From: Sphaerolaimus hirsutus | Lineage: Eukaryota; Nematoda; Chromadorea; Monhysterida; Sphaerolaimidae | Direction of reading: 5' to 3' | Length of the DNA: 64,000 bases | Assembly: GCA_964036195.1 (NCBI GenBank) | Contig: OZ038453.1 | Location: 6,525,469-6,589,468, forward strand | In this document: positions 1-64,000 of the stretch, in pieces | How the letters are laid out: each line of letters opens with the position of its first letter | How positions within the stretch are numbered: position 1 is the first letter of the stretch | Made by a program: the position numbers and the translations under genes | Notes under the pieces: generated by a model | The model's database searches: none | The model's input: only the letters and a program-made list of their open reading frames with translations | Told to the model about the DNA's origin: nothing

Positions 1-430
1 CGTGCAAAAACGGTGAATCTGAGTAATAAAAATACTTCTATATTTAGTGGCACCCATTATTTTTGAGATAAACCCTTTAAAGTCTACATTTAGATGAAAA
101 TATTCAAATCCGGTTTTATGATCAAACTTTTGATGGTACCAGTTTTGATCCAAATTTTTTATCTTGTCTTGTTTCCTATTTTGAAGCGATAGATCGATCC
201 GTTACTAATTAACCAAAATTGTAAAATTGCAGAGTGTCCCATATTTCCAAAGCAAGATACCAATAACTACAAAAATTGGAGTCAAATTTTACAACACTGA
301 ATGATATGTTACACGTTTTTTACAGTCTACCGCAACCATCAACTAAATAAAACTTTGGGCCACCCACATTACTACCTTCACACCCGCGGACAACTCACCT
401 TCAATTAAATTTGCACTTTGTCTCAATTAA

Positions 431-523
431 TTAGATAATATCTGATAAATGTTCGCGCGGGGCGGGCGCTAGCACGTCGTCGCCGCAGCCGCGAATAGAA
501 TTACAACGGCGGCCGCACGTGTA
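431..523 (-). CDS. Candidate GC-rich terminal exon, unknown protein
   Basis: On the minus strand a splice-acceptor-like CTTGTAG is followed from 523 by 30 open codons ending in TAA at 431-433. The patch is strikingly GC-rich with mostly G or C in third positions, like the Hint-gene exons further right and unlike the surrounding AT-rich DNA. The predicted tail is cysteine- and glycine-rich (starts YTCGRRCNS, then GCGDD) and ends LSDII. I do not recognise the family. Upstream exons are not identified, so phase and start are assumptions. It could be the last exon of a minus-strand host gene or a relic. Confidence 0.33.
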   Translation of the reverse strand, partial: YTCGRRCNSIRGCGDDVLAPAPREHLSDII

Positions 524-1069
524 CTACAAGTGTCAAGTAAAATTACCTGCGGGAAGGGTGTGTTGGATTGGGTGTGTCACGACAAATTACATGTGAGACA
601 ACCAAAAAAATCTGATAAAAAATTACCGTATTTTTTGAATTAAATAGTTACATCTTGAAATATTATTTTAGTTATCAAATACTCAAAAAAGGTAGAATAT
701 ATTCAGTTATCAATGAATTTTTTATAAAAGGTTCAATTTTAAAAATAGAAGGGCGTCTCCAATATAAGGATAAGTTTATTATAAAAAATACTGTATTTTA
801 TGAACTATGTGAAACCAAATATTCTTAACCGAAACTTTTCTACTTAAACAGGTTTATAATAATTATCAGAGCATGACAAGTTACCACCACTGGCTATATA
901 AATATGTAGAAAAACGTTTCTAAAAATCACTTTGTTTATGTGCAAAAATACATAAAAAACGCTTCCCAAGCCTATTCGCTAGCTGAATAAAGACTTATGT
1001 GCGTAGGCGTAGGTGTAGTGTCCATCCGGCAGATAAGACTTCATTCACATTTGCGCGAATCCGACATAC

Positions 1070-1281
1070 ACACTCGTACCAAAACATCTTTTTATACCGT
1101 AAATTCTGACTTTTATGTGTAAACACCCTTTAAATATCTTAGAAAACATATTTCCAAGTGCATTTTCAAGATATTTTGAATCCATTTTACAGATTTACTA
1201 CGTGTTTTGATAATGCTTATTGGGTGTTTTACACATAAAAGTCAGAATTTACGGTATAAAAAGATGTTTTGGTACGAGTGT
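1070..1281. repeat. MITE with about 59-bp terminal inverted repeats
   Basis: The left arm begins ACACTCGTACCAAAACATC and is repeated in inverted orientation at 1222-1281 with a single one-base indel. The loop of about 93 bp is AT-rich. No clear target duplication is visible, so the superfamily is unknown. Confidence 0.75.
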
Positions 1282-1640
1282 ACCCATCAATTCAAAATTC
1301 TTTTTTTGTGAAAAATATTTCGAAATAGGTATAGATTCTCGATTTACGCGTATTTATTTACCTTAATCTATATTTATTTACAGAACATTGCATTTTTGAT
1401 CTACACACAATGTTATTTGCTGTGTAATTTGATCGAGGAGGTTTCTATCGAAGTTGGCTTTCAAAGTTGGATCCAGGGAACCAATTTCAAGTATTCGCTG
1501 GTTCCGGCATTTAATTTGAGGAGGGTTTTACCCCAGCTGAACGAATCGATATGCAGGCCACCGGATCACCAATGAATTTTGTGAGTGATTTGTTTCATGA
1601 TGGAATGTAAGTAAAGTGTAAATGTCCTGCTAGTAAGAGT

Positions 1641-1905
1641 TACCGTATTTCTTCTAATAGAAGAGTACCGATCTATTTTTTTCATCAACTTTTTACCTAC
1701 TGTTCTATTAGAGGTGCCGTTCTATTGGAGGTTGCCGTTCTATTCATTTCGTGAGTGTAAAATAGTACCAAAAGCTACAGTTCTATTAGAAGTATACCAT
1801 TCTATAAATTTCGTGAGTGCAAAAAAAAAAAACACACCAAAATCTGACATTCTATTGGAGGTGCCGTTCTATTGGAGGTACGCCATTCTATTAGAGGTAT
1901 GTAAA
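1641..1905. repeat. CTATTAGAAG-type MITE remnant
   Basis: It starts TACCGTATTTCTTCTAATAG and contains about seven copies of a short word related to GTTCTATTGGAGGTGCC. The same motif recurs at 21235-21330 and near 33990-34030. No transposase is encoded. Confidence 0.55.
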
Positions 1906-2287
1906 TGTGAAACATTATATGAAATACCCTAGGATCTATTGAATGTTATGTAAAGTGAAATGTTAGATGTATGAAAAGTGAAATGTTATGTGAAGTGTCA
2001 TGTAAGCTAGTGTATAAGTTACATAAGTTACCTATCTGTTTGTGCCAACAGAACAGTTTCAACTACTTGTGTCAACTTTTATACTCTCGCAGATTTCAAT
2101 GGGTTGAGTAGTGTGTGCTTCAAACTTATATCTACCGCAGTTGATGTGTATTCAAATGGTAAGTTGTGATGGATTTATTTTTAAGATGTGTTTTTATGAA
2201 TGTGAATTGTTATTCAAATTTACATAAAAATTTATTCTATACTCACAATTACGTTTCACATAAAATGTTTATCAATAAAAATGTGAT

Positions 2288-4135
2288 TTAAGCATTGAAA
2301 TGGTTAAGTGCAAGACTATTTAGACATATAGCTAGTATATAAAGTAGCATATTAAATTCACCAGATTCAACATTAAGTATTGCTAGGCGAAAAATATTCC
2401 TCATACGATCAACACCGAAAGAATCATTTTCTCTAATAAGATTTGTTGTTATATAAGTGTACAATTCTTGTGAATATGGTCTGACCAATGTTTGTGCCAT
2501 TCTTCTAATCACCAAATTGGGTTGACATGTTGGATCCCAAAAACTATTGAACATCCATTGTCTTATGTGAGAGTTTGCGGTGAACACTTGAATAGCATCT
2601 TGAATCCTTTCTATTATATCTCTTTCACCACATGGTTGCTGTTGATTTGTATTCAACATGAGCATGAATACAAATGGGGCAACATGTCTAGCAAACATTG
2701 CCTGAAAAAATGGGGAGCATTTACAACTATTTTTTACTTATTAACTTAAAATATCAAAAAACAACATACAAAACAGGTTATAATAGCGCAATCATCAATG
2801 TTATCAAATACATTGATAAAATTTCTTTCCCATCTTTCAAAGCGTGGAATTATACCAGAGCTAATAACATGTCCAAGTGTTCTGTGTATTTTAAAATATA
2901 TAAAAATAATGATAGTGATATTATTAAAAACAATTTTATTACCCATATCCACTGAGGCATAAGACATCCTGTCTATACATTCTAGCTAAATATGGATGGA
3001 CATCTGTATTTATCTCTCTATTTTCAGACATGGCTTCTGGATATTGATCAAACATTTGTTGAAAACTTCTTAGTCCTTCAGTAGGTTCAGGTTGTTGCCT
3101 CAACTGTTCACGGTGAACACGGCAATTTCTATCCCAAGGATCACATTGCACCTAGGTATTTTTTATGATATAGTTTTTCAAAAAACATTGAATAGAGAAA
3201 ACTTTATCACCTTGTTTTTGGTTGAGGTCACTGTTGCAACAGGCCTAACAGGTGCATTTGTACTAGATTTCACATGGGGGTTTGCACCAGGTCTCACAGG
3301 GGGGTTTACATTGGGTCTTCCAGATGGATTTACATTAGGTCTTCCAGGGGGGTTAACATTAGGTCTTCCAGGTTGATTTGCAGTTTCACTAGTTGACATA
3401 GGTAAATTTTCATTATAAAAAGCACCCATTGTTGGATTTTGTTCATAAATAGCCCTTGCAAATCTCTGAAACATTTGACAAATTTGCAAATTCATTCAAG
3501 GTACTTAAATATTAAAAAACCAACATTTCTAAACATATCTTCCCTTCTAGCATAAGTCCCTTTATTAACTTTCAGTGATGTTCTATCAGTAGAAGTTGGA
3601 ATCAGATTATCAGGTTGACGGGAGGTTGATGCACCTTCGTTAATCCTATATTGTGATCTCAGATTTGGCTGAGGGGTTGATTGTGCATTTGAAATTTGTG
3701 GTTGAGTATTTGTAGTTGCACCAGGAGCTTGTGAAGCTTGAGTTATTTGAGTATGAATCCTTGGTGGAGGTTGGTTAGGATTTTGCACAAGATGAGGGGG
3801 GTTTTGAACAGTTTGTGGTTGTGTAGCCATTTGAGTGATTTGAGGTTGGGTGACTTGAACAACTTGATTGTTTGTGGATGGTTGAACAGCTTGTATGGTT
3901 GGATTTGTTCCACCTTGTCCATTTGCATTACCTGGCATAAATGAAGGTGCTTATAAAATAGTTAGCTAATTGTGATAAACATGAATATTATCACACCTTG
4001 GTTGGGGTAAAAGAAATCTAATCCATCAAACATATCTCCAAACTCTTCAGGTAATTCATTATTCATGCCTTTAGCATGCACAATGATGAACAAGAGCAAA
4101 AAATTATTTTTCAACATGGTCATATTTCTGAGCAT
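2288..4135 (-). CDS. Six-exon gene, secreted Gln/Pro-rich protein of unknown family
   Basis: Exons read on the minus strand are 4135-3997, 3949-3525, 3465-3211, 3151-2943, 2881-2770 and 2701-2288. All five introns are 47-68 nt with GT...AG ends, all phases join, and the total of 1554 nt encodes 517 aa. The first exon has a hydrophobic stretch (FLLLFIIVHA) that fits a signal peptide; ATGs at 4135, 4123 and 4117 all keep it. Residues of about 47-190 are rich in Q, N, T and P. Then come three or four GRPNVNP-like heptapeptides. The last roughly 245 residues look globular, with Trp and Cys (CDPWDRNC; WDPTCQP) and no clear membrane segment except a weak one near the end. It is divergent from the gene at 4664. 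Codon use is AT-rich, unlike the Hint exons. Function unknown; it could be a host gene or cargo of a large transposon. Confidence 0.72.
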
Positions 4136-4663
4136 GAGAAAAAATAAAAATTGACTGATTTGAAATAATTTTGATGCTATTCCGTTTTTAAAGGATTTTT
4201 TCAAGATAAAAATCTTATAACCTTTACAAAACCAGTTATTTTTAGAGTTGCAAACATATGTAGCTTTATAAACCAGTTATTTTGGTTTTTCAACATTTTG
4301 CACCTTCAAAAGCTGTTTTTATTTTCAAAGGTATAATATGTTTTTCCCTGAGAATCATTAACTATATCAGATAAGATATTTAAAAAGTATAAAAAGTAAA
4401 CCAGTTTTTTCAGATATTTTGTAAGATAAAATTGTAAGGTCAAAATAATTGATATTTTAAGGTGTACCCTTTTGCACCTCTAAAAATAATAGATGCAAGC
4501 TGTTGATCCATTCAAAAACAGGTTTTTTGGTTGGATTATAAAATAAGTATTTCCACTATTTCATTTCATTAAATACATATTTCATTCACAGTTGAACCTG
4601 TGTCCATTTCAAAAGTTTATGCTTTTGTATTGTACCCACAACAAAAATTTGCATCCAGACACC
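4136..4663. promoter_or_regulatory. Divergent intergenic (shared promoter) region
   Basis: About 530 AT-rich bases separate the start codons of two divergently transcribed genes. Runs of CAGTTATTTT and AAAACCAGTT-like words recur on it. No specific factor site is claimed; the arrangement alone suggests a bidirectional promoter. Confidence 0.4.
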
Positions 4664-6049
4664 ATGTCAGACCAGGTAACAGTCCCAACTAATGTAAACT
4701 GTTTATTAAGTTATTAAATGTCAATTTTTTCATAAATTGACATTTCATATCTCACAATACAATTTGCATTAATTGGGACTGTTTCAGGTTTCATCATCTA
4801 ATCAACTCTTATCAACTGTGGTTTATAGTTCACAAAGTCCTTCAAACTCTATGGAGGAAACCACAGATGGTGAGACATGTGAGAGTGAAGGTATTCAAGC
4901 AAGTGATGATGACACAGATCACACTTATGAGTATTGTGAAGATAGTGATGATTCTGCATATAGATTGAAAAAAGAAAATATGACAGATGCAAAAATAAGG
5001 TGTCACAATGTCACCATAAACAGGTCAATAAGGCAGTTGAAAAAAATGCGCAAATCATACTACAAACTGCTCAGATCTATGGTGCAGAACAAAAAAGTTT
5101 GTTGCATGTAGCTATTTTAATGAGAACATCATATTTATATATATACATGTCAAATTTTATCTTTTACAGAATTTGACACCATGTGTGTTAAAAACAGGGA
5201 AAAATTTGCCAGTTGACATGAAAATTGAGCAGATTGAAAAAAGCATGGCTAAAATGTCTGATTGCCTTAATCAGACCTGCATGTTTGCAATGGAGGATTT
5301 AAACTCCATTGTTGAAAACGGGGAATCATTGGCCGACCTAGAAAAAATGAAAACTCGTTTGGAACATGAAGTAAAAATTTACATTTTTTATGCCCAAATT
5401 TGAAATAAATTATATTTTTGATATTTTTTTCAGCTTGTTTCAGTAAAAAAATGGTCTGGAAACAGATTGTATGATTTGAAATCAAGGATTGATTACCTGA
5501 CCAAAATTATTGGAAAAATTGTCAAAATTGAAGTTCACCCAGTGAAATTTCACAAGTTAAACAATTTGAGGGTGAAATATGCAAAATATGAGTTGCCCAG
5601 ATCTGTCAGTTTAGAACCGTTGACATCAGGTGATGACAATGATGAATGCGGACCAATTGCTTACAGTAAGTAGCTCATTCTTCTATAAATTGAATTAATA
5701 TATAAAGTTATTATATTTGGTACTCAGTGAGTGCAAAGTATAAGCACCTGGTGCTGAAACACAAGCAATCTGTGCTTACAAAAAGGCAAAAATGCAAAGT
5801 GTGCTCTGAACAAAATTTGCGCATGTTTGCAAGGCTATGTCCAAAAATAATTAAGAGTTTGTTAATATTTTAGCTAAATTTTTCCACTATTAGATGCATG
5901 GTTACTCTAGTAATTTTTCTATCCCCATCTCTCTAGTGTGCAAAAGGATGGATGATGAAAAGCAGGAGCATAAATCATTGGTTTACAATGGGTATGTGAA
6001 ATGTGCAAAATGTTATGAAATGAAAACAAATGGTTCCACCAGCTGCTAG
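4664..6049 (+). CDS. Six-exon gene, acidic coiled-coil protein with Cys motifs
   Basis: Exons are 4664-4675, 4788-5096, 5170-5370, 5434-5665, 5728-5856 and 5937-6049. Introns are 62-112 nt with GT...AG ends, and all phases close to give 996 nt and 331 aa ending TAG. The first exon codes only four residues (MSDQ). Residues of about 20-60 are strongly acidic with Ser/Thr. The middle is lysine-rich and helical, with heptad-like leucines and methionines around IEQIEKSMAKMSDCL. The C-terminus holds paired cysteines (CKVC, CPKIIKMC, CAKC) that could bind zinc. No signal peptide or membrane segment is seen, so it is probably intracellular, perhaps nuclear. The last two junctions both split an ATG codon. 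Family not recognised. Confidence 0.7.
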
Positions 6050-6349
6050 ATTTCATTTGTGATTGTCTGTATATATTTGTGTTTTGCTATTCAATATTAT
6101 TGCTTTCGCATTGTCATTTTTTGTGCCTAAAAGATGATAACTTTTTTGCCTCAAATTATCTACCAATCACATTGTCTTTCATACATGTTCATTTAATAAA
6201 TGATTACCTCTATATTGATAGTATACATGATAAAATAAAATAGGTTTCACAAGCATAATGTGGTCACTCAACTCGGGGGAAAGTATATCGCGTGGTGCAA
6301 CGTCTGAGACTAGCACTACTTACCCATGCTCCAAACTTTCAATCGCGAT

Positions 6350-7264
6350 AAGCATTGAAAAAAATGGCCGATTTTGAGAAAATATAATTAAGTATTATCT
6401 CAGAAAATCTCTCAAGAAAACAAATATAATTAAATCTTTTGGGTCATTTTCAAAAATATAATTAAATCTCAGAGAAAATCTCTTGCCGCAAAAAAAATCT
6501 CAGAAAATCTCTCAACTTCAATTATGATTTAATCAATAGGTATCTCAAGGTGTTTGAACCAGAGGCCTTTGTTTGAGTATATGTTAAGCACTGTATGTGT
6601 TGTTACAGCTTTTACTACCACATACTACCGCATACTAACTAAATAATCAACAAAAATATAAATTATGTACATTTTTCCTCAATAGAATACATTACTTTCA
6701 CGTGTGAAGATCGAAACAGTATTTATCAGATGACTTTTTCACCAAATTTTGGTAACTGTATTTGCAAAGCATTCAGTCAACTTTATAGTTCTTCAAACAT
6801 ATCTACATTTACTCAAAAATGCATATACTAGAGTACTGAGTAAATACATTTACATTTCCTCTGAAAAAGTACCAGTACTCTCGTTTATGTATTCTTTTTG
6901 AAAGTATTTGAGTACAGAGAATGTATTTCAGATAGACTTTTTATAGGCTCTTTCATGCTATATCACAGAAAAAAGGGAGAGAAGAAACATAAAATAGGAG
7001 CAAAAATAACCAAAAATGGGTATATTAGCACATATATAGTTAAAAATAGCTGAAAATTAGCAAAAAAGCACATGAACTAGTGAATTTGAAGGTGAAAATG
7101 GACAAATATAGAGAGATTTTCTTGGGAGATTTTCTCAATCAGGAAAAAATATAATTAAATCTCTGGAAAACCGTGGAAAAAATATAAATCTCAGAAAATC
7201 TTATATTTTCTGAGATTTTCTGAGATTTTTAAATATAAATCTCCCAGAGATTTTTTCAATGCTA
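6350..7264. mobile_element. hAT-like non-autonomous element (AAATCTC word)
   Basis: The ends are AAGCATTGAAAA and TTTTTCAATGCTA, flanked by the 8-bp duplication ATCGCGAT (6342-6349 and 7265-7272). Inside both ends are repeats of TCTCAGAAAATCTC and AATATAATTAAATC. The interior carries a shared core (about 6950-7095) that also occurs in elements with other words. Confidence 0.85.
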
Positions 7265-7384
7265 ATCGCGATTATCTCAAAATCAATTTTTTGTAGATCG
7301 GTACTTTTAGAAGCACACCCTTCATATGACACTGGATATATGACAATTTACAGGGTCTTTAACATGCCACACAACATTTTACAG

Positions 7385-7462
7385 GTTTTTTTTTACACGT
7401 TACGTGACACTTTACAGGGTCTTTTACACTTTCCAGGGTCCTTTACAGGGTGCGGGACTGGC
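7385..7462. repeat. Right end of a CCCTGTAAAG-type element
   Basis: Reiterated TTTACAGGG words end in ACAGGGTGCGGGACTGGC, the same terminus seen at 38310-38332. It abuts and overlaps the stop codon of the last Hint exon, so the original C-terminus may have been altered by this insertion. Confidence 0.45.
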
Positions 7463-10400
7463 ACCCGGAGAAGGAGGGCAGCCAGTCGAAGGCGCGCACC
7501 ACCCGCAGCGCGAAGTCGAACAGCACCTGGTCCTTCTCGGTGACCGCGCAGCTGGCCACGATGCCTGGGGGGGCAGCTCACTTTGGGCGTTGGGATAGCT
7601 TTCTCAACTTGCAGTGTCCATGCAAAACAGTGGTTTACTCGTTTCATATTTAAAGCGTTCAATAATAAAAGTTGACAAGTCCAAATTTTGGATCCAAAAA
7701 TTTCAGTTAGGCCCGGAAACATTTATTCTGGAACTGCTCCCACAAATTTTTTGACCTCAGATGCCCCTTTGTCATAGTGACAAATTTGGAACTCAACAGT
7801 GTGGGCATGATTGGACACCTAGCACAAACTGTGAATTGGGAATGAAACAATTTACTCAAAATTGCATTTGTGGACTTGTCAGCTTTTAGAATTAGATGCC
7901 TCATTTGTTTGTATCTTCACTTTTCAGGTGGCACTCAAGGACCCTGTAAGGTAAGCTGAAAAAAATGTAAACAGTCATGTAAAATGTCAAATTGACTTTT
8001 TATAGTCCATTTGGCATTTTCCATGGCATTTCAATTTACTGCTCATATGTTACATGAAATATTTTACAGGGACTGCTACCAGATTAACATCACTGCACCT
8101 GGCTGTCTATCATTCAAATGTAGAAAAAGCAACAAAAAGATAAACAGCCTGTCCGTGGGGGAGTCCCAAGCCCAAGCCTGTAAAGTGTAAAGTCAAATGC
8201 AAAGTCAAATGTAAAGTAAAGTGTCAAGTGTGTATCGAAATCTATTTTAAAGTGTCCAAGTCTTATGTTTTATATCCAAATATTAGTTTTTAGTGTCCAA
8301 ATCTTATGTTTTTGTATCCAAATCTTATTTTTCAACATAAGATTTGGATATGAGAAATAAGATTTGATACACAATTGACACTTTACTTTACATTTGACAT
8401 TTGACTTTGCATTTGACTTTACATTCAACACTTTACTTTACATTTGACATTTGACTTTGCATGTGACTTTACATTTGACACTTTACTTTACACTTCACAA
8501 GGCTTGGGATTGCCACCAGCTCATCAGCATCAACAAATCTTAATGTCTAATAAGATACAGTTAGTGTAAAAATGGTTGAATGGATGTTTTTTATGTTTCA
8601 AATGCAAATGCACCTTGCACCACGACGGTGCCGTGCTCGGTCATGGGCGCGTAGACCCCCACGTCGTCCACCACGCCGATCGATTTTATTTTGTCATACA
8701 CAACCTGCATCAGTTGTTGAATAAAATGTGCATTATTTATTCTCCATCATTGTGGGGGGATTATTCAAGTAGGGGAATTATTTTTCCTCACTCGTCTAGC
8801 AGGGGAGAATTATTCGGGGGGGGGGGGGGAATTACTCAAGTGGGGGAATTATTCGAGTAAATATGGTAATTACAAAACTTACCTCCTGTGTCCCATTAGG
8901 TGCAGTTAGCAACCAGTTGCCGGGGTGCAGTTCGGATGCACGCACATGTGCTGTGTGCAAAAATATGATTTACACCCCAGTGGGAAGTATTACCTAACAT
9001 GAGCTTAAATACTTAAACCCCCGGACACCATAGTTGGCACGGCTGGGTCAATTTTGGTAAAATCATCACAACTTGGTTGAACGCGATCGTATCGTATGCT
9101 GGTAGTTGCTCAAAATTGCTTGCGAAAGTCAAAAACTATCGTTCAGCCATAGTCCACCATAGTAAAGAAAAGTGTGATAAATAATGCACTCAAAAGCTAC
9201 CGTATATCCTTGAATAAGACCCCAGGGGAGTTATTTTTTTGAGGGGGGAGTTATTCAAGGGGGAGGAGTTATTCGAGGGGGGGGGGTCTTATTCGAGGAT
9301 ATACGGTATTTCAAGCGGCGCCGTTTTGAACGAAGCTGGCAATGGCCCAATTATGAATGATCATGGTCATTTCAGCCAAATGTGGCCTTGATGGCCAGAA
9401 TAAGTGGTCGATAAACCCCGCCGTGCCACCGTGGAGTCCAGCCCAAAATGAACAAGACCGATTATCTGAACCGTGACGTGGCCCAGAGAAGAGATAACCG
9501 ATCGTGACCTATGTCAACTTGTAGAGCTTGAATAGGCCTACGAGTTGATGCCCTCAGCGGCTCGATACGATCGCGTTCAACCAAGTTGTGATTATTTTAC
9601 CGAAATTGACACAGCCATATCAACTATGGTGTCCGGGGGTTTATACACAACTTATGTATTCTAAATACATTATACTGAATAAATTATGTATTCTAAATAT
9701 AAATATAGTGAAGATTTGTGATGATGTTATAAGGGAAGCAGGTCCATCGAGAACTTGTTTTTCCTTTGTTCACTGACCACTCTCGGGGCTGTCCTGCCAG
9801 AAAATAAAAAGCTGAGAAATTATTTGAAATAGTTGCTGATTTTGTTTGAAATTTTTTGAAATATTCGTGAAAAATGTAAAACGTGTTTCCGCAGTGGCTA
9901 ACCTGGCTTATGGGAACTAACGATGTCAAAAAAAGGTTCGAAAATTTGAAAACATTTTCAAATTTTTGAATTTTTTTCGGAATTTATGAAAAAAATTTCA
10001 CCCCTGAAAAAAACACTTAAAAATCGATTTATTTTCAAAAAATTTGAAAATTCATAAATTCGAAAATAATTTTCGAATTTTTCAGGGAATGCAAGGACAC
10101 TAAACGCATTCTTAAGGTTAACATGATAAATCGATCGGTAATTGATCTGCCGTGCGTCTGAATAAGCTTGAAGTAATGGATAAAAAGTCAAAAACGTTCT
10201 AATGGCATTCATGGCGGACAACGACACATCCATTTGTGAATGCACCTAATGGTGCTACGCACGCTAATTTACTGCAAGATTTTGGTAAACTCATAAATCG
10301 GCTGTGAACACATTTGAGTTTACCAGAATGATGTATCTGTCAACTGCAGTTGATGGGGATTCCGAATAACTCATTCCAGTAAACTCAAAGGCATGCAAAG

Positions 10401-12948
10401 CCGATTTATGAGTTTACGAAAATCTAACGGTAAACTAGCGTGTGCACGCGCATTATTTAACTATTGAACCCCTGCCCAGTAGTTTGCCATTATGACATGT
10501 CAACCATTTTGGTAAATTGTTTTGACAAAACAATACAAAACACAGAACAGAGTTGCGTACATTATTTCATACTCTCTTGTGAAACAGTTTACCAAAATTA
10601 TCGACATGTCATAATGGTAAACTAGTCTGCAGTCAATAGTTCAATAGTAGCCCTTTGATCTGCTTCATCAAAAAATCGATCATGGGTTCTTGTTGCAAGT
10701 TAGTGAATAGGGCACTGTCCGTCAATCCAACAGGTGCCACTTCCAGACCAGGGTTGGTTTTATAAAAATTCATTTTAGTAAAATTGTATAAAAATTGTAT
10801 AAAAATTTTATTTTATTTTTATTTTATTCTTGTTTCATTTTATTTTATTTTATTTTATTCCCAAAAGTCATTAATAAAATAAAATGACACCATTTTACAA
10901 AAAATTTACAAAAATTGTACAAAAATTTTACAAAAAATCTAAATCATGCATGCAAGGCCAGACAAATGTTATAATTAGACCTGTACATGAAAAACCTGTG
11001 GCAAATTTTTCCATTATCTTTCAAAAGTTGCATGCAGTAGGTATTGTTAGCTAGCTGCAAGTGTAAAGTTACAATTATTGTCAGTAGGACTACTGGAGTG
11101 TGCTGGGCACATTTGTAAAATGTCATGCAAAGTGTCAATTGTCATGCAAAATATCAAGTGTCATGACAAATTTCAAGCAAAGTGGCAATTGTTATGACAA
11201 ATGTCATGCAAAGTGTAAATTGTGTATCCGTATCTTGTGTTTTTGTATCCATGGTGTCTCTTGTATCCAAATTTTATGTTTTTGTTTCCAAATGTTCACA
11301 TAAGATTTGGATTCAACAACAACATAATTTGGATACAAAACATAAGATTTAAAAATAACCCATAAGATTTGGATACAATTTGCTTGACAATTGACAATTT
11401 AGTTTATATTTGTCATGCCAATTGACAGTTTACTTTACATTTGTCATAACAATTGACACTTTCCATGACATATTACGTGACATTTGACACTTTACAAACT
11501 TTGGAACTGTTCCCAGATTTATGAATAAACAGGTAGAGACTCAAGCAATGATATAAAATTTTACAAAAAAATATGAGATTTTATACAATTTTACAAAAAT
11601 ACGAATTTTTATACAATTTTACAAAAAATTTACAAAAATTTGAATTTTTAAAAAAAATTTTTTTTATTCTAAAATTTTCCATTTTTTTATATTTTATTTT
11701 ATTCTTAAATTTTCCATTTTATTTTTATTTTATTTTTATTTTTTTCTGAGATTTTGCCAACCCTGTTCCAGACCATAAAAACTGCCCTGTAATATGTCTA
11801 ATGCCATGCGAAGTGTCAAACTCATGGAAAATGCTCTGGAAAATGGCAAACTGCTCAATTTAGCCAAACTGAGGTAAATTACACTGAAAATAAGGTTAAA
11901 ATTTGATCCAAACCTTAAAACTATCCAAATACAGCATTTAAAGGTTCAAATTCAATAGTTTTCCAAAAAAATTGAAAATTGCCCAAAAAGATTAAAAAAT
12001 TTGAAAATTTGAAAATTAAATTCGAAATTCGAAAATTTGAAAATTCATTTCAGCAAAAAACACTTAAAAATTAAAATACTTTTTTTCTGGGGGGTTTGCC
12101 ATCAGTTAAAGCCGGAATTAGAGCTCAGTGTCGATTCGACGTTAAATGACGACGTGAAATGACGTCGTGAAATTAATTACACGAGTGTGGATCATGCTAC
12201 GGGTCTACAATTTTCTAAGGATAATGTATGAATCAATATCAATCGTGTCCAATACTGAGTGTTATCAGCCACAACTAGAGCAAATTGAAAAATTCAATTT
12301 TTATCATTCCACATCATCATTTTACATCAGGGAACAACTTGACATTTCACGTCAGACTATTGCTTGCAATTTCACGTTGTCATTTCACATCGAATCGACG
12401 CTGAGCTCTAATTCCGGCTTAATGGGAACATTGTACGACATTGGGGAACATTTCCAAGACAAGCGGTGATCTTTTCTCAGAAAATTTTGTTAAATCGGAG
12501 TTGTTTGTGATGGCTTACCAATGTTTTGCTCATCTTTTCCAAAATTTTCCACTCTCAACATTATGTGTTCCGCTGTTACAAACAGTGTGGACCCTGCAAA
12601 CAAACAAATGGGTTTTTCAAGGAAATGTGGTATTTGATTTTCAAAAATTCAATTCATATGCAAAGGGGGAAAGGGGAACCCTTTGAAAAAATATAATATT
12701 TTAGACTTCAATCTTTCCACGTCAATCTTGCAAATGAGTTTGACACCAAAGTTGACAGTTGACACGAGTTGTCAACTCACTGACACTGAACAGGCACACA
12801 CAAATTGTAACAAGCGAACAGACACACCGGTGTAAGTTCTGAGACGAATGAATTTGGAATGTGGCACTTGGTCGCGATGCAGCCAGAAGCGCACCGGGGA
12901 GTAGACCAGCCGGCCGGCCAACAGGTCATATGCCTGCGGCAAACTCTG
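7443..12948 (-). CDS. Hint (Hedgehog/intein autoprocessing) domain protein, 3' part
   Basis: Three minus-strand exons join in phase: 12948-12868 (27 codons), 8704-8614 (30 codons plus 1 nt) and 7564-7443 (ending TAA). The first reads LVYSPVRFWLHRD, like the Hog segment before the splice residues. The second gives GVYAPMTEHGTVVVQ and the third GIVASCAVTEKD. Together these match the C-terminal block of Hedgehog-type Hint domains: the Thr-x-x-His pair (TEHGT) and the late ASC cysteine are present. Such domains cleave themselves and, in Hedgehog, attach cholesterol to the N-terminal fragment. A short tail follows, FDWLPSFSGC, and the stop lies inside a repeat end. Exons are GC-rich and the introns (4.2 kb and 1.05 kb) are packed with transposons. 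The first exon has a tandem AG-AG acceptor (12945 or 12948). Upstream exons, including the catalytic first cysteine and any secreted N-terminal domain, are not found here. Confidence 0.78.
8159..8516. repeat. GGCAGTCCCAAGCC-type inverted-repeat element
   Basis: The left end, AGTCCCAAGCCCAAGCCTGT, is matched inverted by the right end near 8500-8516. Both halves repeat AAAGTCAAATGTAAAG words. It lies in an intron of the Hint gene. Similar elements are at 34887, 37320 and 38189. Confidence 0.7.
8745..8872. repeat. G-tract MITE remnant (GAATTATTC words)
   Basis: The stretch repeats GGGGAATTATTC with a run of 13 G. It resembles the TACCGTATT MITE family but the ends are degraded. Confidence 0.45.
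9017..9640. repeat. Foldback element with about 75-bp arms
   Basis: Left arm ACCCCCGGACACCATAGTTG is repeated inverted at 9563-9640 with few mismatches. A smaller MITE sits inside at 9198-9308. No coding capacity. It lies in an intron of the Hint gene. Confidence 0.75.
9198..9308. repeat. TACCGTATT-type MITE
   Basis: It begins TACCGTATATCCTTGAATAA and ends with the inverted copy ATTCGAGGATATACGGTA. Internal repeats are GGGGGAGTTATTC. It is a compact 111-bp member of the family also seen at 19417, 35773, 41091 and 47004. Confidence 0.8.
10254..10446. repeat. Palindromic MITE
   Basis: Arms around GGTAAACTCATAAATCGGCT and its inverted copy near 10395-10440 flank a short centre. A diverged copy lies at about 45280-45385. 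Confidence 0.65.
10475..10632. repeat. Palindromic MITE
   Basis: Left arm AGTTTGCCATTATGACATGT is mirrored by ACATGTCATAATGGTAAACT near 10605-10625. No target duplication is obvious. Confidence 0.65.
10749..11765. mobile_element. hAT-like element (TAAAATAAAA word), composite
   Basis: Ends CAGGGTTGG and CCAACCCTG are flanked by perfect duplications TTCCAGAC (10741-10748, 11766-11773). Both subterminal zones repeat TTTTATTTTATT and TTTTACAAAAATT. The interior carries a TGTCAATTGTCATG-word element, also present in the copies at 21767 and 49627. Confidence 0.93.
12109..12422. repeat. TIR element with AAGCCGGAATTAGAGCTCAG ends
   Basis: The end is repeated inverted at 12380-12422 with two mismatches. 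TTA occurs at both borders, which would suit a PIF/Harbinger 3-bp duplication, but the left end has an extra A. GACGTGAAATGACG words lie inside. Confidence 0.7.
12423..12867. other. Intronic DNA, nothing recognised
   Basis: This separates the TIR element from the first visible Hint exon. A small GTTGACACGAGTTGTCAAC palindrome occurs at about 12757-12775. Confidence 0.4.
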
Positions 12949-13007
12949 CTGCATTTATGAATGCGCTCCATTGGGAAGCCAGCGTTGGAATATGCACCCT
13001 AAAGCCA

Positions 13008-14412
13008 GATTTACAGCATAACGATCAATAGGAGGTGATGCGACAAATTCAACATCGCCGCAAATTCAATTATACGAAAACCGTAAGAGCTACGGTTTTC
13101 AAAATTGACATGTGGAAAGAACGCACTCATGTCTATATTGTGTTCAAATTTTTTTGAAAAATCTGCTGTGGTTGTCGAGATATTGGGCATTCAACCAATT
13201 TTGCAGCAATTATGTGGCAATTTGTCGGTGGACATAGGTACTTGACGGCCGACAAATGTTGCCGCAAAATTGGTTGAATGCTCAATATCTCGACTAGTGA
13301 TGTTAAAGGCACCGGGAAAAATGGCACCGCACCGCACCGGCACCTTTGCCAACGCATGCAAAGGGCACCTGGCACCCTGGGGCACCGGCCAGAAAATGGC
13401 ACCGCACCGCACCGGCACCGGTGCCTTTTGGAAAAAATGGCACCGGCACCGAAGGGCACCGGCGGGTTGCCGGTGCTAGCACCGAAAGGCACCGCACCGG
13501 GCTGGAAATTTCTGAAGTAAATATCGGGCAGTTTCTCAGTGGTCTCACTTTTGGAAGTGCATATTTCCATGAATTTTCAACCGATTTTGATGGTTGAGCA
13601 CTTAAAATGATCAGAATGATGTGGCAATCACTTTTATGAAGCAATTACAATGATTACAAATGAAAGATAAAATATTTAATTCACTGCAATGTCCATTGCC
13701 ACTTTTGTCTACTGATCGGAGTCGTTGCTGTACAGAGAATGGAACTATCTCTGTCGTAAACTGACAGCAAATTTTGAACAAACAAGTAAGATAAATATAA
13801 AATATAAAAATGATTCAAAATTCAACAAAATTTTAGATTCGCTCATCAGATCACGTATCGGGTATAATGGATTTCACAGTAGGTATATTTATTTATTTGA
13901 TGGGAGGTTTACAAAATAGGCAAAAACGGTTGGGTAAATATATCGCTGTTTTTTTGAAATATGAATAAGCACATACTATGGACAAAATTGCACAGCACAT
14001 GAAGCCTTGGCCGGTGCCTTTCCCGGTGCCTTTTACTTTGGCCCTGGTGCTAGCACCTTTGGCACCGGCAAAAAAATGGCACCGCACCGCACCGGCACCG
14101 GTGCTATTCTGAAAAAAATGGCACCGGCACCGGCATGGCACCCCTGAAGATTGCAATGGCACCGCACCAGCACCGGTGCTGGTGCCCTTCGGTGCCCAGC
14201 ACCGGGGCACCGGTGCCCCGGTGCCTTTCCATCACTAATCTCGACAACCACAGCAGATTTTTCAAAAAAATTTTGAACACAATATAGACACGAGTGCGTT
14301 CTTTCCACATATCAATTTTGGAAACCGTAGCTATTACGGTTTTTGTATAATTGAATTTGCGGCAATGTTGAATTTGTCGAATCACCTCCTATTGATCGTT
14401 ATGCTGTAAATC
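13008..14412. repeat. Foldback element split by a hAT-like insertion
   Basis: Arms of about 175 bp (13008-13185 and 14238-14412) start GATTTACAGCATAACGATCA and are close inverted copies. Between them sit a short internal palindrome (13186-13294) and the hAT-like element at 13295-14237, which clearly inserted later. Confidence 0.85.
13295..14237. mobile_element. hAT-like element (GGCACC/GGTGCC word)
   Basis: Ends TAGTGATGTTAAAGGCACC and GGTGCCTTTCCATCACTA are flanked by perfect ATCTCGAC duplications (13287-13294, 14238-14245). About 200 bp at each end consist almost only of GGCACC and GCACCG words. The middle is ordinary AT-rich DNA. Confidence 0.94.
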
Positions 14413-14427
14413 CATTTTAAGGCCCAT

Positions 14428-15341
14428 TTCACACTGCACTTGTGTGACGACAATAGATCTTACTTGTCACAGACCATTTTGTGATGACAAATCTTTTTTT
14501 TAACCAGATTTTCATGAGTGTGACAACTGGTCGGCCTCGTTTTTAGCGACAAGTAGCGACCCTTTTTAACCATGCTCTTTGTGACGACTAATGATGGCAA
14601 AACCTCTGGAAAAAAGTATTTTAATTTTTAAGTGCTTTTCTAAAATGACTTTTTGAATTTTAAAATTTTTCTCCTAAATAGTTTTCGAATTTTGAATTTA
14701 GTTTATAAATTTGTGAATCTTTTTTGTTAGTTTTCAAAAAATTTTGTGCTGTTTTCGAATTTTTTAGAATAGTTTTCGAATTTTTAAAACAACAACAACA
14801 GGGCTTTAAAGCTCTAAATCCAGCATTTGGCTAATTTTCATGTGAAAATAACTTTTTAAACGTTTTTTTCTGTTTCCTAGCATTTAAAAATTCTAAAATT
14901 CTTTTCAAAATTTTCAAATTTGTTAATTTTGAAATATTTTGAAAAATAAATCAATTTTTATGTATTTTTTCACTGTGTGCTCACAAATTCAAAAAGTCCA
15001 AAAAAAATCTAAAATTTGAAAAAGTTTTCAAATTTTCAAATATTTTTTTGCCATTGTTAGTGACGACTAGATCAAATATTTTACTTGTCATCACACTCGC
15101 GCAATGTGATGACCACTTTTTTTTATTGTCGGTGCACCAGTCGGGCACTGACAGTGGAAAATTTTTTTATAAACATGTATAACTGTTGAGCAACACACAC
15201 GATTCATCTGAAATTAGACATGCATATACTCCTACGTGGTATGTATACTTTACCACATACACTCATGAAAATGGAACTTTTCACTCAACTTATGGAACTT
15301 TTTCAAGTGTTGTCGGAGTCATCACAAAAGTGCAGTGTGAA
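14428..15341. repeat. TTCACACTGCAC foldback element
   Basis: The left end TTCACACTGCACTTGTGTGA is mirrored near 15320-15341. GTGACGAC words occur inside. It was split by the element at 14589. A diverged partial copy lies at about 61150-61370. Confidence 0.75.
14589..15059. mobile_element. hAT-like element (GAAAATTTGAAA word)
   Basis: Ends TAATGATGGCAAAA and TTTTTTGCCATTGTTA are flanked by perfect GTGACGAC duplications (14581-14588, 15060-15067). Low-complexity TTTTCGAATTTT words fill both ends. Confidence 0.92.
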
Positions 15342-15523
15342 CGCTGTCGAAGCATCTGACGAAACACTTAAATTGGATTGAAATTTTTTGCACGTTTCTC
15401 ATTTGAGGTAATGTCCTTAATGTTTTGCTCTGTTAGATTTGAAAATGCACTGACATCTCTGTAACACAAACACTCTTAATGGGATATGGATCATTTGAAA
15501 GAGAATATGATATTGGTTGGATC

Positions 15524-15689
15524 CATAGGCGGCGTAAGTGCTTGTGCGCTTGTGAATGTCACAAGCGGAACTTTTGGTGTCACAAGCAGAAATACCTATG
15601 TTTACCTAGTAAAAAGTGCACAAGGTCAAATTTTGGCCAATGTGATTGTGAATGTCACAAGCACAAATTGGGACCTTGCGCCGCCTATG
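15524..15689. mobile_element. Short TIR element, CATAGGCGGCG ends
   Basis: Perfect inverted ends CATAGGCGGCG are flanked by GTTGGATC on both sides (15516-15523, 15690-15697). The 8-bp duplication suits hAT; reading it as 10 bp (GGTTGGATCC) would suit a Mutator-like element. The inside repeats CTTGTGAATGTCACAAGC words. Confidence 0.85.
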
Positions 15690-15743
15690 GTTGGATCCCA
15701 ATATTATAAAAATGGAAGTGATTTGATCTATCTATCTAGCTAA

Positions 15744-15747
<4 letters not shown>

Positions 15748-15777
<30 letters not shown>
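15748..15777. repeat. (TA)n microsatellite
   Basis: A run of alternating TA of about 28 bp. A second (TA)n run lies at about 46972-46997, also beside a TACCGTATT MITE. Confidence 0.9.
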
Positions 15778-15779
<2 letters not shown>

Positions 15780-15802
15780 ATACGTATAGATATAGAAATA
15801 TA

Positions 15803-16390
15803 TACCGTATTACCTCGAAATACCCCCAGGGGGTTTATTATTTCGCCAGCAAAATTTGAGGGGGGATAATTCGAGTGGGGGGGAGTTATTCAAGGGGGGG
15901 GGTCTATTATTTCGCCAGAAATTTTCGGAAATTCCCCATTCTAGATGTAGAAAAATCAAACAATTACATATATGTATATGTGTTTATAGGCATATATAAC
16001 TGTATACCGTATTTCCTCGAAATACCCCCCGGGGGGTGATTGTTTCATAGTGGTCCCGAGAGGGGGGGGGTCAAACGAGGGGGGGGGGGGGGTATTTCGA
16101 GGGGGGGGGTTATTATTTCACAAGAAAATTTTTGAAAACCAAGTACGAAATTGTCGTCTGAAACGTACGCAGACGTCGAAAAATGCAACAAAAACCGCCA
16201 TTTATAAGGTTCTGTAGACTAATATCAGTATGTAGATGGTATGTACACTGTTCTAACGTGATTCCGACATTGTTTTAACGTGTGTTCTGCACTACGCAGA
16301 ACACAAACTGCCATATTTGTGATGTACGTTCTCTTTACACTCAATTTGGGGGGGGGGGGGTATTTCGAGGGGGGGGGGGGGTGATTTTTT
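15803..16390. repeat. Two TACCGTATT-type G-tract MITEs running into a gap
   Basis: Starts at 15803 (TACCGTATTACCTCGAAATA) and 16015 (TACCGTATTTCCTCGAAATA). Long G runs recur. A core around 16160-16280 matches 62270-62400 and, inverted, 47100-47200. The right ends are missing or in the gap. Confidence 0.7.
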
Positions 16391-16590
16391 NNNNNNNNNN
16401 NNNNNNNNNNNNNNNNNNNNNNNNNNNNNNNNNNNNNNNNNNNNNNNNNNNNNNNNNNNNNNNNNNNNNNNNNNNNNNNNNNNNNNNNNNNNNNNNNNNN
16501 NNNNNNNNNNNNNNNNNNNNNNNNNNNNNNNNNNNNNNNNNNNNNNNNNNNNNNNNNNNNNNNNNNNNNNNNNNNNNNNNNNNNNNNNNN
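16391..16590. other. Assembly gap (200 N)
   Basis: Exactly 200 undetermined bases follow a poly-G/poly-T tract. The open frames running through it are artefacts of the N run. Confidence 0.99.
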
Positions 16591-16926
16591 TGTGCCACTC
16601 TTGGCGATGTGCAATATGCCTGAGAAAGGCAGGATGGCAATTTTGGCACTTGGCAACACATTTCTATTGCACTTGTACAAAATGGTCATTTTGTACCTGC
16701 CCTGGCACTTGGCTCTTGCATCAATGCAAAAAGTGTCATGGCTCAATAGTTCTTCATGCCATTGTGCTGTGGTGCCATATTTGCTTGGTACGCTGGGCAT
16801 CTGAAAGACACCATGGCACTTCTGGGTTGACATTTTGTGCCAAAACATTTGTACCTTTCCATTCAGGAAACATGAAGTATCAACATCAGGTGTAACTAAA
16901 AACACTGTGGAAACAAGAAATTTCAC
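16591..16926 (-). CDS. Possible coding fragment cut by the gap
   Basis: The minus strand is open for about 110 codons before reaching the N run. The reading has mixed composition with several Cys and Trp (FWHKMSTQKCHGV; CQGRYKMTILYKCN), but GTGCCA-like words recur in the DNA, so it may be a degenerate repeat. No splice site or start could be supported. Family unknown. Confidence 0.25.
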
Positions 16927-17039
16927 GGATAGACAATGTATGAGTCACAATATTCAATGATTCAACAATATTTTATGTCACAAATGGTGAAATTTTGGAA
17001 ATTCTTACATAAATATTTACATAAAAATTTTAAATTCAG

Positions 17040-17621
17040 AAAATTGAGACAACAACAACAGAAACAATGAAAACAACACAGACAACACAAACATCAACAA
17101 CAACAGCAGAACCAATGGAAACAATACATAAAGCACAAACACCACCACCAACAGCAAAGACAAAGCCAAAAAGTGACATGATCACAAATGTGGCAAATGC
17201 GTATGCACTGTTGCAGGAAACACAAACAACACAGACAACAGAGACAACAAAGAAAGCACAGACAACAGAGACAACAGAGAAAGCACAGACAACAGAGACA
17301 ACAGAGCAAGCACAGACAACAGAGACAACAGAGAAAGCACAGACAACAGAGACAACAGAGAAAGCACAGACAACAGAGACAACAGAGAAAGCACAGACAA
17401 CAGAGACAGCAGCACCACCAGCAGCACCACCAGCAGCACCACCAGTAGGACCACCAGCAGCACCACCAGCAGGACCACCAGTAGGACCACCAGCAGCACC
17501 ACCAGCAGCAAAGACAAAGCCAAAAAGTGACTGGGAGTTATTTGCAGATGTGGATGCAGAGTTGGAGTGTGACACATCCAAGTGGCCTGGCTATTTTGAT
17601 CGAGTGTTTGATGAGGCATGA
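17040..17621 (+). CDS. Terminal exon with ETTEKAQT octapeptide repeats
   Basis: After the acceptor AAATTCAG at 17032-17039 a frame runs 193 codons to TGA. It starts with Thr-rich sequence and has a KTKPKSD motif. Then come about seven 24-bp units coding ETTEKAQT, then an Ala/Pro/Gly block (PPAAPPVGPPAAPPAG). It ends in an acidic aromatic tail, SDWELFADVDAELECDTSKW. The tail and the KTKPKSD motif recur in the exon at 19656, so the frame is under selection or recently duplicated. The repeats resemble mucin-like or adhesive linker regions. Upstream exons are not identified. An ATG at 17067 could be a start if the exon is first. Confidence 0.62.
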   Translation, partial: KIETTTTETMKTTQTTQTSTTTAEPMETIHKAQTPPPTAKTKPKSDMITNVANAYALLQETQTTQTTETTKKAQTTETTEKAQTTETTEQAQTTETTEKAQTTETTEKAQTTETTEKAQTTETAAPPAAPPAAPPVGPPAAPPAGPPVGPPAAPPAAKTKPKSDWELFADVDAELECDTSKWPGYFDRVFDEA

Positions 17622-17721
17622 TAATTGATGAACACTGTGAAATTTTTCATCAATTTAGGACTTTACTTGTAGTGTTGTATGAACATATGGTAACCTTTTT
17701 CACTGCACAGTGGTAGAAATT

Positions 17722-19226
17722 TAGGGTGTCAAATTTCCATTTCCGTTTTCCGTTTCCGCCTTTCCGCAGGAAAATTTTTTACCTTTCCGTTTTCCGTTTT
17801 CCGGCAGCTGAAATTTTTTTACCTTTCCGTTTTCCGTTTTCCGGCAGCTGAAAATTTTTTACCTTTCCGTTTTCCGTTTTCCTGGCAGCTGAAAATTTTT
17901 TACCTTTCCGTTTCCGTTTTTCCGGCCCATTTTTCCATTTTCCGGCTGAAAAATTTTTTACCTTTCCATTTCCATTTTTCCAGGCCATTTTTCCATTTTC
18001 TGGCTCGATTTTCAGTTTTCTGGCATTTTTCCATTATTTTTCCAATCTGTATTGATCTTTTTCCACTATGGTGTTTTTTTCTACAAGGTTCTTGTGTCAT
18101 TCATAATTTTTATCTGTATCCAAATCTGTATCGGACATGCTCACAAAGACGTGAAGAGAGAGACATGCTCACAAAACTCAGAGTCAAGATGTTTGCTGGT
18201 GATGGCTCAATTCTGCTTGGAAATCCCAACTACCTGGCCAGTCTGCGCAACATCACCACACAAACTGATTTGGCTGATTTGTCAACCTGCAACATCAAGT
18301 TACGACCACCCTCTATCAATTTGGGAAGACTGCTGATTTTGCAAATGTTGCTGAATGGTCAAGCCCTCATGCAACACATCAAGGAAAGTACAGCAGAAGT
18401 CCAAGTTGATGGATGTTGGATAAAAGACCTGGTGTCAATGCAAGATGTGAAATTTGTTCATTTGATTGAGGAAACTCTTTTGTGTATAAGCTTTTCTGTT
18501 TTCCCATGCAAACATTGTTCAATTGTTTTTTGTAACTTCAGATACATGAAACTTGTAAACTCTGTTGTATCTCTTACTTTTTTATGATTATCTGAGATCA
18601 TATAATCTGGTTACCCCCTGAGGAGTTGAGTAGTAGTGTAGATGGGGTTATTTCCAAACCCACGATTGTTATGTTTCAAGTGCACACCACCTGTGACCTT
18701 TTGTGATGCATGTTCAGTTCAGCACTGTGCAATAAACTTGCTCTCCCAACTGTGTCTTGGGGTTGTGGGCCCCCGTGTCGACCCACATCTACTCCAACTT
18801 TATTGTTGTTGTAGTGTATTTTTGCTACATTTTGATGATTTTTTGTTGGTTCAGTTAAGCTTGAACTACAAGTGAAGTTACTGGCATGATCCATAGTTGC
18901 AGAATGTACAGCTACCACAATCACAGGCAAACCTGCATGCAAATTTGTCCATTTCCGTGCAAATTTCCCTTTATTTTTTCCATTTCCGTGAAAATTTTGC
19001 TTTCCTTTTTCCGTTTTCCAGCATTTCATTTTTCCGTTTTCCGTTTTCCAGCTGATAATTTTTTTTTACCTTTCCGTTTTCCGTTTTCTGCTGAGTGAAA
19101 TTTTTTTACCTTTCCGTTTTCCGTTTTCCAACAGGAATTTTTTTTTACCTTTCCGTTTTCCGTAAAGTGAAATTTTTTTACCTTTCCGTTTTCCATTTTC
19201 CGTAAAAAAAATTTTTTGACACCCTA
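17722..19226. mobile_element. hAT-like element (TTTCCG word)
   Basis: Ends TAGGGTGTCAAATTTCC and TTTTTTGACACCCTA. Flanks are GGTAGAAAT left and GGTAGAATC right, an imperfect duplication. Both ends consist of TTTCCGTTTTCCG words separated by AAATTTTTTACC. The 1-kb middle contains ORF-like sequence (18165-18587). It separates the two paralogous exons. Confidence 0.82.
18165..18587 (+). CDS. ORF inside the TTTCCG element, unknown
   Basis: A 140-codon frame with unbiased composition in its first two thirds (NPNYLASLRNITTQTDLAD; DGCWIKDLVSMQDVKFV), becoming hydrophobic at the end, perhaps intron read-through. It could be captured host sequence or a transposase fragment; no hAT catalytic or dimerisation motif was recognised. 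Confidence 0.3.
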   Translation: MLTKLRVKMFAGDGSILLGNPNYLASLRNITTQTDLADLSTCNIKLRPPSINLGRLLILQMLLNGQALMQHIKESTAEVQVDGCWIKDLVSMQDVKFVHLIEETLLCISFSVFPCKHCSIVFCNFRYMKLVNSVVSLTFL

Positions 19227-19416
19227 GGTAGAATCAGAGTGCCATGTAATTTTCACATCACTAAATATTTTGTTTATGGGGCAGCATAATGTTGACATCA
19301 CATCACTAATATGTTTTGTTTATGTGACAGCATAATGTTTCAGTTGTGGTTAACACTACACTTTTATATACTGTACCTACTAAACTTGATTGAGCACAAG
19401 CTATGCTTAATGCAAA

Positions 19417-19583
19417 TACCATAAATCCTTGAATAAGTCCCCCCCCTCGAATAACTCCCCCCTGTAAGCTGACTGGGGAAAAAATAACTCCCCCCTCAAA
19501 AAACCCCCCTCGAATAAGTCCCCCCTCAAAAAATTCTGAGGGAAAAATAACTCCCCCAGGGATTTATTCGAGGATTTACGGTA
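19417..19583. repeat. TACCGTATT-type MITE (C-tract orientation)
   Basis: Begins TACCATAAATCCTTGAATAA and ends ATTCGAGGATTTACGGTA. The inside repeats AATAACTCCCCCCTC. Confidence 0.8.
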
Positions 19584-19655
19584 AATATGATTTCAGTCGG
19601 TTGTATGTGATTACACTTTGGATATAAATATATGGTTGGGACTACATCCACTCAG

Positions 19656-19832
19656 CAAATCCCATGTTCATCAGAGACAACAGAGAAAGCACACACAACA
19701 CAGACAGCACCACCAGCAGCAAAGACAAAGCCAAAAACTGACTGGGAGAAATTTGCAGATGTGGATGCAGAGTTGGAGTGTGACACATCAAAGTGGTCTG
19801 GCTATTTTGATCGAGTGTTTAATGATGCGTGA
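19656..19832 (+). CDS. Short paralogue of the ETTEKAQT exon
   Basis: From an acceptor-like CATCCACTCAG the frame runs 58 codons to TGA. It has only one octapeptide unit (SETTEKAHT) and a very short Ala/Pro block. It then has the same tail as the exon at 17040 with few changes (TDWEKFADVDAELECDTSKW). This is a second, repeat-poor terminal exon or a separate small gene. The strong conservation of the tail against divergent flanks argues that it is coded protein. Confidence 0.58.
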   Translation, partial: QIPCSSETTEKAHTTQTAPPAAKTKPKTDWEKFADVDAELECDTSKWSGYFDRVFNDA

Positions 19833-19839
19833 TTGTTCC

Positions 19840-21009
19840 CTTTTGCATCAATTTTTTTCTCGTGACAAGGGTTGAGAGACTGGGTCTAGGGTAGTGATAC
19901 AAAAGGTTAAAAAAATAAAATAAATGCATATTATAAACTGTGTTTGCATCAAGTCTGGCAGTCAGTTTGTGAAGTTACTACTTACACCATGTTTCCCACT
20001 TTGGGGGTAGTAAATGGTTGAAATTTGGAGGGGGACACACAGCAACCCGCCTGAGTGTAGGTCTCTCAAAATGTTCGAAACTTTTTTTGCAGTTTTTGCT
20101 TCACATGTCAAGTGTGATAGCTGGTTCATTAGAAATCTCAAGGGTTATAACAGGATTGAGTGTAGTCCAGTCTGGCAAAAAACTTAGCAGATAGCTAAAT
20201 TGTAAGTCTTTACGTGTATGCATGCATAAACGTGTGCATAAACATGCATGTGCAAATGGTATGCATAAATTGTGTGCATATGGTACTACCTCCAATTGTA
20301 GGCACAACTCCAATATGAAGTACCCTCTAAAAAGAGGTGCAATTTTGTGGGTTTTTTATGTAATGAGATAAACAATAACCCTCCAAAGAGTGGTACATCT
20401 CCAATAAATTTGTTGGCACAGCTGGCAGTGTGGCTGAAACATGCAAAATCGTAAAAACAGTAGCCAAATATGGCTGACAATCATGAAAGTGTAATTAAGG
20501 GGCACTCAGACAACTCGGTTTCAACTTGTAATTATTATGACTGGTCCACCATTTTGTTACATTTCAGCTTGATAAAATGAATAGTGTTATTGTTTACTGT
20601 TGGCTAAATCTGGTGAAAACAATGGTGTGTATTCCTCCTATAAGCGGTACTGTCAAATTGTGGGCGCAGAAAAAAATTGACAATATAAAGCATAAAAAGC
20701 ATTGAAAAGTGTTAAGACCCAACATTTCAGAAATAGAGTAAGAATTGTCAGAAAAACGGCTGGGAAAAATCACATGGACTCCCTCAGCACCTCCAGACCA
20801 AAACCCTGTTTTGACCCTTTTCAGTATACAGGGATTTTTTCAGTAGACAGGGTATACCTACAAAATGGAGGTATGTAATACAGTAACATGTGAAGACAAC
20901 ACCATGTAAAAAAGTTTGTGTGCATACACTGTAGCTGGTAAATATAAATATCATACTTGTGATATTTATTTAGTTCCACACTGGAACATTCAGGCTATAA
21001 ACTAATCAG
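19840..21009. other. Intergenic DNA, no gene seen
   Basis: AT-rich sequence. GGTACTACCTCCAATTGTA-like words at 20280-20400 and near 20640 are loosely mirrored, suggesting an old MITE. Nothing else is supported. Confidence 0.4.
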
Positions 21010-21626
21010 CAGAGTTGTTAGAATACCGGTATTTTTGGAAAGCGTAAGCGTAAGCGTAAATACACTTTCCAAATTTTCAGTATGGATACTTAAAGCGTAA
21101 GGTATTTATAAAATACCTGGGAAAGCGTAAATAAAAGCGTAAGCGTAAAAAAAATTTTAAGAGACGTTTTCTCAGTGGATTCTTTCCAAATCAAGCTCTC
21201 TGTTTGGCAATTTATCGGCAGCGACACTTATGTACCGTATTTCTTCTAATAGAAGAGCACCGTTCAATTTTTTCCGTCAACTTTTTTGCCTGTCGTTCTA
21301 TTGGAGGCTGCCGTTCTATTAGAAGAAATGAAGTGAGATGTTTAGCATGTCATAGAGATGTGACACTATTTCGAGCACATTACTGCACACGCAAGCATTT
21401 TTTGGTACGCAGTTTCGTTCACTCTTTTTTGTGGTTTTATGCTTTTTCAAAAGTGTAAAACTGAACCGTGTGAAAAGCTTTTTACGCTTTGAGTACCCGG
21501 GTATTTTGCCCGGGAAAGCGTAAAAAAGCATACGGGTATTTTATGAAAGTGTAAGCGTAAGCGTAAGTATAAATACCCATTTACCCGGGTATTTCGGGTA
21601 AGCGTAAATACGCTTTCGCAACTCTG
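21010..21626. mobile_element. hAT-like element (CGTAAA word)
   Basis: Ends CAGAGTTGTTAGAATACC and CGCAACTCTG are flanked by perfect CTAATCAG duplications (21002-21009, 21627-21634). Both ends repeat AAGCGTAAGCGTAAATAC. A TACCGTATTTCTTCTAATAG remnant is nested at 21235-21330. Confidence 0.93.
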
Positions 21627-21766
21627 CTAATCAGTATTCATTTTTACAGGTTTAACACAGCTGCACATTTTATCATAATTGGATCGTAAACCATATTTAT
21701 GTCAATAATTTATTTTGGGCAGGTAATTACTGTATTGTGCCTACACACACTAGTTTTCACCGTGAC

Positions 21767-22796
21767 CAGGGTTGGTTTTATAAAAATCATTTGTATACAA
21801 ATTGTATAAAAATTGTATAAAAATGTATTTTATTTTTATTTTATTCTTGTTTCAATTTATTTTATTTTATTTTATTCCAAAATAATAATAAAATAATAAA
21901 ATGGACCATTTTACAAAAATTTTACAAAAATTGTACAGAAATTTTACAAAAAATCAGAATCTTGCATGCAATGTCAGAAAAATGTGATAATTAGACCTAA
22001 ACATGAAAAACGTGCAACAAATTTTTCCATTACTTTGCAAAAGTTGCATGCAGTAGGTATTGTTAGCTAGTTGCAAGTGTTAAGTTACAATTATCGATAA
22101 GAATGGTTTGCATTTTCAGTAGAAGGATTACTGGAGTGTGCTGGGCGCATTTGTAAAACATCATGCAAAGTGTCACTTGTCATGACAAATGTAGTAAAGA
22201 GTCAATTGGCAACTTAAATGTCAAGCAAAGTATAATTGTCATGACAAATGTTGTGCAGAGTGTAAATTGTGTATCTCAATCTTATGTTTTGGTATCCAAA
22301 CATTATATTTTGGAATCCAAATCTTATGTTTTTTGTATCCAAATGTTCACATAAGATTTGGTTACAAAAACACCAAGATTTGGATACAAAAGATAAGATT
22401 AGGATACAATTTGCTTTACAGTTTCCACTTTAATTTATATTTGTCATGACAATTGACACTTTACTTAACATTTTCATGAAAATTGACACTTTCCATTCCA
22501 TTTCATATGACATTTTGACACTTTACATGGCTTGGGACTGCCCCAGCTCCGCGAATGAACAGGTTGAAATATAAACAACAGAAAAAAATTTTACAAAAAA
22601 TATGAATTTTTATACAATTTTTACAAAAATATGAATTTGTATACAATTTTACATTAATTTTACAAAAATTCGAATTTTTATACAATTTTTATTTTTATTT
22701 TGAACTTTTCCATTTTATTTTATTTTATTTTATTCTTCAATTTTCCATTTTATTTTAATTTTATTTTTATTCTTTTCTGAGATTTTGCCAACCCTG
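21767..22796. mobile_element. hAT-like element (TAAAATAAAA word), composite
   Basis: Ends CAGGGTTGG and CCAACCCTG with perfect ACCGTGAC duplications (21759-21766, 22797-22804). It is nearly identical to the copy at 49627 over most of its length and contains the same TGTCAATTGTCATG-word insert. Confidence 0.94.
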
Positions 22797-23414
22797 ACCG
22801 TGACTTCGTGAGAAAACTGAAATTTTTTCAAATGCAAATTAATGAACACGGTTGAATGATTTTATTTAATTTGAATTTGAATTTAAATCAATGAAAGTTA
22901 AAATTTAAAAATTTGAAAAGAAAAACACATAAAGCATACGAAAAGAGTGGGCTGGATGTCGCCATTTCAGTTTTCACATCAGTCACGGTGAAAACTAGTG
23001 TGTGTAGGGCCATTCAATCACACATCAACACAATGAAAGGTCAATGCTTTGCATAAGCTTTGTACTGCAAAGACTTTGAAGATAATGAGGTTTAGTACAA
23101 TATACATAGGTAGATGGATCATGGAGGCAAAAAAACATTAAAATTAAATGTACATCTTATGAACTAATAAGTTACTAAGAACACCTTTTGCAAATGTACT
23201 GATATACACTGAGAAAAATCACAAGATTATCACTATGCAAAGTATAAATAAATGTTGAACTGCATGTGCATCTGAAAATCCGGTCATGGAAAAAATCACA
23301 ATTTTACAAGATAATACACAATCTGTGACTGACCCATATAACGAGTGATAAAGCCTTATGTACTGGTAAAGCAAATTTCCTGAATCATTGAAGGAAAAAT
23401 CATGTGTAATGTAA
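22797..23414. other. Intergenic DNA, nothing recognised
   Basis: AT-rich, no supported exon. The stretch TAGTTTTCACCGTGAC is partly mirrored as GTCACGGTGAAAACTAGT at about 22982-23000, so the element at 21767 inserted into an older palindrome. Confidence 0.45.
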
Positions 23415-23730
23415 TACCATATTTGCTTGAATAGTTCCCCCTTGAATAATTCCTCCTCTCAAATAATCCCTCCTGTAAGACCAGTGAGGAAACAATAATT
23501 CCCCCCTCAGATAATCCCCCCTTAAAAATATGTCATCAATTAGTTGTGCCAAATTTGCACAAAAATGGGACATTTTTATGTTAAAGGTATGAAAATTTCA
23601 TGAAATGACTTGATAGAAAAGATGCTCAAAAATTTTGACAAAAGAAAAATCCCCCCTCGAATAGTTCCCCCCTCAAAAAGGTCTGGTGAAATAATGATCC
23701 CCCAGGCTGATTATTCAAGCAAATACTGTA
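23415..23730. repeat. TACCGTATT-type MITE, diverged
   Basis: Starts TACCATATTTGCTTGAATAG and ends ATTATTCAAGCAAATACTGTA. Word ATAATTCCCCCCTC recurs at both sides of an AT-rich centre. Confidence 0.75.
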
Positions 23731-23914
23731 TTTAGATAAAGACAGAAGTGAGATATTGTGAAACATAGAACACTGATATTTTTACAATTTGGTTCTGGTA
23801 AACACAGTAAATATACACGTGCTGGTATAAAAATCACTGATGAATTGGCAGGAATAACATGGCACTCTAAATATCACAGTGAAACCCCCCTAACATTTTG
23901 TCAAGGAATGGTAT

Positions 23915-24689
23915 TAGGGCTCGAACTCGACTCGACTCGACTCGACTCGCGACTCGAGGGTAAAACAGGGTACCAACTCGACTCGTCTGACTCGACCGGA
24001 AAAAATTGGCCCAAACTCGAGACTCGAGGTTTTTGCCTGACTCGACTCGAAATTTTGGCAAATTTCGAGTCGGGGTTTCCATTGAATACTGTCCTAAAAA
24101 TCAATTTTGATATGAACTTTTTAACATATTTTTCAAAAATTTTGCGCGTGAGCGCGCATTTCCATATCACATGCGTGATATATTGTCGATTGGCTTGACG
24201 TATGTATTGAATGGTGTTATAACTCAAATTTCTTGTTACCATACAATTCTACATAATGAAATACACACACCATCCATGATATACACACCACCTCAAATGC
24301 ATTGCACAATGTTGGCACTGATCCAAAAAAATGCTGTAAAAGATGTTAATTATCCATCCGTAGGCTGATTTTATGTTTGCAACTTTTTTTGTAGCAACAT
24401 GAGTGATAAAAAGTTCTATTTTTGCTTTATCTTGATATTTAAGTGAACTGTTGGCATTTAGACTTCATTAAGTGTGTGTGAAAACATTGGCAGAGAAACC
24501 AGTATCAAAAATTTCTGCAAGGGTCATACCAAAAAGTAATGCATCCGACTCGACTCGAGACAAGAGATTTTTGCCAGACTCGACTCGACTTTTCAGTGTC
24601 TTGCCTGACTCGACTCGCCGACTCGACCGGAAAAAATTTGGGGTTGCGACTCGAACTCGGCTTTGAAAAAAATCGAGTTTCGAGCCCTA
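23915..24689. mobile_element. hAT-like element (CTCGA word)
   Basis: Ends TAGGGCTCGAACTCGACTCG and TTTCGAGCCCTA are flanked by perfect AATGGTAT duplications (23907-23914, 24690-24697). About 150 bp at each end is ACTCGACTCG-type repeat. A truncated copy starts at 61020. Confidence 0.93.
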
Positions 24690-25244
24690 AATGGTATCCT
24701 AACAGTGAACAGTAAAGGCCCAAGGGGGAAAGGTGCCATTCAACAAGTTACAAAAATAAGTAAAGTAATGACAAGTAAAATTGACTTATCACATTACTTT
24801 ATCACTTCACTTACATACTAGGTACTTTTTATGTATACTTGTGGAACTGGCCATAGTTGTTAAAACGTATTTACGCTTACTCAAAAAGTACGTATACGTT
24901 TACGTATACTTTGAAAAGAGTACCGTACTTGCTTTTATGTATACTTTTTGAAAGTACTCGAGTATGGAAAACGTATTTCAGAGGCCTTTTATAGCGTTTA
25001 AAGCTATAGCCGTTTATAGCTTTTATAACGTTTTATAGGCCTTTTCAAGGTATAGATGGGGAAAAGGGAGAAAAACAGTGAAAAATAGGAGAAAATGGCC
25101 AAAAATGGCTGAAAATACGCACATAACACATGTACTAGTGAATTTGAAGGTTAAAATCGTTTTAAAAAAGTATGAAAATTAGTGATTTTGGTTGAAAATT
25201 GGGGCAAAATTCCTAAAAATTACTCACTTTTACATTGTCTGGAG

Positions 25245-25393
25245 TGATGGAAGTGTTGCCAAATGAAGCGACGGCAAGTTGATTCGTAAGTTTATGACAA
25301 TGTCTCGACCTCGAATAGTGCCCAAGTGGCTATATTTAAACAATCACAAGAGGAAAAAGATATCGCACATTTCACGGATCCACCAATCTCACA
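25245..25393 (-). repeat. 3' LTR of the gypsy element
   Basis: 149 bp, TG...CA ends in element sense, identical to 33387-33535. A TTTAAATATAG stretch could act as the TATA box. Confidence 0.97.
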
Positions 25394-25405
25394 TCATTCC
25401 CCTCC
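25394..25405 (-). promoter_or_regulatory. Polypurine tract of the gypsy element
   Basis: In element sense GGAGGGGAATGA directly precedes the 3' LTR, as expected for the plus-strand primer of reverse transcription. Confidence 0.75.
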
Positions 25406-25479
25406 GGGAGTTCACCAAAAACAAAAATCAAAACTCGTCAACTGTCTCAACAACTCCACTCCCCCTCAAATGCACAAAA

Positions 25480-27074
25480 TCAACGGTGGGCGCGTGGGGA
25501 ACGTGACCTACGGCGGGATGTGTTTCGCGCCACACGCGGGCGGCTAATTCGCGCGGCTGTGTTGCGAAACACAGCCTGAGGATGCGGGCGGTTAGAACGT
25601 TGGCCCTGGTGGGTTTCAACATGGCGGCCAAGTTCACTTAGGCGAGCTTCGGCAGCGATAGCTTCCGGACTGGGTGCCGGAGGATCGCCAGCGGTTGCCA
25701 CTTGCTGTGCGCGCTGTCTGCGCACCTCCGGAGGGTTGGGTGCGAGTTCCCCAACTATGTCCACGTCCGGCGCGAACTCACGTCGCCGGTAGAAAGTAGA
25801 ACGGGCGTCTAAGTCGAGTGGCACCCGCTGCAAAAACAGTTGACGTGAAATAATCAAAATTGTGATAGCCAACCGAACTCAAACAAATTTTAGAAGTGAT
25901 GGTAGATTTTAGAAATAGGTTAAATTGACACTAAAAGTGAAATTTAGTGTGTTAAAAATCAACAATAAATGAGTATTACTCTTCATAGGTATTACCACAA
26001 ATTATTTAGACAAAGCCCACATCATACCGTTGAGAAACCCGAAGTTTCAGTTTGCGTGAACGAGTTGGTGGTAGGGACTTGACGTTGCATGCGGGCAACA
26101 TCACGTTCATGCACAAGCCGATTGATAACGGTAGCTTGTTCATTTCGAAACGCGTTTGACTCTTCCAAAGCAGTGTGATAGTTGTCACACTCGACCTATA
26201 GTGAGGACACAAATTGAATTTCCACAAGTTGAATTGCAAAGTGGGACAAAAAAGCACTTTGAATCCAACTATGGTGCGATGATGAAGTTCCGCTTCGTCG
26301 CGTAACGAGACCACATCGCCTCTCACGTCATTGAACCGAGCCGTGAGCGTGGCAAAATCCTGCCAATAAATTATCCCAGAATTTTTAGCAAAACCGCTTT
26401 GTATCGATTCCAATGAAATGAAAGAAAATAGATAGTAGAATTTACAATTACATTTTCACAACATGACCGAGTCGAAGTGTTCCTTCAGAAAATGACAATT
26501 CGTTGAATACACACCTTGCAAATACGGTCATATTTAGCCACTGTTTTGCGCTGTTTCAACTCTTGACGGCTCAAAGGGCCATCCCCGGGTCCCGTACTGC
26601 ATTCTGGTAAATCTTGTTGATTTTCGGTCGCAGCTTGAGGGGCTGTAACTGGCTGAGGTAGTAGATTGGTGCCAGATAGTGAATCATCTTCACCATCGGT
26701 GGCTTCTTCTGGCTTGTCCTCCAAAATTTGAGCTTCGGTTTTGTCAGAGGAAATGGAGACCCTTGAAATAATGGTTAAAGTCATAATAGACGTAAGAATT
26801 GTATTTCAAATTATGGGATTTATTTAAAAACTGTAAACTGCACAGAATTTCATTAAGAAATGACTCAAAGTATAATTTGATTGTATTTTTCAAGTTTTTA
26901 AAGCAAATAAATGTTTAGGAAATTTAGACAATTGAAAATGTAAATAACTGGCAAGTTACGCAACAGTCAAACGTATACGTGCCTGTCGTCATCCATAGGT
27001 TGATCGGTTGGAGGTGGTATAACAGCTTGAACTACGAAAATCGCACCAAGCACAAAAATAGCTGTCAAACGCAT
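25480..27074 (-). CDS. Five-exon extra gene carried by the gypsy element
   Basis: Exons on the minus strand are 27074-26983, 26761-26515, 26359-26270, 26195-26028 and 25827-25480. Phases close throughout (945 nt, 314 aa, stop at 25480-25482). Introns are 221, 155, 74 and 200 nt; three are GT-AG and the first needs a GC-AG donor (ACAG/GCACGT) to stay in frame. Residues 1-17 form a hydrophobic leader typical of a signal peptide or anchor. Next comes an acidic Pro/Glu region, then about 85 residues of likely coiled coil (exons 3 and 4). The tail is basic and Arg/Ser-rich (SRRRSRSPRAHR). No second membrane segment or fusion-like motif is visible, so an envelope role is not supported. It sits where env-like genes lie in other elements. 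It may be a captured host gene. Function unknown. Confidence 0.68.
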
Positions 27075-27261
27075 TTTTTGTACTGTTTTGCATTAACTGA
27101 AGTGCAATGATTTTGGATGAGTTTTTGTAAATTAAGTTTTCATTAGAATAAATGGAGCGCGTTGGGGGAAATTAATAGACGTTAGCTTACACGTCAAATG
27201 AAAGTAATGTAATGTTATCAAAAGTAATTATAACCAGTAAGTAGCGAAAACAAGTGTAAAA

Positions 27262-28755
27262 TTATAGAGCGGGTGGTAATTTCCAGCAAAAGCGATGCGG
27301 GATTTTAGCGATAGAATCATTCACTTTAACATACAGTGTCGGACCTTCAACACTATGAACTTCAAATGGACCCTGGAATTTTGGTAGTGTTCTGTCTTGT
27401 GTGAAATTTTTTATCATGATTTTGTCACCTGTTGTTATATCAATTTTAGATTTAGAATCGAAATATTTTTTGAAAACTGCTCTGCTGCGGTCGCTATGTG
27501 TTTGAGCTAAAATGCGTGCGGCATCACTGTCAATTGTTTTGGCCGCCACAAAAAACAGATTCCAGTGTGGCAGAAAACCATATACTAGATAGAACGGGCA
27601 GCATGCGGTGTTTTTATTGAATGCCAGATTGTGTTTCAGAACAACTAAAGGCAATAAATCTTTCCAATGGCAATTAGGATTTTCCTTTTTAACAATTGCG
27701 TAAATGTCACGAAGTCGCCCGTTAACGCCCTCAACCATTCCATTTGCCGCAGGATTGTGCGACAAAGTCGGTGAATGCGATGTGCCAAATTTTTCACATA
27801 AATTTCGGAATGTTGAATTGACATACTCGGTGCCTTGATCCGAGATGACCAAGCGTGGTGCACCGACGACCAAAAATATATTCTTCCAAATTTGACGTGA
27901 TACTGTATCTGCCCGGCAGGATGATACCGGGAATGCAATCACATATCGAGTCAAAGCATCGACTGCGACCACTACTTTCGAATTCGGTTTGTCATGTTCG
28001 AACTGGAAAGTGTCAATATGCAGAATTTCAAACGGCTGTGATGGCGTGTCTACAGCACCAATTGGACCAAAATGTAGTCTATGTCGTTTAAATTGCAAAC
28101 ATTGCGTGCAAGCGGTGCAGTATTGCGTGACATCCTCCTTCAAGCTCGGCCAAGAAAAGTATTTGCACAATAGGTCAATTGTACGCTGTTGGCTGCCATG
28201 ACTAGCGTAAATCCCCATATGGGCTTCAGCCAAACATGCCTGCTGCCAGGTGCGTGGGGGCCAGATGGCGTACGAATTGCTATTATTAGCCGCCACAAAA
28301 TGCAAAACGCCATCAATTAAAAGGGCGCCAGGAACACTGTTGGCATCAGAAATCAATTGAGCGCAAATGCTAGATAGCTCCGGGTCTTCAGATTGTATTT
28401 TATGCCAGTCGGCTGAAAAAACAGTTGAAATTGTTTTTTGCATGTGCGTTTCCGTTGGGATAACTGTCCCTTTGGGGATCATTCTAGCTGCGACACCTTT
28501 GATTAATGAGGTAGGGTGGTCTAATTCATCATCACCAAATTCTGGCTCTGAAATCGGATTACGAGACAGTGAATCTGCTACGACATTGAGCTTGCCCGCT
28601 CGGTGTCGGAACTCCAAAACTCTATCCTGCAGGTAGATAGACCAACGTTCCAATTTACTGTGAGCCGGCGTCCTCAACACCTGGGCGATCCCACTATTAT
28701 CAGTGATGACAATTAAGCGTTGCCCCTCGACAAAATCGGCTAAGCGCCGCACAGC
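27262..28755 (-). CDS. pol: Gypsy pol, end of RNase H plus integrase
   Basis: This is the same frame as the upstream gag-pol, starting just after an in-frame TGA. It opens with the last RNase H aspartate (ITDNSG). Integrase follows: an HHCC zinc finger (AHMGIYASH, then CTACTQC) and the catalytic triad HIDTF, ISDQGTEY and MVEGVNGR. The second Asp and the Glu are exactly 35 residues apart. A GPF motif (KFQGPFEV) near the C-terminus replaces a chromodomain, which is absent. It is probably not a separate gene but the downstream part of one polyprotein. Integrase would insert the cDNA in the nucleus. Confidence 0.93.
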   Translation of the reverse strand, partial: AVRRLADFVEGQRLIVITDNSGIAQVLRTPAHSKLERWSIYLQDRVLEFRHRAGKLNVVADSLSRNPISEPEFGDDELDHPTSLIKGVAARMIPKGTVIPTETHMQKTISTVFSADWHKIQSEDPELSSICAQLISDANSVPGALLIDGVLHFVAANNSNSYAIWPPRTWQQACLAEAHMGIYASHGSQQRTIDLLCKYFSWPSLKEDVTQYCTACTQCLQFKRHRLHFGPIGAVDTPSQPFEILHIDTFQFEHDKPNSKVVVAVDALTRYVIAFPVSSCRADTVSRQIWKNIFLVVGAPRLVISDQGTEYVNSTFRNLCEKFGTSHSPTLSHNPAANGMVEGVNGRLRDIYAIVKKENPNCHWKDLLPLVVLKHNLAFNKNTACCPFYLVYGFLPHWNLFFVAAKTIDSDAARILAQTHSDRSRAVFKKYFDSKSKIDITTGDKIMIKNFTQDRTLPKFQGPFEVHSVEGPTLYVKVNDSIAKIPHRFCWKLPPAL

Positions 28756-31700
28756 TCAAGCAATGCAGAGACTTTCCAGCTCCGCAGCTGAAAAAGTGTT
28801 ATGAGGATGTGTCAATCGTTTCGAGATGTATGATATCGGGTGGCTTTTTTTATCATCGCCGTATTGTGATAGTACGGCCCCCAAACCTAATGCACTCGCA
28901 TCAGTCTCTAAATAGTATGGTCGTCCATCACGAATAGGGTGAATCAAAACAGGTGGGGTTGCTAAACAAAATTTCAAGCTATTCCAAGCATCCAGCATCT
29001 CCTCTGTCCACTCAAATGGTGTAGCGCCCATTTTTGGCACCCTGCCTTTCAAAATACTGTACAGGGGCGCCGCTAGACGGCTAAAATTTGGGATAAAATG
29101 ACTGTAGTAAACACATTTGCCAAGAAAACGTCTCAACTCTTGTTTAGTGTGGACTTTGGGTAGATCAGTCATCGCCGTCACCCTTGAGGGTGTGGGTGAA
29201 ATGCCTTCAGCGGTTATTTGATGACCCAAGTATTTCAGCGTAGATGTGAAAATATTGCATTTGCGGGGTTGCATGCGCAAATTTGCCCAGCACAACCTAG
29301 AAAACAAACGTCTCAAATGAATCAAATGTTGCGCCACTGTGTCGCTGCAGCACAAAATGTCGTCAATGTATGCGCGCACCCACGCTCGGGCCAAATTCTC
29401 ATTTAAATTGACCAGCATTAAGTTGACCATTCTCTGGAAAGTAGCCCCCGCGTTTACTGTTCCAAATGGCATGCGCGTATACCTGTACTGTCCGAGGCTG
29501 CACACAAAAGACGTTTTTTCCCGGGAGTCCTCGTCAGCGAGGGGCACGTTATAGTAGCCGTGTCGGATGTCTATAGCCGTAAAAATCTTCCTGCCTGCAA
29601 ATTCAGAGAGAATTTCGCCAATGCGAGGCAACGGATAGCTATCTATTTTTGTGATCAAATTTATTCTTTTAAAATCCACGCAAAATCGATAATCCGCATC
29701 GCCTTTTGGGGCTATTGTGATGGGTGATGTCCATGGGCCATCTGAATGTTCAATGATGCCCTCTTTGAGCATAAGTTGGATAGATTTGTGAATGAATTCA
29801 CGTTTTACTGGCGGTTCGTATCGTGAAGCTTGTTTTATTGGAGGGTGGTTTGGATCAGTGAGTATAGCATGTGACACCAGTGGGGTGCATCCCACATCAT
29901 AATCATGGCATGAAAAAATGTCATGAAATTCAGCAATCAAATCTTCAAATTGTTTCTGTTCATTAGCATCTAAAATAATGCGATTCGCTGACGGTAAATT
30001 GGCTAGAATGAATGTGACGCGTTCCGCAATAGTCAATTCTGGCGGTGATACTTCTTGTGTGAATTCGTCCTTGGGCGGTTGAGGCAACAAAATAGCGCCC
30101 GCACAGGTTTGTCCACCTGTGTATTCTGCTCCAAAATTTGCAGCACATTCCGGAGAATTTAACAAATGGCCATTTTCTGCCGGCGTGAAAAATTGTGTGC
30201 GTGGATAAACATTGATTTGGGCGACAATATCGCCCTCTTTGAGATTAACAGGTGAAGATGTCGGGTTGAATAGTGTTAGAAAATACCCACTATTAGGGGA
30301 AATGTCTACCCTGGTATTGTACATTTGTAGCCCTGTGTCAGGTTCGCTTAAGCGATCAGCTGCTGAAATGAATAAAGCTGAGTTCTTCCACATTAGGTTG
30401 GCTACGTGCTGTGGTTTTTGCGGTATTTTCAATGGCACACAGACATAGCCATTCGCCGGTACATAAATGTCTTTTTTCAGTTGAACATTTTCCGTGAGCA
30501 AATTTGTGAATTTTGTTTGCAAGCGATCAAATTGTGCTTGTGCGGTTTCATTTTCGGTGGGCACGACCTCAGTTAGTTTATCCAAGGCCAGAGGTATTAG
30601 CCACGACAATTTAAGAAAAGACATAATGTCTGTTCCAACCAAAATGTCATTCATGGCCGTTGAATCATAATTCACGAGACATACAACCAAAACTTTCCTT
30701 AAAACTTTGTCAATAGGAGAAATGTGTTCAATGTATAAAGGGATTTCATACATTGAGCCTTGAGAAGATTTTCCATTTAGCATGTGAACCTCAATTTTAG
30801 TGGGGCGAATGTGTTTGTCAATATCTAAGCCACTTTTCTGCGCAATGTCTTGAAGCAAATGCAATGGCAAAATCGTACGGTTACAACCAGTGTCAAGTAG
30901 TCCTTTGCAGGGGACATTCTCAATTTTCATTTCGGCGAAAATTTGCGGTCCGGTGGATTTTTCGATTCTAATACACAACTGCTGGTTTTCTCCAACACAT
31001 GTCAATGCTGTGGTATGTTGGTCATTGTTGATTACATAGTTATCACCGTAAAGTTGGCAAGTGTCATATTTATTAGAGCTAGGGCAATCAAAATCAGTAG
31101 AACAAGTGTCACACGATCTAAAATCATCTGTTTTCAAAGCATGTTCATGGAACATCAGAGGTGTCGGCGGGAAAAACGTTGTTGAAGAATTCTGCCACCC
31201 TAGCCGTGGCGTCACCTGCGGTGGATAATGTGTAAATAATTTCATCCAGAAATTCCTCTGCCAATCAGGGAACCCACTAGGATCTGAATTGAATGATGCC
31301 GCGAGTCTATGTCTGAATTCGTCACAATAGACCCCCCAGGGGTTTTCATTTGTAGCAGAAATACCATTGTCGGCATCAAAATCTTCGTTATTTTCCTCTG
31401 TTTCGTCAGAGAACCCTGTATGAGCTATTTTTGCGGTTATTTGTTTAGGTAGGGTTGCGTCGCTTGTATGAGGCGGCCCGAAGCGTTGCACCTGACCGTA
31501 GCCTTGTGATTTTGGCGCCAGCAATTTTGGGTCTACCGTTGCACCCATTTGTTGTTCGCGTTGGGTGACGCGACAGTCAGAGACACGGTGTCCCACATGG
31601 TTTGGGCGTGAGCACCACGGGTTTGTGGCGTTATCTGCCATGATTTTATTTATATTGAATCGAGTCGATTGGCGAGGTGCCACATTCTGCGTGCGTGGAC

Positions 31701-33234
31701 TTATTGAATTGAAGTTAACCGGTTTTTTGACTTGCAAAAAGTAATCTTCGACCATTTGCACCATTTGAATGGTGGACAAATTTTTCACTTTTCCTAAGTT
31801 AGAAAAATTGGCCATAGCAAATCTGTCATAGCGTTGATCGTCATATTTGGCCCATAGTTTTGTCGCCACAATGCGATCAACTGTCAGTCTGTCAAAATTT
31901 ACAGACTCGCGCAATTCTCGCGGAAATTTGGCAAGCAAACGTAGGTAAAATTCCAGAAAAGACTCGTTTCGGCTCATTGCCGCGGAATCCCATTCCGCCA
32001 TCGAGTATACTTTTTTGACATCTTTAAAGATGGCGCCCAAATCGGTTAGGACTTTTTCATAGTTCAATAAATCTTCGGGAATGCATAATGTCGTTAGTAC
32101 ACGGTGGGCATCCCCGGTCAATTTTGTGGACAATACCTCAACCCAAAACTGTTGCAATAGGCTAGGATCTGCGACGGACAGTGCCGCCATTTGTGCGGCG
32201 CGTCGCCATTCGGTAAAAGAGATTAAGTCCAGCTTATTAGAGAAAATCGGAATTTTGTCCATCAAATTCGGTTTTGCCATCATCCAGTAATTCAATAAAT
32301 CAACTTTTGCGGTGTGTGCAACAGCGCCGGGTAATTTCGTTAAGTCTTTCACTAACCAAGGGTCTTTGTTTTTCGCAGGTTCAGTCAGGATGACAGGATT
32401 TTGCGCATTTGTAGTCCTGCCTTGTTCTGTTTCAGCGGCCGGGGCGTGTTCGAGCGTCACTGGCTTTTGTGCATTTGTAGCCGAATCCTGTTTTGTTTTG
32501 ACCGCTGTAGTCTGCTTGAATGTCGCATCCGGTTCGAGCGCGGTCTGCAAGTTGTTGTTGTTGGCTTGTTGTAGTGCTGCAAATCTCACTAGCAAATCGT
32601 CATAGGCATTTTGTAAAGATTCAGATGAATTTTCGGGAACATGAAAATTATTTCCCTCAGCTGGGGTTTGCACGCGATAGCCCTTGAACGTTGAATTAAA
32701 TTGATTTATTTCCCTGGACCAATCGACACCGTGTTTAATCGCTGTGTCATAAAACCATTGTGTCAAACGATCATTTTTCAATACCATCAAATTTTGCACA
32801 GGTGAATATTGCAAATCCACGTGTTTCACCGTGTTGACTGTAACCGGTGAATTTTGACGCATGTACCTGCACGCGGCAATTACGTCGATTCCCTGAGGCG
32901 GCGGTTCCTGAAATCCCACCTCATTGCCCGAGAATGAGTCGGGCTGAGTAGCCGACATGCTGCTGCGTGAACTCGCCGACAAACGCGAATTCAAAATTAC
33001 GCGGTCGCGCATTGGGCGCACCGCTAAAGAATCGGGTAGAGAGTAGTGAGCCACCGGAAAATAAGGCTCCTGAACGCGACGCTTATCCTGTGCATCGCGT
33101 AACGCCTGATCTTGAAAGCGCCGCACCAATTCCGGGTGTACGCGATCAGGCGGTAACGCGTTCACGGGATGAGAACGCGTGTGGGGACGCGGTGGCCGCG
33201 CCGTAGCATCTGATTCATTAGAATGAATGCTCAT
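28756..33234 (-). CDS. gag-pol: Gypsy gag-pol polyprotein up to an in-frame stop
   Basis: The open frame codes about 1492 aa from the ATG at 33234 (an alternative ATG is at 33273). Gag comes first. Near residue 540 is a zinc-knuckle-like stretch, CSRPNHVGHRVSDC, with Pro where the second Cys should be. The aspartic protease has LLDTGCNRTIL near 779. Reverse transcriptase has the AYIDDI catalytic box near 1288, and RNase H begins with ETDASALGLG near 1443 and ELESLC near 1488. Gag and Pol are one frame with no frameshift. The TGA at 28756-28758 falls at a usually tryptophan position of the family, so a recent nonsense change is the simplest reading. Confidence 0.94.
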   Translation of the reverse strand: MSIHSNESDATARPPRPHTRSHPVNALPPDRVHPELVRRFQDQALRDAQDKRRVQEPYFPVAHYSLPDSLAVRPMRDRVILNSRLSASSRSSMSATQPDSFSGNEVGFQEPPPQGIDVIAACRYMRQNSPVTVNTVKHVDLQYSPVQNLMVLKNDRLTQWFYDTAIKHGVDWSREINQFNSTFKGYRVQTPAEGNNFHVPENSSESLQNAYDDLLVRFAALQQANNNNLQTALEPDATFKQTTAVKTKQDSATNAQKPVTLEHAPAAETEQGRTTNAQNPVILTEPAKNKDPWLVKDLTKLPGAVAHTAKVDLLNYWMMAKPNLMDKIPIFSNKLDLISFTEWRRAAQMAALSVADPSLLQQFWVEVLSTKLTGDAHRVLTTLCIPEDLLNYEKVLTDLGAIFKDVKKVYSMAEWDSAAMSRNESFLEFYLRLLAKFPRELRESVNFDRLTVDRIVATKLWAKYDDQRYDRFAMANFSNLGKVKNLSTIQMVQMVEDYFLQVKKPVNFNSISPRTQNVAPRQSTRFNINKIMADNATNPWCSRPNHVGHRVSDCRVTQREQQMGATVDPKLLAPKSQGYGQVQRFGPPHTSDATLPKQITAKIAHTGFSDETEENNEDFDADNGISATNENPWGVYCDEFRHRLAASFNSDPSGFPDWQRNFWMKLFTHYPPQVTPRLGWQNSSTTFFPPTPLMFHEHALKTDDFRSCDTCSTDFDCPSSNKYDTCQLYGDNYVINNDQHTTALTCVGENQQLCIRIEKSTGPQIFAEMKIENVPCKGLLDTGCNRTILPLHLLQDIAQKSGLDIDKHIRPTKIEVHMLNGKSSQGSMYEIPLYIEHISPIDKVLRKVLVVCLVNYDSTAMNDILVGTDIMSFLKLSWLIPLALDKLTEVVPTENETAQAQFDRLQTKFTNLLTENVQLKKDIYVPANGYVCVPLKIPQKPQHVANLMWKNSALFISAADRLSEPDTGLQMYNTRVDISPNSGYFLTLFNPTSSPVNLKEGDIVAQINVYPRTQFFTPAENGHLLNSPECAANFGAEYTGGQTCAGAILLPQPPKDEFTQEVSPPELTIAERVTFILANLPSANRIILDANEQKQFEDLIAEFHDIFSCHDYDVGCTPLVSHAILTDPNHPPIKQASRYEPPVKREFIHKSIQLMLKEGIIEHSDGPWTSPITIAPKGDADYRFCVDFKRINLITKIDSYPLPRIGEILSEFAGRKIFTAIDIRHGYYNVPLADEDSREKTSFVCSLGQYRYTRMPFGTVNAGATFQRMVNLMLVNLNENLARAWVRAYIDDILCCSDTVAQHLIHLRRLFSRLCWANLRMQPRKCNIFTSTLKYLGHQITAEGISPTPSRVTAMTDLPKVHTKQELRRFLGKCVYYSHFIPNFSRLAAPLYSILKGRVPKMGATPFEWTEEMLDAWNSLKFCLATPPVLIHPIRDGRPYYLETDASALGLGAVLSQYGDDKKSHPISYISKRLTHPHNTFSAAELESLCIA

Positions 33235-33365
33235 AGCGAAAGAAATGATTAGCTGGTAATACACAGGTAGCATGTAGTTAGAGCAGCTAGCAAACACGTC
33301 GAATAGCCGAAAAACCTGCGTGCCTGCCGCTGGGACACTCGGAGAGCAAAGTTGCACAATCCAAG

Positions 33366-33383
33366 TCCCCAGCACGTCCACCA
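33366..33383 (-). promoter_or_regulatory. Candidate primer-binding site
   Basis: In element sense TGGTGGACGTGCTGGGG starts three bases after the 5' LTR. Beginning with TGG (complement of tRNA CCA) and the spacing suit a tRNA primer; which tRNA is not determined. Confidence 0.6.
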
Positions 33384-33386
33384 CAA

Positions 33387-33535
33387 TGATGGAAGTGTTG
33401 CCAAATGAAGCGACGGCAAGTTGATTCGTAAGTTTATGACAATGTCTCGACCTCGAATAGTGCCCAAGTGGCTATATTTAAACAATCACAAGAGGAAAAA
33501 GATATCGCACATTTCACGGATCCACCAATCTCACA
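33387..33535 (-). repeat. 5' LTR of the gypsy element
   Basis: 149 bp, identical to 25245-25393. It would contain the promoter. The 4 bases outside (33536-33539, GGAG) match those at 25241-25244. Confidence 0.97.
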
Positions 33536-33759
33536 GGAGGGAAAAGTATTTTACTCATGTTTACTCATGAGTAAGAGTAAAAAAGTTTTACTTTACGTTT
33601 TCTGTACTCAAGGTACTGTTATATATTGTCAAGGTTATATTGTCAATTTTCTGCACTCACGTTTACGTATACTTTCAAAAAAGTTTGGTACTTTTAACAA
33701 CTCTGGAACTGGCATCAAACAGAGCTCTGGGAGTGGTCCCAAAGGTGTATCAAATAGCA

Positions 33760-34237
33760 TCAAACACTGCTGTGCACCTCCACAGCACTATCATAAGCAT
33801 CTTCACTTCCATCAATGCTGACCCTTGCTTGAAGTGGTGCAGCTGCATGTCCATCCTGTCTACCAGCCAGATCACCTTCAGCTAGCTCGGCATCTGGCTC
33901 TGCGTGTCACAATGTGTTTGAGTTTTGGGTATTGGATATGAACGCAGACTTGCAACAAAGCTAATATGAGAAAATGTGTTAGATACCATATTTCTACTAA
34001 TAGAACGGCATACCTGAATAGAACAATTTTTCATTTGTTCCATTTCTCTGGTGCTTTCAAATCACCATCAAACAAAAAAGGCAAAAAAATACCAATCCAA
34101 CCTGCAATGGAACCAAAAAAGCCAGAGTCACTCATTGGGTGGTTGCAATATTTTGTAGAAGGCGATTTGGCACACATCCAACACCTTTTGCTCCAATTCC
34201 TCAGACGGATCACACTGGCTTTGTTCTCTTGAGCCAA
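33760..34237 (-). pseudogene. Fragmentary gene, two candidate exons
   Basis: Minus-strand exon 34237-34185 (17 codons plus 2 nt) has a TTTTCAG acceptor and AAG/GTGTTG donor and reads LAQENKASVIRLRNWSK. A second frame, 33899-33760, follows an acceptor-like ACGCAG, reads acidic sequence (AELAEGDLAGRQDGHAAA) and ends TGA. Their phases do not join directly, so an exon is missing or they are unrelated. The hAT-like element ending at 33705 inserted just beyond. No family recognised. Confidence 0.33.
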
Positions 34238-34886
34238 CTGAAAACATTGCAGGTAGGTTTATCAAAATGATTGAATAAGCTTGGAGGACTTGTTGCTATA
34301 TTAAATTTTGAGGCATTTGGAGTTGCTAGTGAAGTGTGGATACCCATGTGTAAAACTGAAACTTCATTGGATGGATGTCATACTTTTGATATGTTTAGTT
34401 GATTTTATCCATTCATATCTACTTAAGCCAAATTAAACTAGGTACTTTGTTTCTTTGGATCAGTTCCAAATTTTCATTGCAGATTTGATATACCTATGTA
34501 CTTATGGATATGCACTCAATTATGGCCCATATTCCATTTGGAAAAGCATACTGCACCAACAAGCACTCATATGAAAAAAATTATTCCATCATTGTGATTA
34601 GCCATTTAGATTGACATTCACCATTTTGGGCACATTTTTGACACTCTTTTGAATTAGTCAGCATACGAAATCAGCCAGTATCTAATTGAATGTCACAACA
34701 CTTTGTGAAGTGTCTAGGTCAGGATGACTGGTGTTTTCTTTTCTTTGCCATATACCATGTGACACTTCACATATCTATATTTATTCTTGCTCCAGACCCA
34801 TTTTGAAAAAAGCTGATGTTAATATCTAAAAAATCCTTTTTGATCAAACAGTTTAAAAAAAAAATTCAACATGGTGCCAGTTTCAG

Positions 34887-35264
34887 ACCCTGATAAGTGT
34901 AAAGAAAGGTGTCAAATGTCATGTAAAATGTCATGCAAAGTGTCAATTATCATGATGAATGTAAAGTAGAGTGTCAATTGTCATGCAAATTGCCAAATGT
35001 CACGTGTAAATTGTGTATCCAAATCCTATTTTTGTATCAACACCTTATGTTTTTGTATACAGATCTTATGTTTGTGATTAATAATTGGATACAAAAAAAC
35101 CCAAGATCAAAGCCAATTGACACTTTACTTTACATTTATCATGACAACTGGCACTTTACTTTACATTTGGCAGGACATTTGACACATTGCATGACAGTTG
35201 ACACTTTACTGTACATTTGACATGTCAATTTACTTTACACTTTTGTGGGGTCTGTGACCGCCCC
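34887..35264. repeat. TGTCAATTGTCATG-word element
   Basis: Ends CAGACCCTGATAAGTGTAAA and TTTTGTGGGGTCTGTGACCG are inverted relatives. The body repeats GTCAATTGTCATGCAAA in both orientations. Confidence 0.6.
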
Positions 35265-35508
35265 GTGGTGCCAACCCCTTCACCAAACCAACCTGCTCAC
35301 GAAAAGGTCTGGTAGCCCTAATATCCCTCCTGGTTTTCACCCATACACCAAGTGCAACCATGGGCACCAAAAAGCCCACACATGCAGCTGAAATTATTAG
35401 GCCAGACTTTGCCAGGCAGTAAGTGACAATAAATCCCAGAATGATACAAATTGATAGGATGATTGCAAGTGATATTGGCGAATAGGGTGATAGGTTGCCT
35501 CTGGCCAT
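35230..35508 (-). CDS. Candidate exon with two membrane helices
   Basis: From the ATG at 35508 (MARGNLSPYSPIS) a frame of about 92 codons contains two hydrophobic segments, SLAIILSICIILGFIVTYCL and LIISAACVGFLVPMVALGVW, followed by a basic stretch (KTRRDIRATRPFREQ). The end runs into the repeat at 34887-35264, so the true exon probably stops at a donor near 35250. The topology suggests a small membrane protein. It is divergent from the candidate at 35606. Family unknown. Confidence 0.45.
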   Translation of the reverse strand: MARGNLSPYSPISLAIILSICIILGFIVTYCLAKSGLIISAACVGFLVPMVALGVWVKTRRDIRATRPFREQVGLVKGLAPRGGHRPHKSVK

Positions 35509-35605
35509 TTTTGTGATGTATTTGATTGTTTGGGTTTTTTTGTTGCTGTGGATGAAAGCAGGGTATGGTGATTGCATTTATGACTAGTGATTTCAAAGTG
35601 CCATT

Positions 35606-35772
35606 ATGCAGGCATATGGTGCCAAAGCCACAGCAAGAACTACTTACAATGGCAAATGGTATCATTATGAGGTGGTGGTGTCCATGTGTGGCACTTTTTG
35701 TGTGGCGATTGGTGCTATATTTCTATGGCACTCATTACAAGATGTCTGGTTCTTGTGTTTGCTGCTAGTGGA
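35606..35772 (+). CDS. Candidate membrane-protein exon
   Basis: Either an ATG at 35606 or an acceptor TATGCAG (exon from 35612) opens a frame AYGAKATARTTYNGKWYHYE, then two hydrophobic segments around MCGTFCVAIGAIFLW and VWFLCLLLV. It ends where a MITE begins. The frame looks like protein rather than repeat. Family unknown. Confidence 0.4.
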
Positions 35773-35873
35773 TACTGTATTGTATTACCTCGAATTACTC
35801 CCCCCCCCGCCTCGAAATACCCCCTTAATTTTTGCTGGTGAAATAATAAGGGGTATTTCGAGATAATACGGTA
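35773..35873. repeat. TACCGTATT-type MITE
   Basis: Left ATTACCTCGAATTACTCCC and right TATTTCGAGATAATACGGTA are inverted relatives; about 100 bp. Confidence 0.75.
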
Positions 35874-36283
35874 TTTACCAACAAAGACCCAGTGTGAACA
35901 ACAGTCTAAATAAATTTCCACCATCAACCCAATATTTATTATGGATATTTTTGTTATTTTATACTTCTCTCATGCTCAATGTTTGTTTGCAGAGAGCTCA
36001 GAAAACTAAATCAGATTCAAAATTAGGCTCAAACTCAAATCTAACTTTTACTTAGCGGCGGCCTTTTATACCTCCAATGTACCTGCTACTCCTACCGCTG
36101 ATTTCAATCTTTATCAGTTGTGCATTCGATATTGTTTACAAAAGTGCTGGTAAATACCCACGAGAGCTAGTGATCTTATCAGAAGCTACTGATGAGTCAC
36201 CAAAAAATGTCCAAGTCGCCGAATTTCCATGAATTTGCCTATGAAGGGTGTTCAGACAATATAAATTTCTGTGGTATAACTGG

Positions 36284-36474
36284 TGATGTAAAAGCGCCAT
36301 GGCGCTGGCGCTGGCGCTTGGCGCTAGCGCCAAAGCGAGAAGTGCCATGGCGCTTTTGGCGCTTGGCGCTATCTTGCTGTGGCGCCATTGGTGCTTGGCG
36401 CCAATTTCGAGGTGGGGGGTATTTCGAGGAAATTAGGGGTATTTCAAGAGAGTTAAATTTGAGGAAATACGGTA
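36284..36474. repeat. Truncated GCGCCA hAT-like end joined to a MITE half
   Basis: GGTGATGTAAAAGCGCCATGG starts a block of GCGCTTGGCGC words that ends abruptly at about 36402. A right half of a TACCGTATT MITE follows, ending GAGGAAATACGGTA. Confidence 0.6.
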
Positions 36475-36682
36475 ATCATATATAATGAGAACATTAACCT
36501 AATGCTATTCAATGTGAAAAGCACTGCATTAGCTCGGTTACATACAGCATGTATGAGCAGCAAAAATTTTGGCACTGGCGCTTGGCGTGCGCCGTGGTCT
36601 AGAAAAGCGACATGGCACTTGGCGCTGTTTTGATGTGGCACCATTGGCGCTTGCATTAACAGCTTGGAAGGCTACAAAACAC

Positions 36683-36849
36683 TAGTGATGTAAATAGCGC
36701 CAGGACTCTTGCGCCAAGCGCCAAAAGCGCCATGGCGCTTTTGGCGCCAATTTTCTCTGGCACCATTGGCGCTTGGCGCTTTGTTTCAAAAGTGATTAAA
36801 AAATGCCATGGCACTAGGCGCCAAAGTGTTGGCGCTTTTTCCATCACTA
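36683..36849. mobile_element. hAT-like GCGCCA mini-element
   Basis: Ends TAGTGATGTAAATAGCGCC and GGCGCTTTTTCCATCACTA are clear, but the 8-bp flanks differ (CAAAACAC, GTCTAGAG). It may be a recombined or rearranged copy. A further degenerate block lies just upstream at 36572-36655. Confidence 0.65.
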
Positions 36850-37319
36850 GTCTAGAGTAGACGCTATTTTCAAGAACTATTTAAGTGAATAACCCTTTCA
36901 CTGTGGCGGCCGGTCTACGTGAGGTGACGTGTCAATTACATCATAAACACGTAGCGGCGTGACGCCCACAAAACAAACTTAAGATTGTTCAGTTTTATCA
37001 GTTCTCCGTTTTGACAATGTGGCAAATACTGACAAAACCAAAGCAAAACCAAAAAAGGAAGAAATGGAATGTCACCTTTGGAATCTTTGCACCGTGGTGA
37101 CATGGCAGAAAAAACAGGAGTAGGTTTATTTACATTGTTTCTCGTGGATATGGGTACTCTAAATTTAGAATGATACAGAAATATTTGAGTTTGAGAAAAA
37201 TTATAATAACTTATTTTGTATTTTTTGTCCATTTCCACTTTTGAAATAAGGGCTTATTCAACTTTGTTGAAAAGCCTACATATTGAACCCCCGCAAAGAC
37301 CACTTTCCCTACACCTGGT
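36850..37319. other. Intergenic DNA, nothing recognised
   Basis: No exon with supported splice sites. Ordinary AT-rich sequence with one GC-richer patch at 36900-36970. Confidence 0.4.
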
Positions 37320-37509
37320 GGCAGTCCCAAGCCCTGTAAAGTGTTAAGTAAAGTGTTAAATGTAAAGTCAAATGCAAAGTAAACTGTCAATTGTCATGCA
37401 AAGTTCAGTAATAAAATATTTCTTTTTTTGTTTTGATTGACACTTTACTTTGCATTTGACTTAACATCTGACACTTTACTTTACACTTTACAGGGCTTGG
37501 GACTGCCCC
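37320..37509. repeat. GGCAGTCCCAAGCC-type element, compact copy
   Basis: Near-perfect inverted ends GGCAGTCCCAAGCCCTGTAA and TTACAGGGCTTGGGACTGCC. AAAGTCAAATGCAAAG words lie between. About 190 bp. Confidence 0.85.
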
Positions 37510-37959
37510 TTGTAGTCATTAGCTTTATCAGAAGCTTTTCAGTTATAAATCCATCCATTTATCAATCCCACCAGCGATTTATTTGTCATCTAATATTTGA
37601 ATGTTTTACAGGGTCAAAATCATGACAAACCCTACTTTGCAGCTGGGTTGGTTTTGATCCATCATAAACATTCCATTTTGAACCCATCAATTTTTATAAG
37701 CTGCAGATGTCCCAGCCAGGGTACCCCCCCCCCCAAATTGGCCAGCTATATATCTATCCCACAGGCTGTCTATATCCATCTCACAGACAATTTTTTCCGC
37801 TACTCTCCACTGAACCTCCCCCCCCCCCCGCCCAATTTTTGTCCAAAATCACTGCATAAGTAATGATTGTTTGCTCATTTCCACCTTCAAAATTATCACT
37901 CCATGTGCCTTATTGGCTATATGTGCCTGTATGCTTTTTATTTATATTTCCCCCTTTTT

Positions 37960-38052
37960 TAACGACGCCATGGCGCTTTTCAAGGGCATGGTGCCAAGCG
38001 CCAATGGCGCCACAGCATGGAAGCGCCAAGCGCCTTTTACATCACTACTTCT
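37960..38052. repeat. GCGCCA mini-element remnant
   Basis: GCGCCATGGCGC-type words end in GCGCCTTTTACATCACTA. The left end is lost. Confidence 0.55.
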
Positions 38053-38188
38053 GAGCGTTGAAAAAGCCTGAAGCACCGTCCATCCCCCCATAAAAATTTT
38101 TTTCAGGTGGCTATCAGTGGGAAGGAGCATTTTGCTTAATACATGCTAAATATTCCCAAAAGTGACAAAATTCTGCAAACCCTGAGCA

Positions 38189-38332
38189 GGGGGCAGTCCC
38201 AAGCCCTGTAAAGTGTAAATTAAAACCTCAATTGTCATGCAAAATTAAAAAAACAACATTTTTTTGTTTTGATTGACATTTTACATGACATTCAACACAC
38301 CTTTACACTTTACAGGGCGCGGGACTGCCGCC
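38189..38332. repeat. GGCAGTCCCAAGCC-type element, compact copy
   Basis: GGCAGTCCCAAGCCCTGTAA at the left is mirrored by TTACAGGGCGCGGGACTGCC at the right. A GC-rich patch of unknown nature follows at 38333-38395. Confidence 0.8.
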
Positions 38333-38395
38333 AGCCGGGCCGGCCGCTCTGGAAACCCGTTGCCTTTCCGAGCGGGGTAACGCGTTGTTCATATA

Positions 38396-38560
38396 GGGCC
38401 CACACACGCTAGTTGACATCGACACAAAATGTCAACTGGTGCCGATCCCGATTCGAAGCTTGCTGACGAGTAGACGAATGAAGTTTGAATGCAAGCTTTT
38501 GAATTGGGAACGGAACCAGTTGACATTTGGTGTCGATGTCAACTAGCGTGCGTGGGGCCA
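38396..38560. repeat. Palindromic MITE
   Basis: GGGCCCACACACGCTAGTTG and its inverted copy at 38535-38560 enclose about 100 bp. GTTGACATCGACAC is mirrored inside. Confidence 0.75.
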
Positions 38561-39152
38561 TGGGGCCAGTTTTGTACCAGTTTTCAGCAAAATGTGATGA
38601 TAAATCCACTTCTAAGGTGAATAGATCCACTTTATTAGTGGACTACTTCCTACGGGTTTTTTTCTATTCAACTGCACGTTGAGCTTCCAGGATGTTTAAT
38701 CTATGTTGAGAGCAGAGGCGGGAAACTTGACACTTTATTACCAACATTTGGAACTTTACGATAGACAGCAAGCAAGACCATTGGAAATGCATCATTCTCA
38801 GATAACTGGAAATTAACTTAAAATGAGATTTTCTGGAAATAAACTTTTAGTAGCTACCGCCTGTATTTACACAAAAAGCAGGCGTCAACAAGAAAAAAAA
38901 CAGATCATTTATTTTTCTGCCTTTAGCCTTGACTACAATCGGAAACTTAATGCAAACAATTGTGATGGACACAATTTTTTATCAATTGCACGTTTCGTCT
39001 AGGCGGCCCCAATTTTAGGCGGGCTTTTTGAAACTCAAACGGACAAAGATTTTTTCTAAAAAAAACAAACAAACAAACATAATCAATGAAAATTTTGCCG
39101 ATACAATGCCCAGCTAATACGCTACAACGTGCTTTTGAAGTGTGAAACACAC

Positions 39153-39662
39153 CAGGGGTATCTTGAATTTTGACCCTCCGAGTGGTTGGATAGATAGCTG
39201 AGCGGCCTTCGGGATAGATAGATGGCTGGAAAAAATTGCGGGGGGGGTTGGGGGGTTAGATATATAGGCTATTTCAGGGTGTAGAAGGAAGAAAAGGGGG
39301 AAAAATCGCTAAAAGTAGGAGTAAAACAGCTCAAAATGGGTATACAAGAGCATATAGTTCTAAAAATAGCTGAAAATAGGTAAATAGGAACAACAACTAG
39401 TATTTTGGAGGTGAAAATCTATAAAAAGGAATGAAAAATAGCGATTTTGAGCGAAAATTGGGGTATAGTTTCTCAAAAATCGCTCCAGATAGGTAGATAG
39501 CTGAGCAATTTGGGGGGGGGGTGTTAAGGGGAGAGTAGCCAAAATTTTGCCTCCGGGATAGATAGATAGCTGAGCGGCCTACGGGATAGAGAGATAGCTG
39601 GGCGGTTTGGTGGGGGGTAACCCCCCTCCCAACCCCCCCCCCCCCCGCATTCGAGACCCCTG
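39153..39662. mobile_element. hAT-like element (GATAGCTGAGCGG word)
   Basis: Ends CAGGGGTATCTTGAATTTTG and CATTCGAGACCCCTG are flanked by perfect AAACACAC duplications (39145-39152, 39663-39670). Both ends repeat GGGATAGATAGATAGCTGAG. The middle is the core shared with 6350, 24852 and 42992. Confidence 0.93.
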
Positions 39663-39831
39663 AAACACACCATTCAATGTGTTAGCCATTTGTTATAATC
39701 TCATTTACCACTGTTCAATGTACTGTTTCACTTCTAGTCACGAACATTCAAGAAAACGTTGTATGAATCAACAGTTGACATAAAAATGTACTTTTTGGCA
39801 GGGATCACCACTCATCATGTTATCTCATGAC

Positions 39832-40091
39832 TAGTGATGTGAAAAGCGCCAGGACTTTGGCGCCAAGCGCCAAAAGCGCCATGGCGACCCCTAACGCCAA
39901 GCGCCAATGGCGCCAAGCGCCAGCGCCAGGCGTTTTGTTCCTAGCGCCAGACAAAAGAAGCGCCAAGCGTCAAAAGCGCCAGGGCACTTTTCATGGGCAT
40001 GGCGCCACAGCAATATAGCGCCAAGCGCCATGGCGCTTTTTGCTTTGGCGCTAGCGCCAGGCGCCAACACCATGGCGCTTTTACATCACTA
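39832..40091. mobile_element. hAT-like GCGCCA mini-element
   Basis: Ends TAGTGATGTGAAAAGCGCC and GGCGCTTTTACATCACTA with perfect CTCATGAC duplications (39824-39831, 40092-40099). The whole 260 bp is GCGCCAAGCGCC words. Confidence 0.95.
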
Positions 40092-40146
40092 CTCATGACT
40101 ACACAGCAATGGTATGTACATAGTAAATAAATATGACAACATGTAG

Positions 40147-40726
40147 TGGCAGTCTCGCACACTGTAAGGTGTCAAATGTCATGCAAACTGCCAAATAATG
40201 AAAATAAACAATATTTTTAAAAAATGAAACATTACTGAACTTTGACATTATACCATGCATTTGACAAATGTGCACAACGTTTGACACGGGGATGGTCCGG
40301 CCGTAAAGTAAACCCGGCCGTAAAGCAGAGGGTGCTACTTTAGGCTGGGCATCATTACGGCAGAGTTGTTTAAAGTACTGAACTTTTTTCAAAGTAAACG
40401 TAAACATAAAGTATATTATTTTTAGTCACACCTGAATACAGAAAACGTAAAGTAAAAATTTTCTACTTTTACGCTGTGTAAAAGGTGAGTAAACGTAAAT
40501 ATCTGTAAATACTCGTTTTATGTACTCGCGTATTTTTCAAAAAGTACGCGAGTAACTGAGTACCGGTATTTTTTCGGGAGGAAACGTAAACGTATTTACG
40601 CAGCACTCGAGTATACGTATTTATCGAGTAAACGTAAATACGGTTGTACAACTATGCATTACGGCCGGATTTACTTTACGGCCGAGATCTCGCCGTTTGA
40701 CACTGTGTAGGGAGCGCGACCGCCCA
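40147..40726. repeat. GGCAGTC-type element hosting nested insertions
   Basis: Ends GGCAGTCTCGCACACTGTAA and GTAGGGAGCGCGACCGCCC are related inverted repeats. Inside is a GGCCGTAAAGTAAA palindrome that is itself split by the element at 40361. Confidence 0.6.
40361..40656. mobile_element. hAT-like element (CGTAAA word)
   Basis: Ends CAGAGTTGTTTAAAGTAC and TTGTACAACTATG with perfect CATTACGG duplications (40353-40360, 40657-40664). GTAAACGTAAA words throughout. Confidence 0.93.
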
Positions 40727-41090
40727 TGTTCCATGCCAATGTACATATATTTACTTCTCCTCTTTTTATTGTTAACTTTTGCATGTTCAAAAACAAATAA
40801 TTTGATTTAAAATACGATTTTTATTGCTTTTTGTAGATATGGCAGTTGTAAAACAATTTAATCTCTTCTTTTTACCAAACCACATTTTCCACACAATCAT
40901 ATAATTTATTGATTCAAAGACTCAAAAAACTCTTTCGAAGGGAATGATAAAAACAGGTAATATGAATGGTGTTTCAGTTTATGATAAATACAGATAAATA
41001 TCTAACCTCAGCAACAAAATAGACATACATAAATAAACTATGCAAATGCCTGAGTGATAAAAAGGACTGCAACAATATCGCCTTTAGATA

Positions 41091-41463
41091 TACCGTATTA
41101 CCTTGGAATACCCCCATGAGGGTTTATTATTTCGCCAGCAAAATTTGAGGGGGGGGTAATTCGAGGGGGTTATTATTTCGTCGGAAATTTTCGTAAGGAT
41201 CGTAGTAAACGGTAGGCATTTACGTACCCAAAACAGGTAATAAATGTGTCCAAACAGGATATATTTGGACATAAAAACGTAGATAGCTAAACAAACTAGT
41301 CTTATATGTAGCTGCAGCCTGCAATTCTAATTAGCAGTAATAAATACATCATGTACATTGCAAACATGATGCACATCATTCCGGAGGGGGTATTTCCAGG
41401 GGGGTATTATTTCCCCAGCCCATTTTGTGGGGGGGGGGGGGATTAATTCGAGGTAATACGGTA
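41091..41463. repeat. TACCGTATT-type MITE with unique centre
   Basis: Begins TACCGTATTACCTTGGAATA and ends AATTCGAGGTAATACGGTA. GGGGGTAATTCGAG words flank a centre of about 200 bp. Confidence 0.85.
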
Positions 41464-42297
41464 CACCATGGACCGCATTCAATGCATTTTTCTGTAGGAA
41501 ACGCTCCATCATGACGTCATAGTTTAGAAGATAAAATTGTTTCAAAAAACGTTTCAGGAAGAAAAATATTCGTCACATGTACGCGACTCCGCCTTTTTGA
41601 ACGTTTTTCTTTTTTGTGAAAGTGCGTGCAAAAGTAACCTGATCACGCCTTACCGGACTAAAACATAAGTAATTTTGGACGCATACTTGCTGTTCGCAGA
41701 GTATTTGAATAAATAGAAAAATGCTCGATATTTTCCAATATATCGTTGCAGCCTTAGCCATATATTTAGCTGTGCAAAAACATTGAAAACTAATCCATAA
41801 GAAAAATGTCCTGTAAATGCCGTCGCAAATTCCAGTTATATCAACTGCTAAATCGAATAACTTGTCTAAATTTGAGCTATGACAACATAAAAAAACATAT
41901 CCCGCGAAAATACGCTATAGAATAAACTAGAAATTGGCAGTATTACACCAAGAAAGCGACCAAGAAAAAAAGTTGGGAAACTCAGTCGGGAATCCATTTT
42001 GGGAGTGAAAACAGAAATACGATATCGACAACTGAAATTATTATCGATAAATGTCAATTCAAATTATTAATCTTTATTATCCTTATCTTCCCATCTTTTT
42101 TCTGGGAAACTACAAATATAATGCGCAGCGCATAATTTTCCACACATTTCATTTTTTTAAATCTAGAATAAAGAGTACAAAAAATATCAAATCAACTACC
42201 AAATTCACATTTCAACCTAACCTCCCAGCATCAAAGGGGAAAAATAAATACAATAATCCCACATTTTACCTGTGCAAAATAATTTGCAAATTCAATT
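41464..42297. other. Intergenic DNA, nothing recognised
   Basis: AT-rich. No supported exon or repeat boundary. Confidence 0.4.
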
Positions 42298-45131
42298 TTA
42301 CGCAGTAGATTCGCGTTTTATGGAGCCGCGCTGACTTCCCACGCTGTATTTGCCGCGGCCGCCGCGACGGCCGATCTGAAAAATGAAAAAAATGTGAAAT
42401 TGAGATTTGATGATAAAGTAGATTAAGTGGTAAAGTGGAGATAAAAGTGCTGGCTGGACAACTTTATTTATAGGCGAATTATGTTTCTGGGAGGGGGGCT
42501 GCGGGTAGTGTTCAAACTGGATCCCGATCCCGAATCCCGAAGATTTTCGGGATTTTGCGGTTCCGATCCCGATCCCGTAAGTCCAATCCCGTCCCGAAAA
42601 TTTTCAAATCCGAATCCAGATCCCGAAAAGTCAACCCCGTTCGAATTGCGGGTAACCCCCCCCCCCATACTGAACCCCTGCCCCTGATACGAAGAAAAAC
42701 AGATTTAAATTTACAAATAACCACTTTCTGGGATGGATGCTTATTTGGCCAAAAGAAGCGCTTTGAATTTTGGCGGAGATTTTTTTAAACCACGGTTTCG
42801 ATGCCAGCGTTTTCTTAACTGGGTCAAAAAACCAGGGCAAAATCTTCAATACCCCTGCCGCCAAATTGGTTAGCTATCTATATGTTTGGATGGTTTTTAA
42901 GAAACGTCGAGCCAATTCTCACTCGAAATCACTAATGTTCATTCCCCGCTACAGGGCAGGGATGACAAGAAAACGTTGTTCATAAAAAGGGTAGGGGTTT
43001 AGTAAGGGGGGGTTACCCCCCCCCCCAAATCCACCAGCTATATATCTATCCCAGAGGCCCGCTCAGCTATCTATCTATCCCGGAGGCAAAATTTTGGGCT
43101 ACTATCCCCTAACCCCCCCCCCCCCAGATCGGCCAGCTATCTATCTGGAGCGATTTTTGAGAAACTACACCCCAGTTTTCGCTCAAAATCGCTATTTTTC
43201 ATACCTTTATATAGTATTTCACCTCCAAAATCACTAGTTCATGTGTCTAACTGCCTATTTTCAGCGATTTTTAGTACTATATGTCCTTATATACACATTG
43301 TTAGCCATTTTTCACCTACTTTTAGCGATTTTTCTCTTTTTCCTCTCTTCTATGCCTATATTTTGAACCCCCGCGAACCCCCCCCCCAGAAAATTTTTCA
43401 GCTATGTATCCCTCCGGAGGAGCGATTTGCTATCTCTATGAACCCCCGCGGGGGTCCAAATCTACAAAACCCCTGAAAAAGGGTGTATAAAAACGTTTAT
43501 ATAAAAGCCCAGACGCAGGAGTATTCTAGATTTTGACCCTCCGGGGGTTGGATAATAAGCAAATCGCTCCCCCGGAGGGATAGATAACCGAAAAGAATGT
43601 TTGGGGCGTGTTGGAGGATAGCTGAGCGCAAGGACGTATCCAGGGGGGGGGCTGTAAAGTTCCTATACATTTTTCGATGTTTCTTAAAAATTTCTTACCC
43701 ATGCTTTGTATTTTCAGCCGATCGGTCCCTGTAAACAATTGGAAGCTGATCCTTGGAAATGAAATTTTTTTCGCAACATTCGCTGTATATGTATGCATAT
43801 TTACGTACATATAAAGCAGTTCCTGGCGCTGGCACCCATGCCAATAGCGCCATGGCGTGGCGCCTCTGTATGGCGCTAGCGCAAAAACTTAGGAAAAAAT
43901 TTAGGGGGGGAGCTGAGACCCCCCCCCGTTCGCCGGCCCCTGTAAACAAGCAGCCCCCCCCCCCGCTCAAAAATCCTGGATACGTCCCTGGCTGAGCGGC
44001 CTATGAGATAGATAGATAGGGGAGGTGTACGGCAGAGGTTCGGGTCGTTTTGGCAGGCGACATGATGGCCCCAGTTGTTCCTGACCGGAGACTGAAGAAG
44101 TTTTCTCCGGTCAAGTAAACCTGACACTGGCTGACAGTCGCACTGCAAAAAATTGTGCTCGGTTTTCGAACACAGGGCACGTCTCATGCCACCGAGCCAT
44201 CCGAACACTTAACATTGACAGTGTTAAGTGGCGATATATCGATGTCTTTTTTCACCCCGTCAGTGAATTCAGCGAGATTACCCCGCCAACGGCATTATGA
44301 CAATATATGTTGCCCGCGCATGGCATTCGACAATGTACATTGCCCCACTGATGGCATTACACAATGTGCATTGCCCCACTGAATGCCCCCTTTTAATTTC
44401 TTTCAATGAAAAAAAATCTGGGATTCGCTACGTGACACTGGTAAACAGGAGTTCGCACCCCAGTTTGTCATGCCAAACGATTGCGAAAGATTAATTTGAA
44501 ATTTTTTGGGCGATGCCCAAATCAAAAAAAAAAGTTTTGGCAGCCGGCGGTTTTGGGAAAAGATAAATCGAATCTCTGCCGTATCAACCCCGATAGATAG
44601 CTGGGCCAGTTCCGCAAAATGAAAAGCGAGAAAAGAAATGGCAAAGGGTAAGTAAAAGGGCAAAGGCAAAAAGGCAAGAGGAAATGGCAAATCAATTGAG
44701 AAGGAAATTGGCAAAAGCGAAGGGAAATTACTTTTATTTTTTTAATTCGCTTTTGCCAATTCACTTGGCCTTTGCAGTTTTACTTCGCCTTTGCCATTTT
44801 ACTTCTCACTTCTTATTTTGCGGAACTGGCACCTGGGCGATTTAGGGGGGGGGGGATTACCCCCCGCTTTCCTACCCCTTCCATTACGCGACGGCATCCA
44901 CTCTTACATTATGCCGTTTAAAACGTCAAGCCAACATTGGTAGATTTCTAATTGAATAATTAAAAGAAAAAAACCGACCTTCGCAAAAGCTCCCAAATCT
45001 TCACTCTTCTCCAGGCAAAACCAATAAATGCACGTGACGCACGTCACGAACACGATGGAGAAAAACGTGACGAAACAAATCGGCGCGCCGAAATAATCGA
45101 TCAGGTCCACTTCTTGTTTCAGATTGACCAT
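42298..45131 (-). CDS. Two-exon gene for a 76-aa single-pass membrane protein
   Basis: Exon 1 (45131-44979) starts with ATG and codes 51 aa, ending at AAG/GTCGGT. Exon 2 (42375-42298) has a GAAAAATCAG-like acceptor context (minus TTTTTCAG), codes 25 aa and stops with TAA. Both junctions are phase 0. An acceptor 13 nt upstream of the ATG suggests an untranslated first exon. A single hydrophobic helix, APICFVTFFSIVFVTCVTCI, follows a short acidic N-terminus (EVDLIDYFG). The tail is basic and Gly/Arg/Ser-rich (RRGGRGKYSVGSQRGS). Exons are GC-rich like the Hint exons. The 2.6-kb intron contains at least three transposons. Other exons may be missed. Not recognised; a small membrane regulator is possible but unproven. 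Confidence 0.6.
42508..42646. mobile_element. Probable hAT-like mini-element (CCCGATC word)
   Basis: TGCGGGTA flanks both sides (42500-42507, 42647-42654). The body is CCCGATCCCGAATCC words. The ends (GTGTTCAAAC; GTTCGAAT) are poor inverted repeats, so the exact border is uncertain. Confidence 0.6.
42992..43475. mobile_element. hAT-like element (GATAGCTGAGCGG word), inverted copy
   Basis: Ends TAGGGGTTTAGTAAGG and ACAAAACCCCTG with perfect AAAAAGGG duplications (42984-42991, 43476-43483). The core is inverted relative to 39153. Confidence 0.92.
43629..43990. mobile_element. hAT-like element (CAGGGACGTATCCAGG ends)
   Basis: Ends CAAGGACGTATCCAGG and CCTGGATACGTCCCTG with perfect GCTGAGCG duplications (43621-43628, 43991-43998). 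It sits inside another GATAGCTGAGCGG-type element. It contains GCGCCATGGCG words and G/C runs. Confidence 0.93.
44592..44834. repeat. GCCAGTTCCGCAA inverted-repeat element
   Basis: GGCCAGTTCCGCAAAATGAA at the left is mirrored by TTTTGCGGAACTGGCACC at the right. GGCAAAAGCGAAG words lie between. It is in the intron of the 76-aa gene. Relatives are at 45729, 57619 and 60112. Confidence 0.8.
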
Positions 45132-45728
45132 TTTGGATTTTGGGCTGCAAAATTTGAGGAAATGTAAAATATTGGACACATCTACGCAAGGTTTTTTAAT
45201 GAAAAGTAGAAAATCGTCGCAAAATCACGGTCGAGATTTCGATAGATAACACGATAAATATTAAATCTGTTGGAAAAACATTCGAGTTTACCAGAAGGAA
45301 TAATTTTAAATATCGGCCATTCCAGTCAACTCAAATGCATCCAAAGCTGATTTATCAGTTTGCGAAATTCAGACCGTAAACTGAGTGAGACTATTTTTAC
45401 GTCAGTGTCACATTTCATCAAACAACAAAAACGGTCTAGTGACAATCTAGCCAGCAAAAAGAAAGAGAATTTATCTCAGGCCCCGAAAGGAAAGCGGATA
45501 AACGAATGAAATCTTGCGCGTTTTTCACGTGTTTATTCAATTGCTACATTTTTGGCCTTAAGCCAAAACCTCTCCGTTCGGTGTTTTGCTGTCGTAGCAA
45601 CTTCGCTCGTCACTTAATTACCACTTATAACTTTGCTGACTTTTCAGGTCACTTAAATGTGAGACGCACTAGTTTACGGAAAATTGAGGCGAACTGAAAT
45701 ATGACCCCCGTTATGAAAAGTAAGATCG

Positions 45729-45902
45729 GGTGCCAGTTCCGCAAATTGAGAAGTGAGAAGAAAATTGGCAAAAGCGAAGTGAAATTGCAAGTAAATTGGC
45801 AAAAGCGAAGTAAAAAAATAACAATAAAAAGTAATTTCCTTCTCATTTCACTTCGCATTTGCCATTTTTACTTCTCATTTCTCAATTTGCGGAACTGGCC
45901 CC
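45729..45902. repeat. GCCAGTTCCGCAA inverted-repeat element
   Basis: Near-perfect palindrome from GGTGCCAGTTCCGCAAATTG to CAATTTGCGGAACTGGCCCC. About 175 bp. Confidence 0.85.
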
Positions 45903-46780
45903 CGGGAAACTAAAACTAGCCGAAAATTTGTTTAGATGACCAAAAAAGAAAAGAAAAACTCACAATCAGTAAACAAACCTCAGAAAATTGGAAGAAACGT
46001 AGATGGAATTGTTTCAAGCGGGCGGAATCCCAAATCGTCAGCGATTTTATCGATCCTCACCCAAACTTTTTCTTTTCCTCCCAGTAACAGATTAGGGAAA
46101 GATTCTACCAATACTGGAAATGTGCCAAATTGAATATTTACGTGTTGGAACCTTGCCAAAACAAAATTAGTTTATTGGCGTAATGCCAATGACGCAGTGC
46201 GTATACTACAGAAAACCGCAAACAAAGCAACAAACAGTAAAAACACTCAATAACAGCCAAACAGTAGAAAATGTTTGCACAACGGATTTGCGAAAAGACA
46301 CATATTTATGGCATTTTGCATAAAACAAACATTAGCATAACTTGAAGAAGCAATAAAATGAAGTAAAAATACACATTGTACACTAAACCACAAGTCAACC
46401 TTTAGCTAGGCACCCTTCACATCTAAGAAATGATGTGTGAAGCATTGTGAATGAAGGAAACTGGTCAAACTAAATGGCATCCTGTAAAAAATGGCCAGAT
46501 CTAAAAAAAACTAGCTGCTACACCCCCAAATTGCTGACATGTGTTTGGATGTACAAAAAATATCATTTAACATGCCACATTGAGATTGCACTCTGAAAGG
46601 CACAGTTATAAAAAACTTTTTACATTTCATTAAGAGTCAAAAGCATGTATACTCAAATGTGTAAAATGTAAATGATAACATCTACTGTGCATGTTCTGTT
46701 CCACCAGCTGTGGAGAGGGTAATGCATGAAATTTGGGAAGGGGGTGTGTGCCAAGACCGCTGACCTACTACACACCCCTG
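45903..46780. other. Intergenic DNA, nothing recognised
   Basis: No supported exon. AT-rich. Confidence 0.4.
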
Positions 46781-47472
46781 CAGGGACGTATCCAGGATTT
46801 TTGAGCGGGGGGGGGCTGTTTGTTTACGGAGGCCGGTGAACGGGGGGGGGCTCAGCCCCCCCCCCTAAAATTTCACCTACAGAATGGCGGAATGGGGCCG
46901 TGGCGCTGGCACCATAAGTAGGCACCACGCCATGGCGCCATTGGCGTTGGCACCAGCGCCATGGAACGCTGTATATATATATATATATATATATATATGT
47001 AAATACCGTATTTCCTCGATATACCCCCCCCCCCTCGAAATACCCCCCTCAAAATGGGCACTATGTATCTGTGGTCCGGGAAATGCATAACAGACATTCA
47101 AAACACTTACTATGTTACGTTAGAACATTGTTTTACCATCTACATCCTTATATAAGGCTGTAAAAACTTATAAATGGTGGTTATTGTTGCATTTTTCACG
47201 TTTTTCTCTCAAAATTTCCACTCTGCAAAAATAAACCCCCTGGGGGTATTTCGAGGAAATACGGTATACATACAATAACAGCAGAAAGCACACCGTTGAG
47301 TGTATTTGTAACGATTTTAAGGTACATGAGCAAATCTGATGATAATACACATTGTGTGGTGAAAATGCGCGTTTGCGCGCAAATTTTTTTATGCTGACGT
47401 TGAAGAAGTCGCATTTTCCGGTCACTTTCTGGTCTGGCCCCGGGAACGGGACCCCCCCTGGATACAGCCCTG
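46781..47472. mobile_element. hAT-like element (CAGGGACGTATCCAGG ends), with nested MITE
   Basis: Ends CAGGGACGTATCCAGG and CCTGGATACAGCCCTG. Flanks CACCCCTG and CATCCCTG match at 7 of 8. A TACCGTATT MITE lies inside at 47004-47266. Confidence 0.88.
47004..47266. repeat. TACCGTATT-type MITE
   Basis: Begins TACCGTATTTCCTCGATATA and ends TATTTCGAGGAAATACGGTA; 263 bp. The centre matches 16160-16280 inverted. A (TA)n run directly precedes it. Confidence 0.87.
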
Positions 47473-48131
47473 CATCCCTGGGTAGCTTCCAGTGATCCAA
47501 TACTGTGTGGCTATTGAACATCAAATGTTTTTGACACAGATTGAAACACAATAAACTGCATAGAGGTATTTCAGGGAAATATGGCACTTAACTAAACACA
47601 TATAATGGCTTTTTAGTAGACACTGATAGAAAAAATAGAAGCTTTTTCACTGGGCATTCTATATACAAAATTTCATTGGTGGTCATTTTCATTGTTTTTT
47701 AATGGCATTTTGTGTATTAAGTTGTAAAAATTCCCTGTGAATAAGTACCAAAAATGTGCAGTACTACAACCGGCTGAAGTTGTTAATGGTTTTGACAGAT
47801 GCACATCTTTAACAAAAGTTTTTTTAATGTTAAAAATACATAAAGTTGTAAAATTCCCAGTGAATGAGTACTGAAAACATTGGCTGCAGTTTTTAATGGT
47901 TTTGACACATGCAGTTTTACAAAACAGTTGTATTAATGTTAAAAAATACACCAGTCTGCCCCAGACCAATCACAGAAGAAATGGGTGTGTGAAGCATGTG
48001 GAAGCGACCTCTGTGAAGACACTTCCACATGCTTCACCACGAGATTTTTGGTGAAGATGAAGTGTCTTCCACACAATTCGACTAGCTTCATGACACCAAA
48101 AATTTTGTGAGGTGCACTTCCTGATGCCAAC
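47473..48131. other. Intergenic DNA with diffuse CTTCAC/GTGAAG words
   Basis: AAAGTTGTAAAATTCCC blocks recur at 47720 and 47845. GTGAAGCATGTGGAAG words at 47985-48085 are mirrored at 48790-48935, so the element at 48132 sits in an older inverted repeat. Confidence 0.45.
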
Positions 48132-48778
48132 TAGGGATGGCCAAAAAAGGTTTTTTTTCAATGACTGGGTTTTTTGTTCAAAAATAGGGTTTTATTTTAA
48201 AATAAAACCGTCATTTCAAAAGCTCCCAGGATTCAATATATACAGGTAAATCAGACAGGTGAAAGTACTATGTGATGTTATAAATAGCCATAGAACGGCT
48301 GTGGAGTCATGGGATAGCATTATAAGTGGTGATTTCCATCAAACATATCCATTTTACATCAACTTATTATGTATGTCACATTTCGTTGAACGTTCATGAT
48401 TTCAAGTGAAGTTGGGCACAGAAACGTGCTTAAATAAGGTTATAAGAGCAGGCTAACACATTGGCCGTGGTGTTTCACACTGTACAAGTATGTGGGGGCA
48501 CATTGGGTGTACATTATATACTACACTAGCATATTGTCGCTTATTATGACACAATAGCACAAACAAATGGAAGCTTTTACACTAAAAATGCTGCAAAACC
48601 AATAAAAACAACCACAAATAGTAATGTGCATGTGAAATTGCGCACTTGCGTGCAAGAAACAGTGCCTAGTGCTTGGTCCTTAAAAATTTATTTAAGGTTT
48701 TTTTTAGAGCGGTTTTGATGGTTGTGTTTTTTTTTATAAAACGTTTTTTATTTATTAAAAAAACCTTGGCCATCCTTA
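48132..48778. mobile_element. hAT-like element (TTTTAAAAAACG word)
   Basis: Ends TAGGGATGGCCAAAAAAGG and CCTTGGCCATCCTTA. Flanks ATGCCAAC and ATGCCAAA match at 7 of 8. Related to 52841 at the ends and in parts of the middle. Confidence 0.9.
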
Positions 48779-49626
48779 ATGCCAAACAGTGAATACACTT
48801 CACAAACATTTTTGCAGCATAGTGACACATATCTGTGATGTGAAGTGCCTTCACAACAAATTGTGTGTCAGGAAACATGAACAGCTTCATGAAGCATCAG
48901 AAAGTGTTGCTGTGAAGACACTTCACACTTCACAATGCATTACATGCCAACTTTTTGCTGTGAATTTGCAAAAAAATGCACCCCAAACAAAATGGCAGAC
49001 AAAAGTGACAATGGCAGTTCAAATGTTTTTTTTCAAGGCCACAATTCAAAGTCATAATTGAAAAGTGGGATTGAATACAAAATCAACTGAACTGACCGAA
49101 ATTTGAGTAATTTTTCCCTATTGTCACAACTAAAATCGTTTGAACTGACTTTAGAATTACAACTGTGCAGAACTCAAAAGTCTTAAAACTGTCATTGCCA
49201 ATTCTGAGTGTGCAGTGCGCTAATGTGCCCACACTAGTTTTCAATGGTCATTTTTTGGCAATTTTGAAAACTTTATTCAAAACTGGCACTGATGACTTTT
49301 CCATCAAGTTTTCAAAATCAGCAAAAAATAACTGATTTTGAACACTGATGCAAGAGTTTTTCATGAAGCTTTTAAAATAAGCAAAAAACTATTGGAAACT
49401 AGTGTGTATGTATTTAGTATGTACACAATATCAAAAATTGTCTATAAGAAAAATCAAAGTGATCATTAAAAAACACAATCCAATCAAGCATAATACAGAC
49501 TGCACAATCAAGCATAATACAGAAAATCACTGCACAATCAAGCAAAAATGCACTAAAGTTGACAGTGATCTAAGGAACATAATATTCCTGCTTTATATTC
49601 ACATAGCAATATCCAGTGCTCATAAA
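48779..49626. other. Intergenic repeat-derived DNA
   Basis: Contains the mirrored CTTCAC words, a diverged GTCAAGGGCGGTT-type element (about 49060-49210) and a TTTTCAAAACTGG palindrome (49236-49405). No gene. Confidence 0.45.
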
Positions 49627-50550
49627 CAGGGTTGGTTTTATAAAAATCATTTGTATACAAATTGTATAAAAACTTTATAAAAATGTATTTTATTTTCATT
49701 TTATTCTTGTTTCATTTTATTTTATTTTATTTTATTCCAAAATAATAATAAAAAAATAAAATGGACCATTTTACAAAAATTAAATTTTTCCATTACTTTG
49801 CAAAAGTTGCATGCAGTAGCTATTGTTAGCTAGTTGCAAGTGTTAAGTTACAATTATCGATAAGAATGGTTTTCATTTTCAGTAGAAGGATTACTGGAGT
49901 GTGCTGGGCGCATTTGTAAAACATCATGCAAAGTGTCAATTGTCATGACAAATGTAGTAGAGTCAATTGGCATCTCAAATGTCAAGCAAAGTATAATTGT
50001 CATGACAAATGTCATGCAGAGTGTAAATTGTGTATCTGAATCTATGTTTTGGTATCCAAACCTTATGTTTTGGTATCCAAATCTTATGTTTTTGTATCCA
50101 AATGTTCACATAAGATTTGGTTACAAAAACAACAAGATTTGGATACAAAAGATAAGATTTGGATACAATTTGCTCTACAGTTTCCACTTTAATTTATATT
50201 TGTCATGACAATTGACACTTTACCTAACATTTTCATGAAAATTGACACTTTCTATTCCATTTCATGACATTTTGGCACTTTACATGGCTTGGGACTGCCC
50301 CAGCTCCGCGAATGAACAGGATGAACTATAAACAACAGAAAAAAAATTTACAAAAAATACAAATTTTTATACAATTTTTACAAAAATATGAATTTGTATA
50401 CGATTTTACAAAAATTTTACAAAAATTCAAATTTTTATACAATTATTTTTAAATTGAAATTTTCCATTTTATTTTATTTTATTTTATTCTTCAATTTTCC
50501 ATTTTATTTTTATTTTATTTTTATTCTTTTCTGAGATTTTGCCAACCCTG
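49627..50550. mobile_element. hAT-like element (TAAAATAAAA word), composite
   Basis: Ends CAGGGTTGG and CCAACCCTG with perfect CTCATAAA duplications (49619-49626, 50551-50558). Nearly identical to 21767-22796 with a deletion near 49780. Confidence 0.95.
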
Positions 50551-50715
50551 CTCATAAAATAGAGCATGAATTGAGATAAAAACCCCAATAAAATTCAAAT
50601 TTTAGACAGAATAACTGGTACAATCACTGACTATAACAATAAGTCCTTAGTCAATCACTGACATTTCATAAAACACCATTCCAACCCTAATCTCACTGTC
50701 ACTACCTCCCAAACA

Positions 50716-50915
50716 AGTTGGCACAGCGCCAGGGCATAGCAGTCAGCAGCAGTTGGCAAAGCTCCAAAACAGGGAGCTGGGTTAACAGCAGTTGTCACAG
50801 CTACAAAACCAGGAACTGGGTTGACAGCAGTTGGCCCAGTTCCAAAACATGGAACTGGATGCGCAGCAGTTGGCACAGTGCCAAGACACGGCACTGGGCA
50901 CAGCGACACCTCCAC
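50716..50915. repeat. 39-bp tandem repeat
   Basis: Four to five units related to CAGCAGTTGGCACAGCTCCA plus AAACATGGAACTGGGTTGA. As 39 is a multiple of three, open 13-residue repeats appear on both strands. Single related units occur at about 51815 and 52690. Whether it is coding is unknown. Confidence 0.75.
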
Positions 50916-51012
50916 GGCTGGAAAATGGACATTAAATTAACTTATGCAAATAGTAACTCATTTTTCAAATATAAAATATACCCATTATTTTAACGAGAAG
51001 CCATTGGGTTCA

Positions 51013-51247
51013 ATGGCGCACCGCACACTCAAAATTGTCAAGGGTGGTTTGAATGTATTTGCGCAAGGTCGTAATTCAAAGTCAGAACTGAAAAGAGGGG
51101 TGGAATTCAAAATCCTCTAAACAGACCTAATTTCAGTAGTTTTTCAGTCTTGTCGTTAATAAAATCATCCGAACCAACTTTAGAATTATGCCCGTAAATA
51201 AAAAACGTTTGAACCAACATTGCCAATTTTTTGTGCGCGGGGTGCGC
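51013..51247. repeat. GGCGCACCGCACACTCAAAA element
   Basis: GGCGCACCGCACACTCAAAA at the left is mirrored by AATTTTTTGTGCGCGGGGTG plus CGCC at the right. GGCGGTTCGAAC-like and GGAATTCAAA words lie inside. Confidence 0.7.
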
Positions 51248-52355
51248 CAAAGGATTTGGAAGATGGTTTTCAGTCAACCCAAGTTTTCAGAAGGGCTGCA
51301 TGACTGTTTGCAAAGAAATGCCAACTCCAACTATCACTTTAAACTCCCTATACTGAACACTTTACACGCTCCATTCAATATCTGTACGCTGGCAACGTTC
51401 CAACAGGGACTTTAGCAACTCACAATCGTAAAAAATTAAGGTGCATCACACACTGAAATTTTGAGGCATGCTCGCAAACGTTTTTCTGAACGCAGTTAAA
51501 AATGTGGAAATAAGAAAATATTTTTATTAACAGAAACGTGTACAAGGGAAAAAGTTATCGGTTAAGAGCACCAGGAAACATTCAATACGAAAATTCGACC
51601 TTTTGAAGTTACATCCGCTTACGCGTTCAAAAGATGTTCAAACGCGCGACTCAAATGTTCAGTGCATAGTGTGTGCGTCTAAACAATCTAAATAGCCAAG
51701 CATAAAAACTAGGTAAACCTATACCAACGGTTTTTGAGTATGGCGCTCAAAAAAATGACACCAACCATTTGGAGATTCGTGTGCAAACACGTGGCGCCAA
51801 TGGGCGGCGCCAGCACGTGGCAGTTGGCACAGTGCCAAGACACGACGCTGCACCAATCGCTGCTCGCAGCTGTAAAATGTTTGTGGGCGGAGTTTGCTGG
51901 TGATTGGAGGGATATATGCATTTTTTTAAACAACATTAAGGTGCTGTTTAAAAAAAGCGCATTTGCCCAATCGAAAAATCGCGTGTTTTCAAACAATCAG
52001 TTGAAAATGTCCATTATCTAGATGAGAAATTAAAACTAGTGAAAAATGGTCACAAATGATGGACCTTTGGGAAAACATACGACCTTACTACAGTATTTCG
52101 AACACATTTCCATGGGGTAGATAAATGTCCGAAAAATTAGCAAAAGTCATAAAAAAAACACGTAGCAAAGGAACACACCATGTTGCGAGCACGCGAAACA
52201 AACTGATGGCAACAGCGGCCAAAATACATCTGAAAAATGAAGAATGTTCACATTCCGGGGTCAGAAACTCGGAAAGAGGGTGAACGAACCGAGAAAAAAT
52301 GTTTAAAAATGTCAAAGCTCATAAATCAGCTTTAAGGGAATATAAGTTTATCGCA
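51248..52355. other. Intergenic DNA, no gene supported
   Basis: A GC-richer patch at 51780-51870 includes one unit of the 39-bp repeat. No exon with convincing splice sites was found. Confidence 0.4.
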
Positions 52356-52588
52356 ATGGCGCACCGCAATCTCAAAATTGGCAAGGGCGGTTCAAACATT
52401 TTTTTATTTGTGCCCAGGCGGAATTCTAAAGTCGGTTTGGATGATTTTAATTACGACAAGACTGAAAAAAACTACTAAAATTTGGGTCGGTTTAGATGAT
52501 TTTGAATTCCATCTCTTTTTAATTCCGACTTTGCAAAAATCGTTCGAACCACTTTGACAATTTTGAGTGTGCGGTGCGCAATTATGCA
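52356..52588. repeat. GGCGCACCGCACACTCAAAA element
   Basis: GGCGCACCGCAATCTCAAAA at the left and TTTTGAGTGTGCGGTGCGC at the right are inverted copies; AAT follows or precedes both ends. Further diverged copies at about 53525-53828 and 54050-54296. Confidence 0.75.
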
Positions 52589-52840
52589 TTCTGTCATTTG
52601 CACATACTCGCTCCAAATAAAACGAAAACTCGAAAAAAATGAACCCTAATCTCACTACACACATAAGCAGCCACCCACAAACAAGTTGGCGGAGCGCCAA
52701 GTCATAACAGCCAGCGGAAATCGGGACAGCTCCAAAACATGGAACTGGGCACAGCTGTAATATTGAAGGTTATTACTGCGAGAGCAGGACACTAGCATTA
52801 AGTTAGACATAGGGAAAACCAGGGTAACTGGAGTTTTGAC

Positions 52841-53510
52841 TAGGGTTGGCCGATGTTTTTTTAAAACGTTTTTTATTTAAAAAAAACGTTTGTTTTTTTT
52901 AAAAACATGACGTCCGAAATAATGTTTTTTTTTTAAACATCGACCGAAATTTTTAGTACTAAGCACTAGGTATTTTGCAAAATTTTTGCGCGCAAGCGCG
53001 CAATTTCACACACAAATTGACATTGGTGGTAGTTTTCATTGGTTTTGTGGCATTTTTAGTATCAAAGTATCCATTTATATATGCTACCATGGGTTAATAA
53101 GCTGTCATATGTCGGTGTAGTATATAATATTGAGGTAATGTGCTTCCATGTACCTCCACAGTGTGTAACTTCACTCCCAAAGTAACAACCTCCTTTTATA
53201 ACCTTGTTTCATCACTATTCCGTGCCAAACTTTACCTGAAGTCACGAACATTCGACTATAATGCAATATATGAACGTATCGACAAAAAAATGGATATTTT
53301 TGACACAAATCACCACTTATAATGCTATCCCAAGGCTCAACAGCCATTATATGGTCATATATAACATCACAGAGTATTGCCACTGTCTGATATACCTATA
53401 TATGTTGACACAAGGTCATATCTGGGAGCTTTTAAAAAAAACGTTTTTTATTTAAAAAAAACATTGTTTAACATCGAGTTAAAAAAAACGTTGTTTTTTT
53501 TCCAACCCTA
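52841..53510. mobile_element. hAT-like element (TTTTAAAAAACG word)
   Basis: Ends TAGGGTTGGCCGATG and TTTTTTTCCAACCCTA with perfect GTTTTGAC duplications (52833-52840, 53511-53518). Confidence 0.95.
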
Positions 53511-53524
53511 GTTTTGACCCTATG

Positions 53525-54296
53525 TTGCACGGCACACTCGAATTTTCAGTTGCAGTTCGAACACTTTTTCAAGGGCGGAATTCAAAAGGGTGGAATTAAA
53601 AACGGGGGCGGAATCAAAAAACGTTCGAACTGTCCTCGATTTCAATTCCGCACATGAAACGTTCGAACACTTTGCACAATGGCGGAATTGCCCCAGATTG
53701 TGCATGGGTGGAATTATTTCAGACAGGTAGGAAAGTGCAAAATGTCTGAACCGCCCTTGGATTTCCGCCTTGGCGGAACTCAAAAACGTCCGAACCGCCC
53801 TTGACAATTTTGAGTCAGTGCGCCATCTAGGCAAGAAAGCATTTGGACACTTTCTAGAGGGTGGAATTCAGTTTCGGTTTTCACAAATATGCCACATGGT
53901 GAACTTCAATATCTTTTAAACAAGTGGATATTACAAAAAAATTTCTCTATTCTATTTTGAAGACAAAGCCTAGATCTACCTATAAATTTTTTTTCACAAA
54001 TATGTTTGGTACGATAAATAAGATGTGTTTCCCATAAGAACCTTCTCTGAAGGGCGTATCTCTTAAGTCAAGGGCGGAATTGAAAGTGTCCCAATGTTTT
54101 TGAAACGTTTTGTTATGATATGCAAATGGACAACAACTGTGTGAATTCATCCGGATTCGTGTGAATTTCATCCGAATGCCCTAAAAATGCGACATTTTTC
54201 CTAAATAAAAATGTTCAAACCGCCCTTGGAGTTCTGACTTGGCGGAACTCAAAAACGTTCGAACCGCCCTTGAAAATTTTGAGTGTGCGGTGCGCC
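53525..54296. repeat. Diverged GGCGCACCGCACACTC elements
   Basis: Two poorly delimited copies with GGCGGAACTCAAAAACGTTC words. Both end near TTTTGAGT..GTGCGCC. No gene. Confidence 0.55.
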
Positions 54297-55374
54297 AATA
54301 AATTTGAGTATTCCCCCACCAAGAAAATGTCATATTTCACACCATTGATGTATAATTCTTTCTGTATCATAAACATGCGGAAATAGTAAAACTCTATTCC
54401 GGAAATAGTCCCAAAAGTTCCAAAATGGGACATGAATGCCAATTTTCAAAAACATTTAAAGATCAACAATTAGAGGTCTCATACACATGAATTTGTTTGA
54501 AAGACTTAAAAAAACACTGGTCATCCATAGTGGTGCGACCGGCTATATTAACAGCGGCGTTTTATATTCCAAACAATGCATTTGACAGGTTTTTTCTTTA
54601 AAATTTACTATCGAAACCCCCTGAATTTACTGTGAACCCCCAGAAAAGTCCAAATCCACGAAAAACCCTTATAGGATGACTTATTCTCATTAAATCTAGC
54701 CCCTGCGAACGTACCGGAAAACAGTGAAATCAACCGGCATCCAGGGTATCTCCAAGAGTGGTCGTTTTTCTGCAGAAAGCGACAGCCCCCGTTTCTCGGC
54801 AAATATCGGAATGAGAAATGGGGGTATTTTTTTTTTTGGCTATTTTATGTGTTCTTGAATGTCGGCATGACATGACACTGTCCCGATTTGGCACAAGTCC
54901 AACGAGAGAGAAAAACTGGGACTGTTGCCAAAATTCAAATTTCTGTTTTTTTTATTTTGCGCGCCAGAGATCAAGTTGTCAAAATAAGAGATTACACTTT
55001 GTGTGTGCGCTCAATAATGACAGTTGTATCACAAGTTTGTATAGGGAAAACGGCGCGCGCGGCCGAGCAAAATTCACGTGCAGCTTTAAGATGTAGGCTG
55101 GCGCTAGTGCGCGGAGTAACAGTGGCACTTGGCTCGGTGCCAATACGCACAGGAATTTATTCGCGCACTGTTATGTAAACTGGTTTTCTATAAACGATTA
55201 CGTCATGTGGCAACATTCATTTTTTCAGGAAATTGCATACCCTGGGGATGGGGTCCGTGGGGTTTATTCACGGTTTTTATTTGAGAGAAATAAAGCTGAA
55301 CTTTCGTGTGTAATTTTTTTTCAGCAGGCAGAGGCACTTTTCAGCAACCTTTTTTTAAAACTTGTATAATGCCT
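54297..55374. other. Intergenic DNA, no gene supported
   Basis: A GC-rich patch at 55040-55160 is open in two frames, but no splice site or family supports coding. Confidence 0.4.
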
Positions 55375-56007
55375 GGGGCCAGATTTAATACTCCCTACAG
55401 ATTTTTAGGGTAGGGCGTACGCCCGATAGATTTTTTGAAGTTTAGCCGCATCGACGCACATGCACCGCGAGCAAGGTGGTTCATAAAATACACGAAACTA
55501 TCCCTTAAGGTCGCCGATATTGCAATATGACGTATATCGCTTCGATTTTCGCCCGGAAATCACGATTTCGTCATTTCTTGGCCGTCTGCCAATTTGTTTT
55601 TTATTTTATTTTGTCGGGCGGGTTACTAGCATAAGTCGCGCTTTTGTACGCTCGTGCATGCATTTCTTTCTTGTCGCTGCCCTCATGGTTTCGGTTGCAG
55701 ACAGTGAACACTAAAAAAGTGACCAACTGACTACACAAAAGCGCGACCTATGCGAGTAACCCGCCCGACAAAATAAAATAAAAAACGAAGTGGCAGACGG
55801 CCAAGAAATGACGAAATCGTGATTTCCGGGCCAAAATCGAAGTGATATACGTCATATTGCAATATTGGCAACCTTAAGGGATGGTTTCGTATATTTTACA
55901 AACCGCCTTGCTCTCGGTGCATGTGCGTCAATGCGGCTAAACTTAAAAAAATCTGTCAGGCGTACGCCCTACCCTACAAATCTGTAGGGAGTATTAAATC
56001 TGGCCCC
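55375..56007. repeat. Foldback element with about 270-bp arms
   Basis: GGGGCCAGATTTAATACTCC at the left is mirrored at the right, and the arms remain alignable to about 55650 and 55735 with roughly 10 percent mismatches. The loop is about 85 bp. No coding capacity. Confidence 0.85.
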
Positions 56008-56296
56008 TGGGGCGTTAATTCATTTTGAGGGGGGCGTTATGCACAGAGAATTTACCCTTAAATATTTACATATTTTGCGTTGTCTTCCAGTGCGCAGCAA
56101 ATTCAATGGAATAACGTGCATACCACGGAATAACAACAAGGCACAACATTCAAAAAGTTCAAACCAAGTAGACGGTACCTTACTGTTCAGGTTGATTTGT
56201 CACGTGAAGATTTAAAATTGGCTAACGTTTTTGAAACCAAGTGTAGCGCCCACGGGGGGGGGGGGGGGGCAGTTTACATGGAGAAATACATACGGT

Positions 56297-56536
56297 AATG
56301 GAAAAGTTTGTCAGTTCATCTGTTTTTCATGTTAAGGTCAAATGATAACAAGTTTCTGCATGCCAGATTCTGATTTTTTTGTAAAAAAATTTGTAATATT
56401 TTTGTAAAATTATGGTCATTTTATTTTATTAACAACTTTTAGGAATAAAATAAAATAAAATGAAACAACTATAAAATTAAAATAAAATACATTTTTATAC
56501 AATTTGTATACAAATAATTTTATAAAACCAACCCTG
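56297..56536. mobile_element. Truncated TAAAATAAAA hAT-like element, reversed
   Basis: Ends TATAAAACCAACCCTG at 56536. Its left side matches the interior of 10749 and 21767 in reverse and stops near a run of 15 G. Confidence 0.75.
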
Positions 56537-57618
56537 TTCACCACCTATTTTTTTATTTCACTGCAGACACAATACATCCATCTATGGGGGGTTTATAAAG
56601 CTGAAAATCTGTACATATATAGTTGTAACATCCTCCAGGGTGGTTCACACTATATGCAACAATTTCTTTTTGCTTTTTCAGTGTCCCAAACAAGTTCACC
56701 ACCCACTTGATTTGCTAAACTATGTCCATATCCCTGTTTCTGGGGGTGGAAGAAAGCTTAAATGTTGGGGATGTCTTGGCAACACCCACCCCTACCATAG
56801 ACCAGTGGGGCAGCCCCCAATGACCCACTACACTGTGCCGCTGTGTATAATTTTTTATTATATAAAAATGACATAAGTGTCCCAAACAAGTTCACCATCT
56901 AAATGCATTTAAAAAAAAGGTTGTGACAACAAGCCTGATGCAAAAACGGAATCAGGTTTTAACCCTATTTCTGCTAATTGAAAGTTTATCAGAAGGACAG
57001 CCACCCCCACCATAAATGGCACAACAAAATTTTTACCTTAGACCAATTTTTTCCACACTTTAAAAGTTTGTTTACAAAGTTCAGTAGGTCGATGTTTCAA
57101 AGTTATGTAAACAAAATAACCTCCAAAATGACACTATAAAGAAATTTACTAGGGGTGAAGTCTATGATGTCGTGATGACGTCATTCCAGGAACAAAATTT
57201 GACAAAATTTTCACTTTTTCATTCCACCCAAATAAATTTCCTTATTTTGGAGGTTACCTATGTTGTTTACATAACTTTGAACCTTAGACCCTCCCCTACT
57301 GAATTTTATAAACAAACTTTAAAGTGTGGAACAAAAAATTGGTTTAAAGTAAAATTATTGTTCTGTCATTTATGAGCTGTCCTACTGAAAAAAATGGAAT
57401 TACACCCCGTTGATAAAGTTTGTTTGTCAGAGCATAGCAAACGTTAAAACTCTCGATGACGTCATCGTAGGGAGTCATGCCAGTACCATTGGATAGCCCG
57501 TGGATTTTTATATTCACATATTAAATTTCAGTCCCCTATGATGACCACGTCCGCGGTGACGTCCAGCAAACCAAAATAAGTCTGATAAAAAGTTCATTTG
57601 CCAGGAACAGTTTGTTCA

Positions 57619-58413
57619 GGTGCCGGTTCCGCAAGTGGAGAAGTGAGGAGGAGTTAAAAGTTAAGAGTTGAGTAAAACGACAAATGGCGAGTTAAGAGTA
57701 AAGTTAAAGTTTAAGAGAAAAGTTAAAGTTGAAGAGAAAAGTTAAAATTTAAGAGTTGAGTTAAAGGTTGAGTTAAATGTTAAGAGTTGAGTTAAAGGTT
57801 AAAAGTTGAGTTAAGAGTTGAGTTAAGAGTTGAGTTAAGAGTTGAGTTAAGAGTTGAGTTAAGAGTTGAGTTAAGAGTTGAGTTAAGAGTTGAGTTAAGA
57901 GTTGAGAGTTAAGAGACAAGTGGAAATGATGGTATAAAAAAATAAAAATGTGAAATTGGTATCGATCGCTGGCATGGTGCCAATGTTGTATGCACGTCAT
58001 TTGAAAATAATTTATCCAAAAAAATTATTGCAAAAAAAAGAAAAAATCGCAGAACATTGTTTCAAATCTAACACTCTCAAGATCCAAATTCATTTTTTAA
58101 ATTTTTTTATTATTTTTTATTACATTTTTCCCCCATTTGTCTTTTAAATCAATGTTTAACTCACCTTTTTACCTTTAACTCAACTCTTAACTCAACTTTT
58201 AACCTTTAACTCAACTCTTAACATTTAACTCAACCTTTAACTCAACTCTTAACATTTAACTCAACTTTTAACTCAACTCATAAATTTTAACTTTTCTCTT
58301 AAACTTCAACTTTTCTCTTCAACTTTAACTTTACTCTTAACTCGCCATTTGTCATTTTACTCAACTCTTAACTTTTAACTCTTAACTTGTCCACTTGCGG
58401 AACTGGCCCCAGT
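57619..58413. repeat. Large GCCAGTTCCGCAA hairpin with 12-bp repeats
   Basis: GGTGCCGGTTCCGCAAGTGG at the left is mirrored by CCACTTGCGGAACTGGCCCC. Both arms consist of GAGTTGAGTTAA units (left cluster 57803-57905) in opposite orientation. The centre is unrelated AT-rich DNA. Confidence 0.87.
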
Positions 58414-58813
58414 ACTGCCAATTGGGCATTCGCGGTCAAAACAATCTGACTAGGTGAGCCAGCTTCAAATGGGGGTGGGTTTGATTGAGGAAAAAATGGT
58501 ATGGAGGTTTGGACATGATGCCACCATGGGGTGCCATAGCTGGCATGCAATGATGCAAAACAAAATTCTAAAAATGGTTGGTTTTTCACCACAGAAAAAT
58601 CAGAACTTCAAGTCGATTCCATGCTAATCCCTGGTGAATTCCAGGATGCTCCTGGATGTGATTGGGCTGTGTACCTGGCACATGGACCAACACATGTGAA
58701 TGCAGGCCAAATTATGCCTGTGCATTGATGATGATGTTTTGCGACACCTGCTGGGTACTGTTGAGGGCATTGCCGACGCAGCATGTCAGCCCCTAATAGT
58801 CAAGAGCCCAGCC

Positions 58814-58885
58814 GCCTCTGTAGTCTAGTGGTTAGGGCACTCGTGTTCTATACGAGAGGTGCGGGTTCGATTCTCGCCTGAGGCA
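58814..58885 (+). tRNA. tRNA-Arg (UCU)-like gene
   Basis: A 72-nt cloverleaf can be drawn. The acceptor stem GCCTCTG/CTGAGGC has one T-T mismatch. The anticodon stem CTCGT/ACGAG has loop GTTCTAT (anticodon TCT at 58847-58849), and the T arm is GCGGG-TTCGATT-CTCGC. The internal promoter boxes TAGTCTAGTGG (A) and GGTTCGATTCT (B) are intact, and a TTTT follows at about 58893. The D arm resembles tRNA-Glu/Asp. It lies at the centre of a foldback element, so it may be a transposon-captured tRNA or pseudogene. No intron. Confidence 0.7.
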
Positions 58886-59395
58886 AGTGCAATTTTGCAC
58901 TCTTTCTGTACCATTACAAAACAGCTATGGCACCTTATGGTGGCATCATATCCACACCTACATACCATTTTTTTCCTCGATCAAAACTCTCCCAAAACCC
59001 ACCCCCATTTTATGCTGGCACACATAGTTAGATTGTTTTGACCAACACTGTCCAATTGCCAATACTGAACAAACTTCCTGGCGAATGAACTTTTTATCTG
59101 ACTTATTTTGGTTCGCCGGACGTTACGGCGGACGTGGTCATCGTAGGGGAGCGAAATTTGGCACGTGTATACAAAAATCCACGGGCTATCCAATGGTACC
59201 GGCCATGACTCCCTACGATGACGTCATAGAGTATTACGGCGTTCGTAAGTCACTAATGCTTCGACGAACGAACTTAATCAACGGAGTGTAGCAGAACTAG
59301 GGTGAAAACCCGCATCAGTTTTTACATCAGGTATTTATGTTCTCACAACCTTTTATAAATGCATTTGGATGGTGAACTTATTTGGGACACTTGGG

Positions 59396-60111
59396 TTGGT
59401 GTTTACAGTTTACAGTCTCCGGAAAAGTGTTTACAGTTCACCCGTGTATACTGCTGGTGGTTACAAAGATTTTTGTGTGTGCAGAGACTGGCACCCGCGA
59501 AATGCAATAATACTTAATCATGAGCAGCAAAAGGTTTTTTTCCTAGTTTGCGAATGGAAATCTACTTGTGTAATAATCTATATTTGTATACCACCAGGTT
59601 TGTAATTTATCAATCAGTTCAAAATGATGAAAATATAGTCTATATTGACTACTGACTACCAGCGTTGGAAAAAAAAATGAAATGTAAATTTCAAGGTGTT
59701 TGCACTTATTCAGTGGGCTTATAACCTTACAAAAACTGTGGCAATGGGTAAAACACATGCTGCACAGCAGCCCTTTGGTTCCATGGAGCCAAGGGGCATG
59801 GTGATGTGTAAATTCACATGTGGCACACCTCTTTCCAGCAGTATGAAGCTTCCCTACATTCTATTTATATTTACATGCACTTCTACAGTTCAGTAGGTTT
59901 TTAGGTGTCATTTCTGAACCAGTAAACTTCATGTTTCAGCCAACCTTTATAAGTAACTATTTTTGTACACCAGTCAGTTCAGTATCCATGACCTGTTCTC
60001 ATTCATTTACACTGAAGTGATTGTGAATAACTATCTGAGGAACTTTTTGCACAGTAACTCATCATTTGATGCACTCTGAACGCCTTCTCTCTCCACCCTG
60101 GTCAGCACCAG
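59396..60111. other. Intergenic DNA, nothing recognised
   Basis: No supported exon or element boundary. Confidence 0.4.
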
Positions 60112-60494
60112 GTGCCAGTTCCGTGAGTGGAGAAGTGACAGTAAAATAAATGGCAAGTAAATTGGCAAATTCAAAATAATAAAAGTAGTAACTAATGGCA
60201 CTTCGCGTTTGCCAATTTACCTAGATTCTCAATTCACTTCGCTTTTGCCATTTCACTCCACCTTTACCACTTCACTTCTCACTAGTGATGTAAAAGCGCC
60301 ATGGCGCTGGCGCCTGGCGCTAGCGTCAAAGCAAAGAGCGCCATGGCGCTTTTGGCGCTTGGCGCCATTTTGCCGTGGCGCCATTGGCGCTTGGCGCTGA
60401 ACTTAGAAAAGCGCCATGGCGCTTTTGGCGCTTGGCGCTAAAGTTCTGGCGCTTTTTACATCACTACTTCTCACTTCTCCACTAGCGGAACTGG
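60112..60494. repeat. GCCAGTTCCG element split by a GCGCCA element
   Basis: GGTGCCAGTTCCGTGAGTGG at the left and CCACTAGCGGAACTGGC at the right are inverted copies. The hAT-like mini-element at 60283 interrupts the right arm. Confidence 0.82.
60283..60466. mobile_element. hAT-like GCGCCA mini-element
   Basis: Ends TAGTGATGTAAAAGCGCC and GGCGCTTTTTACATCACTA with perfect CTTCTCAC duplications (60275-60282, 60467-60474). 184 bp, almost all GCGCCA words. Confidence 0.96.
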
Positions 60495-61019
60495 CTTCAA
60501 GTGAGCTCATCTCTGCATATTGCTGAGGGTCACAAGGTAGATAAGCACACAGTGTACAGACTGCAATTGCCCTGGGTTGGCTGTAAAACCGTATCTGTAT
60601 GAAATATGGTGAAAAATTATAAATGACTTTGCATTTTGCATTGCTTTAACATATGATTTTAGAGCACTCACATCCCTGCGAAATGTTAGGGAGTCTTCAA
60701 CGATCCGTTTACACGCTGCAAAACTCAAAATTACTGTGAACACAGAGCCACGATACAAAAAAGTACTCAAGCGCCATTGCACTTGGCGTCAAAGTGTTGG
60801 CGCTTTTTACATCACTACGTCTGACGAAATTACAGCGAGACCTTTACACTTACAGTCAGACTCGAAATAGAATTTGAACGCTACTCGATTTCGTTGACAC
60901 CAACAGCACAAAGGAACAAGATTTACCTTTTTGATACGTGTGCTGGCGCTTTTTACATTATCAATCGAACATCATTAACCGGCCCGCAAACAACTGCAGT
61001 GATTGAAAAGCGCCTTGGG
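60495..61019. other. Intergenic DNA with GCGCCA remnants
   Basis: Short right ends (GGCGCTTTTTACATCA) occur at about 60800 and 60945. No gene. Confidence 0.45.
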
Positions 61020-61131
61020 TAGGGCTCGAACTCGACTCGACTCGTGACTCGAGGGTAAAACGGGGTACCGACTCGACTCGTCTGACTCGACCAGAAAAAT
61101 ACGGCCCAAACTCGAGACTCGAGGTTTCCAT
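61020..61131. mobile_element. Truncated CTCGA hAT-like element
   Basis: Starts TAGGGCTCGAACTCGACTCG like 23915 and breaks off after GAGGTTTCCATTGAATAATG, joining a CGCCGCCTATGG fragment related to 15524-15689. Confidence 0.75.
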
Positions 61132-62127
61132 TGAATAATGATTGAGATTGGGACCTTGCGCCGCCTATGGTGACGACCAATTTTTTTTAATTGTTGGCGC
61201 ACCTTTTGGGCTCCGACAGTGGCAAAAATGTTTATAAACATGTATAACTCTTGAGCAACACACATGAAATTTGACATGCATATACACCTTGGTGGTATGT
61301 ATACTTTGTCACATTCACTTATGACTATGGAACTTATCACTCAACTGGCACAAATCACCAACATATTTGGGATTAGCCTACTTTTGTTATCGTTAATGTT
61401 TGAAAAATTTAGAAAACTTTAACGATATAATAAAATTGAATGTCTCTATTGTATGAGCGTCGCAAAATCATTTCGCTCATGCGGAAACGTGTTCAGAGCA
61501 GAGATACTCATGCTCTAAATAAACACCTTCCCGATCAAGTCAGGCCCCCCAATTTTTTATTTTACTTCTGACATCCCATCTCCAGTTCTAGGACGCGCCA
61601 GAAGCTGAAACTTGGGGTAGATATTGGCACAACCCCCCTCTACTTCACTTGAATTGGAGGGGTCGCGGCAACCCCCTACAGGGTGGGTCACCCTAAGTGC
61701 AAAAAATTTTCATGGCTTTTTAGTGTCCCACACAGGTCCAGCCCACACTGATTTCTTGCACTGTGGGTGCTGTACCTCCAGCTGTGGGAGGGATATAAAT
61801 CTAAAATTTTGGGGATGTGTCGCCAACTCCCCTACTTTACACTGGCCAGGCGGTTTTTGGCAACTCACCACAGTGTGGGGTGCAGCATTCAAAATTTATC
61901 AAAACATTACTGTCCCACACAGGTCCAGCACCCAATTGAATTTTAAAAAATAAGCACTTTTGTGTTGTTTCAACACTAAAGTGATTGATAAGTTCAAATA
62001 AGCATTAAATATCCTCTATAAATATCGTATCCCACCAAAAGGGGGTTGCAGTGTTTCAATCTATTGGATATTTCAAGATTTAAAGTGCAAACTGTGAGAT
62101 AACAGGGTAAAAATAGCTAAATTAGAT

Positions 62128-62481
62128 ACTGTATTTCCTCGAAATACCCCACCGGGGGGGGGGGTTGTTTCAGAGTGAGAATTTGGGGGGGGGGGGGTTT
62201 AAACGAGGGGGCATTTCGAGGGGGGGCTTATTTTTTCGCCAGAAATTTTTTGAAGTTCCAGTACTAAATTGTCGTACGCAGACGTAGAAAAATACAACAA
62301 TAACCGCTATATAGAAGAGTCTATTGACTTATTTAAGTGTGTAACACTGTTCTAACGTAACAATTCATTTTTTGAAACGTGTGTTTTGCATTGCTGAATC
62401 ACAATTTGGGGGGGTGTATTTCGAGGGGATGGGTAATTATTGCATAGTGTCCATTTTGAGGGGGGTATTTCGAGGGGGGTA
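62128..62481. repeat. TACCGTATT-type G-tract MITE
   Basis: Begins TACTGTATTTCCTCGAAATA. The centre matches 16160-16280. The right terminal bases are missing. Confidence 0.7.
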
Positions 62482-62611
62482 TCTAATCTCTAATCTCTCT
62501 AATATCTAATCTATCTGAGTAAAATATCTATGTAAAATAATTACATACATAGCCAAAAATTGCTGAAAAATAGGCAATAAGGCACATGAACACCGCTGCG
62601 CAAGTATCATT

Positions 62612-62820
62612 CTCTGGCGCTTTTTTGGCGCTTTAAAAAATGGTAGCGTCAGCGCCAATGGCGCCACTGGAAAGTAGCGCCAAGCGTCAAAAGCGCCATG
62701 GCGCTTTTCGGAAACACGGCGCCAAGCGCCAATGGCGCCACAGCATTTTAGCGCCAAGCGCCAAAAGCGCCATGGCGCTTTTCGCTTTGGCGCCAGCGCC
62801 ATGGCGCTTTCACATCACTA
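62612..62820. repeat. GCGCCA element lacking its left end
   Basis: Ends GCGCTTTCACATCACTA at 62820. No matching left terminus is present. Confidence 0.7.
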
Positions 62821-63060
62821 GTTAAAACAACACAAAAGTGTTTATTTTTTTAAATTCGATTGCCTGCTGGACCTGTGTGGGACAGTAATGTTTTGATAAA
62901 TTTTGAATGCTGCACCCCACACTGTGGTGAGTTGGCAAAAACTGCCTGGCCAGTGTATAGTAGGGGAATGGTGTTGGCGACACATCCCCAAAATTGTAGA
63001 TTTTTACCCCTCCCACAGCTGGAGGTACGGCACCCGCAGTGCAAGAAATCAGTGGCGGCC

Positions 63061-63811
63061 GGACCTAGAGGAAACATAAATGTTGTATGCTCAGATAACA
63101 AACACTTACTTAACAATGGCAAACCCTTTGAAAAACTCTTTCTTAAGTCTTTTCTTCTAAAATGACTTAATAATTTGATTATTTCCTGAAAATTGTTTTT
63201 ATAATTTTCAAATTTTCAAATTCTCGATTTTTTTTTGCAATATTGTAACATACATATTTGTAAACATAAACACACATATCAAGCACTAAAACGCACATAT
63301 TATGTTGTAAACTAAATAACTTTAATTTTTTGCGATTTCGCGTTCATGCGTCCCATTATGTTGTACATTGGCGGATATTAGTGCCGTTCGAGTATGTTGG
63401 GGTTTGGGGTTGGGGCTATGACGAAATCTTTTTGTTTCCTCGAATAATCCCCCAGTCCCGAGATGAGGGGAGTCTATAAAAAGGTGTCATTTTGAACGGC
63501 TGATCTGGACGTTGGGCGGATCTTTTGAAGCTCCGTACATCATCCATTTCTGGACCAATCTGGGTCGATCAACGCTTAAAATGATCACAATAAACTGGAG
63601 ATTCCACTGTAATCTTCAGATCATCTGTACATTTAATTAGATTTCCCATACAAGAAAATATTGCGAACTCTTGTATGAAATTATCATTTTGAAAATGCAT
63701 AGAGATAACCTGAGCATCACCATGGGATCTCCAGGTTATTGAGATCATTTTAAGTGTTCATCGGTGAAAAACGGCTGAGAAACGGATTTGGAGGTTTGAC
63801 ATTGCACACAT
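63061..63811. other. Intergenic DNA with a small palindrome
   Basis: About 63567-63763 is a loose palindrome (CGATCAACGCTTAAAATGATC and GATCATTTTAAGTGTTCATC). A TAACAATGGCAAACCC start at 63112 resembles the GAAAATTTGAAA hAT-like end. No gene. Confidence 0.45.
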
Positions 63812-64000
63812 TAGTGATGGAAAAAGCGCCAGGCTTTCGGCGCCAAGCGCCAAAAGCGCCATGGCGCTTTTCTGATCCCAGCGCCAAGCGCCAATGGCGC
63901 CAGAGCAAAATGGCGCCAAGCGCCAAAAGCGCCATGGCGCTTTTCTGAACCTCAGCGCCAAGCGCCAATGGCGCCAGAGGGTAATGGCGCCAAGCGCCAA
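63812..64000. mobile_element. hAT-like GCGCCA mini-element, cut by the window end
   Basis: Starts TAGTGATGGAAAAAGCGCC and continues as GCGCCAAGCGCC words to the last base. The right end lies outside. Confidence 0.85.

What the first reader, a model, noticed from the sequence alone, without database searches (positions are those of the whole stretch)
25480..27074. Intron-containing extra gene inside a freshly inserted gypsy retrotransposon
Five exons close perfectly in phase (945 nt, 314 aa) between pol and the 3' LTR, on the same strand as the element. Yet the element must have passed through full-length RNA very recently (identical LTRs), so the four introns survived reverse transcription. 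Splicing must therefore be partial or regulated, as in complex retroviruses; the weak GC-AG first intron fits that. The product has an N-terminal leader, a coiled coil and an Arg/Ser-rich tail. It resembles no env protein I know.
Basis: partly seen in the sequence, partly recalled or inferred. Interest (0 to 1): 0.86.

Follow-up and report, generated by a model that had tools for sequence, protein, structure and literature searches.

The report
Spliced accessory gene in gypsy retrotransposons
A family of jumping genes that copies itself through RNA carries an extra gene interrupted by four introns, and related copies in the same genome keep those introns, so the element apparently moves as unspliced RNA while also making a spliced message, much as complex retroviruses do.

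Summary
A Ty3/Gypsy element lies on the minus strand (LTRs 25245-25393 and 33387-33535, identical over 149 bp, 4-bp TSD). Between integrase and the 3' LTR is a real five-exon gene. A de novo gene finder recovers four of the five exons exactly (score 56.7; best of 100 shuffles 16.4). Exon 3 probably ends 12 nt later than stated (26258), giving 957 nt and 318 aa.

In 25 loci examined in the same genome, exons are conserved and splice sites mostly stay in place. The GC donor of intron 1 is kept in 13 of 13 scored copies with exon 1. The gene is under purifying selection (dN/dS 0.056 and 0.077 in the two pairs with unsaturated dS). Five copies with 97.9-100% identical LTR pairs keep the introns they still contain, so introns survived independent retrotranspositions. 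One copy has lost intron 4 exactly at the predicted junction, a genomic trace of splicing.

The product has a signal-peptide-like start, an acidic region, a probable coiled coil, an Arg/Ser-Pro tail and no detected relatives. Best functional guess: a secreted or lumenal accessory protein in the env position. Nearest analogue: Cer1 CERV, which is nuclear and overlaps gag.

The parts
33387..33535 (-). 5' LTR (149 bp), followed outside by TSD GGAG 33536-33539
   Evidence: identical to 25245-25393; TG..CA ends and TSD read
25245..25393 (-). 3' LTR (149 bp), preceded on the + strand by TSD GGAG 25241-25244
   Evidence: found again in the own genome
33367..33383 (-). primer binding site TGGTGGACGTGCTGGGG, 3 nt after the LTR (tRNA not identified)
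   Evidence: same sequence after the 5' LTR in C16, C1 and C14; absent in C13
33318..33323 (-). possible leader splice donor, here only CAG|GC; the aligned site is GGCA|GTRAGC in C16, C1 and C14
   Evidence: best-scoring donor of the leader in 3 of 4 leaders compared; degenerate in the window copy
28756..33234 (-). gag-pol with likely gag start ATG at 33234; RT 29215-29709, RNase H match 28762-29010; in-frame stop at 28756-28758
   Evidence: Pfam RVT_1 6e-26, RT_RNaseH_2 6e-20; start ATGAGYRTTCATTC shared by W, C16, C1 and C14
27262..28755 (-). integrase part of pol (H2C2 zinc finger, rve core 27751-28041), same frame as gag-pol after the stop
   Evidence: rve 3e-15, Integrase_H2C2 1e-13
27214..27228 (-). 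conserved upstream motif ATTACTTTTGATAAC between integrase and exon 1: internal promoter or weak 3' splice site
   Evidence: octamer ATTACTTT in 12 of 14 upstream segments (no shuffle control was run for this octamer)
26983..27074 (-). exon 1: signal-peptide-like leader, likely cleavage VQA|VIPPP
   Evidence: gene finder; ATG and hydrophobic leader in 12 of 14 copies scored; judged by hydropathy and the -3/-1 rule (recalled), not by a predictor
26762..26982 (-). intron 1, GC-AG, 221 nt
   Evidence: AG|GC in 13 of 13 scored copies with exon 1
26515..26761 (-). exon 2: acidic, Pro/Ser/Thr-rich region
26360..26514 (-). intron 2, GT-AG, 155 nt
   Evidence: donor GT 16 of 16 rows, acceptor AG 24 of 24 rows
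   Evidence: 90-100% aa identity over the 30 residues compared in the four other LTR-paired copies; end revised
26196..26257 (-). intron 3, donor AAA|GTGC, 62 nt
   Evidence: 59-67 nt in 20 of 24 loci measured, 69-74 nt in three, only 9 nt of apparent coding in L051
26028..26195 (-). exon 4: probable coiled coil, continued
25828..26027 (-). intron 4, GT-AG, 200 nt
   Evidence: donor GT in 19 of 24 rows; no intron in L037, L051, L054, L055 and L056 (gap 0)
25480..25827 (-). exon 5: ends in Arg/Ser-Pro tail SRRRSRSPRAHR, stop TGA
25394..25405 (-). polypurine tract GGAGGGGAATGA before the 3' LTR
   Evidence: sequence; similar tracts before the 3' LTR of the four other copies

Best explanation
This is a long-resident accessory gene of a Ty3/Gypsy family, sitting where retroviruses keep env and carrying four spliceosomal introns in the same orientation as the element.

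Shown by sequence: the gene is coding, under purifying selection, lies next to pol in 24 of 25 loci examined, and its introns have passed through independent retrotranspositions in several lineages. The genomic RNA that is packaged and copied must therefore leave the nucleus with its introns in place.

Inferred: a separate pool of RNA is spliced into the accessory mRNA. It starts either from a subgenomic transcript (leader donor joined to an acceptor near the conserved ATTACTTT..ATAAC motif) or from an internal promoter at that motif. Weak splice sites, above all the GC donor of intron 1 and the poor AAA|GTGC donor of intron 3, keep splicing slow enough to leave genomic RNA unspliced. Rare copying of partly spliced RNA explains the precise loss of intron 4 in one copy.

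Inferred, less sure: the product enters the ER by its signal peptide and forms coiled-coil oligomers whose Arg/Ser-Pro tail binds RNA or another polyanion. It would act as a secreted or lumenal factor in particle release or cell-to-cell transfer, not as a classical membrane-anchored Env.
For: Coding.

Conserved gene in other copies: 4 further LTR-paired copies and 20 more places fetched. Pol (IN and/or RT) lies upstream on the same strand in 19 of these 20, and pol or its remnant in all 5 LTR-paired copies.

No stops and no frame breaks in the exons 2-5 present in the five LTR-paired copies (exon 2 of C1 is truncated). Exon length differences are multiples of 3. Intactness of the other 20 was not scored.

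Selection: dN/dS 0.056 (W-C13, 287 codons) and 0.077 (C16-C14, 292 codons), dS 0.96 and 1.01. The other 8 of 10 pairs have dN 0.22-0.24 with dS 2.3 or more, or saturated.

Introns retained through transposition: LTR-LTR identity 97.9-100% within each copy, against gene dS of about 1 or more between copies.

Splice sites over 25 loci: GC donor 1 in 13 of 13 with exon 1; donor 2 GT 16 of 16; acceptors 2 and 3 AG 24 of 24 (L051 has no intron 3); donor 4 GT 19 of 24, the other 5 having no intron there.

Precise absence of intron 4 in L037, whose exons 4-5 are 93% and 88% identical to C1, which has the intron.

Possible nucleotide-level constraint: 4 of 25 fourfold sites in exons 3+4 are unchanged in five copies, and 3 of the 4 lie within 10 nt of the donors of introns 3 and 4 (small numbers, no significance test).

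Signal-peptide-like start with ATG in 12 of 14 copies scored by script.
Against: There is no RNA evidence: spliced and unspliced transcripts are inferred. A splice acceptor directly before exon 1, seen in the first three copies, is not conserved: no AG within 45 nt in L037 or L038. The leader donor is degenerate in the window copy. The route to the mRNA 5' end is therefore open. A secreted protein with an Arg/Ser-Pro tail of a kind usual in nuclear RNA-binding proteins (recalled) is odd. Nine of the 20 further loci (L042, L046, L048-L051, L054-L056) gave no recognisable exon 1. All five LTR-paired copies look defective: one stop in pol of W, one elsewhere in pol of C16, PBS and gag start missing in C13 (only the last third of a kilobase or so of its pol, the end of integrase, was seen), integrase and at least part of RNase H missing in C14 and C1. 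Present-day activity is therefore unproven. Donor 3 is ambiguous (L053), and L056 has GT at neither candidate. L050 lacks AG at acceptor 1 and L048 at acceptor 4. In some pairs the introns do align (intron 3 of W-C13 and C16-C14, z about 11), so introns are not random everywhere.
Confidence: 0.78

Rival explanations
1. The gene encodes a Rev/CERV-like factor: a nuclear RNA-binding protein that itself exports the unspliced genomic RNA past the introns, like CERV of Cer1.
For: The element must export RNA holding several introns. The protein has a probable coiled coil and an Arg-rich Ser-Pro tail in 5 of 5 aligned copies. CERV is made from a five-exon spliced mRNA and is needed for genomic RNA export (PMC10309623, passages).
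Against: A signal-peptide-like start with an ATG is found in 12 of 14 exon-1 copies scored, which would send the protein into the ER. No cluster of Cys as in CERV; 3 Cys in the window protein, far apart.
Confidence: 0.2
2. It is a captured host gene carried as a passenger, introns included, with no role in the element.
For: A separate signal-peptide exon and small exons look like a host gene (judgement). Other LTR elements acquire ORF3s from outside (PMC5408684, passages).
Against: Strong purifying selection across element lineages. Pol next to the gene in 19 of 20 further places. No host parent was recognised, but only 25 loci were opened and the match list was cut, so a parent is not excluded.
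Confidence: 0.08
3. It is a degenerate or unusual Env fusion glycoprotein.
For: Position between integrase and 3' LTR, signal-peptide-like start, probable coiled coil.
Against: No second hydrophobic segment (best 19-residue mean outside the leader 0.2), 3 Cys, one N-glycosylation sequon in the window protein; no convincing Pfam or PDB relative.
Confidence: 0.08
4. Introns are kept because the copied template is antisense or because copies spread as DNA, not because sense RNA escapes splicing (as suggested for Penelope elements).
For: Intron retention is explained by an antisense template as one possibility for Penelope-like elements (PMC3846280, passages).
Against: Paired near-identical LTRs, a PBS (4 of 5) and a PPT, with TSDs in 4 of 5 copies, point to ordinary tRNA-primed reverse transcription of sense RNA. 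The precise intron loss suggests that sense, spliced RNA does sometimes get copied.
Confidence: 0.05
5. The exons are a chance reading of non-coding DNA.
For: The highest-scoring of 54 flanking segments, a low-complexity repeat, scored nearly as high with the gene finder (52.3 against 56.7), so that score alone would not exclude it.
Confidence: 0.01

Closest known systems
Cer1 / CERV of Caenorhabditis (PMC10309623)
   Same: LTR element (Gypsy type, recalled) whose genomic RNA keeps splice sites while a five-exon spliced mRNA makes an accessory protein with a predicted leucine zipper and no obvious homology outside nematodes (passages read).
   Different: CERV exons 1-3 and 5 share the polyprotein frame; here the gene lies wholly downstream of pol with its own exons and introns. 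CERV is a nuclear 517-aa protein with a Cys-rich region; this one is 318 aa with a signal-peptide-like start.
Complex retroviruses (HIV-1 Rev and env splicing; recalled)
   Same: Genomic RNA must stay unspliced while weak splice sites feed spliced mRNAs; a likely leader donor lies between PBS and gag in 3 of 4 leaders.
   Different: No Env and no Rev relative found, no overlapping accessory frames seen; introns lie inside one accessory gene.
ORF3s of bdelloid rotifer LTR retrotransposons (PMC5408684)
   Same: Extra ORF after pol, of varied kinds including coiled-coil and TM proteins; the paper says they are typically expressed from spliced messages (passages).
   Different: The word 'intron' does not occur in its main text; different proteins.
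sORF2 of MDG1-group Drosophila retrotransposons (PMC11952523)
   Same: Env-less elements with a small accessory protein having a polybasic region that serves cell-to-cell transfer (abstract and passages).
   Different: sORF2-like proteins are short (63-107 aa) transmembrane proteins, usually upstream of gag (downstream of pol in 7 of 22 lepidopteran consensus sequences); this gene is multi-exon and has no TM anchor.
Penelope-like elements (PMC3846280)
   Same: Retroelements that keep and spread introns.
   Different: Different class. [quoted passage not shown] this LTR family does so for its own gene.

Membership tests
Ty3/Gypsy LTR retrotransposon | RT, RNase H and integrase in the order RT-RH-IN | tested here: met
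Ty3/Gypsy LTR retrotransposon | Paired LTRs with TG..CA, short TSD, PBS, PPT | tested here: met
   window copy; over five copies TSD in 4 and PBS in 4
Ty3/Gypsy LTR retrotransposon | RT closest to Gypsy-type polyproteins | tested here: inconclusive
   788 hits at E <= 1e-3, the 120 listed 31-42% identical, some named Gypsy or 17.6-type pol; ten aligned at 37-43%; no tree built
Retroviral Env / env-like fusion protein | Signal peptide | tested here: met
   12 of 14 by hydropathy and start codon; no dedicated predictor
Retroviral Env / env-like fusion protein | C-terminal transmembrane anchor | tested here: not met
   hydropathy of the window protein
Retroviral Env / env-like fusion protein | Detectable relation to a known fusion protein | tested here: not met
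Cer1 CERV | Made from a spliced multi-exon mRNA | tested here: inconclusive
   Predicted from conserved splice sites and a precise intron loss; no RNA
Cer1 CERV | Exons shared with the gag-pol frame; Cys-rich region | tested here: not met
   Gene lies downstream of pol, 3 Cys far apart
Cer1 CERV | Nuclear protein needed for genomic RNA export | not testable with these tools
   Needs cell experiments; the signal-peptide-like start argues against
Complex retrovirus | Regulatory protein acting on unspliced RNA | not testable with these tools
   Needs RNA and protein experiments
Intron-retaining retroelement (Penelope type) | Penelope RT/GIY-YIG endonuclease and pLTRs | tested here: not met
   RT with RNase H and integrase, true LTRs

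The most novel reading that the evidence does not exclude
The introns are themselves a functional, selected part of the element: an intron-encoded switch in which a retained GC donor and other weak sites divide one transcript into genome and message. The accessory gene then makes two proteins: a secreted one from the exon 1 start, and a cytosolic or nuclear RNA-binding one from the Met at the end of exon 1 (motif PM-D/E-DD; present in 8 of the 12 exon-1 peptides listed, so not universal) or from mRNAs lacking exon 1. It would be a Rev-like and an Env-like role in one gene, independent of retroviruses and of Cer1. The comparison with the hepatitis B precore/core pair (signal peptide plus Arg/Ser-Pro tail) is recalled, not tested.
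Probability: 0.13. Interest if true: 0.88.

Novelty: new variant of a known kind. Interest (0 to 1): 0.76.

Why it matters
Retrotransposition is expected to erase introns, and intron presence or absence is routinely used to tell retrocopies from DNA copies. Here an LTR family carries a multi-intron gene through independent retrotranspositions, with the intron sites conserved and with a natural intron-loss copy in the same genome. That gives a tractable natural experiment for how a retroelement balances genome against message without a recognisable Rev or Env. It would also suggest that retrovirus-like splicing control arose more than once. The retained GC donor is one concrete, testable cis-element.

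Tried and rejected
Chance exons: rejected by codon and comparative tests. One search used a gag-pol training frame that was off by one and is superseded.

Splice acceptor immediately upstream of exon 1: attractive in W, C13 and C16, then dropped because it is absent in L037 and L038.

TATA box as internal promoter: GTTATAA in 7 of 14 upstream segments against a shuffled mean of 0.6 (max 4 in 500 rounds), but plain TATAA is no more than chance (10 of 14 against 9.8). Left open.

Species: not identified. No relatives in viral contigs and none in genome contigs by one repeat pattern. Protein hits to IN and RT are distant. Structure prediction was not run: the spliced protein cannot be read from the DNA in one frame, and pieces would say little.

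Literature: searches listed no LTR retrotransposon with this arrangement as far as titles and abstract starts show; Cer1 was nearest. Many subscription papers are not held. Papers were read only as passages: PMC10309623, PMC5408684, PMC11952523, PMC3846280, PMC11963269. All others were seen only as listings.

Full report
What is there. The window comes from an unidentified genome of 348 Mb (762 contigs; window = C4:6525469-6589468), GC 38.7%, CpG o/e 0.81. On the minus strand lies a Ty3/Gypsy element with 149-bp LTRs, identical to each other, ending TG..CA and flanked by the 4-bp duplication GGAG (read). Pfam finds RT, RNase H, the integrase zinc finger and the integrase core in the Gypsy order. 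Public relatives are distant: the 23 integrase hits are 21-28% identical, the 120 listed RT-region hits 31-42%. One in-frame stop (28756-28758) separates the RNase H and integrase stretches, so this copy is probably not autonomous.

The extra gene is real. The five exons close in phase as stated. Exon GC is 0.45-0.64 and intron GC 0.26-0.37. Codon usage learned from this element's gag-pol prefers the proposed frame in each of the five exons over the other two frames of the same strand; one antisense frame of exon 3 scores higher (2.69 against 2.07). A simple gene finder, given only the region, returned exons 1, 2, 4 and 5 exactly, with 56.7 against a maximum of 16.4 in 100 shuffles and 3.3 on the opposite strand. 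It left out exon 3, whose donor is weak. A low-complexity repeat elsewhere in the window scored 52.3 with the same program.

Other copies. Searching the genome with the LTR gave 12 matches: the window's pair, four further pairs and two singles. All four further pairs carry the extra gene next to the 3' LTR. I call the copies W (window), C13, C16, C14 and C1. In all five the exons present are open and in phase. C14 and C1 lack exon 1, and C1 also the start of exon 2, together with integrase and at least part of RNase H (none seen in the 3.6-3.7 kb fetched). Exon lengths differ only by multiples of three. dN/dS is 0.056 for W-C13 and 0.077 for C16-C14, where dS is 0.96 and 1.01. In the other eight pairs dN is 0.22-0.24 and dS is 2.3 or more, or saturated. 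The introns of the same copies differ in length (intron 2: 80-274 nt; intron 4: 67-272 nt). Many pairs align little better than shuffled sequence, but some do clearly: intron 3 of W-C13 and C16-C14 (z about 11) and intron 2 of W-C13 (z 6).

Introns survived retrotransposition. Each of the five copies has LTRs 97.9-100% identical to each other, so each was inserted recently compared with the time since the copies' genes split. C16, C1, C14 and W have TSDs. I saw none for C13, which also lacks the PBS and gag start. Introns 2, 3 and 4 are present in all five copies, intron 1 in the three with exon 1 and a remnant of it in C14. They must therefore have been in the shared ancestor and have been carried through RNA in separate lineages.

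A wide family. The protein search of the genome lists 161 exon matches at E <= 10, most of the listed rows at E <= 1e-3, and says that more are not listed. In 19 of the 20, RT and/or integrase lie upstream on the same strand; L056 showed none. Over the 25 loci, splice sites aligned as follows. Donor 1 is GC in 13 of 14 rows; the fourteenth is a chance match in C1, which has no exon 1. L043, mis-anchored by the script, also shows AG|GC by eye. Acceptor 1 is AG in 14 of 16 rows; C1 is truncated there and L050 lacks it. Donor 2 is GT 16 of 16. Acceptor 2 is AG 24 of 24. Acceptor 3 is AG 24 of 24, one of them (L051) having no intron there. Donor 4 is GT in 19 of 24, the remaining five having no intron 4. 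Acceptor 4 is AG in 19 of 24; four of the others have no intron and L048 lacks AG at the aligned place.

Natural traces of splicing. L037 is 93% and 88% identical to C1 in exons 4 and 5, yet has no intron 4: the junction is exactly exon 4|exon 5. Since C1 and L039 have the intron, loss is the simplest reading, and precise loss is what copying of a partly spliced RNA would leave. L051, L054, L055 and L056, which are diverged (exon 3 at 29-44% identity), also lack intron 4 at the same point, and L051 lacks intron 3. In those the direction, loss or gain elsewhere, cannot be told.

Signals for incomplete splicing. The GC donor has been kept in every scored copy although GT donors are far commoner in animals (recalled). 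Of 25 fourfold sites in exons 3 and 4 that could be compared in five copies, four are unchanged; three of these lie within 10 nt of the donors of introns 3 and 4. This hints at selection on the RNA at weak donors; the numbers are small and were not tested. In the leader, C16, C1 and C14 share GGCA|GTRAGC between PBS and gag ATG, the best donor there, while W is degenerate. Upstream of exon 1, ATTACTTT is shared by 12 of 14 copies, often as ATTACTTTYKATAAC, followed some 20-30 nt later by an AG (motif form and spacing judged by eye). It could be a weak 3' splice site with its branch point, or an internal promoter. I cannot decide.

The product. Exon 1 looks like a signal peptide: 12 of 14 copies scored have an ATG and a hydrophobic core, with an exon-1 length of 29-31 residues. 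The script found no ATG in L043 (wrong anchor; one is visible) or in L047. By the -3/-1 rule (recalled; no predictor was run) a cleavage site falls at the same place in W, C13 and C16 (VQA|V, VSA|V, VFG|V). Then come an acidic exon 2 and an exon 3-4 region with heptad contrast (residues 112-150: 10 of 2000 shuffles as good; 112-181: 105 of 2000; 150-181 alone no better than chance). The tail is RRRSRSPRARR in C13, C14 and C1, RRRSRSPRAHR in W and HRRPHSPRSRR in C16. There is no second hydrophobic stretch, 3 Cys and one sequon in the window protein. None of 2867 candidates in the protein collection scored E <= 10. PDB and Pfam give only weak coiled-coil-like or chance matches (best: Pfam TPR_MLP1_2, E 0.007, in 2 of 5 members).

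Modules recombine. Integrase is nearly a star among W, C13 and C16 (sites uniting W=C13 115, W=C16 111, C13=C16 98), while the accessory gene strongly unites W and C13 (143, 32, 39). The 3' module, introns included, seems to have been exchanged between lineages.

How it works, with odds. An intron-bearing accessory gene maintained by selection and transmitted through unspliced RNA: about 0.9. Spliced mRNA made by active members: about 0.85. Weak donors selected to keep genomic RNA: about 0.55. Product secreted or lumenal: about 0.65. Role in particle transfer rather than RNA export: about 0.45.

Comparison. The nearest known case is CERV of Cer1, a nuclear protein from a five-exon mRNA needed to export genomic RNA that keeps splice sites (PMC10309623, passages). 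The logic is the same. The gene's place, its signal-peptide-like start and its four private introns differ, so it is not filed as a CERV. It is not filed as an Env, because the membrane anchor was tested and not found.

Noticed in passing
L009 and L010 against the window, integrase and accessory gene: Integrase and accessory gene have different histories in W, C13 and C16, which points to recombination of the 3' module between element lineages.
   Followed up: yes
L012 about 1880-1930 (C14 copy): The pol deletion junction holds an inverted copy of the PBS and LTR end, as if formed during reverse transcription (by eye).
   Followed up: partly
L011 about 1850-2016 (C1 copy): A deletion joins the RNase H frame of pol to exon 2 of the accessory gene in frame (by eye); L039, with identical exons 3-5 at the protein level, has integrase and exon 1.
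   Followed up: partly
window 27214-27228 and upstream segments of 14 copies: Conserved motif ATTACTTT(TG/CT)ATAAC between integrase and exon 1, possible promoter or 3' splice site.
   Followed up: partly
window 17067-17621 and 19652-19830: Low-complexity Thr/Glu/Ala/Pro-rich open frame made of short tandem repeats; a shorter related stretch lies about 2.2 kb further on.
   Followed up: no
window 2291-4276 (-) and 4773-5400 (+): Possible host gene exons: segments starting at 1900 and 3800 scored 32.0 and 36.5 with the gene finder; Pfam gave nothing above its cut-offs.
   Followed up: no
window 36679-36742, 39828-39891, 62645-62798, 63808-63960: Dispersed palindromic repeats containing GCGCCAAAAGCGCCATGGCGC, in both orientations.
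   Followed up: no
window 58814-58885: tRNA-Arg (TCT) gene.
   Followed up: no
L013 and L014 (C4:24300402, C1:21725195): Two LTR-like matches without a partner in the match list and without the accessory gene in the 3-4 kb fetched on one side.
   Followed up: partly
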